Positions 1-64,000 of a DNA stretch of 64,000 nucleotides are shown piece by piece. Source of the DNA: an uncultured Flavobacteriales bacterium. GTDB taxonomy: Bacteria > Bacteroidota > Bacteroidia > Flavobacteriales_G > Salibacteraceae. The stretch is taken from NCBI GenBank assembly GCA_905479105.1, contig CAJQLE010000005.1, positions 186,001 through 250,000 on the forward strand. The letters run 5' to 3'. The translations under genes and the position numbers were made by a program. The notes beneath the pieces were generated by a model. The model searched no databases and was not told the DNA's origin. It saw nothing but the letters and a program-made list of their open reading frames with translations. The first letter of the stretch is position 1. The number at the start of each line of letters is the position of its first letter.

Positions 1-1
1 T

Positions 2-772
2 GGTAAAATGGTAGATGGCATCATCAACGATGGTTTGATGGATGTTTATTCAGACCAATTAATGGGAACCTGCGCTGAGCTTTGTGCTGAAGAATATAAA
101 TTCTCTCGCGAAGACCAAGACAATTTCGCCATTGAGTCTTACAAGAAATCTGCAAAAGCTTGGGATAATGGATGGTTTGATGAAGAAATCGTTCCAGTTG
201 AGATTCCTCAGCGCAAAGGCGACCCAATCCTTTTCAGCAAAGACGAAGAATATACCAACGTTAAGTTTGAGAAAATTCCAACGTTAAGAACGGTATTCAA
301 GAAGGACGGAACAGTAACTGCAGCTAATGCATCTACCATCAATGATGGAGCTTCGGCTTTGGTTTTGATGAGTGCTGAGAAAGCGGCAGAACTTGGATTG
401 AAGCCTATCGCTAAAATCAAGTCGTTTGCTGATGCAGCACAAAGTAGTGAGTGGTTCACAACAGCTCCGTCTAAGGCAGTGCCAATTGCTTTAGACCGCG
501 CTAGAATGAGCGTAAATGATGTTGATTTCTGGGAATTAAACGAAGCATTCGCAGTAGTGAGTTTAGCTAACGTTAAAATTTTAGGCATTGACCCAGCCAA
601 GGTTGATGTGCACGGTGGAGCCGTTTCTTTGGGTCACCCACTGGGAAACTCTGGCAGCCGCATCATAGTAACATTGATCAACGTATTGCGCCAACAAGGC
701 GGCAAGATTGGTGGAGCTGGCATATGCAATGGTGGTGGTGGCGCAAGTGCCATGATCATTGAGTTGTTATAA
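2..772 (+). CDS. acetyl-CoA C-acetyltransferase (thiolase), 3' part
   Basis: The C-terminal two thirds of a thiolase, which condenses or cleaves acetyl-CoA and acetoacetyl-CoA in the cytosol. The reading frame is open to the left edge and the first residues (GKMVDG, following what is normally a GDG stretch) lie mid-protein, so the apparent ATG at 8 is not the start. About 256 of roughly 390 residues are present. Visible thiolase landmarks are NEAFA, the GHPLGNSG loop carrying the catalytic histidine, and CNGGGGAS with the second catalytic cysteine close to the C terminus. The nucleophilic cysteine of the N-terminal half is outside the window. A strong terminator follows. Family assignment is secure; the physiological direction (degradation or synthesis) cannot be told. 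Confidence 0.95.
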   Translation, partial: GKMVDGIINDGLMDVYSDQLMGTCAELCAEEYKFSREDQDNFAIESYKKSAKAWDNGWFDEEIVPVEIPQRKGDPILFSKDEEYTNVKFEKIPTLRTVFKKDGTVTAANASTINDGASALVLMSAEKAAELGLKPIAKIKSFADAAQSSEWFTTAPSKAVPIALDRARMSVNDVDFWELNEAFAVVSLANVKILGIDPAKVDVHGGAVSLGHPLGNSGSRIIVTLINVLRQQGGKIGGAGICNGGGGASAMIIELL

Positions 773-796
773 ACTATTATCACATATAGATTTTTT

Positions 797-824
797 AAAA
801 GCGCCCTTTACGGGCGCTTTTTTT
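797..824 (+). terminator. rho-independent terminator after thiolase
   Basis: A perfect 10-bp stem (797-806 with 812-821, core GCGCCC/GGGCGC) with a 5-base loop, followed by a T run. It sits 25 bases after the thiolase stop codon and separates it from the next gene. Confidence 0.9.
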
Positions 825-890
825 ATGGCTGACCAATTATTTACAGTCTATAAAGTCAGCTAACTTATTGATTTATCGTACATTCCAGAG

Positions 891-2075
891 TTGAACCTAA
901 TAAAAAACATAGCTTTTCTTGTGCTTTTAGCCATAACTCAATTGAGTTTTGGTACAAATTATACCAGCACTTCAAACGGAGATTATGATCTTGCAATATG
1001 GACGCTACAAGCCCCTAACCCTATCCCAGTGGGAGATACTGTTTTCATTAATCATTCGGTTACATTAATGGCCGAGCTAAAAGTAAGGGATGTGCTTGTA
1101 ATCAACGCATCAGGCACGGTAAATGGCGATAACAAACTTACTAATGACGCTGTTGGAGGAGCTATTTTAAACTACGGCTCTATAGACATTGACAAAGAGC
1201 TGCATATTGATGGCAGTTTTTTCAATTACAATTACGCGAAAGCTCTTAAGATGCACATAGACGGCTATGTCTGCAACCTAGATACAATGGAAGTGGCAGC
1301 TGATGAAAAAATTGATCTGCACGGAGGAGAGCTGGATTGTGGAGGAACAGTGATCGCTTGTGAAGTAAAATTTCACGATAATGGAGGCACACCTTCTAAG
1401 TTAACCAGTGTCAACATTGACACCTGCTCCCTTACCTGCCCTAGCCCACCAATATTTGTTGTGGATCCTCCGGGTGAAGATCCAACAGTAGACTCAAACA
1501 ACACGGCCGTTTGCAACATTGTTTTGGCTACTGGCATAGCCTTACCGATTGAACTGTCTTACTTTGATGTTTTCTCAGAAGGTGATTATGTCAAAGTCAT
1601 TTGGGAAACACTCAGCGAAGTAGAAAATGACCACTTCATACTTCAACGCTCAGAAAATGGATACCATTGGTCTGACCTTGCTACCATTTCTGGGGCTGGC
1701 TTCTCCAACGAAATAATAAAGTATGAGCACTTGGATTTCAAACCCTTGAATGGTTTATCATACTATAGACTCAAGCAAGTTGATTTTAATGGTCGGCCTG
1801 ATTATTCAGAATCAATCAGCGTTTCACTTAATTTTGATACGGAAGAAATCATTCGTTTGTTTCCTAGTCCAGCACGTTCAATCTTGCATGTAAGAGGTGT
1901 GAACTCCGATGATCAAAAGATTTCCGTTTTTGACTCTTTTGGAAGAGACTTGACACCGCAAATTGATCAAACAAGAACTTCGAAAAACGAAGTTTCATTG
2001 AACATTAGCCAACTGCACTCTGGAATTTTGATCCTTCAGGTAAATGATCAAGCTTTGCACTTCCTTAAGCAATAG
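891..2075 (+). CDS. secreted protein with T9SS type A sorting domain
   Basis: A 394-residue exported protein that begins at a TTG codon. The TTG is favoured because it gives a complete signal peptide (MNLIKN, then a hydrophobic stretch ending near LSFG), while the next in-frame ATG lies beyond it. Residues 25-200 look beta-rich and hold no recognised catalytic motif. Residues 215-310 carry the fibronectin-like segment common before Bacteroidota sorting domains (SYYRLKQVDFNGR). The last ~75 residues, from FPSPARS, through ISVFDSFGR, to SGILILQV, form a type A T9SS sorting domain. It is therefore probably surface-attached or released through type IX secretion. The cargo function is unknown. Confidence 0.85.
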   Translation: MNLIKNIAFLVLLAITQLSFGTNYTSTSNGDYDLAIWTLQAPNPIPVGDTVFINHSVTLMAELKVRDVLVINASGTVNGDNKLTNDAVGGAILNYGSIDIDKELHIDGSFFNYNYAKALKMHIDGYVCNLDTMEVAADEKIDLHGGELDCGGTVIACEVKFHDNGGTPSKLTSVNIDTCSLTCPSPPIFVVDPPGEDPTVDSNNTAVCNIVLATGIALPIELSYFDVFSEGDYVKVIWETLSEVENDHFILQRSENGYHWSDLATISGAGFSNEIIKYEHLDFKPLNGLSYYRLKQVDFNGRPDYSESISVSLNFDTEEIIRLFPSPARSILHVRGVNSDDQKISVFDSFGRDLTPQIDQTRTSKNEVSLNISQLHSGILILQVNDQALHFLKQ

Positions 2076-2210
2076 CGCAAAAAACCAAACCCCAGAGTGG
2101 CTCCCTTTATTTTCCACAAAACGCCATTTCTGACCTTATTCTATTTACTGCTCCAACAGATGCATGATTCTGCAAGAAACACCTCATATTAGCGTTAGAA
2201 AAGAAAAATC

Positions 2211-2432
2211 ATGAACTCCAAATTAATCGCCACTGCTCTATTCGTTTCCCTTTTGATAGTCAGCTGCAAAAAAGACTGTGATGAGCCTATTCCTGATCAA
2301 TGCCAGGTGATAAACTATGATCCTTTATACTACGAACCTGTATGCGGTTGTGATGGAAAAACATATACAAACAACCTGGTTGCAGAATGTCAGTATGGAA
2401 TACTGGATTACTCTGAAGGAAAATGCAAGTAA
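2211..2432 (+). CDS. Kazal-type inhibitor-like lipoprotein
   Basis: A 73-residue lipoprotein. The signal peptide ends in the lipobox IVSC (Cys19), so the mature protein should be lipid-anchored to a membrane. The mature part is one cysteine-rich module with the core EPVCGCDGKTYTNN (residues 42-55), which is the hallmark of Kazal/follistatin-like serine protease inhibitor domains. Mature cysteines other than the anchor are at 23, 31, 45, 47, 60 and 72. The usual Cys after the TYxN motif is replaced (TNNL), while an extra Cys sits in CGCDG. Role inferred as protection against proteases; inhibitory activity is not shown. The gene stands alone, with converging downstream neighbours. Confidence 0.8.
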   Translation: MNSKLIATALFVSLLIVSCKKDCDEPIPDQCQVINYDPLYYEPVCGCDGKTYTNNLVAECQYGILDYSEGKCK

Positions 2433-2435
2433 AGA

Positions 2436-3023
2436 TCAGTCTTGCCAATCGCGAATGATGAAATAAAGCGTGGGTTTATCTTCACTTGGTTTCCATTCAT
2501 CATAGATTTTAAATCCATAGCGCAGGTACATTTTAAGCGCGCCTTTTGATGATGTTTCTGCTGCTATCGGCAATTGCAGCTCTTTGGCATAACCGAAACA
2601 GAAGTCTCTGATTTGAATCATGCGCTGAAGGTCCTTCACAGAATTGTCAAAGCCCAGTAACCAGAAATACAAATGTTTTTCTTTGGTTCTCCTTTTTTGC
2701 AATCTTAGCTCACGCAATATCATTTGAGGAGCCCTTTCCCAAGAGATGCCGTAGTGCACCAACTTAAAATAATTGGAAACGGCACTTGCAAAGCTCAGTT
2801 TCTTCCAGCTTTTGAAAAGCAAGGCCACGCCCATTTCATCTGAAGTTAAAAAGGCTCCCTCCTTCTCCATCGACACGCTGACGCAAAAGTCGAACAGTAC
2901 CTTTACGCGTTCATCCTTTTTACTATCGTATTTAATGACGGAGGTTACTGCATCAATATCCTTGAATGCAGTGCAAACAATTTCTACCGCTTTATTCTTG
3001 GTTGATGAAGTTATCTTCTTCAC
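2436..3023 (-). CDS. GNAT-family N-acetyltransferase
   Basis: A 195-residue protein resembling Bacteroidota GNAT acetyltransferases, which move an acetyl group from acetyl-CoA to an amine. The C-terminal half shows the fold best: HLYFWLLGFDN (beta-4 like) and AAETSSKGALKMYLRYGFKIYDEW, the typical end of a GNAT domain where a residue pair followed by YxxxGF packs near the acetyl-CoA site. Motif A is degenerate, without a clear Q/RxxGxG/A, so substrate and even activity are uncertain. It converges with the Kazal lipoprotein, leaving only 3 bases between the stops. Unlinked to any pathway here. Confidence 0.75.
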   Translation of the reverse strand: MKKITSSTKNKAVEIVCTAFKDIDAVTSVIKYDSKKDERVKVLFDFCVSVSMEKEGAFLTSDEMGVALLFKSWKKLSFASAVSNYFKLVHYGISWERAPQMILRELRLQKRRTKEKHLYFWLLGFDNSVKDLQRMIQIRDFCFGYAKELQLPIAAETSSKGALKMYLRYGFKIYDEWKPSEDKPTLYFIIRDWQD

Positions 3024-3161
3024 TTACTTCCGTTTCTATCTGATTATGCAGAGGTGCAAAGCAAAAATACAATCACATGTATTTCGATCCATTGATAGGC
3101 ATCACTATTGCATAAAGAAGAAGCTGAATTGATAAAAATCTTTAGCCATCTTAAAGCAAAA

Positions 3162-3584
3162 TCAAACTTTAAAGTAGCTTTTATATTGCCAAATTCTGGG
3201 TAAAAAAGAAAACAGCAAGACAGGATAGAATAGCAAATCTGTAATGATATTTCCCGTGGAGAAGGTCATGTTATCTTCAATAATAGTGCTGGTTCCCGCA
3301 GCATGTAAAATGTGCTTGTGCTTCCATTTTTTTAGCGGGAAAGGCAACTTCCTGCCTTCATCAATAAAAAAACACCGATCATTTGAAATTCCATCTTCAG
3401 TTATTTCACTTATCCATTCACCTGCAACAGGTAATTTGAGATGAACCCTGTCCCCTTTTTTTGAGCCACCAAACTCAATCAATTGGGCACCAGGAGGCAA
3501 TAGGTATTTGAATAAATCGCCATCAAACCGATGATATACCGATGCTAAATCTCCATTAACTTTTGACCTGAGTGTGATGTTCAT
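3162..3584 (-). CDS. SRPBCC (START/Bet v 1-like) family protein
   Basis: A 140-residue soluble protein of the SRPBCC ligand-binding superfamily. It has the usual N-terminal strand (MNITLRSKVNG) followed by a helix segment with FDGDLFKYLLPPGA, and a series of beta strands (RVHLKLPVAGEW, KHKHILHAAGTSTIIEDNMTF) leading to a C-terminal helix (LLFYPVLLFSFLPRIWQYKSYF). Proteins of this layout are often labelled cell division inhibitor-like or polyketide cyclase-like, with no defined ligand. No enzyme residues can be named. The gene stands alone on the minus strand. Confidence 0.7.
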   Translation of the reverse strand: MNITLRSKVNGDLASVYHRFDGDLFKYLLPPGAQLIEFGGSKKGDRVHLKLPVAGEWISEITEDGISNDRCFFIDEGRKLPFPLKKWKHKHILHAAGTSTIIEDNMTFSTGNIITDLLFYPVLLFSFLPRIWQYKSYFKV

Positions 3585-3943
3585 AATAGCAATTAACTGC
3601 TCCAGCTAGAGAATGTTTAAGAAAACAAGCGCTTAGCTTATTCTGCGAAGCGAGATATTAAGTAACGAAATAATAAGGACATGAACCGGACGATTTTGAA
3701 AACAAACCACCGGTTTAAGCAATGCTCTTAATTAATGGACTGGTTTAAGACTTCTTACTAATTATTACCTTTTGCCTCTTAACAACATCAAAACATGAGC
3801 GATTTGCAAAAAACAGTGAATCCATTAGATAGAATATTCACCAATAACCAAGGTTTTAAAAGGATCACAGGCGATGATGCAGGAAATAAATAAATGCGCA
3901 ATGATCTTTTTACAATTGTTGTGTTTCATTAAGAAAAACTAAT
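3585..3943. other. 359-bp intergenic region with one weak mini-ORF
   Basis: No convincing gene. An ATG-initiated ORF of 32 codons lies at 3795-3893 (starting MSDLQKTVNP); it could be a remnant of the 5' end of a larger gene but has no recognisable match. A short inverted repeat AACCGG/CCGGTT occurs at 3684-3689 and 3710-3715. The right end (GTTGTGT at 3918-3924, then an A-rich leader) resembles the border seen again at 4764-4790, which is part of the reason to consider the following genes cassette-like. Confidence 0.4.
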
Positions 3944-4273
3944 ATGAGTGACATAAAAGAAATAACTGAAGCTCTGATTAAATTCAGAAATGAAAGAGAC
4001 TGGGAACAGTTTCACAATCCTAAAGATCTCGCTGTTGCTCTTAATATTGAGGCAGGTGAACTTTTAGAAAACTTCTTATGGAAATCTCATGAAGAAGCAG
4101 ATAAAGAGAAAGTAAAAGAAGAATTAGCTGATGTTCTTGCTTATTCTCTTCTGTTAGCTGAAAAATATGGATTTGATGTTAAAGATATCCTGTTTGACAA
4201 AATCAAAAAGAACGAAGAAAAATATCCAGTGGAAAAAGCTAAAGGAACTGCGAAAAAATATAACGAGCTTTAA
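3944..4273 (+). CDS. MazG-like nucleotide pyrophosphohydrolase (RS21-C6/dCTPase type)
   Basis: A 109-residue all-alpha NTP pyrophosphohydrolase of the MazG/RS21-C6 group, which hydrolyses (d)NTPs to NMP and PPi and clears unusual or damaged nucleotides. The metal-binding ExxE motif is E36-A-G-E39 and its partner ExxD is E60-L-A-D63, separated by a lysine/glutamate-rich helix; both are intact. The length is typical for the single-domain form. Its stop codon overlaps the start of the GIY-YIG gene by one base (TAATG), so the two are probably co-translated. The pair and the following small gene form an accessory patch between housekeeping genes. The exact nucleotide substrate is unknown. Confidence 0.85.
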   Translation: MSDIKEITEALIKFRNERDWEQFHNPKDLAVALNIEAGELLENFLWKSHEEADKEKVKEELADVLAYSLLLAEKYGFDVKDILFDKIKKNEEKYPVEKAKGTAKKYNEL

Positions 4274-4710
4274 TGATTCAGACTCAAGTAAAAATAAATC
4301 ATTACGACTTTGAAAATAGTCTATTTGAAGATTTCAGCACAAATCATTTTGCTAAAGACCTTTGGCCCCTAGTTTACATTTTAAGTGATGGCGATTCCAA
4401 AACAGCTTATGTTGGTGAAACAACTGATGCCTACTCTAGAATGGGAACTCACTTAAAACATAAGACTAAAAGTAAACTCACATCTGTCCATTTAATCACA
4501 AGTGAAAAATTCAACAAATCTGCTACTCTTGATATAGAATCTAATCTGATAAAATATATGTCAGGGGATAATAAATTCACCCTGCTTAACGGAAATCTTG
4601 GACTTGCCAATCACAATTATTATCAAAAGACGAGATTGAAAAGTGTAAATCGGTTATTCAAGAAACATTCGTCAATTAAAAAAACGGTGCCCAACATCGC
4701 CTATAGCTGA
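4273..4710 (+). CDS. stand-alone GIY-YIG domain protein
   Basis: A 145-residue protein with a GIY-YIG nuclease-like core: V34-Y35-I36 (GIY position), Y46-V47-G48 (YIG position), Arg56 in the following helix, and Glu89 in LDIESNLIKYM, the expected metal ligand. The sequence around ITSEKFNKSATLDIES and LLNGNLGLANHNYYQ resembles the N-terminal GIY-YIG part of large DUF2075 proteins, where an ATPase/helicase domain follows. Here the protein stops just where that fusion would continue, and the last residues (PNIAYS) are encoded by a repeat-like sequence. It is either a free-standing domain or a truncated one. Coupled by a one-base overlap to the MazG-like gene. Confidence 0.75.
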   Translation: MIQTQVKINHYDFENSLFEDFSTNHFAKDLWPLVYILSDGDSKTAYVGETTDAYSRMGTHLKHKTKSKLTSVHLITSEKFNKSATLDIESNLIKYMSGDNKFTLLNGNLGLANHNYYQKTRLKSVNRLFKKHSSIKKTVPNIAYS

Positions 4711-4770
4711 TGCCGGCTTGAAACTAAAAAAGGATATTTTGTACTTTCAATAACCACCCGCCCGTTGCAC
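4689..4770 (+). repeat. attC-like or cassette-border-like sequence
   Basis: An 82-bp stretch bounded by GCCCAAC (4689-4695, fits RYYYAAC) and GTTGCAC (4764-4770, six of seven fit to GTTRRRY). It starts inside the last codons of the GIY-YIG gene and ends shortly before the next small gene. The outer ends are near-complementary, but the inner arms do not pair well, so a true integron recombination site is not established. No integrase gene is visible in the window. Confidence 0.3.
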
Positions 4771-4818
4771 GACATTTTAAACTGAAGAAACAACGCAAAC
4801 AAATCAAATATTAGTCAA

Positions 4819-5007
4819 ATGGCAAAAACTTGGTTGATAGCAATATCCCTAATTTTAATACTCATTGTTATTTTATGGAGACTTACAAGAGGTTATCTTA
4901 AAGAAGGAACTGGGCTTGTTTATTGGCAAGTTGTGGCTTACACTAGTACAGCAATTACCTTGCTCATCATGTATATTTTAAAATGGACAAACATTTTGAA
5001 TTTTTAG
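4819..5007 (+). CDS. small two-helix membrane protein
   Basis: A 62-residue hydrophobic protein with two predicted transmembrane segments, roughly residues 5-22 (LIAISLILILIVILW) and 36-56 (VVAYTSTAITLLIMYIL), joined by a short loop with RGYLKEGTG. No family is recognised. It follows a repeat-like border and an A-rich leader, a layout typical of single-gene cassettes in marine Bacteroidota. A short AT-rich gap follows it without a recognisable partner. Function unknown. Confidence 0.55.
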   Translation: MAKTWLIAISLILILIVILWRLTRGYLKEGTGLVYWQVVAYTSTAITLLIMYILKWTNILNF

Positions 5008-5117
5008 GTGCCTAAGTCAAGCACAAAAAAGATAAAGATTGACAACATGAATCTAATTTGCTGAAAATCACCAAATACAAATTACTTAAAGTCTAAAGAG
5101 CCTATTTGCCTACCCCA

Positions 5118-5954
5118 ATGTCTATAATAATCTGTCCTTATTGCAAAAGTCCTTTATCGAATTCTAAAGAAAAGACATTCACCTGTGAAAACAACCACTC
5201 TTTTGACATAGCCAAGCAGGGGTATTTAAACTTGCTACCTGTAAATCAAAAAAAATCTAAAGATCCAGGCGACAATCAAATGATGATTGCGGCCAGAAGA
5301 AGCTTTTTAGAACTTGGGTTTTACGACCCTCTTATAGAAAGCATTAAGACGCTTATTACTGATGAGATGTCCTTTGCAAGCAAGAGTATCATTGCATTTG
5401 ATGCCGGCTGTGGAGAAGGCTATTATTCTGAAAAAGCACTAAAAAACTTACCTGGTTTAGAAACAGAAGTATTGGGTACGGATATTTCTAAATACGCGGT
5501 AAAAAATGCTGCCAATAAGTATAAAGACAATTTCTACTTCGTTAGCTCGATATACAATTTACCTATTGCCGACAGCAGTACTGACCTCATTCTATCTGTT
5601 TTTTCGCCCGTTATGGAGGAAGAATTTAAGCGTATTTTATCCAAACAAGGCTACGTGATCATTGTAAGTCCCGCTCCTAATCACTTGCGTGAAATTGCAG
5701 AATTAATCTACGATTCCTTTAGGCCGCACGCATCTTCCGCAATTGAGCAGATGACTCCTTTATTCGGGCATCACGTCACAAAAAGAACAACTTTTAAAAT
5801 AGCTTTAAAAAGCAAGGAATCGGTGCTCTCTCTTTTAAAAATGACACCCTATTATTGGAGTACAGGTATAGAGCGATTAGAAAACATTACCACCAAAAGT
5901 GAATTATCCGTTACCTGTGATTTCACTATCGATGTTTTCAAATTAGTAAAGTAA
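5118..5954 (+). CDS. rlmA: 23S rRNA (guanine-N1)-methyltransferase RlmA family
   Basis: A 278-residue SAM-dependent methyltransferase of the RlmA family, which methylates N1 of a guanine in helix 35 of 23S rRNA. An N-terminal zinc finger is visible with ligands Cys6, Cys9, Cys23 and His27, followed by the family stretch FDIAKQGYLNLL and, near residues 95-105, the SAM-binding motif FDAGCGEGYYS. ATG at 5118 is preferred over an upstream TTG at 5106 because it places the zinc finger at the very N terminus, as in characterised members. Length is normal for the family. The gene is monocistronic here. Confidence 0.9.
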   Translation: MSIIICPYCKSPLSNSKEKTFTCENNHSFDIAKQGYLNLLPVNQKKSKDPGDNQMMIAARRSFLELGFYDPLIESIKTLITDEMSFASKSIIAFDAGCGEGYYSEKALKNLPGLETEVLGTDISKYAVKNAANKYKDNFYFVSSIYNLPIADSSTDLILSVFSPVMEEEFKRILSKQGYVIIVSPAPNHLREIAELIYDSFRPHASSAIEQMTPLFGHHVTKRTTFKIALKSKESVLSLLKMTPYYWSTGIERLENITTKSELSVTCDFTIDVFKLVK

Positions 5955-6044
5955 GGAGAAAAAGACTGTTTCTGTGATTAGCATAATGCATGACACTCAG
6001 TGACCAACTTAAACTTTATTGGGTCATGATCGGTTTAGTTATAA

Positions 6045-7304
<1,260 letters not shown>

Positions 7305-7331
7305 AAAGCCAAAACATATAGACGAACTTTT

Positions 7332-7862
7332 ATGAAATACTTAATTTGTATCATGACTATTTTTTCTTCCATGCCCTCACAGGTGATTTTTGACTTCAAC
7401 AAAAGCGCAGAGATTCAAAACTGGTTAATAGTAGATGATGTTGTGATGGGTGGGAAATCATCAGGAACGTTTAATTTAAATGCCGATGGATTTGGAGTTT
7501 TCGAAGGCAATATATCTCTGGATAACAATGGTGGCTTCTCTTCTGTGCGATATAGATTTGAAAAAACACTTGTAAAAGAATACTCTACGGTTCACATTAA
7601 ACTGAGAGGTGATGGCAAAAAATATCAGTTTAGGATTAAGGCCAAATCCGGGGATTATTACTCCTACATATCACCGTTTCAAACCACTGGAGAATGGCAA
7701 GAGATTGAAATTCCTCTGAAAGAGATGTACCCTTCTTTTAGGGGAAGAAAACTTGACCAACCTAATTTTTCTGATGATTATATAGAAGAAATTACCTTTT
7801 TGATAGGCAACAAAAAAGAGGAGGATTTTCAGCTATTGATAGCTAAAATTGAATTGAGATAA
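7332..7862 (+). CDS. CIA30 family protein
   Basis: A 176-residue protein whose body is a CIA30 (complex I intermediate-associated protein 30) beta-sandwich: VIFDFNKSAEIQNWLIVDDVVMGG with the conserved DVVMGG turn, then GVFEGNISLDNNGGFSSVR with the conserved GGF(S/A)SVR strand, and FRIKAKSGDYYSY. The first ~15 residues are hydrophobic (MKYLICIMTIFSSMPS), so it may be exported or membrane-tethered. Bacterial CIA30 proteins are poorly understood and related to carbohydrate-binding-like folds; a role in respiratory complex I assembly should not be assumed. It lies between two flavoenzyme genes, with gaps of 27 and 38 bases. Confidence 0.85.
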   Translation: MKYLICIMTIFSSMPSQVIFDFNKSAEIQNWLIVDDVVMGGKSSGTFNLNADGFGVFEGNISLDNNGGFSSVRYRFEKTLVKEYSTVHIKLRGDGKKYQFRIKAKSGDYYSYISPFQTTGEWQEIEIPLKEMYPSFRGRKLDQPNFSDDYIEEITFLIGNKKEEDFQLLIAKIELR

Positions 7863-7900
7863 TTCTTCGTCCTTTCAAAAGACGAATTTTAACGCTTTCA

Positions 7901-9022
7901 ATGAAAGATAGAACCATTATCATAGGCGCTGGTCCTGCAGGATTAGCTGCGGCAGGTCAACTGAGGCATGCTGGTTTAAGCTTTGAAATGATAGAGCAAA
8001 CGGATAAGATTGCTTCAACGTGGCATCAACACTATGACCGATTGCATTTACACACCGTGAAATCACGCTCTTCCCTGCCCTACCAAGATTTTCCCGATCA
8101 CTACCCTCAATATATCTCGAAAAAGCAGCTGATTGACTATTATGAAGACTATGCGAAAAGATTAGGACTAACACCTCATTTTAATACACGGGTCACATCT
8201 GTCGCTAAAACAAAAGAAGGATGGAAAATCATCTGTGCTGATGACAAAACATTTGAAACTGAAAATGTGATCATTGCCACTGGGCTCAACCGAATTCCTA
8301 AAATCCCTTCTTGGAAAGGTCAAGATTTATTTCGTGGAGATATGAGTCATGCTTCAAGCTATAAGAATTCTTCACCGTATTTAAAGAAGAAAGTGCTGGT
8401 TGTGGGAATGGGAAATACTGGAGCAGAAATTGCGCTCGATCTTGCCGAAGCCGATGTAGATGTGAGCATTTCTGTGAGGAGCGATTTGGTGATTGTACCA
8501 CGTGATTTTTTAGGCAGACCTATTCAACTCACCGCTGAGAAATTAGCCAAGTTGCCTTTCGGATTGGGAGATAGAATCGGAAAACTCGCCCCGAAGATTT
8601 CATTTGGAAATCTTGATAAGTATGGACTTACGCTGTCAAAAATGTCGCCTACAAAATTGCGATTGAAGCACGGGAAAACACCAACCATAGACCTCGGAAC
8701 GATAGAAAAGATCAAAGAAGGGAAAATCAAGATTTATAAAGAAATCCAAGAATTAGAAGAGAATAGTATCCGTTTTGTTGATTCTAAAATTAATCAATTT
8801 GATTCCATAATTCTAGCCACTGGCTATCATGCTCAGATAGATTCATTTCTTGGGAAGGACAATGCGTGCTTGGATGACAAAGGCGAACCGCAAACCAAAT
8901 TAGGCCGTGATAAAGCAAAAGGTCTTTACTTCATTGGCTATGAGAAATTCACTCTTGGTGGTATTCTAGGAACTTTGAAAGACGATGCCGCATTGATCGT
9001 GAATGACCTCAAGAAGGGTTAA
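7901..9022 (+). CDS. flavin-containing monooxygenase-like NAD(P)H/FAD oxidoreductase
   Basis: A 373-residue enzyme with two dinucleotide-binding Rossmann motifs: GAGPAGLAAAGQL near the N terminus for FAD and VVGMGNTGAEIALDLAE around residues 167-183 for NADPH. Between them, the TWHQHYDRLHLHTVKSRSSLP stretch (given here in part: HYDRLHLHT) is typical of the CzcO/YUCCA group of flavin monooxygenases, as is the ATG motif IILATGYHAQID near the C terminus. Such enzymes hydroxylate or oxidise small organic molecules. Substrate unknown. It ends the group that started with the amine oxidase-like gene. Confidence 0.85.
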   Translation: MKDRTIIIGAGPAGLAAAGQLRHAGLSFEMIEQTDKIASTWHQHYDRLHLHTVKSRSSLPYQDFPDHYPQYISKKQLIDYYEDYAKRLGLTPHFNTRVTSVAKTKEGWKIICADDKTFETENVIIATGLNRIPKIPSWKGQDLFRGDMSHASSYKNSSPYLKKKVLVVGMGNTGAEIALDLAEADVDVSISVRSDLVIVPRDFLGRPIQLTAEKLAKLPFGLGDRIGKLAPKISFGNLDKYGLTLSKMSPTKLRLKHGKTPTIDLGTIEKIKEGKIKIYKEIQELEENSIRFVDSKINQFDSIILATGYHAQIDSFLGKDNACLDDKGEPQTKLGRDKAKGLYFIGYEKFTLGGILGTLKDDAALIVNDLKKG

Positions 9023-9210
9023 GCATAACACTTGATCCTTTTATACTATGGCGTGCTGCCATTTGCCACTGCTGTTGGCTAAATACAAGAGTCGTTCAAG
9101 TGCAAACCTGAGTCGTTTTACACTTAATTTAGTATCGTGCTACATCATGGTTTTATGTATCTTTTTCGCTTACTGCTTTTATGTAGACCCTTTTATAAAA
9201 TAGCCAATAC

Positions 9211-9450
9211 ATGACCAATAAAATCGAAGAAAAAGAACCATCGAAAGAGCTGAACAGCGTTCAATCGCTGAGTGCTAGGCAGAAGATGTTATTCACTATG
9301 TTTTGTTGGGGCGTACAATCATGGGGTCAGGCAGATAACTTTAAAGCAAATGGGTACGACCAGAAGTATATAGATGCAAGGAAAGCAATGTTTACTGGAC
9401 TAGTCATTTACAGCATAGGCATTCTGCTGTTTATTCTATTTCTAATTTAG
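9211..9450 (+). CDS. small C-terminally anchored membrane protein
   Basis: A 79-residue protein, hydrophilic for about 55 residues and ending in one transmembrane helix (TGLVIYSIGILLFILFLI) that runs to the C terminus. This is a tail-anchor arrangement, with the charged N-terminal part expected in the cytoplasm. No known family or motif was recognised. It has its own ATG and lies between the flavoenzyme gene and a decayed YdeI-family gene. Real-gene status is supported only by length and composition. Confidence 0.5.
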   Translation: MTNKIEEKEPSKELNSVQSLSARQKMLFTMFCWGVQSWGQADNFKANGYDQKYIDARKAMFTGLVIYSIGILLFILFLI

Positions 9451-9529
9451 CAAGAGCACTTGCAGCAACAAATCCAAAATCAATTAGCTGCAGCCATTGC
9501 ACTTTGTAGCTTTGTTTATCCTTGATCTT

Positions 9530-9804
9530 ATGAATTCTAAAGTTGACGAATTCTTTGATCGAATTGAGAAATGGCGAGATGAGTTGCAACAGCTCAGAAT
9601 AATCATTCTAGATTGTGGGCTGACTGAAAACTATAAATGGCGTATACTTCCTTGCTGCACCCACCAAAACAATCGAGCACATGTATTTCGCGCATCTAAA
9701 AAAGCATTCCGAGAATCTTGATTGGGAAAGGACTGAATGACGGCATACGCGGACATTCGAAAAGAATGCCCAACAGCGATGTCCCGCACAAGTTTTACGA
9801 ATGA
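9530..9804 (+). pseudogene. decayed YdeI/CDGSH paralogue with internal deletion
   Basis: A remnant of a gene closely related to the intact one at 12316-12957. From the ATG at 9530, MNSKVDEFFDRIEKW through LTENYKWR matches the first ~38 residues of the intact protein. Then about 120 residues are missing, and the 3' end continues in another frame: PKQSSTCISRI, an in-frame TAA, KSIPRILIGKGLND and GHSKRMPNSDVPHK up to a TGA at 9802. This aligns with SKQSKTRTARIEKY, IPRILSGKGIND and the CDGSH tail of the intact copy. The iron-sulfur cysteines and histidine pattern are only partly kept (CDGSH has become SDVPH). Alignment was done by eye; the assignment is robust because both ends match in order. 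Confidence 0.85.
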
Positions 9805-9867
9805 TGCATGCGATAAAGATGCTTAGCTTGCGGCTTGAAATTTTTCGCTCTGAATTAGCATTCCATC

Positions 9868-10842
9868 ATGGTTCAAAAAAAGAAAGACGTAAAGACTAGA
9901 CTACACCCACGGAATAAAAACCGAGAGCGGTATGATTTGAAAGCTTTGATTGAAGTGAGTCCCGAGCTTGCAAATCATGTCAAACCCAATAAGTATGGCG
10001 ATGATTCAGTTGATTTCTCAAATCCGGATGTAGTAAGAATGCTTAATACGGCATTACTCAATTACTCATACGGCATAAAGCACTGGCTCTTCCCCGTTGA
10101 CAACCTCTGTCCAGCAATTCCAGGTCGAGCAGATTACGTCCATTATGCAGCAGACTTGCTGGGCGAGTATGGTGAAATTCCAAAAGGAGATCAAATCACT
10201 GTCTTTGATATTGGTGTAGGAGCCAGTTGCATCTACCCCATTATTGGTGTTACAGAATACGACTGGAATTTCATCGGGTCAGATATTGACCAAAAATCGA
10301 TTGATTCTGCATTGAACATTGTTCAATCAAACCCTTCTTTAAAAGGCAAAATTGAAGTTAAACTTCAAGGATCAACAAGAGATATATTCTTTGGTGTAAT
10401 AAGCAAAGAAGACAAGATAGATCTTGCCATTTGCAATCCTCCTTTCAATGCATCTGCAGAAGAAGCCCTGAGCGGAAGTAAAAGAAAGGTGAAAAATTTG
10501 ACTGGAAAAAAGACGGATTCTCTAGAATTGAACTTTGCTGGAATTAGCAATGAATTGATAACTGAAGGCGGAGAGTCTATGTTCATCAAAAACATGATCA
10601 AAGAAAGTGTCAAATTCTCTCACAATTTTTACTGGTTTACAACGCTTGTATCTAAGCAGTCGAATTTAAAGGCCGTCTATAATTTGCTAGATAACTACAG
10701 TGCGAAAGAAGTGAAGACAACACCAATGGGCACTGGCAATAAATCTTCTAGAATTGTAGCGTGGACTTTTCTCAGTGAAGAAGAACAAGCTGCGTGGCGG
10801 GAATCAAGATGGAATGTTGCACAGAAATTATACTCAGACTGA
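9868..10842 (+). CDS. rlmF: 23S rRNA (adenine-N6)-methyltransferase RlmF
   Basis: A 324-residue SAM-dependent methyltransferase matching RlmF, which makes N6-methyladenosine at position 1618 (E. coli numbering) of 23S rRNA. Family marks are the basic N terminus ending LHPRNKNRERYD, the segment NYSYGIKHWLFPVDNLCPAIPGR (shown in part: LFPVDNLCP), the SAM motif FDIGVGASCIYPIIG, FIGSDID, and the catalytic N190-P-P-F193 typical of N6-adenine methylases, followed by NASAEEAL. Length is normal. The gene is followed by a hairpin terminator and stands alone. Confidence in function is high because several RlmF-specific stretches are present. Confidence 0.95.
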   Translation: MVQKKKDVKTRLHPRNKNRERYDLKALIEVSPELANHVKPNKYGDDSVDFSNPDVVRMLNTALLNYSYGIKHWLFPVDNLCPAIPGRADYVHYAADLLGEYGEIPKGDQITVFDIGVGASCIYPIIGVTEYDWNFIGSDIDQKSIDSALNIVQSNPSLKGKIEVKLQGSTRDIFFGVISKEDKIDLAICNPPFNASAEEALSGSKRKVKNLTGKKTDSLELNFAGISNELITEGGESMFIKNMIKESVKFSHNFYWFTTLVSKQSNLKAVYNLLDNYSAKEVKTTPMGTGNKSSRIVAWTFLSEEEQAAWRESRWNVAQKLYSD

Positions 10843-10880
10843 AGTTTCACTTTGTTAGGCTTAAATTGTATGGGGGAAAT

Positions 10881-10913
10881 AGAGGGAAATACTGCTATTA
10901 CTTCCCTCTTTTT
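10881..10913 (+). terminator. rho-independent terminator after rlmF
   Basis: An 8-bp stem (AGAGGGAA at 10881-10888 with TTCCCTCT at 10902-10909), extendable past one mismatch, with a 13-base loop and a T run to 10913. It lies about 40 bases past the rlmF stop and may also serve the convergent gene from the other side only weakly. Confidence 0.75.
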
Positions 10914-10939
10914 GATTCGACCGTTTAGGATCTAACCTT

Positions 10940-12043
10940 TTAATGTATTACAAGCCTTTTAATGCTTTGTAAGCCACTTTCTGCTTTAATAGTGACAATG
11001 TAATTACCAGCGGATAGCTCTCCCGTATGGATGATCTCTTGTCCGTTAAATTGAGGAATACTTATTCGCTGGACAAGAACACCTTGAATAGATACAATCT
11101 CCACTGTCAAGTCATTATAAACTTGCGAAGAAGTTAAATTGAACTCCCCATTATTCACTGCCGTTGGATAAATAGAAAAGGAGGCATCAAAGCTTTGTTG
11201 ATCATAGATACCGGTTCCCCCTGGAGGAGTTACAACTGTATCCGTTGTATCAATTGTTTCTTCTTCTAAAAACAATAGCTCGATTTCAGACTCCAATAAA
11301 AGGCGATCATAAATTCTAATATCGTCCAAGGCTCCTGGTGCATGATATTGTCCACATGCTGCACCTTCAGTATCAACGTAGTCCATAAGACCAATTCGTG
11401 CAGCTCCGCCATTAATGGCGTCTCCTAGCATGCCTTCCGCAAAGTTCAATGTATCTTCTTGCAGCACATTATCCACATACAACTTAACTCGATCTGCACC
11501 ATCATTTGAATCAAGAGAGCCATCATATGTCGCAACAATATGATACCAAGTTTGAGGCTCATTAGCCACAGAATCGCTCAACGTGGAAACAGATCTATAG
11601 TTAACATTATCAGGTGTTGAAGCGAAGTAAAATCGAATGCCTTCATTGGCTGCTATCAAAAGGGCCCATTGACGCTCCACTTGTCCACAGCCTGTATGTG
11701 CGTATTTACAAATAAGTGGACTCAAGTTTGGCAAAGCATCACCTGTCTTATGCCATAGTGAAATTGAAAAAGTAGCGTCTTGTTGAGTAAACACATGGTT
11801 TAAACTATCTTGCAGAGCGCCATAGCTAAATGATCCATCAAAAAGAACGGCTTTGTCTTCTGTTCCAAAACGGTCCGCGGTAAAAAGACCTCCATTAATA
11901 TAGCCATCTTGTCCGGTAGTGCTTTCGTCTATAAGATCGTATTGGTTATTCATAAGCCAATGCCCTATAACGCCTTCTTCTATGTCTTGCGCGAAAAGCG
12001 ATGACGTAAAAAATACAATTACAAGCGTGTGTGCAAATTTCAT
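10940..12043 (-). CDS. LamG-like domain protein with T9SS type A sorting domain
   Basis: A 367-residue secreted protein. After a signal peptide (MKFAHTLVIVFFTSSLFAQ), residues 25-250 form a LamG/concanavalin A-like jelly-roll domain: VIGHWLMNN at the start, ATFSISLWHKTG, WYHIVATYDG and LDDIRIYDRLLLESEI at the end, which together are the standard LamG_3 signposts. A Thr/Pro/Gly-rich linker (TIDTTDTVVTPPGGTG) leads to a ~85-residue T9SS type A sorting domain (FSIYPTAVNNGEF, SIQGVLVQR, LSAGNYIVTI). Probably a surface-attached binding protein; ligand unknown. Transcribed alone. Confidence 0.9.
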   Translation of the reverse strand: MKFAHTLVIVFFTSSLFAQDIEEGVIGHWLMNNQYDLIDESTTGQDGYINGGLFTADRFGTEDKAVLFDGSFSYGALQDSLNHVFTQQDATFSISLWHKTGDALPNLSPLICKYAHTGCGQVERQWALLIAANEGIRFYFASTPDNVNYRSVSTLSDSVANEPQTWYHIVATYDGSLDSNDGADRVKLYVDNVLQEDTLNFAEGMLGDAINGGAARIGLMDYVDTEGAACGQYHAPGALDDIRIYDRLLLESEIELLFLEEETIDTTDTVVTPPGGTGIYDQQSFDASFSIYPTAVNNGEFNLTSSQVYNDLTVEIVSIQGVLVQRISIPQFNGQEIIHTGELSAGNYIVTIKAESGLQSIKRLVIH

Positions 12044-12315
12044 AAGGTGGTGGGTTTAGGTGAAGGTATGGTTCGTTTTAGTTGGTCTAAAGTAATCAAT
12101 TTAGTCCTTTCAACTGCAATCGAGATGCTCATAGAGCAATAAAGGCTGTGAATAGAGAATATCAAATCACTTTTATGTCAGGCCACCTCTTTATTAACCA
12201 TCGAAAACGTAAGCAGAAAGCCTTTAGATAGCAATGAATACATGAGAATATAAACTAACTTCACTGCACTACTAGGCGCAATCTGAACTGAGCACTTGCG
12301 TTCAATACTAAACCT

Positions 12316-12957
12316 ATGAACCCGAAGGTTGATGAGTTTCTAAGAAGCGCCAGCAAGTGGCAAGCTGAATTTGAGCGGTTGAGAATGATCTTGCTCGATT
12401 GTCAATTGACAGAAGAATTGAAATGGGGACAACCTTGCTACACATTCGGAAAAAACAACATCGTCATAATCGGTGGATTCAAGGAATATTGTGCCTTATT
12501 ATGGGTGAAAGGATCTCTCTTAAGCGATCCTGATGGAATTTTAATTCAACCCACCGAGAATTCTCAATCGGGCAGGCAAACTAGATTTAGAACGATCGAT
12601 GAGATTGATCGACTTCAGGCCACAATCAAAGCATATATATATCAAGCAATTGAAGTTGAAAAAGCCGGCTTGAAGGTTGATTATAAAAGCGTACCAGAAT
12701 TTGATATACCTGAAGAATTTGAAACTATTCTTAATGGCAACGCTACTTTAAAAAACGCCTTTTCCTCGTTAACTCCAGGACGCCAAAAAGGATACTTACT
12801 CCATTTTGCTGGGTCAAAACAATCCAAAACAAGGACGGCACGCATTGAAAAATACATACCTCGCATTTTGAGTGGAAAGGGAATCAATGACTGTGTTTGT
12901 GGACTATCTAAAAGGATGCCTTCGTGCGATGGGTCTCATAAAATCTTGAAAGATTAA
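12316..12957 (+). CDS. YdeI/DUF1801-family protein with C-terminal CDGSH motif
   Basis: A 213-residue protein. Residues 1-125 match the DUF1801 (frataxin-like fold, 'iron chaperone') part: LLDCQLTEELKWGQPCYTF (in part: ELKWGQPCYTF), ALLWVKGSL. Residues 130-190 match the YdeI/OmpD-associated tail: LTPGRQKGYLLHF and RIEKYIPRILSGKG. Then comes a complete CDGSH iron-sulfur signature, Cys193-x-Cys195-x2-Ser198-x3-Pro202-x-Cys204-Asp-Gly-Ser-His208, which in characterised proteins binds a redox-active 2Fe-2S cluster through three Cys and one His. The combination suggests iron or Fe-S handling; that is inference. A GNAT gene follows after 5 bases, and a dead paralogue lies at 9530-9804. Confidence 0.9.
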   Translation: MNPKVDEFLRSASKWQAEFERLRMILLDCQLTEELKWGQPCYTFGKNNIVIIGGFKEYCALLWVKGSLLSDPDGILIQPTENSQSGRQTRFRTIDEIDRLQATIKAYIYQAIEVEKAGLKVDYKSVPEFDIPEEFETILNGNATLKNAFSSLTPGRQKGYLLHFAGSKQSKTRTARIEKYIPRILSGKGINDCVCGLSKRMPSCDGSHKILKD

Positions 12958-12962
12958 GCATA

Positions 12963-13442
12963 ATGGAAATGAGGCAAATAATACCTTCTGACAATCCATC
13001 TCTAGCCAAGATGATCCGCGATGTGTTCATGGAGCACAATGCTCCCACTGAAGGCACCGTGTTTACAGATCCAACCACTGATCATTTATTCGAACTATTC
13101 AGAAAGAAAAATTCCATTTTATGGGTTGCTGAAGAAAATGGTCAAGCCATCGGATGCTGTGGAATATATCCAACCGAAGGTCTTCCTGCATCATGCACTG
13201 AATTGGTGAAGTTCTACTTGCCTCAAACCTTACGAGGAAAGGGAATCGGACGAAAATTGATGGAAAAGAGCATCGCATCATCGCTATCACTAGGCTATTC
13301 AGAAATGTATATTGAAAGTCTTCCTGTATTCTCGCAAGCCGTTAGAATTTATGAGAAACAAGGATTTATAAAACTCGATGAACCAATGGGCGAATCAGGA
13401 CATCCGGGCTGCAATATATGGTATATCAAAAAGTTGGGTTAA
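12963..13442 (+). CDS. GNAT-family N-acetyltransferase
   Basis: A 159-residue GNAT acetyltransferase. Motif A is clear, with LVKFYLPQTLRGKGIGRKLME carrying the R-G-K-G-I-G acetyl-CoA pyrophosphate loop (about residues 94-99), and motif B follows as MYIESLPVFSQAVRIYEKQGF, in which the tyrosine before EKQGF is the usual general acid. It starts 5 bases after the YdeI-CDGSH gene, so the two are probably one transcript. The substrate is unknown. It converges with the meta-cleavage operon across 78 bases. Confidence 0.85.
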   Translation: MEMRQIIPSDNPSLAKMIRDVFMEHNAPTEGTVFTDPTTDHLFELFRKKNSILWVAEENGQAIGCCGIYPTEGLPASCTELVKFYLPQTLRGKGIGRKLMEKSIASSLSLGYSEMYIESLPVFSQAVRIYEKQGFIKLDEPMGESGHPGCNIWYIKKLG

Positions 13443-13520
13443 GCCTGCCGTTGACATCTATGGATTAGGAAATTGAACGCTAGTTAAAGCAATGGTATTT
13501 TCCAAATGAATAGAGCCTCC

Positions 13521-14534
13521 CTACTTCTTCTTTTGAAGCATATCCAACGCCACATCCACAATCATATCTTCCTGGCCCCCTACCATCTTGCGCTTTCCTA
13601 GTTCCTCCAAAATAGATCTTGTATCGATTCCATATTTCTCTGACGCTCGCTCAGAATGCAATAAGAAGCTAGAATAAACTCCTGCATAACCCAAAGAAAG
13701 TGTCTCTCTATCTACACGCACAGGACGTGTTTGCAACAGACGAACAACATCATCTGCAGCGTCCATCAATTTATAGAGATCACTGTTGTGCTTCGCATCC
13801 ATTTTATTCAACACTGCAATCAAGACTTCAAGCGGACAATTCCCCGCTCCTGCACCCATTCCTGCTAAAGAAGCATCGAGACGTGTAGCACCGTGTTCCA
13901 TAGCCACAATCGTATTAGCAACTCCCAATCCTAAATTGTGATGGCAATGGATTCCAATTTCTGTTTCTGGCTTCAACACATCCTTGAATGCCTTTATTCT
14001 ATCAGCAACATCATTCATGAGCAGTGCCCCAGCAGAATCCGTCACATACACACAATCTGCTCCATAAGATTCCATCAATACCGCTTGTTCGGCTAATTTC
14101 TTTGGTTCAGACATGTGCGCCATCATAAGAAATCCTCCCACGTCCATTCCCATTTTCTTAGCCGCTTCAATGTGTTGAGCAGAGATATCTGCTTCGGTGC
14201 AGTGTGTAGCAATACGCACACTTTCCACACCCAGATCACGTGCTCGTTTCAAGTCTTCAATCGTGCCAATTCCAGGCAATAAAAGCGTGGTCAACTTCGC
14301 GTGCTTCAAGTTTTCAGCAATTCCTTCCAACCAATCCCAATCGGTGTGTGCACCAAAACCATAGTTGAAGCTTGAACCAGCCAATCCATCACCATGCGCA
14401 ATTTCAATAGCGTCTACTTTCGCTTCATCCAGCAACATGGCCAACTCCATCACTTTCTCTTTGCTGTATTGATGACGAATGGCGTGCATTCCATCTCTCA
14501 GCGTAACATCTTGTATGTATAATTTTTTCTCCAT
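13521..14534 (-). CDS. mhpE: 4-hydroxy-2-oxovalerate aldolase
   Basis: A 337-residue HMGL-like aldolase that splits 4-hydroxy-2-oxovalerate into pyruvate and acetaldehyde. TLRDGMHAI near the N terminus holds the metal-binding Asp and the preceding Arg, and IHCHHNLG provides the metal-binding histidines. The C-terminal domain, the channel partner for the dehydrogenase, is present in full length. ATG at 14534 is preferred; a GTG one codon upstream directly abuts the stop of the dehydrogenase gene. It is the last gene of the hydratase-dehydrogenase-aldolase operon. In known systems the aldolase and dehydrogenase form a complex that channels acetaldehyde. Confidence 0.95.
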
Positions 14535-14537
14535 CAC

Positions 14538-15473
14538 TTATGCTGTTTGGTATTTCATCAATGCAATTTTCTCAGCCGTAGCTTTTGCCGCTGACGTCAT
14601 GATATCTAGATTTCCTGCGTATGCCGGTAAGTAATGCCCTGCTCCTTCTACTTCTAACAACACCATCGTTTTTAGTCCGTGGCGATATCCCAATCCTTCA
14701 ATAAACACTGGCTTGTCTTCAGGAATATCATCAAACTGCACTTCTTGATGCAGTCGATATCCAGGAACATATTTCTGAACTTCAGCAGCCATGTCAGCGA
14801 TACTCTTCCGGATGGCATCCTTATCGGCTTGTTCACTTAAAGTCAACACCGTGTCTCGCATGATCAAAGGCGGTTCTGCAGGATTCAAAACGATGATAGC
14901 TTTTCCGCGCTCGGCTCCACCAACTTTTTCAATAGCATCAGAAGTGGTTTCAGTAAACTCATCAATATTGGCTCGCGTGCCCGGCCCTGCAGACTTACTT
15001 GCAATAGATGCAACGATTTCACCGTAATGCACTTTCGCAACACGAGAAACAGCCGCCACCATCGGAATCGTGGCTTGACCACCGCATGTTACCATATTCA
15101 CATTGTCTACATCTTCAATGGCGGAAGAATTGACCGGAGGAATTAAATAAGGACCTACAGCCGCAGGCGTTAGATCAATCATTTGCTTGTTTGGGAATGC
15201 CTTGATCCTATCATAATTATACAAGTGAGCTTTGGCGGAAGTAGCGTCAAAAATGATGGCAATTTCCTTAAATTCTTCCATAGCAATTAGCCCATCCACG
15301 CCTTCATGCGTTGTTGCTACGTCCATGCGTTTTGCCCTAGCCACTCCATCAGAAGTAGGATCGATTCCAACCATCACGCTCATTTCCAAAATATCAGAAT
15401 AGCGCAAGATCTTGATCATCAAGTCTGTTCCGATGTTTCCGGATCCGATAATGGCACATTTTACTTTTCCCAT
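14538..15473 (-). CDS. mhpF: acetaldehyde dehydrogenase (acylating)
   Basis: A 311-residue DmpF/MhpF-type enzyme oxidising acetaldehyde with CoA and NAD+ to acetyl-CoA. The N terminus has a Rossmann motif ([18 protein letters not shown]), the catalytic cysteine is Cys130 in [11 protein letters not shown], and [17 protein letters not shown] is the conserved segment after it. Length matches the family. The stop codon abuts the start of the aldolase gene and 10 bases separate it from the hydratase gene, as expected for the obligate aldolase-dehydrogenase pair. Its product, acetyl-CoA, feeds central metabolism. Confidence 0.95.
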
Positions 15474-15483
15474 AATTTCTTAC

Positions 15484-16266
15484 TTAAATCGTGCTAAAAT
15501 TAACCGCCACATCACCTAACCCTTCGATAGATGCACGCACCTTATCGCCTGGCTTCACAGGAGCCATTGGCCCCAATGCACCAGAAAGAATAACATCTCC
15601 AGCCTTTAGTGGCTTACCTCGTTTCACCATGGTATTGGCTAACCACAATGCTGCATTGATCGGTGATCCCATGCACGCTTCGCCTTTTCCTTCTGAAACA
15701 ATTTCTTCGTTCAACCAAAGTTTCATTTCGCAACCTACCAAATCGAGATCAGCCAAATTAACATGCTGAGTACCCAATACAAAATGGCTGGCGGAAGCAT
15801 TATCGGCTATGGTATCTGTAATGCGGATATCCCAATTTTCAACTCTACTGCCAACGATTTCAATAGAAGCCACAGCATAATCGATCGCATCTACGAGTGC
15901 CGCCTCAGAAATTTCAACTGAGGGCAAATCAGACTTGAGCACGAAAGCCACCTCAGCTTCCACTTTAGGTTGCATCAATAGATTATAGTCGACCGTGCCG
16001 CCTTGCTCAACAACCATGTCATCCAACAGTACTCCAAAATCAGGTTGATCTACACCTAATTGTTTCTGTACCGCGAATGATGTTAAGCCAACTTTAGAGC
16101 CGACTGGTTTAGCCCCGCGATTGATGCGTTCAGCAATATTGATTTCTTGCACTTTATATGCTGACTCAATATCGGTGGCACCAATGAGGTTCCGAACAGG
16201 GCTGCAAGTGGTTTTAGTTTTACTGGAATTTCGCAGCTGCAATGCTGCTTCGTTGATGTTTGACAT
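15484..16266 (-). CDS. mhpD: 2-oxopent-4-enoate hydratase
   Basis: A 260-residue member of the fumarylacetoacetate hydrolase-like hydratase/decarboxylase family. It adds water to 2-oxopent-4-enoate to give 4-hydroxy-2-oxovalerate, the substrate of the aldolase downstream. Family stretches are GSKVGLTSFAVQKQLGV, QPKVEAEVAFVL with the metal-binding Glu-x-Glu, and AGDVILSGALGPMAPVKPGD near the C terminus. The related decarboxylase (4-oxalocrotonate) is very similar, so a decarboxylase role is the main alternative. First gene of the three-gene operon; the sulfurtransferase gene lies 79 bases upstream on the same strand. Confidence 0.9.
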   Translation of the reverse strand: MSNINEAALQLRNSSKTKTTCSPVRNLIGATDIESAYKVQEINIAERINRGAKPVGSKVGLTSFAVQKQLGVDQPDFGVLLDDMVVEQGGTVDYNLLMQPKVEAEVAFVLKSDLPSVEISEAALVDAIDYAVASIEIVGSRVENWDIRITDTIADNASASHFVLGTQHVNLADLDLVGCEMKLWLNEEIVSEGKGEACMGSPINAALWLANTMVKRGKPLKAGDVILSGALGPMAPVKPGDKVRASIEGLGDVAVNFSTI

Positions 16267-16345
16267 CCTTGATTTTCTTAGTCGTTTTAGAGCCGACTAA
16301 CTTACTCAATTGACACGGGATGGAATGCAGAATGAGAATGAAATT

Positions 16346-17179
16346 CTATTGCTTCTCAATCAGGTTTGTTTCCAAGCTGGCCCACTCTGTCCACGAACCA
16401 TCATAAATAGCCAACTGATTCGGCAATACCAGTTCAGCTGCCAATAGTGTTATGCATGCTGTGAGTCCTGAACCACAAGAAAACACCAATGGCTTAACTT
16501 CAAGCTTGAGTTTATCAAATATTGCACTCAATTCTTCTTCCGATTTCATAAAGCCGTTGCTCAAGACCTCCTGAAACGGAACATTGCTCGAACCTGGAAC
16601 ATGCCCACTGCTCAATCCTTCGCGCGGTTCTGGTGCAGTGCCGTCAAACCGTCCTTTGCTTCGTGCATCAATCAACGTAAACTGTTTGGATAAAATGTTC
16701 GCTTTCACTTCTTCCATTGCCACAACAGCCCTTAAAGTGAATTCGGCTGTAAAATTTCCATGAGCATAATCTGTTGCATGGTTTTCTGAAGTAGGAAGTC
16801 CGGCATGCACCCAAGCTGAAAGTCCTCCATCAAGCACTGCAATATTCTTATGTCCCATAGATTTCAACATCCACCAAACCCTTGGACTGTTATATAGCCC
16901 CAAGTTGTCATACACCACAATAATCGATTCGTTATTGATTTCAAGATTGCGCGCCTCCTGCTGAAACTGCTCTTGCGATGGCATTGTATTCGGAAATGGA
17001 GCATCACTATCGCTGAACTTATTCTTCAGATCAAAATGACGGGCTCCTTGAATGACGCAGTTTTCAAATTCGGGTTTCTTGCCAGAAATGTTCGTTGCTG
17101 AACTTGCGTCTAGAACAATTAAATCTGGATTATCAATATGCTCAGCTAACCACGAAACAGAAACCAAGGGTGAATTCAT
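16346..17179 (-). CDS. sseA: sulfurtransferase (3-mercaptopyruvate/thiosulfate type)
   Basis: A 277-residue two-domain rhodanese. The N-terminal, inactive domain holds VSWLAEHIDNPDLIVLDAS and GARHFDL, and the C-terminal domain carries the active-site loop Cys235-Gly-Ser-Gly-Leu-Thr-Ala. That loop fits 3-mercaptopyruvate sulfurtransferases (CGxGxTA) better than thiosulfate sulfurtransferases (CRxGxT). It moves sulfur from mercaptopyruvate to cyanide or thiols in the cytosol; no signal peptide is seen. It reads in the same direction as the hydratase operon but is separated by 79 bases, so co-transcription is uncertain. Confidence 0.85.
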   Translation of the reverse strand: MNSPLVSVSWLAEHIDNPDLIVLDASSATNISGKKPEFENCVIQGARHFDLKNKFSDSDAPFPNTMPSQEQFQQEARNLEINNESIIVVYDNLGLYNSPRVWWMLKSMGHKNIAVLDGGLSAWVHAGLPTSENHATDYAHGNFTAEFTLRAVVAMEEVKANILSKQFTLIDARSKGRFDGTAPEPREGLSSGHVPGSSNVPFQEVLSNGFMKSEEELSAIFDKLKLEVKPLVFSCGSGLTACITLLAAELVLPNQLAIYDGSWTEWASLETNLIEKQ

Positions 17180-17240
17180 AAAATAAAGCTTTCGATAAAT
17201 GTATGATAGATTAGTCCAAGATTCGTTCTACTTTTAGTTT

Positions 17241-17735
17241 ATGAATGATGCTGATCTCAATCCTAAAGCGAGGAAGGTTTTGAAGGACCTTAAAAACCCT
17301 TGGAAGTTGAAATTCTTTTTTTGGAAAAGACTACCAAGCCTTCTATTTTGGAGAGTCAAGCTTCAACATTTAGACACCGAGAGCGCTTCAGTTTCCATTC
17401 CTTTTCTGAAGAAAACGCAGAATCCTTTTCGATCCATCTATTTTGCTGCGCAAGCCGGTGCCGCAGAATTTTCCACTGGTCTATTGGCCATATTGGCGAT
17501 TGAAGGCCGAGGAAATGTTTCTATGTTAGTCACGGAGCTTCGATGCGAATTCTATAAAAAAGCCGCTGAAACCATCTTCTTCACATGCGATCAAGGACAA
17601 CAAGTAAATAGTGTTGTGGCCAAAGCGATAGAAACTGGAGAAGGTCAAAAATTGACAATGATCTCCGAGGGAAAAAATCAGGCAGGAGAAACGGTCACCA
17701 AAGTGTGGATCGAGTGGAGTTTTAAAGTGAAATGA
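17241..17735 (+). CDS. DUF4442 hotdog-fold thioesterase-like protein
   Basis: A 164-residue protein of the DUF4442 family, hotdog-fold relatives of PaaI/YiiD acyl-CoA thioesterases. The recognisable centre is NPFRSIYFAAQAGAAEFSTGLLA, in which the N-x-F/H region and the helix AAEFSTGLLAL correspond to the hotdog helix with the catalytic acidic residue, followed by VSMLVTELRCEFYKKA. It probably hydrolyses a fatty acyl thioester, but substrate and catalytic competence are not established. It is divergent from sseA and ends 6 bases before the convergent transporter gene. Confidence 0.8.
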   Translation: MNDADLNPKARKVLKDLKNPWKLKFFFWKRLPSLLFWRVKLQHLDTESASVSIPFLKKTQNPFRSIYFAAQAGAAEFSTGLLAILAIEGRGNVSMLVTELRCEFYKKAAETIFFTCDQGQQVNSVVAKAIETGEGQKLTMISEGKNQAGETVTKVWIEWSFKVK

Positions 17736-17741
17736 GTGTAG

Positions 17742-19271
17742 CTACAAAGTTTTGGCCCACTCGGGAACAACCCCCGACTCAATGCTAAACATTTCAGTTC
17801 CCCAGAAGTAGGTGATCATCACAATGAAAATGATCGCTAAAAGATTAATAATAAAACCAGCAACTACCATGTCTTTAATGGCCAATTTACCCGAGCCAAA
17901 CACAATTGCATTGGGTGCAGTGGCAACAGGAAACATAAAAGCCATGGAGGCAGCCAACGTCATTGGCAGCATCAACAGCAAAGGATTGATTTGAATCTCA
18001 TTGGCCAAACCAGCCGCAATCGGAAGCATCATTTCTGCAGTTGCCAGGTTTGAAGTTAATTCCGTTAAAAAAGTCATCAAACCAGTTACGGAGAAAATCA
18101 GTCCCATTTCACTAAGCGCTCCAGCACCAGCCAATTGCTCACCTATAAATGCCGCTAATCCTGAATCAATAAACCCTTTCGCCAATGCAAATCCACCACC
18201 AAAAAGTAACACAATTCCCCATGGAATCTTAGTAATGATAGGCCATGTAATTAGTCCTTCGCTATTGCCTTTTTCCGATGATGGCACAATGAATAACAAG
18301 AAAGCAATAAATATGGCAATGGTTCCATCATTGATAAATGAGGGTGTCTCAAATAACTGGCTCCATCCTGGTAATACAAAATCACCAATCATTATCGGTT
18401 TTCTGAAGACCCATAAAACCACGAGTGTCACAAAAAGCCAAAGCACTCTGATTTCGTTCACGGAAATTGGACCAAGCTCATGGTAATTCTTTTTGAAGAA
18501 GCTCTTATCGAGCACTTCTAATTCTTTATTAGCGGGAAATAATACGTGAAGAACCACCAATACAATTCCAAGCATAATGAAGCTCAAGGGAAGTGCAAAT
18601 ACAAGCCATTGGCCGAAAGAAATCTCTGGAGCACTCGGGTAAATTATTTCAAAGATTCGCACGAAAGAAAGGTTGGGTGGAGTTCCGACTAGCGTTGAGA
18701 CTCCTCCCACAGAACAACTATAAGCAACACCTAAAAGCAGAGCAGTACCAAGTTTGCCCAATTTTTCTTCGCCATGTGTTTCTTCAAAAGCTGAAGTTAC
18801 TGAAAACACAATGGGCAACATCATCATTGTGGTGGCTGTATTGGACATCCACATAGATAAAAATGCCGATGCCAGCATGAAACCTAAAAGAATTCGAAAC
18901 GGACTGCCTCCTACCCATGATAAGATCTTTAAAGCTATACGCTTGTGCAAACCCCATTTCTGAATAGCCAATGCCATAAAGAAACCACCTATAAATAGGA
19001 AGATGACATAGTTAATGTAAGCGTTGGAAATGTCTTTTCCGTCCAAAACACCAAAAGCCGGAAAGAGAATTATCGGCAGCAAGCTGGTTAATCCAATAGG
19101 CAATGCTTCAGTTACCCACCACAATGCCATCAATACAGCAATTGCAGCAGTGATTGTGATTTCAGGTCTACCTGGAGCTAAATCCAAGAATGAAATCATT
19201 CCCGCAAACAGCAGTACACCAAAAATGATGACGTTGTACTTTATTCCTTTATTCGATCCCTCTTCGTTCAT
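17742..19271 (-). CDS. DASS/SLC13-family sodium:anion symporter
   Basis: A 509-residue inner-membrane transporter of the divalent anion:Na+ symporter family. Two inverted-repeat signature loops are visible: SMWMSNTATTMMMLPIV about residue 140 and ELTSNLATAEMMLPIA about residue 410. Both hold the SNT/SNx-A-T motif that binds Na+ and the carboxylates of the substrate. ALWWVTEALPIGLTSLLP near the N terminus is also characteristic. About 11-13 hydrophobic segments. Likely substrates are C4-dicarboxylates, citrate or sulfate; the sequence alone does not decide. Single gene, with an ABC exporter gene beyond its 5' end on the same strand. Confidence 0.9.
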   Translation of the reverse strand: MNEEGSNKGIKYNVIIFGVLLFAGMISFLDLAPGRPEITITAAIAVLMALWWVTEALPIGLTSLLPIILFPAFGVLDGKDISNAYINYVIFLFIGGFFMALAIQKWGLHKRIALKILSWVGGSPFRILLGFMLASAFLSMWMSNTATTMMMLPIVFSVTSAFEETHGEEKLGKLGTALLLGVAYSCSVGGVSTLVGTPPNLSFVRIFEIIYPSAPEISFGQWLVFALPLSFIMLGIVLVVLHVLFPANKELEVLDKSFFKKNYHELGPISVNEIRVLWLFVTLVVLWVFRKPIMIGDFVLPGWSQLFETPSFINDGTIAIFIAFLLFIVPSSEKGNSEGLITWPIITKIPWGIVLLFGGGFALAKGFIDSGLAAFIGEQLAGAGALSEMGLIFSVTGLMTFLTELTSNLATAEMMLPIAAGLANEIQINPLLLMLPMTLAASMAFMFPVATAPNAIVFGSGKLAIKDMVVAGFIINLLAIIFIVMITYFWGTEMFSIESGVVPEWAKTL

Positions 19272-19349
19272 ATTAGTCGAACATCATTCTATGATGCAGC
19301 GGCTAAAATATCTTTTTCCTAAAAGGTGAAGAATTAAAATCCGGTGGAT

Positions 19350-21086
19350 TTAGATCCTACTTTGGTAAGTATACAAATCAAAGTATCGACCTTTTTTCGC
19401 GATCAACTCATCATGCTTGCCACTTTCAACGATGTTTCCTTCTTCGATTACTAGAATTTGATCAGCCTGCTGAATGGTACTCAACCGGTGTGCAATAACA
19501 AAGGTGGTGCGGTCTTTCATCAATTCATTCAAACTTTTCTGAATGAACGACTCACTTTCAGTATCAAGATTGGAAGTAGCTTCATCCAAGATGATAATTT
19601 TTGGATCTGCCAACAAAGCGCGGGCTATTGAAATACGCTGGCGTTGACCACCCGATAGTTTCACTCCTCGCTCGCCTATTACAGTTTCTAGTCCTTCGTC
19701 AAAACGATCGGTAAATTCATTGACATAAGCTCCCTTCACGGCCGCTAATAATTGATCTTCAGTAGCCTCTGGCCTTGGAAAGAGAATGTTTTCGCGGATG
19801 GTTCCTTCATATAAAAAGTCATCCTGCAACACTACTCCTAAGTTTGCTCTATAGCTGCTTAAATTTACCGTAGAAAGGTCTGTTCCATCAATGGTAACCA
19901 ATCCACCTTTTGGATTGAGGAATGAAGCCGCTAGCCCGGCAATGGTGGTTTTTCCAGAACCCGAAGAACCAACCAAGGCAGTCACACTTCCCGCTGGAGC
20001 TTCAAACGATATAGAATGCAGCACTTCCTTTGACTCTTCATAACTGAACGAAACATCTTTGAAGAGTATATCGCCAGTGATTCGATCCAATTTAATGCTT
20101 CGAGTTTCCTCATCATCTTCCTCCTGCATGTTCATCAATTCTTGTGTGCGATCCAATCCCGCCATAGCCTCGGTCAATTGGCTACCGATATTGCTCATTT
20201 GAACAATAGGCGCAATCATGAAACCCAAGAATAAAGTGAATGAAACAAACTCACCATAGGTCATTGTTTCTTGCATGATGAAGTAACCTCCAATTCCCAT
20301 TATTCCAGCTGAAGCCAGTCCGAGTAAAAATGTAGATGAACTCGTAATAAGAGCCGTTGCCGTAAGGCTTTTCTTCACGTTGAGGTAAAGTCGTTCTACT
20401 CCCTCTTCAAATGTTTTATTTTCTTGGTCTTCGGCATTAAAACCCTTTATAACTCTTACTCCGTTTAATGTTTCTGTCAATCTTCCCGTGACTTCAGCGT
20501 TGATCTTACCTCTGTCTCGAAAAATAGGTCGGATATATCCAAAAGCTTTAAGAGCAATAAACGCAAAGACCGCTACCGGAACAAGAACGAATACAGTCAT
20601 TGTGGCATTCAAGCGAATCAATATCACCAAAGAAATTATTGCTGTAATTGTGCCTCCAATCAATTGCACCAATCCGGTTCCAACTAAATTTCGAACACCT
20701 TCAACGTCAGTCATCACCCGCGATACTAATGCACCAGACTTATTATTATCAAAAAAACTGATGGGCAAAGCCAATAGTTTCTTTTGAACCCTAGCACGCA
20801 AAAGAGATATGAGATGCTGAGCTTCAACGCTGAGAAGTCGCGTCAATGAAAATGAGGTAACGGCTTGGACTAATATGGCAGAGCAAACAACAATGAGCAA
20901 GAACCATAGTGTATCAACATCGCGAGACGGTATTACATCATCAATGAGACTTTTACTTGCGTAAGGAAGAACCAGTCCTGATAAACTTCGGACAATTATA
21001 AGTGCCAACCCAACCGATATTATCCTTCTTCTTGGCCAAATAAATTCATTAAACGCCCAACCATAACTCACTTTTTGTTTGCTCAT
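19350..21086 (-). CDS. ABC exporter, fused permease and ATPase (MsbA-like)
   Basis: A 578-residue half-transporter that works as a homodimer. Residues 15-320 form a six-helix ABC transmembrane domain, and residues 340-578 form the nucleotide-binding domain: Walker A GSSGSGKTT, the Q-loop in GVVLQDDFLYEGTIREN, signature LSGGQRQR, Walker B KIIILDEATS and the H-loop in VIAHRLST. It is of the MsbA/lipid-or-drug exporter type. Bacteroidota usually carry several copies, so assignment to lipid A flipping is not safe. Monocistronic; 78 bases upstream of the transporter on the same strand. Confidence 0.92.
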   Translation of the reverse strand: MSKQKVSYGWAFNEFIWPRRRIISVGLALIIVRSLSGLVLPYASKSLIDDVIPSRDVDTLWFLLIVVCSAILVQAVTSFSLTRLLSVEAQHLISLLRARVQKKLLALPISFFDNNKSGALVSRVMTDVEGVRNLVGTGLVQLIGGTITAIISLVILIRLNATMTVFVLVPVAVFAFIALKAFGYIRPIFRDRGKINAEVTGRLTETLNGVRVIKGFNAEDQENKTFEEGVERLYLNVKKSLTATALITSSSTFLLGLASAGIMGIGGYFIMQETMTYGEFVSFTLFLGFMIAPIVQMSNIGSQLTEAMAGLDRTQELMNMQEEDDEETRSIKLDRITGDILFKDVSFSYEESKEVLHSISFEAPAGSVTALVGSSGSGKTTIAGLAASFLNPKGGLVTIDGTDLSTVNLSSYRANLGVVLQDDFLYEGTIRENILFPRPEATEDQLLAAVKGAYVNEFTDRFDEGLETVIGERGVKLSGGQRQRISIARALLADPKIIILDEATSNLDTESESFIQKSLNELMKDRTTFVIAHRLSTIQQADQILVIEEGNIVESGKHDELIAKKGRYFDLYTYQSRI

Positions 21087-21238
21087 AGATCGTTATTAGT
21101 GAAAATTGAGCCAAAGTTTTTTTATGCCATTAAGACAGCCCATGTGAAATAAAGAAAAAACTTTAGAAATGATTTATTACGTGCTTTAGGACAATGTCTT
21201 GATTTGTTTCCGCGGAAAGAGGATTAAAAGAGGGAAGC

Positions 21239-21505
21239 ATGATTAGCATTGATTTTGACGAAGAGACACATATCCTCCAGATGAATTATTCAATTTCAGT
21301 TGATAAGGCAGATGTAGGGCGGTTTATCCAATATTTAGATCATACTGAAAATCTTCCAGCGAATCTGAAGGTTTATCATCGGACTGGGGAAATTGGTAGC
21401 ACCATAAAAATCAGTGATTTGATGCGAAGTTTAAAAGAAATGAAGCGCGGAACAGGAAAGTTTGAGACTGTAAGAGCAGCCGTTTCTTGGCTTGTAGATC
21501 TTTAA
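21239..21505 (+). CDS. conserved hypothetical small protein
   Basis: An 88-residue soluble protein without a signal peptide or membrane segment. The pattern (strand ISIDFDEETHILQMNY, helix ADVGRFIQYLDHTENLP, strand LKVYHRTGEIGS, helix SDLMRSLKEMKRG, and a C-terminal VRAAVSWLVDL) suggests a compact alpha/beta fold, slightly like STAS or SpoIIAA-like domains, but no family was recognised. It converges with rseP with a single base between the stops, which suggests a real gene with a defined end. Confidence 0.6.
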   Translation: MISIDFDEETHILQMNYSISVDKADVGRFIQYLDHTENLPANLKVYHRTGEIGSTIKISDLMRSLKEMKRGTGKFETVRAAVSWLVDL

Positions 21506-21506
21506 A

Positions 21507-22826
21507 CTATCTAAACGCTCTCAAAATATCATTACCATTCGCGAAAATCAATAATCCTAATAAGAGGATCATCCCGGTCATTTGAGCGTATTCAAGGAAT
21601 TTGTCACCAGGCTTTCGGCCCGTAATCATTTCATAGAGCAAAAACATGACATGACCTCCATCTAAAGCGGGTATAGGAAGAATGTTCATGAATGCTAAGA
21701 TTAAAGACAAAAAAGCTGTCATACTCCAGAATGTTTGCCAATCCCAAGTGGCTGGAAACAATCCTCCAATCGCACCAAAACCACCTATTTGAGAAGCTCC
21801 TTCCTTGGTGAAGATCAACTTCATACTCGTAATATAATTACCTAAGATATCCCTTGTTTCTTGCACTCCAGCAGGGATTGCTTGCCAAAACCCATACTTA
21901 TATGTTTCTGTTTGAACATAATCAGTTACGCTCTTTAAGCCAATTCCAATTCTACCATCTTCGCTTACGCTTATGTCTTTAGAAATTATACTTCCATCAC
22001 GCTCCAATTCAAATGTTATGGTTTCTGACTTATGCGATCTGACGGCTTTTAAACCTTCAATGATTCCATCCGTGCGCTCACCGGCAACAGATACTATTCT
22101 ATCTTCTCTCTTCAATCCAGCTTCTTCAGCTGCGCTGCCTCGAACCACACTATCAACAGCGAATGGATATCGAGGAGAAAACAATGACCTCACTTCTTTC
22201 GCAAGAATAACTTGTTCTACATCTTCAGGAAGTTTAATTGTCATCGATTCTCCATTGCGCTCTATATCCAATATACGAGCACCATTGATTAGAATCTCCT
22301 TTCCTAACTCTTCGTAGTACCTCACATCACCGTCTGGCACACCTACAATCTTATCTCCATCTTGAAGGCCAAATTCCATCATCGTGCTATCCACATAAAC
22401 ACCGTACTCCAAATTCTCAAGTGGCAGCCTCTCTTTACCCCAAGTAAAGAGTATCATACTGTAGATCAAGAATCCTAATATCAAGTTGACAGTAACTCCG
22501 CCAAGCATAATGATCAAACGTTGCCAAGCAGGTTTGCTTCTAAACTCGTGTGGTTCAGGTTCCTTAGCCAATTGATCTTTATCCATTGACTCATCGATCA
22601 TACCCGAAATCTTCACATAACCTCCCAAAGGAAGCCAGCCTATTCCGTATTCAGTATCTCCCTTTTTGAATTTGAAAAGTGAAAACCATGGATCAAAAAA
22701 CAGATAGAACTTCTCAACCCGAGTCTTGAACAACTTAGCGGGAATAAAGTGACCCAATTCGTGTAAGACAACTAAAATAGAAAGGCTCAGAATCAACTGT
22801 GCAGCCTTAATTAAAAATACTTCCAT
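21507..22826 (-). CDS. rseP: RIP metalloprotease RseP (site-2 protease)
   Basis: A 439-residue inner-membrane zinc protease that cuts membrane-anchored substrates such as anti-sigma factors within the bilayer. The zinc motif is His22-Glu23-Leu-Gly-His26 in the first transmembrane helix, and the second signature NILPIPALDGGH lies near the C terminus. Two PDZ-like regions are placed between, around residues 130-300 (for example VVRGSAAEEAGLKREDRIVSV). Full length. It begins one base after the dxr stop, an arrangement seen across Bacteroidota, so the two form one operon. Confidence 0.95.
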   Translation of the reverse strand: MEVFLIKAAQLILSLSILVVLHELGHFIPAKLFKTRVEKFYLFFDPWFSLFKFKKGDTEYGIGWLPLGGYVKISGMIDESMDKDQLAKEPEPHEFRSKPAWQRLIIMLGGVTVNLILGFLIYSMILFTWGKERLPLENLEYGVYVDSTMMEFGLQDGDKIVGVPDGDVRYYEELGKEILINGARILDIERNGESMTIKLPEDVEQVILAKEVRSLFSPRYPFAVDSVVRGSAAEEAGLKREDRIVSVAGERTDGIIEGLKAVRSHKSETITFELERDGSIISKDISVSEDGRIGIGLKSVTDYVQTETYKYGFWQAIPAGVQETRDILGNYITSMKLIFTKEGASQIGGFGAIGGLFPATWDWQTFWSMTAFLSLILAFMNILPIPALDGGHVMFLLYEMITGRKPGDKFLEYAQMTGMILLLGLLIFANGNDILRAFR

Positions 22827-22827
22827 G

Positions 22828-23991
22828 TTACTTAATAAGTTCTTTTGTCAAGGCACGTGCCTCTTTGTCTGTCTCAATATATTGTTCCAATGTTGGGTGC
22901 TCGATAAATGAGGCACTTTCCATTGTTCTTTCAATTACTTCCTGAATTTGAAGAAACTTGATCTCATCATTTAAGAACGCTGCAACGGCTATTTCGTTCG
23001 CTGCATTCAAAATACAAGGCATATTTCCTCCTTTACTCATTGCATTAAAAGCAAGGCCAAGGTTACCAAAGGTTTCAGTATCGGGCTGCTCAAAAGTGAG
23101 GGAAGGATAATCTAAGAAGTTAAACCTTGGAAATTCAGATGATAAGCGGTTAGGATAAGCCAATGCATACTGTATGGGCAGCTTCATATCGGGTAATCCC
23201 ATTTGAGCTTTCATACTTCCGTCCGTGAACTGAACAATACTATGAATGATGCTCTGCGGATGCACAATAACATCGATTTGTTCGGGTTTTAATGAAAAAA
23301 GCCACTTGGCCTCAATTACTTCAAGCCCCTTATTCATGAGCGTTGCAGAATCAATGGTAATCTTCGCTCCCATTACCCAGTTAGGGTGCTTTAACGCCTG
23401 AGCTTTTGTTACACCAGCTAAATCAGATCTTAATTTTCCTCTAAAAGGACCGCCAGATGCCGTAAGGTAAATCTTCTCAATTGGGTTATGGAACTCACCG
23501 GCCAAACATTGGAAAATAGCACTGTGTTCTGAATCAACTGGGTAAATATTAACCCCTGCTTGCTGAGCTGCCTTGGTTACCAATTCGCCAGCTACAACCA
23601 GTGTTTCTTTGTTCGCCAAAGCAATTTTTTTGCCTGCTGCAATGGCTTTCATTGTAGGCTTTAATCCTGCAAAGCCAACCAATGCGGTCAAGGCGACATG
23701 AACAGACTCCATTTCCACCACTTGCTCTAACGCTTCAGCTCCGGCAAATACTTTGATTCCATGGTCCCACAGAGCATCACTTACAGCCTTATACTTCGAT
23801 TCATCGCCAATTACCACAGCATTTGGTTTGAACTTTCTGGCCTGCTCAATCAATAAATCGGCATTTGAACCTGCGGTGAGTACCTCAACTGAAAAATGAT
23901 CAGGCTGAGACTCAATGACCTCAAGAGCCTGTGTACCAATGCTTCCCGTAGAACCTAAAATGGCTATTCCTCGTTTTTTTTCTTCACTCAT
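22828..23991 (-). CDS. dxr: 1-deoxy-D-xylulose-5-phosphate reductoisomerase
   Basis: A 387-residue enzyme that converts DXP to 2-C-methyl-D-erythritol 4-phosphate with NADPH, the second step of the MEP isoprenoid pathway. The N-terminal NADPH-binding motif is GIAILGSTGSIGTQAL. The metal/substrate loop PVDSEHSAIFQCL, the ASGGPF loop and MNKGLEVIEAKWLF are all present. ATG at 23991 is preferred to a TTG four codons upstream because it gives the usual short N terminus. Its stop is one base from the rseP start, so the two are co-transcribed. Confidence 0.96.
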   Translation of the reverse strand: MSEEKKRGIAILGSTGSIGTQALEVIESQPDHFSVEVLTAGSNADLLIEQARKFKPNAVVIGDESKYKAVSDALWDHGIKVFAGAEALEQVVEMESVHVALTALVGFAGLKPTMKAIAAGKKIALANKETLVVAGELVTKAAQQAGVNIYPVDSEHSAIFQCLAGEFHNPIEKIYLTASGGPFRGKLRSDLAGVTKAQALKHPNWVMGAKITIDSATLMNKGLEVIEAKWLFSLKPEQIDVIVHPQSIIHSIVQFTDGSMKAQMGLPDMKLPIQYALAYPNRLSSEFPRFNFLDYPSLTFEQPDTETFGNLGLAFNAMSKGGNMPCILNAANEIAVAAFLNDEIKFLQIQEVIERTMESASFIEHPTLEQYIETDKEARALTKELIK

Positions 23992-24058
23992 AAAGGGCTG
24001 CAAATATGCGCTTTGAGAATGAAACTAAGGCGCATAAAAGGCTTGAAATCATAGAATA

Positions 24059-25537
24059 TTAAGAAAGTTTATCAGCAATGTTCCGATCGTTGCTTAAACG
24101 AGGCAGTTTATTCTGTCCACCTAGTTTTCCTTGACTATCCATATAACTATTGAACCTTCCTACTGGCAATTCGGTGACCTTCAAAGGCCTTAGCACCTTG
24201 CCTTTGATAAGATCTTTGTAGTAAGAGTTCAGCTCCTGCATTTTATCGTCCAATGCAGAATCAAAGCCTTCAGGAACTGTTGACGATGATTCTACAAACC
24301 ACTCATGGTATGGCAAGCCTTCAATTGGAGCTACTTGAGGAGCAACATGGAATTCTGTGAAACTAAATTGAAATTTAGAAGCAATTTCTGTCATAGCCCC
24401 TTCAACTTCTTCAGCGATTACATGCTCCCCAAAAGCGGAAATAAAGTGCTTTAGCCTGCCCGTTACCGTGATACGATAAGGTGCTGAGGAAACAAACTTA
24501 ACCGTATCACCAATGACGTAACCCCACAACCCGCTTGAAGTATTGAGCACAATGGCATAGTTAACTCCAACAACAACATCTTCTAGAGAAATCCTTCTCG
24601 GATTTTCATTATGAAAGTCTTCCACAGGAACGAATTCATAGAATATTCCAGCGTCTAAATTCAACAACAAGCCTTGCTCCTTTTGAGAATCTTGAAATGC
24701 AATAAAACCCTCTGACGCTGGGTATGTTTCAATCGAATCAATCTTAGCACCTATCAATTTCTCCATGGTGGATTTGTAGGGCTCATAATTCACACCTCCA
24801 TGAGCAAAGACAGAGAACTTTGGGAAAATTTCTCGTATGGTTTTCTTTCCTGACTTTTTTAATAGGCGCTCAAAATACATCTGCACCCATGGCGGAATCC
24901 CACTAATGAGGCGCATATCTTGCGACATTGTTTCATCCACAATCGCGTCCACTTTTTTCTCCCAATCTTCGATGGAATTTGTTTCCCATGACGGCATGCG
25001 ATTTCTCTGCAAGTAACCTGGCACATGATGCGCTACAATGCCGGAAAGCCTGCCTATGCTAATTCCTTGTTTCTTCTCCAATTTAGGGCTTCCTTGAAGA
25101 AAGATCATCTTACCATCAATAAAAGAGCTATTGCCTGTCTCATTGATATAGAGCAACAAGGCAGAACGGGCAGCTTTAATCTGGGCTTCAATCCCCTCAT
25201 CGCTCATTGGGATGTACTTCGCACCAGAAGTGGTTCCAGAAGTTTTACAGAAATAGGCTGGTTTGCCTTTCCATAACACATTCAACTCACCTTCCAAAAT
25301 GCGTTCGACATAAGGGTATAATGCTTCATAATCACGCAGTGGAACCAATGTTTTCCATTGGTCATAATTGGTGTTTGAAGTAATTCCGTGATCTATACCA
25401 AAGTCTGTTGTCTCCAAAACAGAAGTCAAATAAGACAGAGTTTCATTCTGTGCATATTGCGGTTTTTTAAGCCACAATTCAACCTTTGACTTCTCTCGTC
25501 TAGCAAGCCATTTTGCCGCAAATGATTTTAAACCCAT
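24059..25537 (-). CDS. GH3 family acyl-adenylate/amide synthetase-like protein
   Basis: A 492-residue protein of the GH3 ('auxin-responsive promoter') family, ANL-superfamily enzymes that adenylate a carboxylic acid and link it to an amino acid in plants. The ATP-binding stretch CKTSGTTSGAKYIPMS matches motif I, YPASEGFIAF is in the position of motif II, and YVIGDTVKFVS matches motif III with its catalytic Asp. Bacterial GH3 genes are common in Bacteroidota with unknown substrates; a role in plant-hormone chemistry should not be assumed. Located upstream of dxr-rseP on the same strand, with 67 bases between. Confidence 0.88.
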   Translation of the reverse strand: MGLKSFAAKWLARREKSKVELWLKKPQYAQNETLSYLTSVLETTDFGIDHGITSNTNYDQWKTLVPLRDYEALYPYVERILEGELNVLWKGKPAYFCKTSGTTSGAKYIPMSDEGIEAQIKAARSALLLYINETGNSSFIDGKMIFLQGSPKLEKKQGISIGRLSGIVAHHVPGYLQRNRMPSWETNSIEDWEKKVDAIVDETMSQDMRLISGIPPWVQMYFERLLKKSGKKTIREIFPKFSVFAHGGVNYEPYKSTMEKLIGAKIDSIETYPASEGFIAFQDSQKEQGLLLNLDAGIFYEFVPVEDFHNENPRRISLEDVVVGVNYAIVLNTSSGLWGYVIGDTVKFVSSAPYRITVTGRLKHFISAFGEHVIAEEVEGAMTEIASKFQFSFTEFHVAPQVAPIEGLPYHEWFVESSSTVPEGFDSALDDKMQELNSYYKDLIKGKVLRPLKVTELPVGRFNSYMDSQGKLGGQNKLPRLSNDRNIADKLS

Positions 25538-25561
25538 TGGAGCGAAAGTAAGGGTTGAATC

Positions 25562-26143
25562 TTATATCAATCCAATGTTTGTTCTGAACAATTTCACAGC
25601 AATAGCCAGTAAAATAATACCGAACACCTTTCGAACAACAGCAATTCCTCCAGGTCCTAATAGGCGCTCTATATGCTTTGTGTTTTTCAAAACGAGGTAG
25701 ACTACAATAATATTTAAAACTATTGCAACGATGATATTTTGAATGGCATATTCAGCCCTTAACGAAACCAATGTTGTCATGCTTCCCGCTCCCGCAATTA
25801 GCGGAAAAGCCAAAGGAACAATAGACGTGCTACTCACATTTGCTTCTTGATGCTCATCATCCTTGTAGAGCTTGATACCCAATATCAATTCTAACGACAA
25901 GAAGAATAGGATAAAAGAGCCAGCAATTGCAAAGGAGTTAATGTCAATTCCAATCAATTGAAGGATTTCATCTCCCAAATAAAGAAAAGCCACCATGATT
26001 AAGAGAGAGACGATACTCGCCTTCCCAGATTGTATGTGTCCAGTGCGTTGACGTAATTGAATAATAATAGGAATAGAACCAATGATATCTATCACGGCAA
26101 ACAGAACCATTGAAGCTGTACTAATTTCCTTTAAATCAAACAT
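25562..26143 (-). CDS. MarC/UPF0056 family membrane protein
   Basis: A 193-residue integral membrane protein with six hydrophobic segments. Characteristic stretches are FAVIDIIGSIPIIIQL at the first helix, FAIAGSFILFFLSLELILG and PLAFPLIAGAGSMTTLV, and GIAVVRKVFGIILLAIAVKLF at the end. MarC proteins were once linked to multiple antibiotic resistance, a link since withdrawn; their transport role is unknown. It starts its own unit and is followed after 24 bases by the GH3 gene. A shortened and broken relative lies at 55414-55648. Confidence 0.9.
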   Translation of the reverse strand: MFDLKEISTASMVLFAVIDIIGSIPIIIQLRQRTGHIQSGKASIVSLLIMVAFLYLGDEILQLIGIDINSFAIAGSFILFFLSLELILGIKLYKDDEHQEANVSSTSIVPLAFPLIAGAGSMTTLVSLRAEYAIQNIIVAIVLNIIVVYLVLKNTKHIERLLGPGGIAVVRKVFGIILLAIAVKLFRTNIGLI

Positions 26144-26377
26144 TTAGAATTACTATTTATCTTGTTTTTTGAGAGCGCGAAAGTACATTTTTAAATCGTG
26201 TTTTTTACTGGTAGGAAGCTCTGAATTACTGAATTAGACGAGTTACACGAATTCACCTTTCAAAGATCAAATTAGACACTCGAAAGAGGTAATATATTAG
26301 CTGAGAATTATCTACAATACACGACCATATTCTCAATGGAAGTTTGATCAAACGATAGATTTACCTTAATTGCAATC

Positions 26378-26797
26378 ATGAAATATTTTGCATTCCAATT
26401 GATCTTCATATTGCTACTCGGAGTTTCAGCTCATGCACAAACTATTCCTGACTCGCTTCAATTGAATGAAACCTCCCTTAACTATAGTTTTTATCAAGGT
26501 CCAATGCGTGTTGGACACAATCGACTTAAGGTAGTAATGAAAGATTGTCCTTTGGCACTCCAACGCTATGAGTCTGGTAAACGAACTGAGTCGTTTGGAC
26601 TGCTATTATTAGCCTTAGGACTGGTAACTTCAGCTGCTTCTCTTGGTGATTATTACTTGAATGATAGAAGTGAGTTTCCAGCTGGTTATGTCGCTGCAGG
26701 TGCTATTTGCATTGGAGTTGGTATTCCAATTTACTTTTCTGGCAGCAGAAGTGCCAAGTCTTCTGTTCTGATCTTCAATCAAAAGTGTCTGAATTAG
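26378..26797 (+). CDS. exported hypothetical membrane protein
   Basis: A 139-residue protein with a signal peptide (MKYFAFQLIFILLLGVSAHAQ), a hydrophilic part, and two hydrophobic segments around residues 70-90 (FGLLLLALGLVTSAASLGDYY) and 100-120 (AGYVAAGAICIGVGIPIYF). Two closely spaced helices after a secreted N terminus are common in small Bacteroidota envelope proteins, and no family name was recognised. It converges with the Xaa-Pro aminopeptidase gene, the stops being only 3 bases apart. Confidence 0.65.
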   Translation: MKYFAFQLIFILLLGVSAHAQTIPDSLQLNETSLNYSFYQGPMRVGHNRLKVVMKDCPLALQRYESGKRTESFGLLLLALGLVTSAASLGDYYLNDRSEFPAGYVAAGAICIGVGIPIYFSGSRSAKSSVLIFNQKCLN

Positions 26798-26799
26798 TT

Positions 26800-28242
26800 C
26801 TATTCGGTCAAGGCACTCTCATTGCTCATCAAAGCTTCAATCTCACTGATTTTTCGTGGAGATCTTCCAGATAAGACTTTAGCAGGACCATCGGTAATTA
26901 AAATGTCATCTTCAATTCTCACAAAAATCCCCCACCATTTCTCATCACATGGAGAGCCTTTAGGTATATAAATTCCTGGTTCAACCGTAATTACTTCACC
27001 GGGTTGAAGCGATGAGTAAACCCCGGCATCGTGAACATCCAATCCAAGATAATGAGAGGTTCCATGCATAAAATACTTACCAATATCTCCCCATTCGGTG
27101 ATGATTCCCAGTGATATTAATCCTTTACCTATGGTTCTATAAGCTTCCTCGTGCGGAGTCCAAAACTTATAGCCTTTTGTGGCATAGCGAATCGCAACAG
27201 TTTGAGCGTCCAAAACCACTTGGTAAACCTGCTTCTGTTCTTCAGAAAAAACACCTGAAACAGGAATTGTTCTGGTAATATCAGCAGCATATCCCTCATA
27301 TTGAGCACCAATGTCAAGTATTACTAAGTCACCAGGTATCAAGATATCATCATTTTCTGTGTAATGCATGATCGCACCGTTATCACCTGAGGCCACTATG
27401 GAAGGAAAGGCAACTCGAGAACCATTGTAATGAAAGGTATACTCCAATATTGCCTGTAATTGATATTCAGTCATTCCGGGCTCAACCATCTTCATCACAT
27501 TCACGTGGGCGTCACCCGTAATATCTATCGCATGCTGCATCATTTCCAATTCCTTGCTCGACTTGTGTTGGCGCAGTTGGGCGTATAAATCTTCTCCTTC
27601 ATTAACCAAAATTGATTTTCCTGCCCGTTCAGTTTTCAATTTGAAATGGTTTACCATGCTTGCCAAATCACCTGGATGCTTTACATCATCTACCTCTATG
27701 AAAAGGTTCTTATTAGAGTAAACCTTATCAATTTCATTCCAATTAAACTCCATGGGCTTAAATTCAGTGTTTGAAAGAACTGAAGCTACTCCGCTAACAT
27801 CTTTAGCCTGATCAGAGCCAAGTACAGGGCCATTCCAAACTTGCTTGATCATATTATCGTTCTCTATAAAAAGAATCTCCCTGTACCATTTTTCATTGAT
27901 GCGCATCGGTGTTTTAAACATCACCAACATCGCGTTGTCTTCATTTACGCCAGTGAAATAGAAAAAATCAGGGTCTTGATGAAATGGATAATCAATATCA
28001 TTCGTCCGTTTTCTAATGGGCGCTGAGAATAAAACTACCATAGAACTGTCTGGCAATATTTCTCTCAATCGTTCTCTATTCTCAAAAAAGAAAGATGATG
28101 ACAACTCTTCTGGAATTTCAGGAGCTGGAGCTAACTTAAAGTGAGGAACATTAGTTGTTTTAATGGGAGGTACATCTTGAGCAAAAACATCGTTAGAGGT
28201 AAATGCATAAGACATGATAAATACGAATAGAAAAAATCTCAT
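26800..28242 (-). CDS. secreted Xaa-Pro aminopeptidase (M24B)
   Basis: A 480-residue metallopeptidase that removes N-terminal residues preceding proline. ATG at 28242 is chosen because it gives a clean signal peptide (MRFFLFVFIMSYAFTSNDVFAQ); an in-frame ATG 26 codons upstream would add a non-signal extension. The N-terminal creatinase-like domain (residues 40-190, with MVVLFSAPIRKRTNDIDYPFHQ in part) precedes the pita-bread domain with the metal ligands in VILDIGAQYEGYAADITRT, the His in FMHGTSHYLGLDVHD, and Glu in ITVEPGIYI. A periplasmic or secreted location is expected, unlike the cytosolic E. coli PepP. Confidence 0.92.
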   Translation of the reverse strand: MRFFLFVFIMSYAFTSNDVFAQDVPPIKTTNVPHFKLAPAPEIPEELSSSFFFENRERLREILPDSSMVVLFSAPIRKRTNDIDYPFHQDPDFFYFTGVNEDNAMLVMFKTPMRINEKWYREILFIENDNMIKQVWNGPVLGSDQAKDVSGVASVLSNTEFKPMEFNWNEIDKVYSNKNLFIEVDDVKHPGDLASMVNHFKLKTERAGKSILVNEGEDLYAQLRQHKSSKELEMMQHAIDITGDAHVNVMKMVEPGMTEYQLQAILEYTFHYNGSRVAFPSIVASGDNGAIMHYTENDDILIPGDLVILDIGAQYEGYAADITRTIPVSGVFSEEQKQVYQVVLDAQTVAIRYATKGYKFWTPHEEAYRTIGKGLISLGIITEWGDIGKYFMHGTSHYLGLDVHDAGVYSSLQPGEVITVEPGIYIPKGSPCDEKWWGIFVRIEDDILITDGPAKVLSGRSPRKISEIEALMSNESALTE

Positions 28243-28318
28243 AGTGCAAAGCAACGACCATTGAAGATGTGCGGCATGACGCCATGCATCATTTTTAAAC
28301 AACGCATGACTTAAAAGC

Positions 28319-28352
28319 ATAAAAAAAGCTCAGATCTATCGATCTGAGCTTT
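28319..28352 (-). terminator. rho-independent terminator after rpmB
   Basis: A perfect 12-bp stem (28325-28336 with 28341-28352, sequence AAAGCTCAGATC and its complement) with loop TATC. On the minus strand a run of T follows (complement of 28321-28327), so it terminates rpmB transcription coming from the right. Confidence 0.9.
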
Positions 28353-28377
28353 CCAATATTTTTTTGACTGTCCTTAA

Positions 28378-28608
28378 TTAAAGGAAGCCATTCGCTTTTG
28401 CTTCTTTCATACAAGCAGCTAATCCATTCTTGCTGATGTTTCGAATACCAGCAGAACTCACTTTCAACGTCACCCATTCTTTAGTCTCAACGTCAAAAAA
28501 CTTCTTCGTATGTAGGTTTACGTTAAACTTTCTATTCGTCTTATGATTAGAATGAGATACGTGGTGACCAGATTGAGCTGTCTTTCCTGTGATTTGGCAG
28601 ATTTTCAT
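28378..28608 (-). CDS. rpmB: 50S ribosomal protein L28
   Basis: A 76-residue ribosomal protein of the large subunit. The N-terminal MKICQITGKTAQSGHHVSHS, the following HKTNRKFNVNLHTKKFF and the C-terminal VSSAGIRNISKNGL are the L28 signature. No rpmG follows directly, unlike many other genomes. It has a terminator just downstream and a promoter-like sequence upstream inside the end of cinA, so it seems to be its own transcription unit. Confidence 0.96.
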   Translation of the reverse strand: MKICQITGKTAQSGHHVSHSNHKTNRKFNVNLHTKKFFDVETKEWVTLKVSSAGIRNISKNGLAACMKEAKANGFL

Positions 28609-28629
28609 AACTTCTTTGAAATTGGGCTG

Positions 28630-28659
28630 CGAATATAAAGCTATTATTCATTTAAGAAA
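28630..28659 (-). promoter_or_regulatory. candidate Bacteroidota-type promoter of rpmB
   Basis: On the minus strand, TTTC (28656-28659) is separated by 18 bases from TATATTCG (28630-28637). This is one mismatch each from the Bacteroidota consensus TTTG-N19-TAnnTTTG, and it ends 21 bases before the rpmB start codon. It overlaps the last codons of cinA. Position is good but the match is imperfect. Confidence 0.35.
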
Positions 28660-29920
28660 GCGCTTCTTTCAATGAAATACCAAGATTTTTAAAAATCTCT
28701 TTGCGGAGAAGTTGTAGAGCCTGCAATGCAGACTTCCGAATATTCCGTTCTCTGTGCGTTCCCATGGAGTATTTTAAAGCATATGTAGCATGCTTACTAG
28801 AAATTCCAATCCAAACAGTTCCGACTGGTTTTGATTCAGTGCCTCCATCAGGACCAGCTATTCCGGTTGTAGAGATAGCGTAATCAGTTTGAAATTGTTG
28901 ACGAACCCCTTCTGCCATCTGCATAGCAACTTCTTCGCTTACCGCTCCAAATTTCTCAATGTATGCAGGATCAACCCCTAAAACATTCTGTTTCGCTTCG
29001 TTGGAATAAGTAACGGCAGATCCATTATAATAACTGCTGCTTCCCGAGATTGAGGTTATCAAATGAGAGATATAACCACCTGTGCAACTCTCAGCGGTAG
29101 AAAGTGTAAGATTATTTGATTTTAGAATCTCACCTACCACTTCTTCAAGTTTGGCTTCATCAAAACCAAATGCGTAATCAGCTATTAGCGGAAGAACGGC
29201 TTTCACACTATCATTAACACGAGCTTGCAATCCTTCTCCAACGTCAGAAAGACCTGTCACTCGCAAACGAACCGACCCCACTGAAGGTAGATATGCCAGT
29301 TTTAAGTCCCCCAAATTATTTTCCCAGTCAGATATAATCTCCATCAAAGTGCTCTCTCCAATTCCTTGAGTCATAATCGTGCGATGGACGATCTGCTTCC
29401 CGATATATCGACTTTTCAGTTTTGGAATTGCTTGATTAGCGAAAATTGACTTCATTTCAAAAGGAACGCCTGGCATAGAAATGAAAACCGTCCTATTGCG
29501 TTCGAACCACATTCCAGGAGCCGTTCCACTTTCATTGGTAAGGACTACACAGTTATCAGGCACCATAGCTTGACCTCGATTAACATCAGGCATAGCTATT
29601 CCTCTACTACTAAAATGCATCTCTACCCGCTGTAAAACTTCTTGATCCTCATTCCAACCGCTCTCAAACCATTCGGCCAAGGCGTGTTTTGTAATATCAT
29701 CCTTTGTTGGACCCAATCCACCCGTCATGATCACCAGATCCAACTTTAAATCGACTTCATCGAGCGCTTTGTGTATGGCTTCTCTGGAGTCAGAGATACT
29801 TACAATACTTTCAACGGCAATTCCAAGATCGTTTAATTGTCTTGCCAACCAAGCAGAATTGGTGTCAACAATTTGACCTATTAAAATCTCATCACCTATG
29901 GTAATTATGCGCGCTTTCAT
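28652..29920 (-). CDS. cinA: CinA family nicotinamide-nucleotide amidohydrolase/ADP-ribose pyrophosphatase-like
   Basis: A 422-residue two-domain CinA. The N-terminal MoaB/MogA-like domain (residues 1-170) has ITIGDEILIGQIVDTNSAWLA and MTGGLGPTKDDIT, the COG1058 part linked to ADP-ribose or FAD-type pyrophosphatase activity. The C-terminal domain (about 260-415) has STAESCTGGYISH and STTGIAGPDGG, the NMN deamidase (PncC) signature, which returns NMN to the NAD cycle. Length is normal. Read in the same direction as rpmB, which has its own promoter-like sequence. Confidence 0.93.
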   Translation of the reverse strand: MKARIITIGDEILIGQIVDTNSAWLARQLNDLGIAVESIVSISDSREAIHKALDEVDLKLDLVIMTGGLGPTKDDITKHALAEWFESGWNEDQEVLQRVEMHFSSRGIAMPDVNRGQAMVPDNCVVLTNESGTAPGMWFERNRTVFISMPGVPFEMKSIFANQAIPKLKSRYIGKQIVHRTIMTQGIGESTLMEIISDWENNLGDLKLAYLPSVGSVRLRVTGLSDVGEGLQARVNDSVKAVLPLIADYAFGFDEAKLEEVVGEILKSNNLTLSTAESCTGGYISHLITSISGSSSYYNGSAVTYSNEAKQNVLGVDPAYIEKFGAVSEEVAMQMAEGVRQQFQTDYAISTTGIAGPDGGTESKPVGTVWIGISSKHATYALKYSMGTHRERNIRKSALQALQLLRKEIFKNLGISLKEALS

Positions 29921-29973
29921 CGGCCATAAAACTATCTAATTGTCATAGGTTTGGGAAATCAATTTTATTAACG

Positions 29974-30843
29974 ATGAATACACAAGAAAGCGAACTCGTT
30001 TTAAATGAAGACGGAAGTGTCTACCACCTCAGGTTGAAACCTGAGCATATTGCACCAAACGTAATATTGGTAGGCGATCCAGGAAGGGTTGAAGTGATCA
30101 GCTCACTATTTGACAATGTGGAATATAAAATCAGTAATCGCGAATTTGTCACTCATACTGGAACATATAAAGGCTCAAAAATCACTGCGCTTGCAACCGG
30201 AATTGGGACCGATAACATCGATATTGTGGTTAATGAATTGGATGCAGCGATAAATTTTGATTTGGAAACGAGAACCGTAAAACCGGAAATTAAACATCTA
30301 AACCTTATTCGTTTGGGCACTTGTGGTGCACTGCAAAAAAATCTAGAAGTGAACAGTACTGTCGTCACTGAATATTCTATTGGATTGGATGGTGTAAAGC
30401 ATTTCTACGACATCAAAGAGACTGAAGCAGAAAGACACGCGCGAATCGCATTCGAAGGTTTTGCAGATTTTGATCAGTCTATCAATAAACCATACGTAAG
30501 TCAATCAGATACGGAACTCTTTAATAAGTTCAATCATTTAGGCAAAGCAGGATTCACCCTTACCGCAAATGGATTTTTCGGCCCGCAAGGAAGGTCACTG
30601 CGACTTCCATTAAGCCTGCCAACCTTCAACGATGATATCGAATGGTTTGAGTTGAATGAAAGGCGCGTACTTAACTATGAAATGGAAAGCTCTGCCTTAT
30701 ATGCTCTCGGAAAGGCGCTCGGTCATAAATGTCTATGCATGTGTATCGTTGTAGCCAATAGAAAAGCCATGCAATTCAGTAAAGATTACCATCCCTCGAT
30801 GAAGCAATTAATCAAGGACGTCTTAGACGGACTGAGTAAATAA
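29974..30843 (+). CDS. nucleoside phosphorylase (uridine phosphorylase-like)
   Basis: A 289-residue enzyme of the PNP/UDP phosphorylase family, splitting a nucleoside with phosphate to free base and ribose-1-phosphate. Visible marks are LVGDPGRVEVIS (phosphate loop), ATGIGTDNIDIVVNEL, RLGTCGALQKN and NYEMESSALYALGKALG, where the last gives the ribose-binding Met-Glu-Ser. This set is typical of uridine phosphorylase-type enzymes of Bacteroidota; exact base specificity cannot be read off. Divergent from cinA over a 53-base spacer that contains a -7-like TAGGTTTG at 29946 but no paired -33 box. Confidence 0.88.
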   Translation: MNTQESELVLNEDGSVYHLRLKPEHIAPNVILVGDPGRVEVISSLFDNVEYKISNREFVTHTGTYKGSKITALATGIGTDNIDIVVNELDAAINFDLETRTVKPEIKHLNLIRLGTCGALQKNLEVNSTVVTEYSIGLDGVKHFYDIKETEAERHARIAFEGFADFDQSINKPYVSQSDTELFNKFNHLGKAGFTLTANGFFGPQGRSLRLPLSLPTFNDDIEWFELNERRVLNYEMESSALYALGKALGHKCLCMCIVVANRKAMQFSKDYHPSMKQLIKDVLDGLSK

Positions 30844-30850
30844 ATATTTC

Positions 30851-30877
30851 GCTATTAACAGCTTCTATGTTAATAGC
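30851..30877 (+). terminator. possible intrinsic hairpin after nucleoside phosphorylase
   Basis: A perfect 10-bp inverted repeat (GCTATTAACA at 30851-30860 with its complement at 30868-30877) around a 7-base loop, 8 bases after the stop codon. It is AT-rich and lacks a following T run, so termination is uncertain; it may instead stabilise the 3' end of the transcript. Confidence 0.4.
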
Positions 30878-30929
30878 TCTCGGAAAGCCAAATCTTACGG
30901 GCATCTAACCCCCGTAATTTTGGCGAAGC

Positions 30930-31805
30930 ATGAAAAAACTGACTGACATCTCTTCTTTAATCCAGCTTCTAGACGATCCTGATGAATTGGTGTATAGCCA
31001 TGTTAAAATTCAAATCATGTCTATCGGTGAAGGAGCGATTCCGAATCTAGAAGAAGCGTGGGAGTCAAACCTATTTGGAGTTCTGTTTCAAAATCGCATC
31101 GAAGAATTGATTCACGAGATTCAGTTTGATGCCGTTGCTAAAAGCTTGAATGAGTGGGCACACGCTAAAGGTGCTAGTCTTTTAGATGGTGTAATGATCA
31201 TCAATAGATATCAATATCCAGATTTCGATCAAGAGAAAATGCTGAAGACGTTAGAGCAGATTCAGCAAGACATTTGGCTCGAACTCAACACAAACCTTAC
31301 TGCATTTGAGCAAGTAAAGGTGATCAATCACATACTCTTTCAGATCTACGGCTTCAGCGGTAATACTTTAGATTACCACTCACCTAAAAATTCTTTCCTC
31401 AGTGAAGTATTAGAGACAAAAAAAGGAAACCCCTTAAGTCTTAGCTTGATCTATTCTATCATTTCACAAAACTTAGATCTACCTATTTATGGTGTGAATT
31501 TACCGCACCACTTTATTCTCGCCTACTTAGATCGTTTTAGTCTTTACAAAACCAACAACATTTTTGAGACGGATGTACTTTTCTATGTCAACCCTTTTAG
31601 CAAGGGAACTGTTTTTAGTAAAAAAGAAATTGATTATTTCTTAGAGCAATTGAAGCTTGACCCCGAAGATTCTTTTTTCAAGCCTGCGACCAATGTTTCC
31701 ATTATAAGAAGGGCTTTAAGCAATCTAGAAAACAGCTACACCAAATTAGGAAATGACGACCGAGTAAAAGAGATTAAACATCTTATCTCTCAGCTTGAAG
31801 ACTAA
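30930..31805 (+). CDS. SirB1-family transglutaminase-like protein
   Basis: A 291-residue protein of the SirB1/transglutaminase-like-2 family. The central stretch INHILFQIYGFSGN, YHSPKNSFLSEVLETKKGNPLSLSLIY and GVNLPHHFILAY are the family hallmarks, the last containing the conserved histidine. The usual N-terminal armadillo-like helices (residues 1-130) are present and the C-terminal tetratricopeptide-like part is short. The function in bacteria is not well defined, and the expected catalytic cysteine is not conserved in this family. A small ORF overlaps its stop codon by one base. Confidence 0.85.
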   Translation: MKKLTDISSLIQLLDDPDELVYSHVKIQIMSIGEGAIPNLEEAWESNLFGVLFQNRIEELIHEIQFDAVAKSLNEWAHAKGASLLDGVMIINRYQYPDFDQEKMLKTLEQIQQDIWLELNTNLTAFEQVKVINHILFQIYGFSGNTLDYHSPKNSFLSEVLETKKGNPLSLSLIYSIISQNLDLPIYGVNLPHHFILAYLDRFSLYKTNNIFETDVLFYVNPFSKGTVFSKKEIDYFLEQLKLDPEDSFFKPATNVSIIRRALSNLENSYTKLGNDDRVKEIKHLISQLED

Positions 31806-31963
31806 TGCCTCAATTCTTAAATCAAGCTGATCAAAATCACGATTTCAATTTTATTGAGCGTTTTCAAGGGATAACTGATCCCCATCCATTATTTACACGC
31901 TTAAATGATAAACCGGATGAACCTCTTGCTTCTAATTGGGTTATATTTGCAGCGATTTTCTGA
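31805..31963 (+). CDS. possible small protein coupled to the SirB1 gene
   Basis: A 52-codon ORF beginning at the ATG in TAATG, where the SirB1 stop codon TAA and this start share one base. It encodes MPQFLNQADQNHDFN through a C-terminal NWVIFAAIF. Its start placement would allow translational coupling, but the composition gives no support for a known fold, and chance overlap is possible. Confidence 0.25.
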   Translation: MPQFLNQADQNHDFNFIERFQGITDPHPLFTRLNDKPDEPLASNWVIFAAIF

Positions 31964-32010
31964 AGAGCCATTACCACAGCTCTTTATATATTAACTTCTG
32001 AAACTCTTCA

Positions 32011-32754
32011 ATGACAATTTTAATTTTTTTTGCTGCTCACTGGTATTTATCACTGTTCACACAAACATTCTTTCACCACAGGTATGCTGCTCATCAAATG
32101 TTTACAATGAGCAAAAGCTGGGAGAGATTCTTCCAAGTCTTATCACTTGTTTTTCAAGGATCTAGCTACCTAAGTGCTCGAACCTACGGTATATTGCATA
32201 GAATGCATCATGCCCATGCAGATACAGAATTAGACCCGCATTCACCGAAATACGACAAGAATTTATTTGCTATGATGTGGCGCACGAAGACAGTTTATTC
32301 AAATATATTTTATGGAAGAGTTTCTATTGAAGACAAGTACAAAAAAGACCTTCCAGAATGGTTTGCATTCGAAAAATTTGCTTCTAGTTGGCCAGTGAGA
32401 TTATTCTGGGCCCTTTTCTATATCGGATTCTATGTTGCGTTTGCAACACAATGGTGGATGTTCCTTCTATTGCCTATCCACTTTGTAATGGGACCAGCAC
32501 ATGGAGCAATTATCAATTGGTTTGCTCACCGATATGGTTACACGAACTTTGAGGTCTCTGACACATCAAAGAACTTGCTTCCAGTAGATATTTTAATGCT
32601 TGGAGAAAGCTATCACAACAATCACCACAAGTTCGGTGCACGTCCAAATTTTGGAGTGAAGTGGCACGAGATTGATCCCGTTTATATTGCCATTAAGATT
32701 CTAGACAAGGTCGGGGTGATTAAGATCAAACTGCAACCGGTTAAAATCCAGTAA
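32011..32754 (+). CDS. acyl-CoA/acyl-lipid delta-9 desaturase-like
   Basis: A 247-residue membrane di-iron desaturase that introduces a cis double bond into a fatty acyl chain. The three histidine boxes are HHRYAAH near residue 23, HRMHHAH near residue 68 and HNNHH near residue 206, the full eight-or-more-histidine set of the membrane fatty acid desaturases. Hydrophobic segments before and between boxes fit four transmembrane helices. At 247 residues it is somewhat short for the SCD/Ole1 group but all catalytic motifs are present. It converges with the cytochrome c gene, the stop codons being adjacent. Confidence 0.9.
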   Translation: MTILIFFAAHWYLSLFTQTFFHHRYAAHQMFTMSKSWERFFQVLSLVFQGSSYLSARTYGILHRMHHAHADTELDPHSPKYDKNLFAMMWRTKTVYSNIFYGRVSIEDKYKKDLPEWFAFEKFASSWPVRLFWALFYIGFYVAFATQWWMFLLLPIHFVMGPAHGAIINWFAHRYGYTNFEVSDTSKNLLPVDILMLGESYHNNHHKFGARPNFGVKWHEIDPVYIAIKILDKVGVIKIKLQPVKIQ

Positions 32755-33156
32755 TCACTTCTTGCAGAGCTCCAGTTGAGCTTTTATCTCTGAAATCTGA
32801 TAAGCATCTTTTTGGTTGTTTAAGTCAACTAAGATGTAATGGACTAGATTGCTAATTTCTATTTCTGTCAGCTGAAGGTTACCTTCCATTTCGCCAGTAT
32901 ATTCTTGACCATTTACTGTCAATTGCCCCTCAATTCCATTGCGGATCAAGCATGCGAGCTGAGTCTTGTTGTTTACAACATAATCAGCATTGGCAACAGG
33001 AGGAAAAAGCTTACCTAACCCCTGCCCTTTCTCCATATGACAACTCTGACATTCTTTTTCGAATAGTGCTTTACCTTGATTACGTGGTTTGTAATCACAC
33101 CCATTCATCAATAAAGCAGCAGAAAGAATCGATACGCTAAGGATGGATTTCATCAT
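32755..33156 (-). CDS. monoheme c-type cytochrome lipoprotein
   Basis: A 133-residue lipoprotein cytochrome. The signal peptide ends at the lipobox MNGC (Cys20), and the heme-binding motif is Cys36-Gln-Ser-Cys39-His40 in ALFEKECQSCHMEKG. A Met in YTGEMEGN is a plausible sixth ligand. The start overlaps the end of the SCO gene by 20 bases, so the two are translationally linked. As the last gene of the run beginning with the large outer-membrane protein, it probably carries electrons in the periplasm, perhaps to a terminal oxidase; no oxidase genes are visible. Confidence 0.9.
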   Translation of the reverse strand: MMKSILSVSILSAALLMNGCDYKPRNQGKALFEKECQSCHMEKGQGLGKLFPPVANADYVVNNKTQLACLIRNGIEGQLTVNGQEYTGEMEGNLQLTEIEISNLVHYILVDLNNQKDAYQISEIKAQLELCKK

Positions 33157-33799
33157 TCAATAGTCCATTGATATCATGAGCAAGTTTATCCACATCTTCA
33201 GCATCGGTGCCATCGTAAATGCCACGAATTTGTTTGTTGCGATCAACCAATAAGAAAGCACCACTGTGTGCATAGCCTCCAGGCGCAAGTTTATCTTCTT
33301 GAGCAGCGATCATATAATGCTTAGCCATGCTGTAAATGCTGTCTCGATCGCCAGTCATTAAATGCCAACGAGCAGATGAAATACCCAGTTTTTCAGCATA
33401 ATCATGAAGTCTAGTAACCGAGTCTCTTTTAGGGTCGATGCTATGCGAAAGAAAGAGCACATCAGCATTACCTTCAAAATCATCGTATAAACGAAGCATC
33501 TGTTGCTTCATTTTAGGACAAATAGTTGGACACGATGTAAAAAAGAAATCTGTCACGTAAATTTTACCCTCTAAAGTCGCGTGAGAAACTTCATTCCCAT
33601 CTTGATCAACAAATGAAAACGGACGCACAGTAGTGAAGTTTGTGTCCGTCTTCAACACGCCATCCACGATATTATCTTGAACCTTATATGGTCCTAATAT
33701 GGGAAGTGGACCACTCGACTGCTCTTTACATCCTATAACAACACCTCCGATAAGAAATAGACTAAGGCTTAATTTCTTCCAATAATTTTCCTGCTTCAT
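33137..33799 (-). CDS. SCO1/SenC family copper chaperone-like lipoprotein
   Basis: A 220-residue thioredoxin-fold lipoprotein. ATG at 33799 is chosen over a TTG five codons upstream because it gives a compact signal peptide with lipobox VIGC (Cys24). The copper/redox motif Cys-Pro-Thr-Ile-Cys lies in FFFTSCPTICPKM and the conserved histidine in GGYAHSGAF, so all three metal ligands of SCO proteins are present. SCO delivers copper to the CuA site of cytochrome oxidase or acts as a thiol oxidoreductase. The preceding lipoprotein gene overlaps it by 38 bases and the cytochrome gene overlaps its end. Confidence 0.93.
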   Translation of the reverse strand: MKQENYWKKLSLSLFLIGGVVIGCKEQSSGPLPILGPYKVQDNIVDGVLKTDTNFTTVRPFSFVDQDGNEVSHATLEGKIYVTDFFFTSCPTICPKMKQQMLRLYDDFEGNADVLFLSHSIDPKRDSVTRLHDYAEKLGISSARWHLMTGDRDSIYSMAKHYMIAAQEDKLAPGGYAHSGAFLLVDRNKQIRGIYDGTDAEDVDKLAHDINGLLNDEIHP

Positions 33800-34199
33800 C
33801 AATGCTCTCTTCAATTTTAGTCTTTACTTCTTTGATTTCCATTTCTTGCTTGGAATAATACACTATGGCCGAATCCGCGGGATTGTCATTATCGAATCCT
33901 GGTTCATAATCTGCCATCCACGCCATCATTCCTTCGTAAGCTTTGTCAAGTGTTTCTATTTGCTTCGAAATCGTATTTCTGACTGTCGCTGCACTATCCG
34001 TTGTATCTGAAAGGATCTGCTCACGAAACTCTTTGAGCCCCGATGATAATTCAGCAACTTCTCCCATTCGCGGCATTACAAAATCATGCAACTCAATGGT
34101 CTTCGTTTTCAGCTTCTTTATTTCCTCTTGCTTTGGGTCATTGCATGACACCAACAAAAGGCAAACTCCCACAAACGCTAGCGTCAGTTTTATATTCAT
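33762..34199 (-). CDS. lipoprotein with helical periplasmic domain
   Basis: A 145-residue lipoprotein with signal peptide and lipobox LVSC (Cys19). The mature part is rich in Glu, Lys and Asp with heptad-like spacing (KQEEIKKLKTKTIELHDFVMPRMGEV in part, KEVKTKIEESIDEAGKLLEEIKP at the end), so helical or coiled-coil. Similar proteins precede SCO genes in other Bacteroidota without a defined role. It overlaps the SCO gene by 38 bases downstream and the amidohydrolase stop by 4 bases upstream, marking it as part of the operon. Confidence 0.75.
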   Translation of the reverse strand: MNIKLTLAFVGVCLLLVSCNDPKQEEIKKLKTKTIELHDFVMPRMGEVAELSSGLKEFREQILSDTTDSAATVRNTISKQIETLDKAYEGMMAWMADYEPGFDNDNPADSAIVYYSKQEMEIKEVKTKIEESIDEAGKLLEEIKP

Positions 34200-35371
34200 T
34201 TCAATTCATTCATTGCGATCCACGCCATTAAGCCTGAACCAATTCGTAAAGCTTCTTCATCTGCATCAAAATGCGCAGAGTGAACAGGATGCGTTATTCC
34301 CTTCGCTGCATTGGCAACGCCCAAACGGTAAAATGTGCCGGGCATAGCCTGTGTGTAGAAGCTAAAATCTTCCCCAGTGGCGCGCATTGGCAGTTCAACT
34401 ACATTCTGTTCGCCCAAATATTTAGCCGCACTCAATCGTGATCGTTCAGTCAATTCTTCATCATTATAAACAAAAGGATATCCTTTCTTAATATCAATAT
34501 CACACGTTCCACCCATTGAACTTACAAGGTTCTCTGCGATTTTCATAATCTCTTGGTGCGCTTCAATCCGCCATTCCTCATCAAATGTTCTGAATGTTCC
34601 TTCTAGCTTAACTTGATCTGGAATAACATTCGTTGCTCCATTAGCAATGAATTTCCCAATAGAAAGTACAGATGAAATCAAGGGATTTGATTTGCGACTC
34701 ACTACTTGCTGCAAGGCAATTACCAAATGAGATGATATCAACACTGGATCAATTGCTAAATGAGGCATGGCACCATGTCCACCTTTTCCTTTCACTGTAA
34801 TATGAATCTCATCGCAACTGGCCATATACATTCCTGACCTGAAACCAACTTTACCCACTTCCAACTCAGGAAAAACATGTTGACCAACGATTGATGCTGG
34901 CTTAGGGTTTTCCAAAACACCTTCTTTGATCATTATTGAAGCTCCACCCGGTAATTTCTCTTCACCTGGTTGAAAAATCAATTTTATACTTCCAGAAAGG
35001 TCAGCTTTTAAGTCGTTCAGAATCATCGCTGCACCAAGTAATGATGCCGTATGAACATCATGCCCACAAGCGTGCATAACACCATTATTCAATGATTTAT
35101 AAGGTACGTCATTCATTTCCTGAATGGGTAAGGCATCCAAATCTGCCCTTAAAGCGATAACTGGTCCAGAGTGACCCCCGTTAATCATGGCAACAACACC
35201 TGTTTTCGCCATGCGCTCAGGATGAAGTCCAACAGATTTGAGTGTACTGAATACGAAGTCAGCTGTTTTATTTTCTTCAAAAGACAACTCTGGATGCTGA
35301 TGAAGATGCTTTCGAATTTCCACCAACTTTGAGAAGTAATGATCTGCCCTTTCTTTTACTTTATCAATCAT
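34196..35371 (-). CDS. M20 family amidohydrolase (IAA-amino acid hydrolase/hippurate hydrolase-like)
   Basis: A 391-residue cytosolic dimetal peptidase. VIALRADLDALPIQE and MHACGHDVHTASLLG carry the metal ligands, PGEEKLPGGASIMIKEGVL contains the catalytic Glu pair, and the dimerisation subdomain GKGGHGAMPHLAIDP lies at residues 195-210. Enzymes of this group cleave N-acyl or N-aryl amino acids; the natural substrate is unknown. Its start overlaps the TauE stop by 4 bases (ATGA), so the genes are translated together. No signal peptide. Confidence 0.9.
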   Translation of the reverse strand: MIDKVKERADHYFSKLVEIRKHLHQHPELSFEENKTADFVFSTLKSVGLHPERMAKTGVVAMINGGHSGPVIALRADLDALPIQEMNDVPYKSLNNGVMHACGHDVHTASLLGAAMILNDLKADLSGSIKLIFQPGEEKLPGGASIMIKEGVLENPKPASIVGQHVFPELEVGKVGFRSGMYMASCDEIHITVKGKGGHGAMPHLAIDPVLISSHLVIALQQVVSRKSNPLISSVLSIGKFIANGATNVIPDQVKLEGTFRTFDEEWRIEAHQEIMKIAENLVSSMGGTCDIDIKKGYPFVYNDEELTERSRLSAAKYLGEQNVVELPMRATGEDFSFYTQAMPGTFYRLGVANAAKGITHPVHSAHFDADEEALRIGSGLMAWIAMNELK

Positions 35372-35745
35372 GAAGCACTTCCTTTAGTGAAGAAAATGAG
35401 CTTAATAGCCATAGCAAGCATGAGCACTCCAAATGATCGTTTTAATATTACCTCACTCATACCGAGGGAAAACTTAGATCCGAAATAACCACCAATCACA
35501 AAGCTTAAGCCGATGATAAGCGCAAACTTCATATTGAGTTCTCCTTCTTTATAATAATTGTAAGCGGCTACAGCTGCAACTGGAATAACCAACACGCCAA
35601 GACTGGTGCCTTGAGCTGAATGTTGACTCATCGCCAAGAAAAAGACCATTGCTGGCACCATCACCAAACCGCCACCAATTCCAAACATTCCGCTGAATGC
35701 ACCAGCAACAAGTCCAATAAGAATTAAGATTACAATTTCATTCAT
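35368..35745 (-). CDS. half-size TauE/SafE sulfite exporter family protein
   Basis: A 125-residue membrane protein with three or four hydrophobic segments. The first, GLVAGAFSGMFGIGGGLVMVPAMVFF, is the TauE repeat signature and GTSLGVLVIPVAAVAAYNYY is its second element. Full-length TauE proteins (about 250 residues) contain two such repeats; here only one is encoded, and the gene is intact rather than broken. It may act as a homodimer. It starts 3 bases after the upstream large gene and overlaps the next one by 4 bases. Confidence 0.85.
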   Translation of the reverse strand: MNEIVILILIGLVAGAFSGMFGIGGGLVMVPAMVFFLAMSQHSAQGTSLGVLVIPVAAVAAYNYYKEGELNMKFALIIGLSFVIGGYFGSKFSLGMSEVILKRSFGVLMLAMAIKLIFFTKGSAS

Positions 35746-35748
35746 AAT

Positions 35749-38700
35749 TTAGAAATCAAGTCCAAGAGACAAGTGAGTAACGGGCTCCAAAAATAAGCCG
35801 TTTTCGATGCCATAAGCATAATCAAACCGAACGAAGTAGCCCCAAATTTTAGCACGCATGCCCCATCCTAAACTGCCAATAAAAGGATCCGTTTGATTCT
35901 CATAGATTACTGTAATAGACGAGTTGGTAACGGTAATTTTATTGAATGTATTCTCTTCAGAGTATGGCGAAACACCCGTCCATGCAGTACCTAAGTCTCC
36001 AAAACCAATGACCTGGAAAGAAGATAAAAACTCACTTTTAATAGGTTTATTGGTAAAGTATCGAATGATAGGCCAGCGCAATTCACTGTTCAACACCACA
36101 AAATTATTTCCATTTCTGGCATTCTGAACAAAACCACGCATATTGGTAGCAATGGTTTGAAAACGATAACCTTGGGTTTGAGAAATTTCGGTTGATCGAT
36201 CAAAACGCTCACGATTTCCAAGCACGATCCAATCATCGACACTTCCCATATAATAAACAAGCTTGTTAGGACCAAAACTTGAACTTCCAGCCACGCGATT
36301 CGCCCAAATCAATTCTCGATGGATAGGTGTGTAGTTCCTCGCATCAACTCCAATGACAGAGAGAGAAGTGGAAGGATCAATGGCACTTCGATAATATTCT
36401 CCAAATACTTTTGCTCTGCTTCCCGTAAGAATATTGAGGCCTTTTGTCATCGTATTATCATAGATATACTCTGCTTTTGCGCCCAACATAAAATCAGTCA
36501 CATCACTCTGCTCCAATCGTTGACCGTCACTGCCCAAGGTGATTAGTCGATCATAGCGCCCTAAAGTGGTGAACTGCATTGCTTGCACTTCATCAAATGG
36601 ATAGCGAAATATTCCTTTTCCCAAATACATCTGATTGCGTTGAGTGATTTGAACGCTTTCACTCACTACAAGTGATTGTCTTTGAAGAATGTATTTTTTA
36701 TCCCAGCGCTTTGATCGATTTTCCAAGGAAATGAAATATTCCGTTCCACTTCCATTGAATGAATACCTAAATCCACCTTCTACTTTGTAATCTTCAAACA
36801 CATCAAGCATGCCAACCTTAACAAAGGTGCCTAGTCCCGGTCTGACGTACGGACCCCCATTAAAGGGCTGATAAAGATCTGTTACATAATCAAAATCGAA
36901 TTGTGTAGTTAAGTCTGTAGCCGCAAAAGCCAGGTTATAGTTGCGCATTTCAGGAATTCTCAGCTTTCGCGTCTTTTTTGAGGCGGATATTGTATCTACG
37001 TTCTGTTGCTTTGTTGACGGCAAACCACCTTGATTTCCAGCTTCTTGAATAGACTCAGAATCAAATTGGTAGTTAAAAATATCGATAGCCCCGTCATCGC
37101 TCAATTTCCCAGGAATTGACTCTGGGAAAACCTTTTTCTTAACAATGGTAATTCCCATTGTATCGATTGGAGTATTCAACTCCTCCTCGTCAATATCTTC
37201 CGCAAATTTATCTTGAACGAAATTGGATTTACCCGGCATGTAATTCTCCACAACACTATTTCCCTCTTTCGTTAAAAAGCGAAACCGCCCATCGAAAAAG
37301 AAAAGTTCAGACAGTTTCTTCTCTTTCCTGTTGTAATCGTACTCTTTTAAATTCCGAAAGTAAGCTGTAAGTGGTTCATTTCTAGAAAAATAACGATATG
37401 TAATAGCCGTATCAATACTCAAAATGGAGCTATCAATTTGACCTATGTATCGATTTCTGATTCCAGATTCATCGCCTAAATACATGTAACGATTATCGTT
37501 GAAAGCGGCAGGAGCTTTCTCGTCCGATTGAGGAGTATTGGTCAGATTAAAAGCCACCTCATCATCGTCAAGGTTGAGTTGAAAAATATCCTTTGTTTCA
37601 AGTGGCGCATACTCGAGATAATCTTTCGCTAAATTAACCGTGTCATTGGCTCTGTTGGAAGCAAATAGAATCGAATTCTCCTTCCAGAAAACTGGATATC
37701 GATCATCATAAATATCATTTGTCAATTGCTTCTGACTATTGGCAGCAATGCTATAGAGGTAGATATCAGACTGACCATTGTTAATTGCAGCAAACAGAAT
37801 CTGCTTTCCATCCGATGAAAAATCCATTTCCATCACCTTCTCCAATCGAAGTAGTTCAATTTTTGAAATTTTTCCCTTTTCAGGGTCAATGCGCGTCATC
37901 ATTAGTTTGCCTTTCTTCTCTGTAATGACAAACAATTCGCCAGTTACTGGATTCCAATCCATTATGGGGTAAGACTGGTCGTAGATATGATCGAGTTTAT
38001 GCCCTTGCCTCAAGTATCTCTTGCGCCTTCCTTTTTGGTAATCATAGATAAACACCTTGGTCTTGCTCATCTGATTAGACACATATGAAAGATACCGACC
38101 ATCATTACTCACTTTTGGTTCTGAATACTCTGCAGACTTCTTTGTTCTAATGGGATCAAACTCTTCAAACTCTTGTGCTCCAAACTCATCCGTTTCATAC
38201 CTGAACTCAAAATATTCCCGAGCATCTTTCATCAATGTCTTCATTGAAATACCCAGCACAAATAAAAATCCAGACTCTATACTTCGAGTAACCCGAGACA
38301 TATAGAGAATATTCGGAATCACATTTGATCCATATGTTTCCGCTATGTAATGCCACACAGACTGACCGGCAATCTCCACGTCACTTCCCTTTAATCGATT
38401 GAAATTTGAATACTTTCCTCTGCTGATTAAATCTCTCAGATCATCGTCAATATCAACATCCCATGGCTGAGCTGCGTAATTGGTTAATCCTTTTGTAAAC
38501 CACTGCGGAAAGCTAATCAAAGCATTATTCTTAATCATTTCACGCCAATTGTCTCCAAACAACATTTGACCAACCAAAACTTCCGCTATTCCACGTCTGA
38601 TTTGAGTTCTAAACTCATTTAAGTCACCAGGATAATAGACGAATATTTTAGAACCAACGATCTGAGTTTTACCTCCAATGTTTGAGTCATCATCATCTGG

Positions 38701-39033
38701 AATACCAACATTACTCTGCCTGAAATGCTCGAGTTTCTGGTAAACAACAATCTGTAATCGCTCACTGCGCAGAGAGTAATCAAAGAACTGCTCCATCTCT
38801 TCGACCATATCACCAGCATTTCGAGCGGTGTAAATTGCCAAATTTTTTCCTTCTCCATAAAAGAAAATAGTGAAGTAGTCAAACTCATACTTCATCCAAT
38901 CGAACTGCTCGTATTGAATACGGTTTTTTCCGAATGGCTGGCGCATACCATTATAGAACTGCGCATGCAAGGAAGTGCCGAGTGTAAAACTCAGAATCAA
39001 AGCGACTATTATCCTTCTAATTTTGTTTGCCAT
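35749..39033 (-). CDS. large outer-membrane protein: degenerate peptidase-like domain, TolB-like propeller, C-terminal barrel
   Basis: A 1094-residue protein with a signal peptide (MANKIRRIIVALILSFTLGTSLHAQ, given to residue 25). Residues 30-280 resemble the gluzincin-like domain that precedes propellers in this protein family, but no HExxH is present where WFTKGLTNYAAQ stands, so it is not an active metalloprotease. Residues 290-560 form PD40/WD40-like blades (for example SNDGRYLSYVSNQ, ENSILFASNRAND). Residues ~690-1094 have long alternating strands typical of a BamA/surface-antigen beta-barrel. The role is unknown. It heads a minus-strand run with gaps of 3 bases or less or overlaps (TauE, M20, lipoprotein, SCO, cytochrome c). 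Confidence 0.8.
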   Translation of the reverse strand: MANKIRRIIVALILSFTLGTSLHAQFYNGMRQPFGKNRIQYEQFDWMKYEFDYFTIFFYGEGKNLAIYTARNAGDMVEEMEQFFDYSLRSERLQIVVYQKLEHFRQSNVGIPDDDDSNIGGKTQIVGSKIFVYYPGDLNEFRTQIRRGIAEVLVGQMLFGDNWREMIKNNALISFPQWFTKGLTNYAAQPWDVDIDDDLRDLISRGKYSNFNRLKGSDVEIAGQSVWHYIAETYGSNVIPNILYMSRVTRSIESGFLFVLGISMKTLMKDAREYFEFRYETDEFGAQEFEEFDPIRTKKSAEYSEPKVSNDGRYLSYVSNQMSKTKVFIYDYQKGRRKRYLRQGHKLDHIYDQSYPIMDWNPVTGELFVITEKKGKLMMTRIDPEKGKISKIELLRLEKVMEMDFSSDGKQILFAAINNGQSDIYLYSIAANSQKQLTNDIYDDRYPVFWKENSILFASNRANDTVNLAKDYLEYAPLETKDIFQLNLDDDEVAFNLTNTPQSDEKAPAAFNDNRYMYLGDESGIRNRYIGQIDSSILSIDTAITYRYFSRNEPLTAYFRNLKEYDYNRKEKKLSELFFFDGRFRFLTKEGNSVVENYMPGKSNFVQDKFAEDIDEEELNTPIDTMGITIVKKKVFPESIPGKLSDDGAIDIFNYQFDSESIQEAGNQGGLPSTKQQNVDTISASKKTRKLRIPEMRNYNLAFAATDLTTQFDFDYVTDLYQPFNGGPYVRPGLGTFVKVGMLDVFEDYKVEGGFRYSFNGSGTEYFISLENRSKRWDKKYILQRQSLVVSESVQITQRNQMYLGKGIFRYPFDEVQAMQFTTLGRYDRLITLGSDGQRLEQSDVTDFMLGAKAEYIYDNTMTKGLNILTGSRAKVFGEYYRSAIDPSTSLSVIGVDARNYTPIHRELIWANRVAGSSSFGPNKLVYYMGSVDDWIVLGNRERFDRSTEISQTQGYRFQTIATNMRGFVQNARNGNNFVVLNSELRWPIIRYFTNKPIKSEFLSSFQVIGFGDLGTAWTGVSPYSEENTFNKITVTNSSITVIYENQTDPFIGSLGWGMRAKIWGYFVRFDYAYGIENGLFLEPVTHLSLGLDF

Positions 39034-39094
39034 TAGATGCGAGCGCTAAAGGTAGCAAGCGACAGTTAGATTAGAACAACAAAATTCACGACAA

Positions 39095-39733
39095 ATGGTG
39101 CACATCCAACATTTTCAATTTAGTCCTTTTCAAGAAAACACTTACCTACTTTATTCAGACGATAAAACATGCTGGATCATCGATCCGGGGTGCTATTTTC
39201 CTGAAGAAAAACAACAATTAAAAGAATTTATTGCCTCAAAAAAACTGAATGTTGAGCGCCTTTTATTGACTCATTGCCACCTTGACCATGTGTTTGGAAA
39301 TGCTTTCATTCACAAGGAGTATGGTTTATCTCCTGAATATCATGAATTGGATGAACCTACCATGAAGATGGCGCCAATAGCTGCGAATACATATAACATA
39401 CCTGGCTTTGAAGCTTCGCCTCCTGCGAAAGCTTACCTTAAAAAAGGCCAAAGTCTCGCGCTGGGGAATGATTCATTTGAAATTCGCTTTTGTCCCGGTC
39501 ATGCTCCTGGACATGTTGTATTTATTCAACATGATCAAAAAGTGATTATTGGAGGTGATGTCATCTTCAAAGAAAGCATAGGAAGGACTGATTTACCCGG
39601 GGGAAATCATGAAACACTGATTCGCTCAATTGAAGAGCAAATCTTCACATTACCAGATGATTACACCATATATTCAGGACACGGAGACACCACTACCGTT
39701 GGACATGAGAAAAAATACAATCCATTTCTTTGA
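39095..39733 (+). CDS. MBL-fold metallohydrolase (glyoxalase II-like)
   Basis: A 212-residue cytosolic metallo-beta-lactamase-fold hydrolase. The metal-binding motif is THCHLDH in LLLTHCHLDHVFGN, with further ligands in CPGHAPGHVVF, GGDVIFKE and YSGHGDTT. This layout is that of small Bacteroidota MBL proteins related to hydroxyacylglutathione hydrolase, but the C-terminal helical glutathione domain is missing, so substrate identity is open. It diverges from the large outer-membrane gene across 61 bases and is followed 46 bases later by mscS. Confidence 0.9.
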   Translation: MVHIQHFQFSPFQENTYLLYSDDKTCWIIDPGCYFPEEKQQLKEFIASKKLNVERLLLTHCHLDHVFGNAFIHKEYGLSPEYHELDEPTMKMAPIAANTYNIPGFEASPPAKAYLKKGQSLALGNDSFEIRFCPGHAPGHVVFIQHDQKVIIGGDVIFKESIGRTDLPGGNHETLIRSIEEQIFTLPDDYTIYSGHGDTTTVGHEKKYNPFL

Positions 39734-39779
39734 ATAGGAACTGAAATTCATTTCTTTGCAAAACCTAAACAATAGTAAA

Positions 39780-40592
39780 ATGGAAAATGTTGATCAATAT
39801 GTTGAATTGATGACCAATTTCATCATTAATTATGGCATGAAACTTATTGGGGCAGCTGTCGCCCTCATCATCGGTCTTTGGATCATCGGAATTATTATGA
39901 GCCGATTCAAAGTGGTGATGACAAAGAGAGAAGTAGATCCAAGCCTTATGCCTTTTCTCATCAGTATTTTAGGGATGTCAATGCGCGTGGCACTTATTAT
40001 AAGTGTTGCTGGAATGGTTGGAATTGAAATGACTTCTTTCATCGCAATTCTCGGTGCTGCTGGTTTGGCTATTGGTCTTGCTCTCCAAGGAACACTTCAA
40101 AACTTTGCTGGTGGAGTGATCATACTTCTTCTTAAACCTTTCAAGGTTGGGGATTTTGTTGATGCTGGTGGACATATGGGAACAGTAAAGGAAATTCTAA
40201 TCTTCAATACCGTCATGACTACACCTGATAATAAGATTATCATTATTCCAAATGGTGCTTTGGCGAACGCGAGCATGACCAACTTCAGCGCCATGCCTAC
40301 ACGAAGAGTTGATTTCTCTTTTGGAATTGGTTATGGCGATGATTTCGAAAACGCAAAATCATTGATTAGAGGATTGATTGATGGAGACGAAAGAATACTA
40401 AAAGATCCAGAGCCGTTTGTGCGTGTAGGTGAATTGGCCGACAGCTCAGTTAATATTACTACAAGAGTTTGGGTAAATTCGGCTGACTATTGGGCAGTGC
40501 ATTTTGATATGATTGAGAATGTGAAGAAAACCTTTGATAAAGAAGGTGTCAGCATTCCTTTCCCTCAAATGGATGTTCACATGGCGAAATAA
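39780..40592 (+). CDS. mscS: small-conductance mechanosensitive channel MscS
   Basis: A 270-residue MscS channel, which releases osmolytes after hypo-osmotic shock. ATG at 39780 is preferred to a TTG 8 codons upstream. Three N-terminal hydrophobic segments include the pore helix with ILGAAGLAIGLALQGTLQNFAGG, the Gly/Ala-packed MscS signature, followed by LLKPFKVGDFVDAGG, the start of the cytosolic beta domain. The C-terminal alpha/beta vestibule portion runs to residue ~265. Length is similar to E. coli MscS. A strong terminator follows. Confidence 0.93.
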   Translation: MENVDQYVELMTNFIINYGMKLIGAAVALIIGLWIIGIIMSRFKVVMTKREVDPSLMPFLISILGMSMRVALIISVAGMVGIEMTSFIAILGAAGLAIGLALQGTLQNFAGGVIILLLKPFKVGDFVDAGGHMGTVKEILIFNTVMTTPDNKIIIIPNGALANASMTNFSAMPTRRVDFSFGIGYGDDFENAKSLIRGLIDGDERILKDPEPFVRVGELADSSVNITTRVWVNSADYWAVHFDMIENVKKTFDKEGVSIPFPQMDVHMAK

Positions 40593-40608
40593 GCCAGCTA
40601 GAAATTAT

Positions 40609-40653
40609 AAAAGCCCTGCTTTACTTAAGGAATAGTTAAAGCAGGGCTTTTTT
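40609..40653 (+). terminator. rho-independent terminator after mscS
   Basis: A 15-bp stem (40609-40623 with 40637-40651, core AAAAGCCCTGC) around a 13-base loop, followed by a T run. It closes the MBL-mscS unit and lies just upstream of the TonB-receptor gene. Confidence 0.92.
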
Positions 40654-40699
40654 GTGCTGATAAATGAAACTTTTGCAGTTCTATTTATTATTGATCGTT

Positions 40700-43105
40700 A
40701 TGACCCTTCGCTTTGTGCTTCTTTTCTTCATTTTAATATCCTCGTGCTTATCTATGGCTCAAGGAAGAATGTCACCAAATGTCATTTTGGGTGAAGCTGT
40801 AGATGAAAATGGAGAAGGTGTGCCATTTGCGAATGTTGCATTATTCAATCAAGACTCAACTTTATCCGCAGGCACTTCCACCAATGAAAAAGGCGCATTT
40901 AAATTAAACGCTCAACCAGGCACATATTATTTGCAAATCACCTTCCTATCTTTTGCAACAGCCACCATTGAAGGCATCCAAAAAGAATCCGGATCTCCCT
41001 TACGATTAGAGAAAATTGTGATGAAAGAGAATGCCGAAATGCTAGACGAAGTGGTCATTCAAGCAGAGCGAAGTCAAATGGAGTTTAAGCTAGACAAACG
41101 GGTCTTTAATGTAGGTCAGGATTTAGGGAATGCGGGAAGCAATGCCGCTGAGATATTAGCCAACGTGCCCTCTGTTGATGTTGACATAGAAGGGAATGTA
41201 AGTCTTCGCGGGAGTGAAAATGTGCGCATACTTATCAATGGCAAGCAGTCAGGATTAGTAGGCTCCGGAAACGCAGATGCATTGCGCTTGCTCCAAGGAA
41301 ATATGATTGAGAAAATTGAAGTGATCACCAATCCATCCTCCAAATATGAAGCAGAGGGTGAAGTAGGAATTCTGAATATCGTTTTGAAGAAAGAGAAGCA
41401 AAAGGGATTCAATGGTTCGTTCGAATTAATGGCTGGTATTCCTGATAATTATGGCGGTTCGTTCAGTGTGAATTATCGAAGAAAATGGATAAACATGTTT
41501 GCCAGTTCTGGCATCAATTACCGATCAGCGCCAGGCTTTGGATCATCCTACCAGCGCTATACAGGACCTGACACTTCCTATGTTTTTGAAAGCGATCGCG
41601 ACCATAAGCGAGGAGGCTTATCATCAATAAACAGAGCCGGTGCAGACTTTTTCATCAATGATAAAAACACCCTAACGGCTGCTGTTTTATGCAAGTATGC
41701 TGATGCGGATAACACGGCAAGGATTGAATACCGAGACATAAATAATGCCGAAGAAGTTTCAGCAACGACCGTAAGAGATGAATTGGAAAATGAGATTTCA
41801 GAAGATATCGAAGCTTCTTTAACGCATGTGAAAACCTTCAGTAAAAAAGACAGGAAGTGGTCAACGGATATCAGAATGTCACAAAATTTTGATACCGAGC
41901 TATCCAATTTAGTAGAGACATATTCAGCCACCAATCGCTCGCCAACTTACCAAAAAAGCAGCAATACAGAAGACGAGGTCAACTACTTGATGCAAACGGA
42001 CTATGAACACCCCATAGGCAAGAAAGGAAAAATTGAAACGGGAGCACGTGTGTCATTGCGTGAAATACAGAATAACTACAAGGTAGAGTTGAGCGATGAT
42101 GACGTGGCCTTCACTACCCTATCAACCTTCACAGACAATTTACTCTACATCGAGAATATATATGCGGCCTACGCGCTTTATGGGAATGAATGGAAACGGA
42201 TTTCTTACCAAGTAGGGCTTCGTGGCGAATATTCAGATATTGAAACAGACCTCGAATTATCTGGGCTTTCCAATCCAAGATCCTATTTCAACCTTTTTCC
42301 GAGTGGTCATTTCAACTATAAAATCTCTGAAAACAACAGCTTACAATTGAGTTATAGTCGAAGGCTAAGTCGCCCGCGTTTCAGGGAACTAATTCCTTTT
42401 TACAGCTATACAGATCCCAGAAGATTCTATGGAGGAAACCCAGATTTAAATCCCGAATACACTGATTCTTATGAGGCAGGATTCCTTCGGATGTTTGATA
42501 AAGGGAGCTTTTTAGGCAGCCTATATTATCGTCATACTGACAATGTAGTTCAAAGAATCACCCTTACCGACTCTTCAGGCTTGTTGCGAACTTTCCCCAT
42601 AAACTTAGGCACACAAGATGCGTATGGCATTGAGGCAAACATGTCGTATACCGTAAATGAATGGTGGAGATTAAATGGAAATGTCAACGCCTATTATGCC
42701 AGCATTCAAGGAACATACGAAGGCGTAAATTATGGAACTACATTGAGCACCTTCACATCTAATGTAACCTCTATACTCAATCTTCCAAAAGACATCGACT
42801 TTCAGGCAAGCTTGCGCTATCGAGCTCCGCGAAATACACCGCAAGGAAAATCACTTTCAGTAACCGTATTAGATCTCGGCCTTTCAAAGGATGTATTGAA
42901 AGGAAAAGGAACATTGATTTTCAACGTGAAAGACGTGTTTCAATCCGGAAGAAGGCGCAGCATCATTAATACCGAAACACTCTATTCGGAAAGCGATTTC
43001 TTGTGGCGAGCACGTCAGTTTCAGTTAACATTCAACTACCGCATCAACCAGAAGAAAAAACGAGGTGGCGGTGAACGACCGAATGGAGACGGAGGTGACT
43101 ATTGA
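40700..43105 (+). CDS. TonB-dependent receptor-like outer-membrane protein
   Basis: A ~801-residue outer-membrane beta-barrel protein. ATG at 40700 is preferred to one at 40664, as it yields a normal 21-residue signal peptide (MTLRFVLLFFILISSCLSMAQ, given in two parts: MTLRFVLLFF and ILISSCLSMAQ). Residues 30-115 form a carboxypeptidase regulatory-like domain (GEAVDENGEGVPFANVAL), 130-220 a plug (GSNAAEILANVPSVDVD, SLRGSENVRILINGKQ), and the rest the Omp_beta_3 barrel with the NNSLQLSYSRRLSRPRF stretch. Its ligand is unknown; members move oligosaccharides, peptides or siderophores or act in envelope stress. The end is Lys/Arg/Gly-rich, which is usual for this group. Confidence 0.9.
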   Translation: MTLRFVLLFFILISSCLSMAQGRMSPNVILGEAVDENGEGVPFANVALFNQDSTLSAGTSTNEKGAFKLNAQPGTYYLQITFLSFATATIEGIQKESGSPLRLEKIVMKENAEMLDEVVIQAERSQMEFKLDKRVFNVGQDLGNAGSNAAEILANVPSVDVDIEGNVSLRGSENVRILINGKQSGLVGSGNADALRLLQGNMIEKIEVITNPSSKYEAEGEVGILNIVLKKEKQKGFNGSFELMAGIPDNYGGSFSVNYRRKWINMFASSGINYRSAPGFGSSYQRYTGPDTSYVFESDRDHKRGGLSSINRAGADFFINDKNTLTAAVLCKYADADNTARIEYRDINNAEEVSATTVRDELENEISEDIEASLTHVKTFSKKDRKWSTDIRMSQNFDTELSNLVETYSATNRSPTYQKSSNTEDEVNYLMQTDYEHPIGKKGKIETGARVSLREIQNNYKVELSDDDVAFTTLSTFTDNLLYIENIYAAYALYGNEWKRISYQVGLRGEYSDIETDLELSGLSNPRSYFNLFPSGHFNYKISENNSLQLSYSRRLSRPRFRELIPFYSYTDPRRFYGGNPDLNPEYTDSYEAGFLRMFDKGSFLGSLYYRHTDNVVQRITLTDSSGLLRTFPINLGTQDAYGIEANMSYTVNEWWRLNGNVNAYYASIQGTYEGVNYGTTLSTFTSNVTSILNLPKDIDFQASLRYRAPRNTPQGKSLSVTVLDLGLSKDVLKGKGTLIFNVKDVFQSGRRRSIINTETLYSESDFLWRARQFQLTFNYRINQKKKRGGGERPNGDGGDY

Positions 43106-43201
43106 TTCTAACATAAATAACTGAATACTTCATTCATTAAGGTTGAAAATCAAGTACTTAATACCAGCCTTTCAATAATCTCTTCGAGGCATTCAAAATT
43201 A

Positions 43202-43232
43202 TTTGCAGTGAAGCGTTATTTATCTAATTTTG
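43202..43232 (+). promoter_or_regulatory. Bacteroidota promoter of tRNA-Asp
   Basis: TTTG (43202-43205) and TAATTTTG (43225-43232) are 19 bases apart, exactly the TTTG-N19-TAnnTTTG pattern read by the Bacteroidota primary sigma factor. It lies 32 bases before the tRNA gene. This also supports the phylum assignment of the window. Confidence 0.75.
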
Positions 43233-43264
43233 CCGTCCTTTAAAAAAGGAATAGTTCTTAAATT

Positions 43265-43341
43265 GGTCCGGTAGTTCAGTTGGTTAGAATACCTGCCTGT
43301 CACGCAGGGGGTCGCGAGTTCGAGTCTCGTCCGGACCGCCA
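43265..43341 (+). tRNA. tRNA-Asp (GTC)
   Basis: A complete tRNA cloverleaf. Acceptor stem GGTCCGG (43265-43271) pairs with CCGGACC (43331-43337), the discriminator is G and CCA is encoded at 43339-43341. The anticodon stem CCTGC/GCAGG encloses CTGTCAC with anticodon GTC at 43299-43301, which decodes Asp. The T-arm is GCGAG-TTCGAGT-CTCGT. A consensus promoter precedes and a terminator follows, so it is expressed as a single-gene unit. Confidence 0.97.
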
Positions 43342-43343
43342 AC

Positions 43344-43379
43344 AAAAAAGCCTTCTCATGCAAGTGAGAGGGCTTTTTT
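43344..43379 (+). terminator. rho-independent terminator after tRNA-Asp
   Basis: A 15-bp stem (43344-43358 with 43365-43379) with one G-T-type mismatch and loop TGCAAG, with T's in the right arm. It starts 2 bases after the encoded CCA and marks the end of the tRNA unit. Confidence 0.92.
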
Positions 43380-43509
43380 ATTTCATAGAACCCATGCTCA
43401 ATGAGTAGCCTTAAAAAGCGCTTGAGCTTTTTGATGATTCATCTAATTCACTTATTATCAGATTACTTAATAAGAAAGTATATCATTGATTTCTAACCAA
43501 ACTAACCCT

Positions 43510-43854
43510 ATGAAATCAATTCACTATTTTTTGATCGCTGGAATCTTATTGAGTTCTTGCGTAAACTATGACACTGCAGAAGGCACACCTGAATGTGTTT
43601 CTAAAAAGCTTAAAACTTTTGCTTCATGTGGTGATGGAGAAAAGTCTGTCTACGAATATGAATACCAAGATGAGCTGGTCTATCTATTTGACCATAGTGG
43701 TACAACGGAAAATTGCCCAACAGGATATCCCGTTTTTGATGCTACATGTGATAAAATTGGAACTCTTTGGAATGACGAATTAGAAGGGGAAGTCAATGGA
43801 GATTTGTGGAACACCGCAGTATTGATTCGCAAGGTATTTCCCGCTGATGATTAA
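43510..43854 (+). CDS. small lipoprotein, DUF6970-like
   Basis: A 114-residue lipoprotein. ATG at 43510 is chosen over a TTG 8 codons upstream because the signal peptide starts there (MKSIHYFLIAGILLSSC, lipobox LSSC). The mature part contains ECVSKKLKTFASCG, YEYQDELVYLFDHSG and TEEN-like acidic segments, with FDATCDKIGTLW and AVLIRKVFP at the end. This pattern resembles small Bacteroidota lipoproteins labelled DUF6970, a comparison from memory. Function unknown; the gene is monocistronic after the tRNA terminator. Confidence 0.7.
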   Translation: MKSIHYFLIAGILLSSCVNYDTAEGTPECVSKKLKTFASCGDGEKSVYEYEYQDELVYLFDHSGTTENCPTGYPVFDATCDKIGTLWNDELEGEVNGDLWNTAVLIRKVFPADD

Positions 43855-44058
43855 GGTCCAATTCTTTAATCAGCCTGAGATTTTGGCTTAGCCGCCACCC
43901 TCGAGCGCGCTTGAGCGCATTCGCATTTTATGACAAAGGTCCATATCAATTCTCCTTCAAATCATACAAAGAAGGTGAAGAGTAGTAAGCCTTGAAAGTG
44001 ATTGCTTAGAGTAAAGGTTTTTAGTTATTTTCACGAACATTTGCAGATTATTAGCTAC

Positions 44059-46806
44059 GTGAAAAAACTCTTCTTTTTGGGTCTTTCGTTATTATTAGCG
44101 CTAGGAGCGAGATCTCAATGCTTGGTGAATATTAATAAGCCTGATACTGCGTCACAAATCTGCGGAACAACGGATTCCCTAGATGTTGGTAACGCTTCTG
44201 TAACTCCGATCAATAATACGTTTAACAATGGCTCGGTTGGCTTCGGCTGGTCGGTCACAAGTGCTGCTCAATTCAACAACCCTTGTGGTGTTGCTCCAAC
44301 TACTTACCTATGGATGGGACCCACTAGCACTGCTCCTAGAACACTGGCTACTATACCAATAAACGTCAGCTGTGGAGGGCAAGTTTGTTTTGAATTAAAA
44401 TTTGCTCAGCAATCTAATCCCTCACCATGCGAAGGCCCAGATTTGGCAAATGAAGGAGTTGACCTGCAGTATAGAATTTTTAGTGGGGCTTGGACAAATA
44501 TCTTTTATTTCCAACCAAACCAAAATGGCAATAATAATGCGGCTTGTTTCAATTGTGGAGATTATACAGCTTGGGCGACTTATTGTTTTACTATACCCGT
44601 AGCTGCGCAAACCGCCACCACAGAATTTAGATGGATACAAACCAATTCATCTCAGAATCTATTCGACCACTGGGGATTAGACTCCGCTGTAATTACTAAT
44701 AACTGTGCTGAAGTATCTCACCTTTGGAATACAGGCGACACGACAACCAGTATAGAAATACTTTCATTGGAAGATTCCACCTATTGGTGCAGAAGAATAG
44801 TAAATCAACTTGACACCTGCTTTGACACCGTGAGAGTGATCAGCGAACGACCTGATCCGCATTTGAGTATTGTTCCAAATATTCCTATATGTGAGGGAAC
44901 TGAAGTTGAATTAAGAGTTGATTCTGTGTCTTGGATTGACTCTACAGTTACCTACAATAAACTCTGGACTCCTTCATCAATGGTGGTTTCTCCCAATTTT
45001 GACACAACCTTATCTCACCCAATAACGCAAGACACTGCATTTACGTTAACCGTCACCCACCCTCAATATTCACAATGCTCTGGATATGATACTTTAAGTG
45101 TCGAAATTGATAACAACCTGGCATTTGATTCTATTACTATTCTCGATGAATATTGCAACAATTCTGATGGGCTAATACAAGTGATGATGACCGGTGGAAC
45201 TGGACAATATTGGTACGACATAAACAACACTTACAATACGTCTGATAGTAGACAAAATTTGCTTGCCATTACCTATCCTATCCATGTCTTAGACACCTTG
45301 ACTGGATGTGAATTAGACACTTCTGTAAACGTTCCTTTCAACATAGGCATTCAATTGGATGATCTGTGGTTCGGAAGCCCCGATTGTCCTGGCGGAGATA
45401 CTTCTGCCAAGGTTTGGTCTGTCAATAACTATAGTGCTATAACTTACCATTGGTATAAAAATGGAACTCAGTTTAGAAATAATACAACCGTCTTAAATAC
45501 CGACTCAATCAATGGGTTAACAAAAGGAAATTACACCGTAATCATAAGCGATCAAAAATGTAAGGACACTGTTGAATTTGTTATAATTGAACCCGACACT
45601 TTGATGCTGAGTTTAACAGGCAGTGACACCCTTTGTAATGTCCGAGAACTAGAGCTTATACCTATTTTAAGTGGCGGCACACCGCCTTACACTACTGATT
45701 GGTTTAGTACAATTTCTCCTACATATTTTGTGAGAGGAAACCAAGATACTACCGTATTTGTATACTTTGAAGATAGCAGAGGTTGTATTTCAGAGACGTT
45801 CTCTTACGACCTTTATTTACCCCCATCCATCGAGACTAACCTCAGAGACACTGCAATCTGCAAAGGCTCCATTGTATTTCTTGATCCTGATACTAAGTTC
45901 GGTACGGGTAAGTATGCGTTTACTTGGAATACAGGATGGACCAGTGAAACACTACCGACAAATACGCTCTCAAACAAAACCTATTTTCTGACGGTAGAAG
46001 ATGGTTGTCTATATCCTCACCTCGACACAGCAGCGATCAGAATATTTCAACAACCCGATCCCAAATTGAGATGGGATCCCGTGTGTTTACCTCAAGAAAT
46101 GACTGTGTCGACCGATGTGGGGTACAAGAATTATTATTGGTTTCTAAATGGTGATTCTATATTTAGTTCGAATGATCATAAAATCTCCTTAAACCTTGAC
46201 GGAGTGACACCTATTCATTGGCGTTTTCAAACGGAAGATGATTGCTATGTTTACGGTGAGGACACTTTAGTGGCTTACGCACAGCCATCTGCAGACTTCG
46301 ATTGGGATTATAATTTATACGATCCTTTGTACAATAACGAAGTGGTATTTTATAATTACTCCACTGATTATTCAGAATTAGTCTGGTCTTTCCCTGGTGA
46401 TAAACAATATGGTGAAGTGGCCACTCACATATATCCTGAAGCAGGTTTTTATTCAATCAAGCTAGAGGCCACTAATGGATTTTGTAAAGATGATACTGTC
46501 CGTAATATTGAGATAATACCTGTCGGAAACATTTATGTCCCGAATGCATTCACACCAAACAATGATGGTGTGAATGATGTATTTAAACCTTCAATAATCA
46601 ACATTGAAGAAGACAGTTATCAATTTTCAGTTTTCAACCGTTGGGGTAATCTTATCTTCGAAACCACAGACACAAATCAAGGGTGGAGTGGCAATTTCAA
46701 GGGGACTGCATCCCAAGAAGGTATTTACGTTTACGTGATTAGGGCAAAAACCAAAGATGGTAGGTTGTTAGATTTAACAGGAGAAATTACCTTAACTCGC
46801 TACTAG
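44059..46806 (+). CDS. large surface protein with gliding-type (T9SS type B) C-terminal domain
   Basis: A ~915-residue secreted protein. A GTG start at 44059 is preferred, as it gives the signal peptide MKKLFFLGLSLLLALGARSQ directly; upstream TTG codons would add an untypical extension. The body has many repeated beta modules with motifs such as GNYTVIISDQKC and a PKD-like domain near residues 765-835 (FDWDYNLYD to AGFYSIKLEATNGFC). The C-terminal ~90 residues, from VPNAFTPNNDGVNDVFKP through FNRWGNLIFETT, form the type B (gliding motility-associated) sorting domain. Probably an adhesin-like surface protein; ligand unknown. Confidence 0.92.
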   Translation: MKKLFFLGLSLLLALGARSQCLVNINKPDTASQICGTTDSLDVGNASVTPINNTFNNGSVGFGWSVTSAAQFNNPCGVAPTTYLWMGPTSTAPRTLATIPINVSCGGQVCFELKFAQQSNPSPCEGPDLANEGVDLQYRIFSGAWTNIFYFQPNQNGNNNAACFNCGDYTAWATYCFTIPVAAQTATTEFRWIQTNSSQNLFDHWGLDSAVITNNCAEVSHLWNTGDTTTSIEILSLEDSTYWCRRIVNQLDTCFDTVRVISERPDPHLSIVPNIPICEGTEVELRVDSVSWIDSTVTYNKLWTPSSMVVSPNFDTTLSHPITQDTAFTLTVTHPQYSQCSGYDTLSVEIDNNLAFDSITILDEYCNNSDGLIQVMMTGGTGQYWYDINNTYNTSDSRQNLLAITYPIHVLDTLTGCELDTSVNVPFNIGIQLDDLWFGSPDCPGGDTSAKVWSVNNYSAITYHWYKNGTQFRNNTTVLNTDSINGLTKGNYTVIISDQKCKDTVEFVIIEPDTLMLSLTGSDTLCNVRELELIPILSGGTPPYTTDWFSTISPTYFVRGNQDTTVFVYFEDSRGCISETFSYDLYLPPSIETNLRDTAICKGSIVFLDPDTKFGTGKYAFTWNTGWTSETLPTNTLSNKTYFLTVEDGCLYPHLDTAAIRIFQQPDPKLRWDPVCLPQEMTVSTDVGYKNYYWFLNGDSIFSSNDHKISLNLDGVTPIHWRFQTEDDCYVYGEDTLVAYAQPSADFDWDYNLYDPLYNNEVVFYNYSTDYSELVWSFPGDKQYGEVATHIYPEAGFYSIKLEATNGFCKDDTVRNIEIIPVGNIYVPNAFTPNNDGVNDVFKPSIINIEEDSYQFSVFNRWGNLIFETTDTNQGWSGNFKGTASQEGIYVYVIRAKTKDGRLLDLTGEITLTRY

Positions 46807-46848
46807 ATAGTAGATACCTAAAGGCAGAGCTTATTATCTAACTAAAGC

Positions 46849-47022
46849 TTAGCTCCCACAGCCAACACAGTCGATCTCCGAGCTAGTTGGCTTCACACCA
46901 TTTAATTTCATTTCCAGGTTATGGATCTTATCTCTGGCTTCCATGTCTTGGAAAAGGTCTCCGGTTAATGTTGCTTTAAGTCCATCAATTTTAGTTTGCA
47001 ATTCTTGGTTCATAATCTTCAT
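46849..47022 (-). CDS. 57-residue protein ending in a CVGCGS motif
   Basis: A small ORF in an otherwise empty 330-base gap. It encodes MKIMNQELQTKIDGLKATLT, then GDLFQDMEARDKIHNLEMKL, and ends NGVKPTSSEIDCVGCGS. The middle part is strongly amphipathic and helix-forming, and the C terminus has a Cys-x-x-Cys followed by Gly-Ser. Coding is supported by composition and by the helix-tail organisation rather than by homology checked here. It may start at the ATG 9 bases further in (MNQELQ). It lies 119 bases downstream of the RluA-type gene's stop codon on the same strand, so read-through is possible. A metal- or redox-related role is suggested only by the cysteines. Confidence 0.65.
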   Translation of the reverse strand: MKIMNQELQTKIDGLKATLTGDLFQDMEARDKIHNLEMKLNGVKPTSSEIDCVGCGS

Positions 47023-47140
47023 TTTATCTATCTTATGAAACTAAGGAAACTGTCTTGCTCGACTAGAAAACTTATCCCTACTTATTAGGAATCCATTGTG
47101 AATAAGGGAAGTGTTTTGTGCTAAAACCCTTTAAATCAGG

Positions 47141-48823
47141 TTAAAACGGAACACTAACCTCGAGGGTTATGACTTCTTTTGTTATTGGATGTAAAAACTG
47201 CAACTGCTCTGCATGCAGATGTAAACGGTCTGAAATAGTACCGTATAAATCATCGCCTACAATAGGTGTATTTAATCCCAAATGATGCGCAGCATGCACA
47301 CGCAGTTGATGCGATCTTCCGGTAATTGGATAAAAATAAACTCTTGATTTTCCATCCTTCACTTCGATCAATTCCCATTTTGTTTTAGCAGACTTTCCGT
47401 GATCATAACACACCAACTGCCTTGGTCGATCATCCAAGTCTACGCGCAATGGCAAATCAATTTCACCGCTGGTTTCGGTCAATTCTCCATCTAGTAAAGC
47501 TATATAACGCTTCTTGACACTACGTTTTAAAAATTGTCGCTGAAGGCTTTTATGCATCTCCTTGGTCTTGGCTAAAAGCAAGATCCCTGAGGTGCTCATA
47601 TCTAAGCGATGGACAATCAAAGGTCCGGTTGATTCAGGATAGAGCAGTTTGATGCGGCTATATACTGAATCGATTATTGTTTTTCCTGGAACCGACAAAA
47701 ACTCCGCGGGTTTATTCACCGCTAATAAATAATCATCTTCATGAATGATTTCGAGTGTCTTTCCTTCTGCAGGGTTGGTGAGCATGGGATTTGGATCAAC
47801 ATCCAATCCTTTCAACATGTGTCCTAAAATAGGTTCGCACTTCCCTCGGCATGCAGGATAAAATTGCTGGTGCTTTCTTACTTCTGACTTTGGCGAAGCT
47901 CCCCACCAAAACTCAGCCATTGCGATGGGTTTTAAATCATGCTGATAGGCATAATGCAACAATTTAGGAGCCGCACACTCCCCTGCTCCAGCGGGAGGTG
48001 TTTTCTGCTCTGTATCTTCAAAAATGGAAAGTAAACTCCGCCACTCTTTATTACTGTTCAAGAATTTATACTGATCAAACAATCGCCTTTGCAAAGCTCC
48101 TGAGCGTTCTTTGCGTTCCTCTTTCAACGACTGAACCTCATTCGCAAATGCATCATATTCTGCTTGTGCCTTTTGCACTGTCGCGCGCCAATGTTTGGCT
48201 AATCGTTTATATTGATATTGATCGTCCAAACTCAACTTTACCAACTCTGCCTCTAGCATTTGATATTGCTCAGTTGTCAATTCAAGTCTAGCATCCTCTC
48301 GCTTCTTCTTTCGAATCTTCTTTCCTTGCTTGATCACCAATCTCTGCTCCGATAATTCTTGATCAGACTGGAGCGTTAACTCATTCAAAATGAACGAAGT
48401 CTTGGATAAACCTGGGTTTTGTTCTAGCTTCACCAAAGCAGCAGTCATTACATTCAGCTTATCTTCCTCTTTCCTGTAAAAGCCATCCTTATGCAACAAA
48501 TCAAATACAGGTGGCACGAAAAAAGGATGATGGTTTTTACCCGCCAATTTCCCGGAAAAGGCCGCTAAAAAACCCAATTTATTCTCAGCGTTTTGCACCA
48601 CCAACACGCCAAACATTTTTCCAATGATCATTCCTTCTTGATCAGGATTCAGTCCAAAATTGTGATCCCATTTATGTGTTGAGATGTGCAGCTGAAGCTG
48701 CTTCACCGCTTCAATACTTAGCGGATGCGGTTCATAATAAAATGGAAAGGTGAAACGCTCTGGTAATGAAACGTCATCCACTTTTCGATCAAATGATATA
48801 AAGCAAGAAGGCTTAGTTGGCAT
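47141..48823 (-). CDS. RluA-family pseudouridine synthase with long N-terminal extension
   Basis: A 560-residue protein. The C-terminal ~215 residues are an RluA/RsuA-superfamily RNA pseudouridine synthase: EIIHEDDYLLAVNKPAEFLSVPG, HRLDMSTSGILLLAK with the catalytic Asp, and ITGRSHQLRVHAAHHLGLNTPIVGDDLYG (parts shown). The first ~340 residues are an extension with a helical, coiled-coil-like centre (AKHWRATVQKAQAEYDAFANEV in part) and a Cys-containing segment (PACRGKCEPILGHML). Such extended forms occur in Bacteroidota and some Gammaproteobacteria. The RNA target is unknown; the extension may be a binding domain. Separated by about 40 bases from the MFS gene upstream. Confidence 0.9.
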   Translation of the reverse strand: MPTKPSCFISFDRKVDDVSLPERFTFPFYYEPHPLSIEAVKQLQLHISTHKWDHNFGLNPDQEGMIIGKMFGVLVVQNAENKLGFLAAFSGKLAGKNHHPFFVPPVFDLLHKDGFYRKEEDKLNVMTAALVKLEQNPGLSKTSFILNELTLQSDQELSEQRLVIKQGKKIRKKKREDARLELTTEQYQMLEAELVKLSLDDQYQYKRLAKHWRATVQKAQAEYDAFANEVQSLKEERKERSGALQRRLFDQYKFLNSNKEWRSLLSIFEDTEQKTPPAGAGECAAPKLLHYAYQHDLKPIAMAEFWWGASPKSEVRKHQQFYPACRGKCEPILGHMLKGLDVDPNPMLTNPAEGKTLEIIHEDDYLLAVNKPAEFLSVPGKTIIDSVYSRIKLLYPESTGPLIVHRLDMSTSGILLLAKTKEMHKSLQRQFLKRSVKKRYIALLDGELTETSGEIDLPLRVDLDDRPRQLVCYDHGKSAKTKWELIEVKDGKSRVYFYPITGRSHQLRVHAAHHLGLNTPIVGDDLYGTISDRLHLHAEQLQFLHPITKEVITLEVSVPF

Positions 48824-48863
48824 GAGAATGCAAAGGAATAAAAGAAGCGGATGGTCTGCAGAC

Positions 48864-50087
48864 TTATTCTTTGGTCAACAACCTATTTAACAACATTACC
48901 GTCAACAACCCGAACAAGCCAGCTCCTGCGATAATCATAAACACATATTGATGCCCTTGAGCGCCAGGATACGTATCTAGTAAATACCCCATAACTGGAC
49001 TGATAAATACATCAGGCGTATAGCCCAATACTGAAATCACACCCACCGCAGTTCCAGTTGAAGCTACTGGGATATTTAAATCATCAATTACAGCAAAATA
49101 TACTCCACGCAAACCGTAAATACCTACTACAGTGAAAACCATAGTAGCGAAAACCCAAAAAACAATCGTTTCGAGAAAACCGGCAGCAATCATTGCTCCT
49201 CCAATTATCATTATCAAAAAACAAGCAGCGATAACCTTTAATGAGCTAAATCGATCAGCGGCAAAGCCCGCTAAAACCGCAAATAATGGCCTTAACCATA
49301 ATGCGGCAGTGCCTATTGATGCTGATTCAACTTCGCTGAAACCTAGCACTTCATTGGCATACAACGAAAAATCATCCGTCATTTTATATCCGACATAAGC
49401 AAACACAATCAATAAACCTTGCAGCCAAACCAAAGGATTCTTCAAAACAAGCGACACTTGATTTGATGCCATAGAGTGATCCAAGGTTTGAACCTTGCCT
49501 TCATTGCTTGGCATGAAGAATGCAACTGCTAATCCGATCAAAAAAATGAGTGCTGAAGACGCTAATATCACGGTACGCATTGAACCATTATTAGAAGATG
49601 AAAAGCTCGAAAGAAGACCTAATGCTAGCAGTCCGATAAGTGCAGCAGTGAGTCCACGTCCACCTTCTAAAAGCCCAAAAGCACGTCCTTGAAATCCCAT
49701 ACCACCCCACAATCGTGTAGCCTTAATCATAGCCGCCCAAAGAAGAAAAATAGTGGTGAAACCCCAATAACCATAAAGAACCAAGAAACTAGTCGCGGTC
49801 ATTTCAAACAAAAATGCGCTTCCTCCAAAAGCTGTCAAACACAAGGCTGAAGCAATAAGTATCCGCGGTGAAAAACGATCAGCTAAAGGACCGCCAAAGA
49901 AGTAAGAAACAATCGCAACAATCCCGTAAACTGAAAAGGCAGATCCAAGCTCAAGGTTTGTAAGGTTAAATTCAGAAAGAATTGATGGTCTGAATATTCT
50001 TGGAAGTACAAAGGGCAAAAAGAATATTGCCTCACCAGAAACAATCAACAAGAATAGCACTAGCGGATTTCTTTGAGCTTTAGGCAT
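48864..50087 (-). CDS. major facilitator superfamily transporter
   Basis: A 407-residue inner-membrane transporter with about 12 hydrophobic helices. ATG at 50087 is chosen because it removes a 29-residue non-conserved extension that would overlap the divergent nuclease gene. FGGPLADRFSPRILIASAL corresponds to the MFS loop 2-3 motif and GFAADRFSSLKVIAACF to its counterpart in the second half. The N terminus (NPLVLFLLIVSGEAIFFLPF) leads directly into helix 1. No substrate can be assigned; closest in style to nitrate/sugar-phosphate/unknown MFS of Bacteroidota. Downstream is the RluA-type gene. Confidence 0.85.
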   Translation of the reverse strand: MPKAQRNPLVLFLLIVSGEAIFFLPFVLPRIFRPSILSEFNLTNLELGSAFSVYGIVAIVSYFFGGPLADRFSPRILIASALCLTAFGGSAFLFEMTATSFLVLYGYWGFTTIFLLWAAMIKATRLWGGMGFQGRAFGLLEGGRGLTAALIGLLALGLLSSFSSSNNGSMRTVILASSALIFLIGLAVAFFMPSNEGKVQTLDHSMASNQVSLVLKNPLVWLQGLLIVFAYVGYKMTDDFSLYANEVLGFSEVESASIGTAALWLRPLFAVLAGFAADRFSSLKVIAACFLIMIIGGAMIAAGFLETIVFWVFATMVFTVVGIYGLRGVYFAVIDDLNIPVASTGTAVGVISVLGYTPDVFISPVMGYLLDTYPGAQGHQYVFMIIAGAGLFGLLTVMLLNRLLTKE

Positions 50088-50130
50088 GCCGCAAATATGT
50101 ACAACTTGAAAAACAACGATCATTGTAGGA

Positions 50131-51093
50131 ATGAAAAACCTCATATTATTCATTCTTTTTATCGCCCAATTCACTGCAAATGGACAACAAGTTGTGCTTC
50201 ACACAGCTTATTCATTACTCTATTCTGAAGAACACGAACAGGCCATGTGGGTAGCTTACACGCTCACTAAAGAGGAGACGATAGCTCAATTTTCACGTTC
50301 AGATAATTTCAGGCCTGATCCTATGATTGAGAGCAAATCTGCAGATGATCTAGACTACAAAGGATCTGGATTTGATCGAGGTCATCTTGCTCCAGCCGCT
50401 GACATGGCTTGGTCTGCTGACGTCATGAGTGAGTCATTTTTTTACAGTAATATGAGCCCTCAAAATCCATCTTTTAATCGTGGGATTTGGAAAAAATTGG
50501 AAGAGCAAATCCGCTCATGGGCAGTAGTTTATGACTCTATACAAATTGTCACAGGTCCTGTTCTCACTGCTGATTTATCTCAAATCGGACCGAATAAAGT
50601 CTCTATCCCAAAATACTATTACAAAGCAATTCTTGACAACCGTGAAGGGCGCCAGCAAGCGATTGGATTTGTAATGGCGAATGAGAAAATCATATGGCCT
50701 ATTCGCAATTATGCGGTCAGTATTGACAGTGTAGAAAAAATCACCGGAATAGACTTCTTTGAGGGTCTAGAAGGTGAATTAGAACAGAAGTTAGAATCAG
50801 AGATTTGCACCGATTGCTGGGATTGGTCCATTACGAAAATCTCGAACCCTAACCCATCTCACTCTAATTCAACTCAATGCCAAGGCAAAACACAAAACGG
50901 AGAGAGATGCTTGATTAGAACTAAAAATGAAAGTGGGTTTTGTCATGTTCACCAAAACGAAGTACCTGCAAAAGAACAAGTATCGAAACGGTCAACTACT
51001 GTGAGATGCATTGGAAGCACCAAAGCAGGCAATCAATGCAAGCACATGACTTACAGCCCGAATAGTAGGTGTTTTCAGCACGGTGGGGATTGA
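50131..51093 (+). CDS. secreted DNA/RNA non-specific endonuclease with two Cys/His modules
   Basis: A 320-residue exported nuclease. The signal peptide is MKNLILFILFIAQFTANGQ. Residues 20-230 form the NUC1/EndA beta-beta-alpha metal domain; the catalytic motif is GFDRGHLAPAADM (Asp-Arg-Gly-His) with SNMSPQNPSFNRGIWKKLE for the metal-binding Asn. After a Ser/Asn-rich linker come two similar modules: CQGKTQNGERCLIRTKNESGFCHVH (in part: CQGKTQNGERC and GFCHVH) and CIGSTKAGNQC with RCFQHGG. Each has C-x9-10-C...C-x2-H, a short zinc-knuckle-like layout also found in DUF5763 proteins. The modules could bind nucleic acid or anchor the enzyme. Confidence 0.9.
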   Translation: MKNLILFILFIAQFTANGQQVVLHTAYSLLYSEEHEQAMWVAYTLTKEETIAQFSRSDNFRPDPMIESKSADDLDYKGSGFDRGHLAPAADMAWSADVMSESFFYSNMSPQNPSFNRGIWKKLEEQIRSWAVVYDSIQIVTGPVLTADLSQIGPNKVSIPKYYYKAILDNREGRQQAIGFVMANEKIIWPIRNYAVSIDSVEKITGIDFFEGLEGELEQKLESEICTDCWDWSITKISNPNPSHSNSTQCQGKTQNGERCLIRTKNESGFCHVHQNEVPAKEQVSKRSTTVRCIGSTKAGNQCKHMTYSPNSRCFQHGGD

Positions 51094-51094
51094 T

Positions 51095-51733
51095 CTATTC
51101 CGCGATAATAGTCATACCAATGAGTTCATCTCGAGTGCTGGCAACTACGACATAGATTCCTTGCGCCACTCTATCGTCAGCTAAGATCACTAGTTTGCCA
51201 TCAACCAATTTTAGACGTTCACTGATGTAAACCTCCTCGCCTTGATAGTTTCTTAGAACTAGAAGCAACTTCTGATCATGATAGTCAGAAAGGTTTATAA
51301 CTTTAGTATTCGGGTCATTGGGATCGATTGGAACAATCATGGTTCCCTTTTGCACTCTGTCCAAGCCATAGAATACTGGAGCTACTCCAGAAAAAGCGCT
51401 GTCTTTATCTCCAATGATTTGCTTGATTCTATAATAAGACCAACCTAAATATGGATCATAATCAACTTCGAAGTATTCCATCGCCTTTGGCTCATCAACT
51501 CCTCCATCAATTAGCTTAAACGTCTCAAAGGTCTTAGCATCTTGACTGCGCTGAATTTCATACGTAAAAATTTCATTTCTCGAAAGCGTTGACCAAGTAA
51601 TCTTAATATGATCTTCATGACCGTAAACTGTGAAGTCCGTCAGTTTTGAATTTTGGGTATTCCAATCACCAGGGTTTGGTTGGCTGAAAAACAATTCAAT
51701 AAAAAATAACAGAATGAGACTTAAGGTTTTCAT
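51095..51733 (-). CDS. secreted protein with fibronectin-like and degenerate T9SS-like domain
   Basis: A 212-residue exported protein. ATG at 51733 gives a signal peptide (MKTLSLILLFFIELFFSQ). Residues 25-120 hold a fibronectin-like domain (HIKITWSTLSRNEIFTYEIQRSQD in part, SYYRIKQIIGDKD), the same kind of element that precedes sorting domains in other cargo genes here. The C terminus (KLLLVLRNYQGEEVY, AQGIYVVVASTRDE) is shaped like a T9SS type A domain but departs from its consensus, so type IX export is only likely. It converges with the nuclease gene with one base between the stops. Confidence 0.65.
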   Translation of the reverse strand: MKTLSLILLFFIELFFSQPNPGDWNTQNSKLTDFTVYGHEDHIKITWSTLSRNEIFTYEIQRSQDAKTFETFKLIDGGVDEPKAMEYFEVDYDPYLGWSYYRIKQIIGDKDSAFSGVAPVFYGLDRVQKGTMIVPIDPNDPNTKVINLSDYHDQKLLLVLRNYQGEEVYISERLKLVDGKLVILADDRVAQGIYVVVASTRDELIGMTIIAE

Positions 51734-51811
51734 AAAAAATTCAGCGGTCAATGCGACTGCTTATGCATTTTAAAGGTTGCAATATAATGACAATTGGCCT
51801 ATACGTGAAAA

Positions 51812-52066
51812 TCATGCCAAAGGGTTTCCTCGTGTTCTAAAATACTCAACCAAGGAATAAAGTGAAACAGCAGTCCATGCTCCTTCCAGAATAATAAATG
51901 GCCAGTAATTCAAGAAATAAGATGCAAATCCAGCCACCACTGCACCTACTAGGTTTAGTAAAATATACGCCAATCCTTTTGAGTCGATAACATTTAGTGC
52001 CACCAAAAAATAAGCAAGCAACAAAACAAAGACGCCAACTGTTCCTATCCAATCAGTTAAATTCAT
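51812..52066 (-). CDS. CBU_0592-like small membrane protein
   Basis: An 84-residue protein with three transmembrane segments: IGTVGVFVLLLAYFLVALNV, LAYILLNLVGAVVAGFASY and FIILEGAWTAVSLYSLVEYF. The combined pattern (G-x2-G-V-x-L-L-x-A-Y-F, then N-x2-G-A, and E-x2-W) is that of the CBU_0592/DUF2484-like group of small inner-membrane proteins. Function unknown. Divergent from the alkA-like gene across 49 bases. Confidence 0.75.
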   Translation of the reverse strand: MNLTDWIGTVGVFVLLLAYFLVALNVIDSKGLAYILLNLVGAVVAGFASYFLNYWPFIILEGAWTAVSLYSLVEYFRTRGNPLA

Positions 52067-52115
52067 AAGCGCAAAGTAAACCTAGTTTAGCAATAGCGAA
52101 AGCATAAGATTCAGA

Positions 52116-52712
52116 ATGAAAGAGGCATTGTTCCACTTACAAAAGGACAAACATCTTAGTGAGATCATTGATCTAGTATCACTTCGTGTTCCAGAGCAGC
52201 ACCCCGATGTGTATTTCACCTTGCTTCGCTCGATTGTTGAGCAGCAGCTAAGTCTAAAAGCTGCTGCAACTATTTGGAAACGCTTTCTTGATTTGTTTGA
52301 TGACTACCCTCACCCCCATATTATTCTCAGTAAAGACAATGATTACATTAAAAATTGTGGACTTTCCTATCAAAAGGTCAATTACATTAAAAACATTGCC
52401 CAATTTGCAATAGATGATGACTTAAGCGATGATTACATCAATAGCCTGAGCGATGAAGAAGCCCTGAAATATCTCACACAAATAAAAGGCGTTGGAAAGT
52501 GGACGACAGAAATGATATTGATGTTCTCGATGGGAAGAAAAGACGTGTTTCCAGTTGACGACTTGGTCATTCGAAAAGCCATGATCAGTTTGTATGATCT
52601 TAAGAGCGAAAAACGCGCTCAAATAAATGAAATGGAGAAGATAGCAACAAACTGGAGCCCTTTTAGAAGTTATGCGTGCTTCATTTTATGGGATTGGAAA
52701 GATGGGAAGTAG
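52116..52712 (+). CDS. alkA: DNA-3-methyladenine glycosylase 2 (AlkA-type)
   Basis: A 198-residue base-excision repair enzyme of the HhH-GPD superfamily that removes alkylated purines. The helix-hairpin-helix is LTQIKGVGKWTTEMILMFSM and the catalytic Asp lies in DVFPVDDLVIRKAM, as in AlkA. FTLLRSIVEQQLSLKAAATIW marks the preceding conserved helices. It lacks the N-terminal TBP-like domain of E. coli AlkA, as is usual for short bacterial relatives, so 198 residues is normal. Stands alone on the plus strand. Confidence 0.92.
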   Translation: MKEALFHLQKDKHLSEIIDLVSLRVPEQHPDVYFTLLRSIVEQQLSLKAAATIWKRFLDLFDDYPHPHIILSKDNDYIKNCGLSYQKVNYIKNIAQFAIDDDLSDDYINSLSDEEALKYLTQIKGVGKWTTEMILMFSMGRKDVFPVDDLVIRKAMISLYDLKSEKRAQINEMEKIATNWSPFRSYACFILWDWKDGK

Positions 52713-52793
52713 GCCTAAGTGCTAAGAACACTTAACACCAGGTCTTCTTTGTCAAGAAAAAGCCTAATTTACGCTTAACAAACAAAAAAGAAC

Positions 52794-53024
52794 ATGCATA
52801 GAAGTTTAGAAGATTTTGAACAAAAGCTTAAAGAGTTTTTTGATCGCCACGACCCAGATAAAAAGTCTATATCACATGCTATTGCTAAGCATTTTTTGAA
52901 TCATCAGGACGAAGTATTTGAGCACCTTTCTGATTTGTATCATGAGAAAGAAGGAATTCACGTTACAGAAGACTCAATTTTCAACACATCGTTTGGCCCT
53001 AGCTCAGGAGCAACCCCTTACTAG
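52794..53024 (+). CDS. small acidic hypothetical protein
   Basis: A 76-residue soluble protein, mainly helical and rich in His, Asp and Glu (SISHAIAKHFLNHQDEVFEHLSDLYHEKEG in part), ending in a Gly/Ser-rich tail. No signal peptide, membrane segment or recognised motif. It has its own ATG preceded by an A-rich leader, and 82 bases separate it from alkA. A 20-codon hydrophobic mini-ORF follows at 53034-53096 (MKATNIVIGAIFLVFAFLIT), which would encode a single membrane helix but is too short to be trusted. Confidence 0.55.
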   Translation: MHRSLEDFEQKLKEFFDRHDPDKKSISHAIAKHFLNHQDEVFEHLSDLYHEKEGIHVTEDSIFNTSFGPSSGATPY

Positions 53025-53145
53025 CGTTCAAGTATGAAGGCGACCAACATCGTCATTGGAGCGATTTTCCTAGTTTTTGCCTTTTTAATCACCTGATATT
53101 TGGTGCTTTTCATTCTTTGAAAACTCCATACATTGCAAGCTCTCT

Positions 53146-55407
53146 ATGGAAACAAACGAGCTATTAGAAACTGCCGCGCGTTTTGTAAATAATACCAACG
53201 CAAACATCTTTTTGACAGGAAAAGCAGGAACAGGTAAAACAACCTTTCTGCACGAGCTTGCGAAAAAAACACACAAAAGATTCGTTATTGTCGCCCCCAC
53301 TGGAATTGCTGCATTAAACGCAAAAGGTGTTACTATTCATTCGCAATTTCTACTTCCGTTGGGCACCTTCTTACCTGTTCGAGATCCATCTGGAGAGCAC
53401 TCTGATGGCGCTAGAGTTTTCACGCAATACACGTTAGCAAGAAAGCATCCTTTGAATGCAGCAAGAAAACAAGTTCTACGTGATATCGATTTGCTGATCA
53501 TCGATGAAGTGAGCATGCTTCGGGCAGACGTGTTAGACGCCATTGACTATCGATTAAAATCTGCCAAGCGCAATTACAATGAAGCATTTGGTGGTGTGCA
53601 AGTCTTGATGATAGGCGACTTGTATCAACTGCCTCCTGTGGTGAAAGACCACGAGTGGTCGATACTTAGAAACCATTATCAAAGCTCCTTTTTCTTTGAT
53701 GCGCTCGCTTTGAAAGAAAGTGGATTTGTCTACATCGAATTGGAGAAAATATTCCGCCAACAAGATGATGTATTCATCCGTATCCTGAATAATTTGCGGA
53801 ACAACATTGCAACCCAAGACGACATTGCTGAGCTCAATAAGCACTATCAAGAAAACGTAAATAACAATCCTATTCCCGAAGTAGTGACCCTCACTACGCA
53901 TAACTACAGGGCTGATGATATTAACAGATCAGCTCTTAATGCAATTGATAAAAAGGCCTTCACCTACAGCGCTGAAATAGAAGGCGATTTTCCTGAATCA
54001 ATGTATCCAGTGGAAACAGAACTTCAACTCAAAGTTGGAGCTCAAGTGATGTTCATTAAAAACGACAGTTCAGAAGGTAAATATTTTAACGGGAAACTGG
54101 CTACCATTAAAGATTTAAATGGACTGAGTATTACGGTAGAACTTCATGGAGAAAAGGAAGATTTTGTTCTTCGTCAAGAAAAATGGGAAAATAAAAAGTA
54201 TACAGTCGACTCAAAATCAAAAGAGCTCGAAGAAGAAATAGTAGGATCATTCATGCAGTTCCCGATCAAGCTCGCTTGGGCTATTACGGTTCATAAAAGC
54301 CAAGGACTCACCTTCGATAAAGCCGTTATTGATGTCGGAAAAGCGTTTGCTCCTGGTCAAGTTTATGTCGCCTTATCTCGCCTCAGAAGTTTAGATGGAT
54401 TGATACTAGGAACACGCATTAACCCACGAGTGATATCCAGCGATGCTCAGGTCATTGACTTTAGTAAACGTAAAGACACTCAAACTGACTTAGGCGAGCT
54501 ACTCAGTAAAGGCCAACGGCATTATCTCTATCATTTAGTAGAGTCGGCATTTGACTTTTCAGCAATCGTTTCTCAATTGGCGCAACGAAACTCAGACAAA
54601 CTTTCTAAGACAGAATTTGAAGATGAAAGCATGCGCTCAGCTCTTCAGAACATCGAATCTAGGTTTACTAAAGAAAAAGAAAATACCGAAAGATTTAGGC
54701 GACAACTCTTTGGGTTAATACAGCAAGCTGAGCCGCCTCAATTAATTGAGCGCATAGAAAAAGGAAGCGCCTACTACACCAAACTTTTTGAAAGTAGCCT
54801 CACTGAACTTTTTACGCATATTGCAGAGGTAAAACAGTTTACTAAGACCAAAACATACCTCAATTTTCTCCTCGAAATTGATCAGTTACTGATGAAGCAC
54901 TTTATGGAGATAAATACAGTATCCTACATCACAAAATGCGTGCTCGATGGAACTGAAATTGATAAAACATCTGATGCTCATGCAACAGTGAAAACCTTCA
55001 GACAAAAATTACTTGCCGACTCTGAAGCTTTTGCCGAAGACAAGGCGTCATCTAGCAAGCTAAAAACTGGTAAAAAGAGAAAGGGCACGGGAAAAAAAGT
55101 GAAAGGCGAAACCTATAAAGTGAGCTTAGAATTGTTCAAAGAAGAATGGACCATTGAGCAAATAGCAGAGAAACGAGGCATGAGTGAATCCACCATCGAA
55201 GGTCACGCTGCCAAACTAATCGGTGATGGTGATTTGGAAGTAAGCCATTTTATGCCCGAAGACATTACAAAAGAAATATCAAAGGCAATTGCTACTTCTG
55301 ATGGAAAAGGGATCGGTTCAGTAGTAGCTTCTTTAAATGGTAAATTCACCTTTGGACAAGTTCGAATGGTACTGGCTGTAATGCAGAGAACCACAAAAAA
55401 TAAATAA
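53146..55407 (+). CDS. PIF1-like superfamily 1 DNA helicase with C-terminal HTH
   Basis: A 753-residue AAA/SF1B helicase. Walker A is LTGKAGTGKTTFL (about residues 23-35), motif Ia follows as IVAPTGIAALNAKGVTIHS, Walker B is LLIIDEVSMLRADVLD, and motifs later in the chain include GDLYQLPPV, AWAITVHKSQGLTFDKAVID and YVALSRLRSLDGL, all typical of PIF1. Residues ~520-640 are a helical connector and the last ~100 hold a helix-turn-helix (EEWTIEQIAEKRGMSESTIEGHAA in part) such as that at the end of RecQ-type helicases. Probably acts in replication or recombination intermediates; no partner gene is nearby. Confidence 0.92.
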   Translation: METNELLETAARFVNNTNANIFLTGKAGTGKTTFLHELAKKTHKRFVIVAPTGIAALNAKGVTIHSQFLLPLGTFLPVRDPSGEHSDGARVFTQYTLARKHPLNAARKQVLRDIDLLIIDEVSMLRADVLDAIDYRLKSAKRNYNEAFGGVQVLMIGDLYQLPPVVKDHEWSILRNHYQSSFFFDALALKESGFVYIELEKIFRQQDDVFIRILNNLRNNIATQDDIAELNKHYQENVNNNPIPEVVTLTTHNYRADDINRSALNAIDKKAFTYSAEIEGDFPESMYPVETELQLKVGAQVMFIKNDSSEGKYFNGKLATIKDLNGLSITVELHGEKEDFVLRQEKWENKKYTVDSKSKELEEEIVGSFMQFPIKLAWAITVHKSQGLTFDKAVIDVGKAFAPGQVYVALSRLRSLDGLILGTRINPRVISSDAQVIDFSKRKDTQTDLGELLSKGQRHYLYHLVESAFDFSAIVSQLAQRNSDKLSKTEFEDESMRSALQNIESRFTKEKENTERFRRQLFGLIQQAEPPQLIERIEKGSAYYTKLFESSLTELFTHIAEVKQFTKTKTYLNFLLEIDQLLMKHFMEINTVSYITKCVLDGTEIDKTSDAHATVKTFRQKLLADSEAFAEDKASSSKLKTGKKRKGTGKKVKGETYKVSLELFKEEWTIEQIAEKRGMSESTIEGHAAKLIGDGDLEVSHFMPEDITKEISKAIATSDGKGIGSVVASLNGKFTFGQVRMVLAVMQRTTKNK

Positions 55408-55413
55408 TAGAAA

Positions 55414-55648
55414 TCAGCCGATACTGAAAAAGTCTTTGAGGCCACTCAAAATACTCTGAGACGATAAGAATGAAAAATAAAACGATCAAGAAAGCGACAA
55501 TAGAAACGCGAATTGCAACCTTTCGCTTGTGCACTTGGTCAAATTGCTTTGTAGCTTCTAAATAAACTGGCACTGAACCTAACGGATCAATAATCGCAAT
55601 CAAGAATAGTATGGTGGTGAAAATCTCCGTCACAATCAAAATGTACAT
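55414..55648 (-). pseudogene. MarC-family gene with large internal deletion
   Basis: From an ATG at 55648, MYILIVTEIFTTILFLIAII, DPLGSVPVYLEATK and later KVAIRVSIVAFLIVLFFILI look like the first ~65 residues of a MarC/UPF0056 protein. The frame then shifts, and in the new frame SILSGLKDFFSIG and a stop at 55414-55416 resemble the C-terminal end of such proteins. About 120 residues of the middle are gone. The fragment converges with the end of the PIF1 gene, leaving 6 bases. It is a dead paralogue of the intact gene at 25562-26143 or of a second marC. Confidence 0.75.
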
Positions 55649-55823
55649 CCAAGGTATAAGTCAGCGACTTCACCCCAGAAATGTTTATCGATTCTGAATA
55701 TTTAATTCATCTCTCTCTCAAATCCATTGAAAGGTGTTTACGAGGGTTTTATCTAAAAACACATCAATTACAAAATAAAACACCAAATAATAGGGTTAAT
55801 TCAAAATAATAACCTAAGTAAAT

Positions 55824-56678
55824 ATGATTTATCGATTCATTATTCTTTGCGCCATACTAATCTTTTCATTTTCAATTCCAGCGCGTGCCGAAGTACAAGC
55901 CATTGAGCATCTGTTAATCTCAGGAAAGCTCAATCTTGATATATCGAGCCTAGGAAGTCACCGTGAAAACTGTATAAGAGTTATCGCAACAAATCTTAGT
56001 AATGAAGCACTATTTACTAGGATAGAACCCGGAAGAATTCTAGTATCAAATGACATTAATGTTCAGGACATCATTGTTACCCAAGAAATGATAATAGCTC
56101 TTGCTCCAAAGGATGAGGTTACAAAACAAGCCTTTGGGTTTTGTTGCCAAAACCAAAACTCTGGCCCGAGCGAAGGCACCAATTTCAAATTAGGTAAGAT
56201 GAGCTCATATGGTTTACTCGACATTGCAAAATACCTCAATAAACACAGAGAGTTAAATGGTGATGTTCAGCAGCACGCCATTTGGGTGATGTCAGATTGC
56301 TCGCCAATAAGTTCAATATCACAATATGATGAGGAAAGTCAAGAATTGGTAAGAATGATCTCTGATAATCTTGGAGTAAAAGCTCCATGGTACATCACCG
56401 AACATCGATTAAGCGCAGATCAACTATTCTCTAAAAAAGTAGATCGAATCAGGGGCAAAATGGATTTTAAAGTAAGTGAATACGACAAAATCAAAGTGAT
56501 CGTAATGGATCAAAACAATCGTGTTATAAAAATCATTCTATCTCCAACTGTATATGGACCTGGAAATTATCAATTACCATTAGACTTATTCGTGAACTTT
56601 TGGGAATCAGGAGACTACAATGTTGTCTTTCAAGGAGAAAAAGGAGATGTAATTGGTAGTTATGATTTCACCATTTAA
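55824..56678 (+). CDS. secreted protein of unknown function
   Basis: A 284-residue exported protein with signal peptide MIYRFIILCAILIFSFSIPARA. The middle (residues 105-165) has FGFCCQNQNSGPSEGTNFKLGKM, then LLDIAKYLNKHRELNGDVQQHAIWVMSD. A cysteine followed by a Pro-Ser stretch and a conserved-looking QxAIW element reminds one of thioester-type surface domains, but this is a by-eye resemblance only. The C terminus (YNVVFQGEKGDVIGSYDFTI, in part) is like the terminal strands of envelope Ig-like domains. The next gene, an outer-membrane-type protein, starts 60 bases later, so they may be co-expressed. Upstream 55649-55823 holds no gene. Confidence 0.65.
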   Translation: MIYRFIILCAILIFSFSIPARAEVQAIEHLLISGKLNLDISSLGSHRENCIRVIATNLSNEALFTRIEPGRILVSNDINVQDIIVTQEMIIALAPKDEVTKQAFGFCCQNQNSGPSEGTNFKLGKMSSYGLLDIAKYLNKHRELNGDVQQHAIWVMSDCSPISSISQYDEESQELVRMISDNLGVKAPWYITEHRLSADQLFSKKVDRIRGKMDFKVSEYDKIKVIVMDQNNRVIKIILSPTVYGPGNYQLPLDLFVNFWESGDYNVVFQGEKGDVIGSYDFTI

Positions 56679-56738
56679 CATTCATAGTCTTGATAAAATT
56701 AGCACCTTACGGCTTGTTTAGATTGACTTTAGAAAACA

Positions 56739-57590
56739 GTGAAATTGACAATTATACTCCACAAAGATTTCCTCAGACTGATCATCGTAGTCTTCACATT
56801 CACTCTTTCTCTTCAGACGTTCGCGCAGAACACATCTCACCGAAAAGGAACGATTTCAGCCTATTGGGGGTACAATAGAGGTTGGTTTTCTAATTCAAAC
56901 ATTCGCTTTTGGGGAAGCAACTATGATTTTACACTTGACAAAGTTTCCGCCAAAGACCGACAATCAAAGTTTGATTTAAACACCTATTTCGGCATTTCCA
57001 ATATCACTATTCCGCAATACGACATAAGACTTGGCTATGCCTTAACTGATCATTGGGATATAACAATGGGCACTGATTATATGAAATACGTTGTCGTAGA
57101 AAATCAAACTGCGGTTATTTCCGGGGAAATCGCGGAGAGTAATTCGAGGTTTGATGGCACATATGATAATGACAAGATTCTATTAAGCCCTGATTTTTTA
57201 CACTTCGAGCATACGGATGGTTTGAACTATTGGAATATTGAGGCAAGGAGATTTGACGAAATTCTTTCTTACAAAAAGGTGTCTTTTAACCTAACAGAAG
57301 GAGGCGGAGTCGGTGTTTTAATACCGAGAACAAACACCACTTTATTGAAGAATGACCGTTATGATGAGTTTCATTTGGCAGGATATGGCTTAAGCGCAGT
57401 AGTAGCTGCAAACATTACGTTCTTCAAACATTTCTTCATTCAAACCGAGTTAAAAGGAGGCTTCCTCCACATGCCGGATATACGGACTACTATGTTTCCT
57501 GAAGATAGAGCTAGTCAGCACTTCTTTTTCACCCAATGGAATGTTGTTGGTGGAGTACAGTTTGATTTGACTCCGAATAGATCAATTTAG
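56739..57590 (+). CDS. outer-membrane beta-barrel-like protein
   Basis: A 283-residue exported protein that starts at GTG (56739) with a signal peptide MKLTIILHKDFLRLIIVVFT and FTLSLQTFAQ; an ATG further in would lose part of it. The mature protein alternates polar and aromatic residues (KGTISAYWGYNRGWFSNSNI, in part; FDLNTYFGISNI; YALTDHWDITMGTDYMKYV; FFIQTELKGGFLHM) and ends with a short polar tail, fitting a small beta-barrel of about 8-10 strands. It resembles a widespread Bacteroidota family of unnamed barrel proteins, from memory. It overlaps the convergent next gene by 9 bases. Confidence 0.7.
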   Translation: MKLTIILHKDFLRLIIVVFTFTLSLQTFAQNTSHRKGTISAYWGYNRGWFSNSNIRFWGSNYDFTLDKVSAKDRQSKFDLNTYFGISNITIPQYDIRLGYALTDHWDITMGTDYMKYVVVENQTAVISGEIAESNSRFDGTYDNDKILLSPDFLHFEHTDGLNYWNIEARRFDEILSYKKVSFNLTEGGGVGVLIPRTNTTLLKNDRYDEFHLAGYGLSAVVAANITFFKHFFIQTELKGGFLHMPDIRTTMFPEDRASQHFFFTQWNVVGGVQFDLTPNRSI

Positions 57591-58406
57591 ACTATCTAAA
57601 TAGTCTACCGTGAAGTAGGCAGGATCAAGTTTCACGTTAAAACGATAGTCTGTGTAATCGAAGCTCTCGTACAAGCCCTTTTCATCATAGTTAGCAATGC
57701 GCATTGGCATTCCATGATCAGCATCAATAAATAACTCTACTATTCTACCATAATGAGAGGGAACCTGAAAAGTTTTACCCCCACAATCTTCATCATATGT
57801 GTGAATATGATCGTTTTTCTCAATGATTAAGTAAGCTGAAACGCTCAATTTTGACGCTATACTCAAAACTGTTTCTCCCTTTTGAGCATTATACTCTTTC
57901 CAATGGAACTCATCGGTTTCAGCTCTAATCAAAATTTCTTCATTTCCTTCTCGAACAACTTTCGAACACTGAAAACTCTCAGGCATTCGCTTATACTCTC
58001 TCCTTATTATCCCGAATATAAATTCACAGCCAGCATCAGAAATGGTGTAATGATTTAAGCCTCGAAAAATCTTACCCTGAATATCAAGCATCAAATTGGT
58101 AAAAGGAAAGCCATTCGAAATGTACATCGCTTCTTTTTCAGATACTTCAGGATCGTAAAGAATGTAATGACCTTTCTCAGCCATTCTTCCCGCCACTTTA
58201 TAGGGGTGTCTTGAAATCGTGAAATCAAACTCCGCCCGATCATCTTGATCTATATGACGCTCAAACTTCTTGGAATGGTATTGCATATTTTCAATAACCT
58301 CCCATTTGGAATATACATACTCAAAAGTCTTTTCACAATCAACCAATTCCTGCGAAATACCAGAGAAACTTAAAAAAATAAAAGGAATAAGCAGCCTAAC
58401 TTTCAT
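57582..58406 (-). CDS. DUF1571-like secreted protein with internal LysM-like stretch
   Basis: A 274-residue exported protein with signal peptide MKVRLLIPFIFLSFSGISQE. The body resembles DUF1571 proteins (MQYHSKKFERHIDQDDRAEFDFTISRHPYKV, in part; MYISNGFPFTNLML; VELFIDADHGMPMRIANYDEKGLYESFDYTDYRF at the end, in part). Between them, residues 180-210 (YNAQKGETVLSIASKLSVSAYLIIEKN, in part) have the outline of a LysM motif (GETxxSIAxxxxVxxxxIxxxN), which would bind peptidoglycan. Insertion of LysM in this family is unusual. Function unknown; likely periplasmic. Confidence 0.7.
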   Translation of the reverse strand: MKVRLLIPFIFLSFSGISQELVDCEKTFEYVYSKWEVIENMQYHSKKFERHIDQDDRAEFDFTISRHPYKVAGRMAEKGHYILYDPEVSEKEAMYISNGFPFTNLMLDIQGKIFRGLNHYTISDAGCEFIFGIIRREYKRMPESFQCSKVVREGNEEILIRAETDEFHWKEYNAQKGETVLSIASKLSVSAYLIIEKNDHIHTYDEDCGGKTFQVPSHYGRIVELFIDADHGMPMRIANYDEKGLYESFDYTDYRFNVKLDPAYFTVDYLDSLN

Positions 58407-58509
58407 AGAACGAATATAGCATTGGCGAGAATGCTGAAAGCAGAATACGTGATTCTAAATCAAGAATAATGTGAGCGTAATTCAATTATTAAATCGCACA
58501 TTAGGTATC

Positions 58510-59109
58510 CTACTCAGATATCGGTTTGATACCCAATAACTCTAGTGCTTGATCATCATTCCAATTGCGCATACCCTTTGACTGGTGGATCAATTCTCCT
58601 TGAGAATTTATAACAAACGTAGTGGGTAATGCAGATGACGCTATTTGATCAGGCGGAGCATATTGATAATAATACACAGGTAAATCCCATTCCTTCCGAG
58701 CTAAATGTCCTTCCACTTTTTCGCGTGATTCATGGGTTAGAAATATATACTTCACTTTTCCATTAGTCTTCTTCATCAAGTCGATAATACTAGGCATTTC
58801 GGCATTACAAGGAGGACACCACGTAGCCCAATAATTCAGAAAAATCGTTTGACCTTCAAAATCATTTAAAGACCGAACCTCTCCATTCTTATCCTCAAAA
58901 TTCCAAGCCAAAGTCTCGCTCGATAACACCTGAGACTCATTGGAATGAAAGTCACCAAAGAGGCCTGTTTTCAACATTAATCTCTGAAATAATATCCGCC
59001 CATCGCTGGTTAGCATCATGACTATAAAAACTAAAAACAGGATATCTGTAGTTTTTCCCAAAATAGACTTCGCCTTAAATTTCTCCCACTGGCGCTTCAA
59101 AATATTCAT
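58510..59109 (-). CDS. TlpA-family thioredoxin-like protein
   Basis: A 199-residue membrane-anchored thioredoxin-fold protein. An N-terminal helix (GKTTDILFLVFIVMMLTS, about residues 18-36) acts as an anchor, and the periplasmic thioredoxin domain has the active site WATWCPPCNAEMPS with a Cys-Pro-Pro-Cys motif, and FEGQTIFLNY before it. The cis-Pro is in SSALPTTFVINSQGE. Members reduce disulfides of cytochrome c precursors or other envelope proteins. It diverges from the peroxidase-like gene with a spacing of 130 bases. Confidence 0.9.
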   Translation of the reverse strand: MNILKRQWEKFKAKSILGKTTDILFLVFIVMMLTSDGRILFQRLMLKTGLFGDFHSNESQVLSSETLAWNFEDKNGEVRSLNDFEGQTIFLNYWATWCPPCNAEMPSIIDLMKKTNGKVKYIFLTHESREKVEGHLARKEWDLPVYYYQYAPPDQIASSALPTTFVINSQGELIHQSKGMRNWNDDQALELLGIKPISE

Positions 59110-59239
59110 GCGGCAAATGTGCGATAATTACGATTGGACTTATGTGCATTATGTTACTTAGATCACATAAAAACCTAAAATGAATAGGTCTTTTCGTATG
59201 CTTGTAAGCATAAGTAAAAATCGCAAATTCAATATCAGA

Positions 59240-59572
59240 ATGGGAGTATATTACGAATCAAACGACCTAAGAAAATTTGGAAAAATCGCTGACTACGATA
59301 AAGAACTTGCTGATAAATTTTTTGACTGGTACGGTGCAGTATTCGAGGAAGGCGCTTTAACTGCTCGAGAGAAGGCCTTGATTGCATTGGGAGTATCGCA
59401 TGCCGTGCAATGTCCTTATTGTATCGATGCTTACACTGAGGAAAGCCTCAAATTTGGAATCAACAAAGAACAAATGATGGAAGCAGTTCATGTGGCCAGC
59501 GCCATTCGCGGAGGTGCATCTTTGGTGCATAGTGTTCAAATGATGAATAAAGTAAACAAACAAGAGATGTAA
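59240..59572 (+). CDS. arsenosugar-associated CMD/peroxidase-like protein
   Basis: A 110-residue carboxymuconolactone decarboxylase-fold (AhpD-like) protein. ATG at 59240 is preferred to the upstream one at 59180, since MGVYYESNDLRKFGKIADYD is how the family begins. The redox motif is Cys-Pro-Tyr-Cys in HAVQCPYCIDAYTEE, followed by the helical HVASAIRGGASLVHS. Proteins with this sequence are annotated as arsenosugar biosynthesis-associated peroxidase-like. The stop codon shares one base with the start of arsS (TAATG), so the two are translationally coupled. Confidence 0.85.
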   Translation: MGVYYESNDLRKFGKIADYDKELADKFFDWYGAVFEEGALTAREKALIALGVSHAVQCPYCIDAYTEESLKFGINKEQMMEAVHVASAIRGGASLVHSVQMMNKVNKQEM

Positions 59573-60630
59573 TGGCCTTAACCAAAACGCTCCAGTCAAG
59601 ATCAAGTGACCTTTCGAAGCCTGAATCACAAGTTGAGTTCTTATCATCCGGGATTTTCAGTGACGGCAAAGCTCCAATATTTAGAAACTTATTGGATGAT
59701 CATTCCAGTTTCCCTTTGAAGCCCAATACACTCGAAGTTTTGCAAGTTAACTTAGGGTACATGTGCAATCAAACATGTAAGCATTGTCACGTTGATGCTG
59801 GTCCGGACCGAACGGAGATTATGACCAAACAAACAATGCAAAGCTGCATTGACGTAATCAAGTCCAACAACATAGAAACCATAGACCTTACTGGAGGAGC
59901 GCCAGAAATGAATCCAAACTTTAAATGGTTTGTTGAACACGCCAGACCTTATGTGAATGAAATTATCGTGAGGTCAAATTTGACTATAATCGAGGCAAAC
60001 AAAACTTACAATGAGCTTCCAGTATTCATTGCGAAGAATAAAATCAGACTCGTTTCATCACTTCCGTTTTACAATGCAGACAAAACGGATAGGCAAAGAG
60101 GAAAAGGTGTTTTCGATAAATCAATTAATGCATTGCGTAAGTTAAACAACCTAGGTTATGGTAAACCAGAATCGGGATTAACGATAGACTTAGTATATAA
60201 TCCCACAGGCGCATTTCTACCTGCTCCTCAGTTGTCGTTAGAAAAAGAATTCAAAAAGGTACTTAAAGAAGAGTTTGACATTTGCTTCAATCAACTCTTT
60301 TGCATCACTAATTTACCCATTAGCAGGTTTCTCGATTATTTGATTCAAACAGAGAACTATGAAGACTATATGTTCAAACTAATCGAGTCTTTTAATCCGG
60401 AAGCTTTAGATGGTGTCATGTGCAAAAGCACGCTTTCAGTCGGATGGAACGGAACATTGTATGATTGTGATTTTAATCAAATGTTAGACTTGAAAATTGA
60501 TCCTAATTCTCCACAGTCCATTTCAAGTTTCAATATTGATACATTAAAAAACAGGGTGATAAACACAAGCCAGCACTGTTTCGGCTGCACGGCAGGTGCT
60601 GGTTCATCATGTCAAGGATCATTGGTTTAA
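59572..60630 (+). CDS. arsS: arsenosugar biosynthesis radical SAM protein ArsS
   Basis: A 352-residue radical SAM enzyme that attaches the 5'-deoxyadenosyl group of SAM to dimethylarsenite in arsenosugar synthesis. The iron-sulfur motif is CNQTCKHC (Cys-x3-Cys-x2-Cys), followed by HVDAGPDRTE and the SAM-binding DLTGGAPEMNP. The C-terminal part contains LFCITNLPISRFLDYL, CDFNQML, and ends with CFGCTAGAGSSC, the auxiliary cysteines typical of ArsS. Full length. It is preceded by the peroxidase-like gene (one-base overlap) and followed after 9 bases by the glycosyltransferase. No arsM methyltransferase is visible. Confidence 0.93.
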   Translation: MALTKTLQSRSSDLSKPESQVEFLSSGIFSDGKAPIFRNLLDDHSSFPLKPNTLEVLQVNLGYMCNQTCKHCHVDAGPDRTEIMTKQTMQSCIDVIKSNNIETIDLTGGAPEMNPNFKWFVEHARPYVNEIIVRSNLTIIEANKTYNELPVFIAKNKIRLVSSLPFYNADKTDRQRGKGVFDKSINALRKLNNLGYGKPESGLTIDLVYNPTGAFLPAPQLSLEKEFKKVLKEEFDICFNQLFCITNLPISRFLDYLIQTENYEDYMFKLIESFNPEALDGVMCKSTLSVGWNGTLYDCDFNQMLDLKIDPNSPQSISSFNIDTLKNRVINTSQHCFGCTAGAGSSCQGSLV

Positions 60631-60639
60631 ATTTGTTTT

Positions 60640-61263
60640 GTGACGGAAAACGATCGCCTAATCATTTTTGTAAAAAACCCAGAAATTGGAAGGGTTAAAA
60701 CACGTCTTGCCAAAACCATTGGCGATGAACAAGCATTGAGTATATATCAAAAGTTGCTTTTGTATACCAAAGAAATTACAAAAGGGCTGAATGCCGATAA
60801 GTCTGTCTACTATTCTGAACACATAGACAATAATGATTTATGGGATAACATGCTATTCTCTAAACACCTTCAGCGAGGTGACGATTTAGGAGAAAGAATG
60901 CAGAATGCTTTCGCTGATGCATTTGCTCAAGGAAAAGAGCGCGTCATCATAATCGGAAGCGATTGCCTGGAGTTGGAGACCTACATGATCAAAGAAGCCT
61001 TTGCGGTTCTTGAAAACAATGATGTGGTTCTCGGTCCCGCCAAAGATGGAGGATATTACATGATTGGAATGACCGCATTTCTACCCACTCTTTTTGAAGA
61101 CAAAAACTGGAGCACAGATGATCTCTTGATGGATACAATATTGGATTTAAAGAAGATGAATGCTAAATATTACCTTCTTAAAACCTTGAATGATATAGAT
61201 ACCATAGAAGATTTAAAAGCTCTTGATAAGTTCCCTCATCAAAAGAACGAAGACTGGTTTTAA
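60640..61263 (+). CDS. TIGR04282 arsenosugar biosynthesis glycosyltransferase
   Basis: A 207-residue DUF2064/TIGR04282 nucleotide-diphospho-sugar transferase-like protein. GTG at 60640 is the start, giving the family N terminus with LIIFVKNPEIGRVKTRLAKTIGD; the central LGERMQNAFADAF, IIIGSDCLELE and LGPAKDGGYYMIGM are the family hallmarks. It would act on the arsenosugar intermediate or a sugar donor. It starts 9 bases after arsS and ends 18 bases before asnB, so it may share the transcript of asnB too. Confidence 0.9.
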   Translation: MTENDRLIIFVKNPEIGRVKTRLAKTIGDEQALSIYQKLLLYTKEITKGLNADKSVYYSEHIDNNDLWDNMLFSKHLQRGDDLGERMQNAFADAFAQGKERVIIIGSDCLELETYMIKEAFAVLENNDVVLGPAKDGGYYMIGMTAFLPTLFEDKNWSTDDLLMDTILDLKKMNAKYYLLKTLNDIDTIEDLKALDKFPHQKNEDWF

Positions 61264-61281
61264 ATCCTCTATTTTGCACAT

Positions 61282-63213
61282 ATGTGCGGGATTTTAGGGC
61301 TTATAGATCTTAATCGTGACGCTGGAAAGTTCAAGCAGTTTGAACCCGCGCTCAGCTTGCTGCATCATAGAGGGCCCGACCATCAAAAGGCAATCATTCA
61401 ATCTCCTATTGCACTTGGTCATACTCGCCTATCCATTATTGATTTAGATGCCAGATCAAATCAGCCAATGGTAGATCTTTCAGGCAGATTCACTCTAGCG
61501 TTTAACGGTGAAATCTACAACTATAAAGAGCTTAGAAACGAGTGTGAACAGCTTGGCTACTCTTTCAAGACCGAAAGCGACACAGAGGTTCTTCTCGTTC
61601 TATTCATGCATTTTGGAGAAAAGTGTTTGGTAAAACTGAATGGATTTTTCGCTTTTGGAATCTATGATAAAAAAGAAAAATCACTTTTTATCGCTCGAGA
61701 CCGGTTTGGTATTAAGCCATTAGTCTACTATCAAAGTGAAACAAGGTTTGGGTTTTCTTCCGAGTTAAAAGCACTGATGAAGTTTGGCTTCGAAAAAAAA
61801 ATAGACAAAGTATCCCTCTTCACATTCTTTAAATTCAATTACATCCCTGCTCCATCAACGATTCTAAAGAACAATTATAAACTCGAGCCAGGGCATAGTC
61901 TTAAAATCACGATTAAAGAAGATGAGCTGGAATATTCAAAAAATCAATGGTATTCTATTCCTTATGATCCGACAGCCGAGAAAGATCTAAACCCTCATGA
62001 CTACCAGCAATCACAAAAGGTACTTAAGCGCTTCATGCGTGAGTCTGTGAGAAGAAGACTTGTTGCTGACGTCCCAGTGGGAACCTTTTTAAGTGGCGGA
62101 ATTGACTCAAGTATCATAACTGCCATTGCTAAAGAAGAGAAAGATGACATTGAATCGTTCAGTATAGGATTTTCAGATCAGCCCTTTTATGATGAATCAA
62201 AATATGCTGTTAACGTAGCAAAACATCTAAGAGTCAAGCATCACGTTTTTGATGTCAAATCAGCTGACCTCATCGAAACGGCAGACTACGTTTTAAATCA
62301 TCTCGATGAACCTTTTGCCGATTCTTCAGCACTCAACGTATTCATGCTTTCTAAACATACTCGACCACACGTCAAAGTTGCCTTGAGTGGTGATGGCGGT
62401 GATGAGCTCTTTGGAGGATACAATAAGCACGGTGCAGAATTTATGCTTCGTTACCCTCAATTGAAAGATCACGCAGTCGGCAAATTGAAAAGTGTTTGGG
62501 ATAAGTTGCCTGCATCTCGAAGTGGCTATATAGGTAATGTCTCAAGACAACTTCAAAAATTTGCTGATGGCTATAGTCTTAGTGCTAGAGATAGATACTG
62601 GAGATGGGCGGGTATTTTGAATGAAGAACAAGCCAACTATTTCATTAAGGAACAAATGCTCGATAGAGATCAACGCCTATCAGATGATGCTCACACTTAC
62701 AAAAAGCGAAAGGATCAACTACTAAAGCACATTCGTAAAAATGGCACATTAAACGAAGTTCTATTGAGTGATATGCTCTTAGTCCTACCAAACGATATGC
62801 TGTATAAAGTAGACAGCATGTCTATGGCTCATGCATTAGAAGTGCGTACTCCGTTTCTTGACCAACATCTCGTCAAGCATGCCTTTAAACTGCCTGTGAT
62901 GTTCAAAGTAAATCACACTACCAAAAAGAAAATACTGCAGGACTCATATCGAGACCAATTGCCTCATGAAGTGTTTTCAAGACAGAAAAAAGGCTTTGAA
63001 GTACCATTGCTCGAGTGGTTTAACGGACCCATGAAAACTATCTTTTTAGACTTCGCATCTGACCGAGATTTCATCCAAGAACAAGATCTCTTCAACCAAG
63101 ATGCTATAAATGATTTAAGTACTAAATTGTTTTCCAACAAACCAGGCGATGCACCTGCAAGTGCGTGGGCATTCATTGTGTTTCAATCATGGTATAAGCA
63201 GCACATGTTATGA
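61282..63213 (+). CDS. asnB: asparagine synthetase B (glutamine-hydrolysing) family
   Basis: A 643-residue enzyme. Cys2 (MCGILGLID) is the N-terminal nucleophile of the glutaminase domain (residues 1-210, with HHRGPDHQ and FNGEIYNYKELR). The synthetase domain has the pyrophosphate loop LSGGIDSSI, and then SGDGGDELFGGY and VDSMSMAHALEVRTPFLD. Members next to glycosyltransferases often serve polysaccharide or lipid modification (amidotransfer) rather than free asparagine. The stop codon TGA overlaps the ATG of the next gene by 4 bases (ATGA), so the two are translationally coupled. Confidence 0.93.
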   Translation: MCGILGLIDLNRDAGKFKQFEPALSLLHHRGPDHQKAIIQSPIALGHTRLSIIDLDARSNQPMVDLSGRFTLAFNGEIYNYKELRNECEQLGYSFKTESDTEVLLVLFMHFGEKCLVKLNGFFAFGIYDKKEKSLFIARDRFGIKPLVYYQSETRFGFSSELKALMKFGFEKKIDKVSLFTFFKFNYIPAPSTILKNNYKLEPGHSLKITIKEDELEYSKNQWYSIPYDPTAEKDLNPHDYQQSQKVLKRFMRESVRRRLVADVPVGTFLSGGIDSSIITAIAKEEKDDIESFSIGFSDQPFYDESKYAVNVAKHLRVKHHVFDVKSADLIETADYVLNHLDEPFADSSALNVFMLSKHTRPHVKVALSGDGGDELFGGYNKHGAEFMLRYPQLKDHAVGKLKSVWDKLPASRSGYIGNVSRQLQKFADGYSLSARDRYWRWAGILNEEQANYFIKEQMLDRDQRLSDDAHTYKKRKDQLLKHIRKNGTLNEVLLSDMLLVLPNDMLYKVDSMSMAHALEVRTPFLDQHLVKHAFKLPVMFKVNHTTKKKILQDSYRDQLPHEVFSRQKKGFEVPLLEWFNGPMKTIFLDFASDRDFIQEQDLFNQDAINDLSTKLFSNKPGDAPASAWAFIVFQSWYKQHML

Positions 63214-64000
63214 GTGTAGAAAAAATAAGGGTACTGCGCATCATTAATCGATTCAACTTGGGTGGCCCAACCTTCAATGTGGCTTATCTAACCAAGTACA
63301 TGGATGATAAGTTTGAAACGCTTTTACTGGGCGGAACGAAAGACGAAACAGAAGCTTCCTCAGAATTCATTTTATACGATTTAGGCATCAAGCCAAAGGT
63401 GATCTCTGAAATGAAAAGAGCAATTTCACTTTCGAGTGACTATAAGTCTTACAAGGAAATCGCGAAAGTCATCCAAGAATTTAAGCCTCACATTGTACAC
63501 ACACATGCGGCAAAATCAGGAATACTGGGAAGACTTGCAGCAATCAATAATGATGTCCCTATTATTCTACACACCTTTCACGGCCACGTTTTTCATTCAT
63601 ATTTTGGTGAGGCTAAAACCCTTATCTATAAGTCTATTGAGCGATATTTAGCCAAACGAAGTACACGCATTATTGCCATCAGCCAAATACAGTCTGATGA
63701 GCTTTCCTTGATTCATAAAATTGCTGATTACTCAAAGGTTGAAATTGTTCATTTAGGATTTGACCTGAGTCGATTTCAAGAGAATCAATCAGAGAAAAGA
63801 AATATTTTCAGAGATAAATATGGATTAAAAGACGGTGAAATAGCGATTGGAATCATTGGTAGATTAGTGCCAATTAAAAATCACAAAATGTTTCTCGATG
63901 CAGTAAATCCGGTATTCGAACAAAACCCGAACACCAGATTTTTTGTGATTGGTGATGGTGAATCCAAAGATGAACTCTTGGGGTATTGTCAAAAATCCAA
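63210..64000 (+). CDS. glycosyltransferase (GT4-type), 5' part
   Basis: The first ~263 codons of a GT-B glycosyltransferase, open to the right edge. Starting MSVEKIRVLRIINRFNLGGP, it shows the group 1 N-terminal domain: HIVHTHAAKSGILGRLAA, ILHTFHGHVFHSYFG, RIIAISQIQSDEL. After the inter-domain region comes IGRLVPIKNHKMFLDAV, the usual opening of the donor-binding domain, and FVIGDGESKDEL. The rest lies outside the window. Linked to asnB by a 4-base overlap, it likely belongs to a polysaccharide or capsule locus continuing to the right. Confidence 0.9.
   Translation, partial: MSVEKIRVLRIINRFNLGGPTFNVAYLTKYMDDKFETLLLGGTKDETEASSEFILYDLGIKPKVISEMKRAISLSSDYKSYKEIAKVIQEFKPHIVHTHAAKSGILGRLAAINNDVPIILHTFHGHVFHSYFGEAKTLIYKSIERYLAKRSTRIIAISQIQSDELSLIHKIADYSKVEIVHLGFDLSRFQENQSEKRNIFRDKYGLKDGEIAIGIIGRLVPIKNHKMFLDAVNPVFEQNPNTRFFVIGDGESKDELLGYCQKS

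Follow-up and report, generated by a model that had tools for sequence, protein, structure and literature searches.

A 57-residue Bacteroidota protein with a C-terminal CxxCGS tail and its relatives in phage contigs

A short open reading frame between two larger genes

The window, by which we mean the whole stretch of 64,000 nucleotides that was analysed, contains a gap of 334 bases between a gene for a T9SS type B sorting-domain (CHU_C) protein and a gene for an RluA-type pseudouridine synthase. A small-protein gene lies in this gap on the minus strand, running from 47022 down to 46849, and its translation, MKIMNQELQTKIDGLKATLTGDLFQDMEARDKIHNLEMKLNGVKPTSSEIDCVGCGS, has 57 residues and ends in CVGCGS (Table 1). 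The earlier note had described this frame, without giving a strand, as lying in an otherwise empty gap between a surface-protein gene and an RluA-type gene. We found it as described: the gap held no second open reading frame longer than 31 codons, and the plus-strand reading of the same bases contained two stops. By Pfam, the flanks of the small gene were ordinary. Besides its sorting domain, the T9SS-type protein matched Pfam Reelin_subrepeat-B (E = 2e-12), and the first ~345 residues encoded by the 560-codon RluA-type gene had no Pfam or NCBIfam match.

A scan of positions 46700-47300 detected no sigma-70-type promoter (Bacteroidota promoters lie outside that scan), no minus-strand terminator and no Rfam match. 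The homologues at loci L004, L012 and L014 have an ATG at the second start position and none at the first, and by sequence the second ATG of the window gene may be the true start. Since open reading frames of 66-97 codons lie across neighbouring genes in the window, a length of 57 codons is unremarkable. Length alone is no evidence for a gene; judged from the sequence comparisons below, it is conservation together with a low dN/dS among relatives that lifts the frame above chance.

Table 1. Coordinates of the small-protein gene, its predicted parts and its neighbours in the window
Feature	Position	Strand	Basis or remark
Small-protein gene, 57 codons + stop	46849..47022	minus	ORF list, homologue searches
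Alternative start ATG	47013-47011	minus	gives 54 residues (MNQEL...)
Predicted helix 1, residues 3-17	46972..47016	minus	AlphaFold2, 22 and 94 sequences
Predicted helix 2, residues 23-41, after conserved LTGD turn	46900..46956	minus	AlphaFold2 and 137-member alignment
C-terminal tail Cys-Val-Gly-Cys-Gly-Ser, residues 52-57	46852..46869	minus	alignment, hairpin-only control
RluA-type pseudouridine synthase gene	47141..48823	minus	upstream of small gene, same strand, 118 bases apart
T9SS type B sorting-domain (CHU_C) protein gene	44002..46806	plus	convergent neighbour of small gene

A predicted hairpin with a conserved tail

We compared 137 different members of the family, 38 from bacterial genomes and 99 viral, leaving out plasmid-record copies and viral pieces shorter than 45 residues. 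Both Cys of the tail and I33 were invariant, and G21 and D26 were present in 99% and 98% of the members, respectively. The tail read CxxCGS in 131 members and CxxC[GSA][SGA] in all 137; in each of them the second Cys was followed by exactly two residues, the first of which was Gly in 96%. An acidic residue preceded the first Cys in 115/137. Only seven members had a further Cys beyond the tail pair, and the remaining 130 had two Cys only. The CxxC found in every member supports the view that the frame of the earlier note encodes a real small protein with a conserved Cys tail.

The AlphaFold2 models built from 22 and from 94 sequences had the same elements, and their two helices agree with the helix-forming body proposed earlier. 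The mean pLDDT was 88-94 for residues 11-40 and 50-59 for the tail. The predicted fold is a two-helix hairpin followed by a linker of variable length and the tail; between L36 and the first Cys the linker measured 15-22 residues in 94 aligned members. To check for circularity, we searched the six frames of 1.81 Mb with a profile restricted to the hairpin, and the tail was present in 243 of 244 matches with E < 1e-4. Among these matches a single gene is often represented by several locus ids, and full-length queries had originally served to collect the loci. The sole tail-less match was a copy in the plasmid record CP045836, which we read as a frameshift because the tail is intact in the other copy of that record.

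Such an end could be a site of covalent modification or conjugation, either as a RiPP-like core or as a ubiquitin-like end, with the hairpin serving as leader. That the Cys pair keeps a constant distance from the free C terminus in 137/137 members suggests that the end itself is recognised. Against this reading, body and tail are both conserved, and no RiPP-type variable core followed a conserved leader, the tail being invariant in the 137 members. When genes were compared as clusters, a minority of the neighbours being annotated, no neighbour family was common to the 25 bacterial or the 168 viral loci. We consider modification of the end very unlikely. The small-peptide precursor that the earlier note had offered is likewise unlikely, given the conservation of both parts and the lack of a neighbour family common to the partly annotated loci.

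Distribution and selection in bacteria

A search with the single sequence gave matches in 18 of 60 related genomes, and a profile built from 22 members gave matches in 27 of 395 genomes of the class. In the phylum sample the gene was found in 7/395 genomes; there were eight matches, of which that in G724 (E = 8e-5) was counted out as chance, its frame having no tail. Within the window's taxonomic family 16/35 genomes carried the gene. This count leaves out G023 (E = 0.008), where profile positions 20-44 matched in a 481-codon frame and the match was gone at E 0.001. Within the window's genus the figure was 8/13. Salibacter halophilus and an uncultured Microscilla are among the named organisms that carry the gene. 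The small gene is dispensable, as it was absent from 19 of the 35 family genomes, from 368 of the 395 in the class sample and from the near-complete (99%) genome G011 of the same genus, in which no match was detected.

One genome, G059, has two copies, at L026 and at L029/L053, with the tails CLSCGS and CLYCGS; the second is located on a contig of 5.1 kb that may be a piece of a plasmid or phage. The window's own genome contains another DNA-level match to the pattern CxxCGS-stop, at L246 (G000:C3:630088-630108).

The comparison of dN/dS among homologues that had been suggested earlier gave values far below 1, so that neither of the two outcomes named in the earlier note as refuting, a tail without conservation or a dN/dS near 1, was observed. 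By the Nei-Gojobori method an estimate was possible for 12 of 21 pairs (eight host and four viral, three of them with dS >2), and the ratio in these was 0.015-0.161. The other nine pairs were saturated at synonymous sites, including all six with the window sequence, for which pS was 0.79-1.00 vs a pN of 0.14-0.24. The pattern of substitutions demonstrates, at the level of the aligned codons, purifying selection on the small protein. Frames of this size do arise by chance in the window, but a chance frame without function is refuted by the conservation and the dN/dS values and can be set aside as next to impossible. We hold with hardly any doubt that the gene is real.

Relatives in several groups of phages

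We scanned IMG/VR with hairpin patterns, followed by confirmation with the full sequence, and counted 248 stretches encoding relatives, of which the best 80 were retrieved. Two further scans with other members yielded 53 and 59 loci, partly overlapping. The 168 viral loci compared here include at least six second fetches of one contig and many close copies. When loci sharing at least two gene families were joined, they fell into seven sets of 61, 54, 46, 4, 1, 1 and 1; the number depends on the threshold and was 12 with three shared families and two (167 and 1) with one. Functions of phage genes were assigned by scanning one or two representatives of each set against PHROG or the PDB, and in these representatives portal, terminase and other phage genes adjoin the homologues. 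No relative turned up when 50,697 phage records were searched with three queries; the single match, with E = 2, fell within a gene for RNA polymerase. We are nevertheless confident that the small protein is shared with phages, and several distinct tailed-phage groups that carry it probably infect the same Bacteroidota hosts.

The surroundings differed from set to set. In the 46-set a phrog_19091 gene lay directly upstream of the small gene in 43 loci; the order small gene, one short gene, portal (phrog_33693, E = 6e-103) was seen in 42, and a gene for a virion structural protein was located further upstream. In the 54-set a GroES-like gene (phrog_13932, E = 6e-22) occurred within four genes downstream in 43 loci, in 22 of them as the next gene, and terminase (phrog_6681, E = 1e-177) and portal genes followed it. 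In the 61-set a terminase gene (phrog_2, E = 8e-43) was directly upstream in six loci and a ThyX gene (PDB match, E = 8e-33) was present in 26, next to the small gene in 11. A DNA polymerase gene was nearby in L149 and a Mom-like gene in L109.

Two of the large phage groups thus have the small gene beside portal, terminase or head genes or separated from them by a few genes, and six loci of the third have it directly behind terminase. This speaks for a helper in phage head assembly or packaging whose gene some hosts captured and kept, for example as an interference factor vs infecting phages. Other phages, however, place it near the ThyX, DNA polymerase or Mom-like genes, and its clade in the window's genus (see below) speaks for long residence in bacteria. 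A role of this kind is unlikely in our estimate.

The GroES-like neighbours raise the question of a co-factor of the GroEL/GroES chaperonin. The cluster, of which one member was scanned, is found within four genes in 43 of the 168 viral loci, and genes for both GroEL and GroES occur in five (L209, L237, L238, L078 and L102), of which L209 and L237 have them near the small gene. In L209 the best PDB matches had E = 4e-115 for GroEL and E = 4e-7 for GroES. All 43 and all five loci belong to the one group of 54, however; no such gene cluster was found in the other phage groups and none was seen at the bacterial copies, which makes a chaperonin co-factor highly improbable. The best PDB match of the L209 GroEL was an ancestral Fibrobacteres-Chlorobi-Bacteroidetes chaperonin.

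The ThyX neighbours bear on another reading, that of a mobile, redox-active dithiol in the tail: with the hairpin docked on an enzyme, the flexible CxxC end would carry electrons, as the C-terminal Cys pairs of ribonucleotide reductase and thioredoxin reductase do. The position of the CxxC on a tail predicted to be disordered, the acidic residue that usually precedes it and the presence of ThyX, an enzyme of nucleotide metabolism, in 26 of the 168 viral loci all agree with electron transfer. The Gly behind the second Cys does not, since it matches the zinc-knuckle consensus and, to our knowledge, thioredoxin-type motifs have no Gly at this place. Nor was any neighbour family common to the loci when genes were compared as clusters. 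We regard a redox tail as possible but unlikely.

In the 54-set the small gene was found on either side of one gene pair, from which we conclude that it moves. Differing neighbours among phage groups and a switched side within one are as expected of an independent accessory gene.

Relatives were also carried by the plasmid records CP045836.1 and NZ_CP040811.1 (L155-L157), with two homologues annotated as hypothetical proteins. These Lysinibacillus and Escherichia 'plasmids' appear to contain nearly identical phage-like sequence, the gene order in CP045836 repeats after ~33 kb, and both are likely misassigned or contaminant records.

Probable gene traffic between hosts and phages

At the 25 bacterial loci flanking genes were common mainly to close relatives. 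The commonest cluster of next genes, a loose cluster of large T9SS-type genes, adjoined the small gene at three of them (window, L072 and L073); because such genes are common, we take this adjacency as more likely chance than a link. An operon with rluA was rejected as a general explanation, as an RluA-type gene is the next gene only in the window, one of the 25 loci. Neither phage genes nor prophage copies were recognised by eye when the N-terminal 60 residues encoded by each of 44 flanking genes, from 22 of the 25 loci, were inspected; many of these genes could not be named.

In a tree of the 137 members, built on 55 columns and with an unsettled bootstrap and many open forks, host and phage rows interleaved. 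There were 13 changes between the two, at least four of them forced by well-supported branches, so that the tree would ask for repeated crossing of the gene between phages and hosts. Of the seven different sequences found in the window's genus, six formed one clade with one sequence from another genus (support 99/98), so that the gene has long been resident in that clade; the seventh (G001) was placed elsewhere with poor support.

Database searches and comparison with known systems

Neither Pfam nor NCBIfam contained a model that matched the window protein at E up to 1. Searches with more members produced stray matches only: for 22 members in Pfam the best E was 0.0012, with at most six members per family, and for 94 members the best E was 0.002 in PHROGs, 0.0089 (one member) in NCBIfam and 0.0013 (up to three members) in PADLOC. 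On these sequence searches no family of the four collections clearly covers the small protein. Foldseek gave five matches in the PDB, none with E <4.9. The nearest structure matches were three unannotated viral proteins, A0A6J5N4J0, A0A1B1INU2 and A0A6J5M4Z4 (probability 1.00, 1.00 and 0.89), of similar length and 33-36% identical over 52-64 columns, with weak E-values of 0.04-0.7 and an rmsd of 7.5-10.5. Two of them are named as uncharacterised proteins of uncultured Caudovirales phages and one is nameless; none has an annotated function. Two chains compared with VIA-align gave Z 4.8 and 2.7.

A profile of the chaperone Spy matched ~30 helical residues (profile positions 4-33 or 3-33; E = 6e-4), covering helices only. 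Spy is exported, is not known to have a CxxCGS tail and forms a continuous helix where the small-protein family has the LTGD turn; we do not take the match as kinship. In the TraR/DksA-type regulators of RNA polymerase the CxxCG element is part of a complete four-Cys zinc finger, whereas nearly all members of the present family have two Cys only. The likeness lies in a small protein with a helical part and a CxxCG element that is common to hosts and mobile elements. TraR-type proteins are described as small regulators in hosts, plasmids and phages (PMC11323111). The Pfam models of TraR/DksA matched none of 22 members at E up to 1, a search in which very short proteins can be missed. On the Cys count we do not place the small protein in that family.

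The Rad50 zinc hook resembles the arrangement proposed here in having a two-helix element and a CxxC half-site completed by a second chain; in Rad50, two CxxC motifs from two chains form one intermolecular zinc site (PMC5093744). The Rad50 motif sits in a loop at the apex of the long coiled coil of an ATPase, whereas the protein described here is short and carries its CxxC on the C-terminal tail, at a distance of 15-22 residues from L36 of helix 2. In architecture it is not a Rad50-type hook. No paper was found that contains the string CVGCGS or describes the family, and large catalogues of small proteins may list it without a name (PMC11364881).

A possible docking hairpin with a metal half-site

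The reading that we favour, tentatively and at less than even confidence, is that the hairpin docks on a conserved partner and that the C-terminal CxxCG half-site binds a metal together with a second chain. Of the roles offered in the earlier note, metal binding is thus the best guess. The CxxCG end would supply half of a tetrahedral zinc (or iron) site. With a further Cys in only seven of the 137 members, a site of four Cys has to draw on a second chain, which could be another copy of the small protein or the partner. The partner is probably a conserved host component, given that the phage and host proteins resemble each other in spite of different gene surroundings; docking of the hairpin onto it would account for the likeness. 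Phages would carry the gene as a transplantable accessory that adjusts a host machine during infection, and the bacterial copies would act in the same way while serving the cell itself.

We count in favour of a metal half-site several features of the sequences: the family is conserved, the tail is inseparable from the hairpin, an acidic residue commonly precedes the first Cys, the CxxCG resembles a knuckle and the protein is shared with phages. The zinc-knuckle consensus CPXCG (PMC4999995) is close to the CxxCG found here. In four viral loci (L148, L150, L151 and L203) an open reading frame of 22 residues with nine Cys, metallothionein-like and with the Cys kept in all four variants, is located directly upstream of the small gene. 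By its sequence it is a possible phage metal-binding micro-peptide, and its presence is a hint of a metal or thiol context. Its absence from the other 164 of 168 viral loci counts against the metal half-site, as do the dispensability of the gene and the low pLDDT predicted for the tail, although a single-chain prediction cannot show a shared site. The head and packaging surroundings in two large phage groups and part of a third would also fit a role in virion assembly. On balance the metal half-site is favoured over the redox tail and then, in this order, over the assembly role, the modified end and the chaperonin co-factor.

A wider proposal, which we consider doubtful, is that of an undescribed module by which distinct Bacteroidota phages act on one deeply conserved host machine, the portable hairpin with its CxxCGS hook completing the metal site of the target; in some hosts the gene would have been domesticated, to serve as decoy, as immunity factor or as the host's own regulator. 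A protein of ~55 residues that is similar between hosts and no fewer than three phage groups, and whose tail is invariant in all the intact copies examined, must make contact with something conserved. Its small size allows synthesis and use as bait, so that a search for the partner is directly feasible. The family would also mark gene traffic between phages and Bacteroidota and represents a gap in Pfam, NCBIfam and PHROGs.

A palindrome upstream of some phage copies

In 14 of the 168 viral loci (e.g. L079), all of them part of one phage group, the palindrome GACAGTA-CAC-TACTGT[CT] was present upstream of the small gene, 52 bases ahead of the point at which the profile match begins. It is a possible operator.
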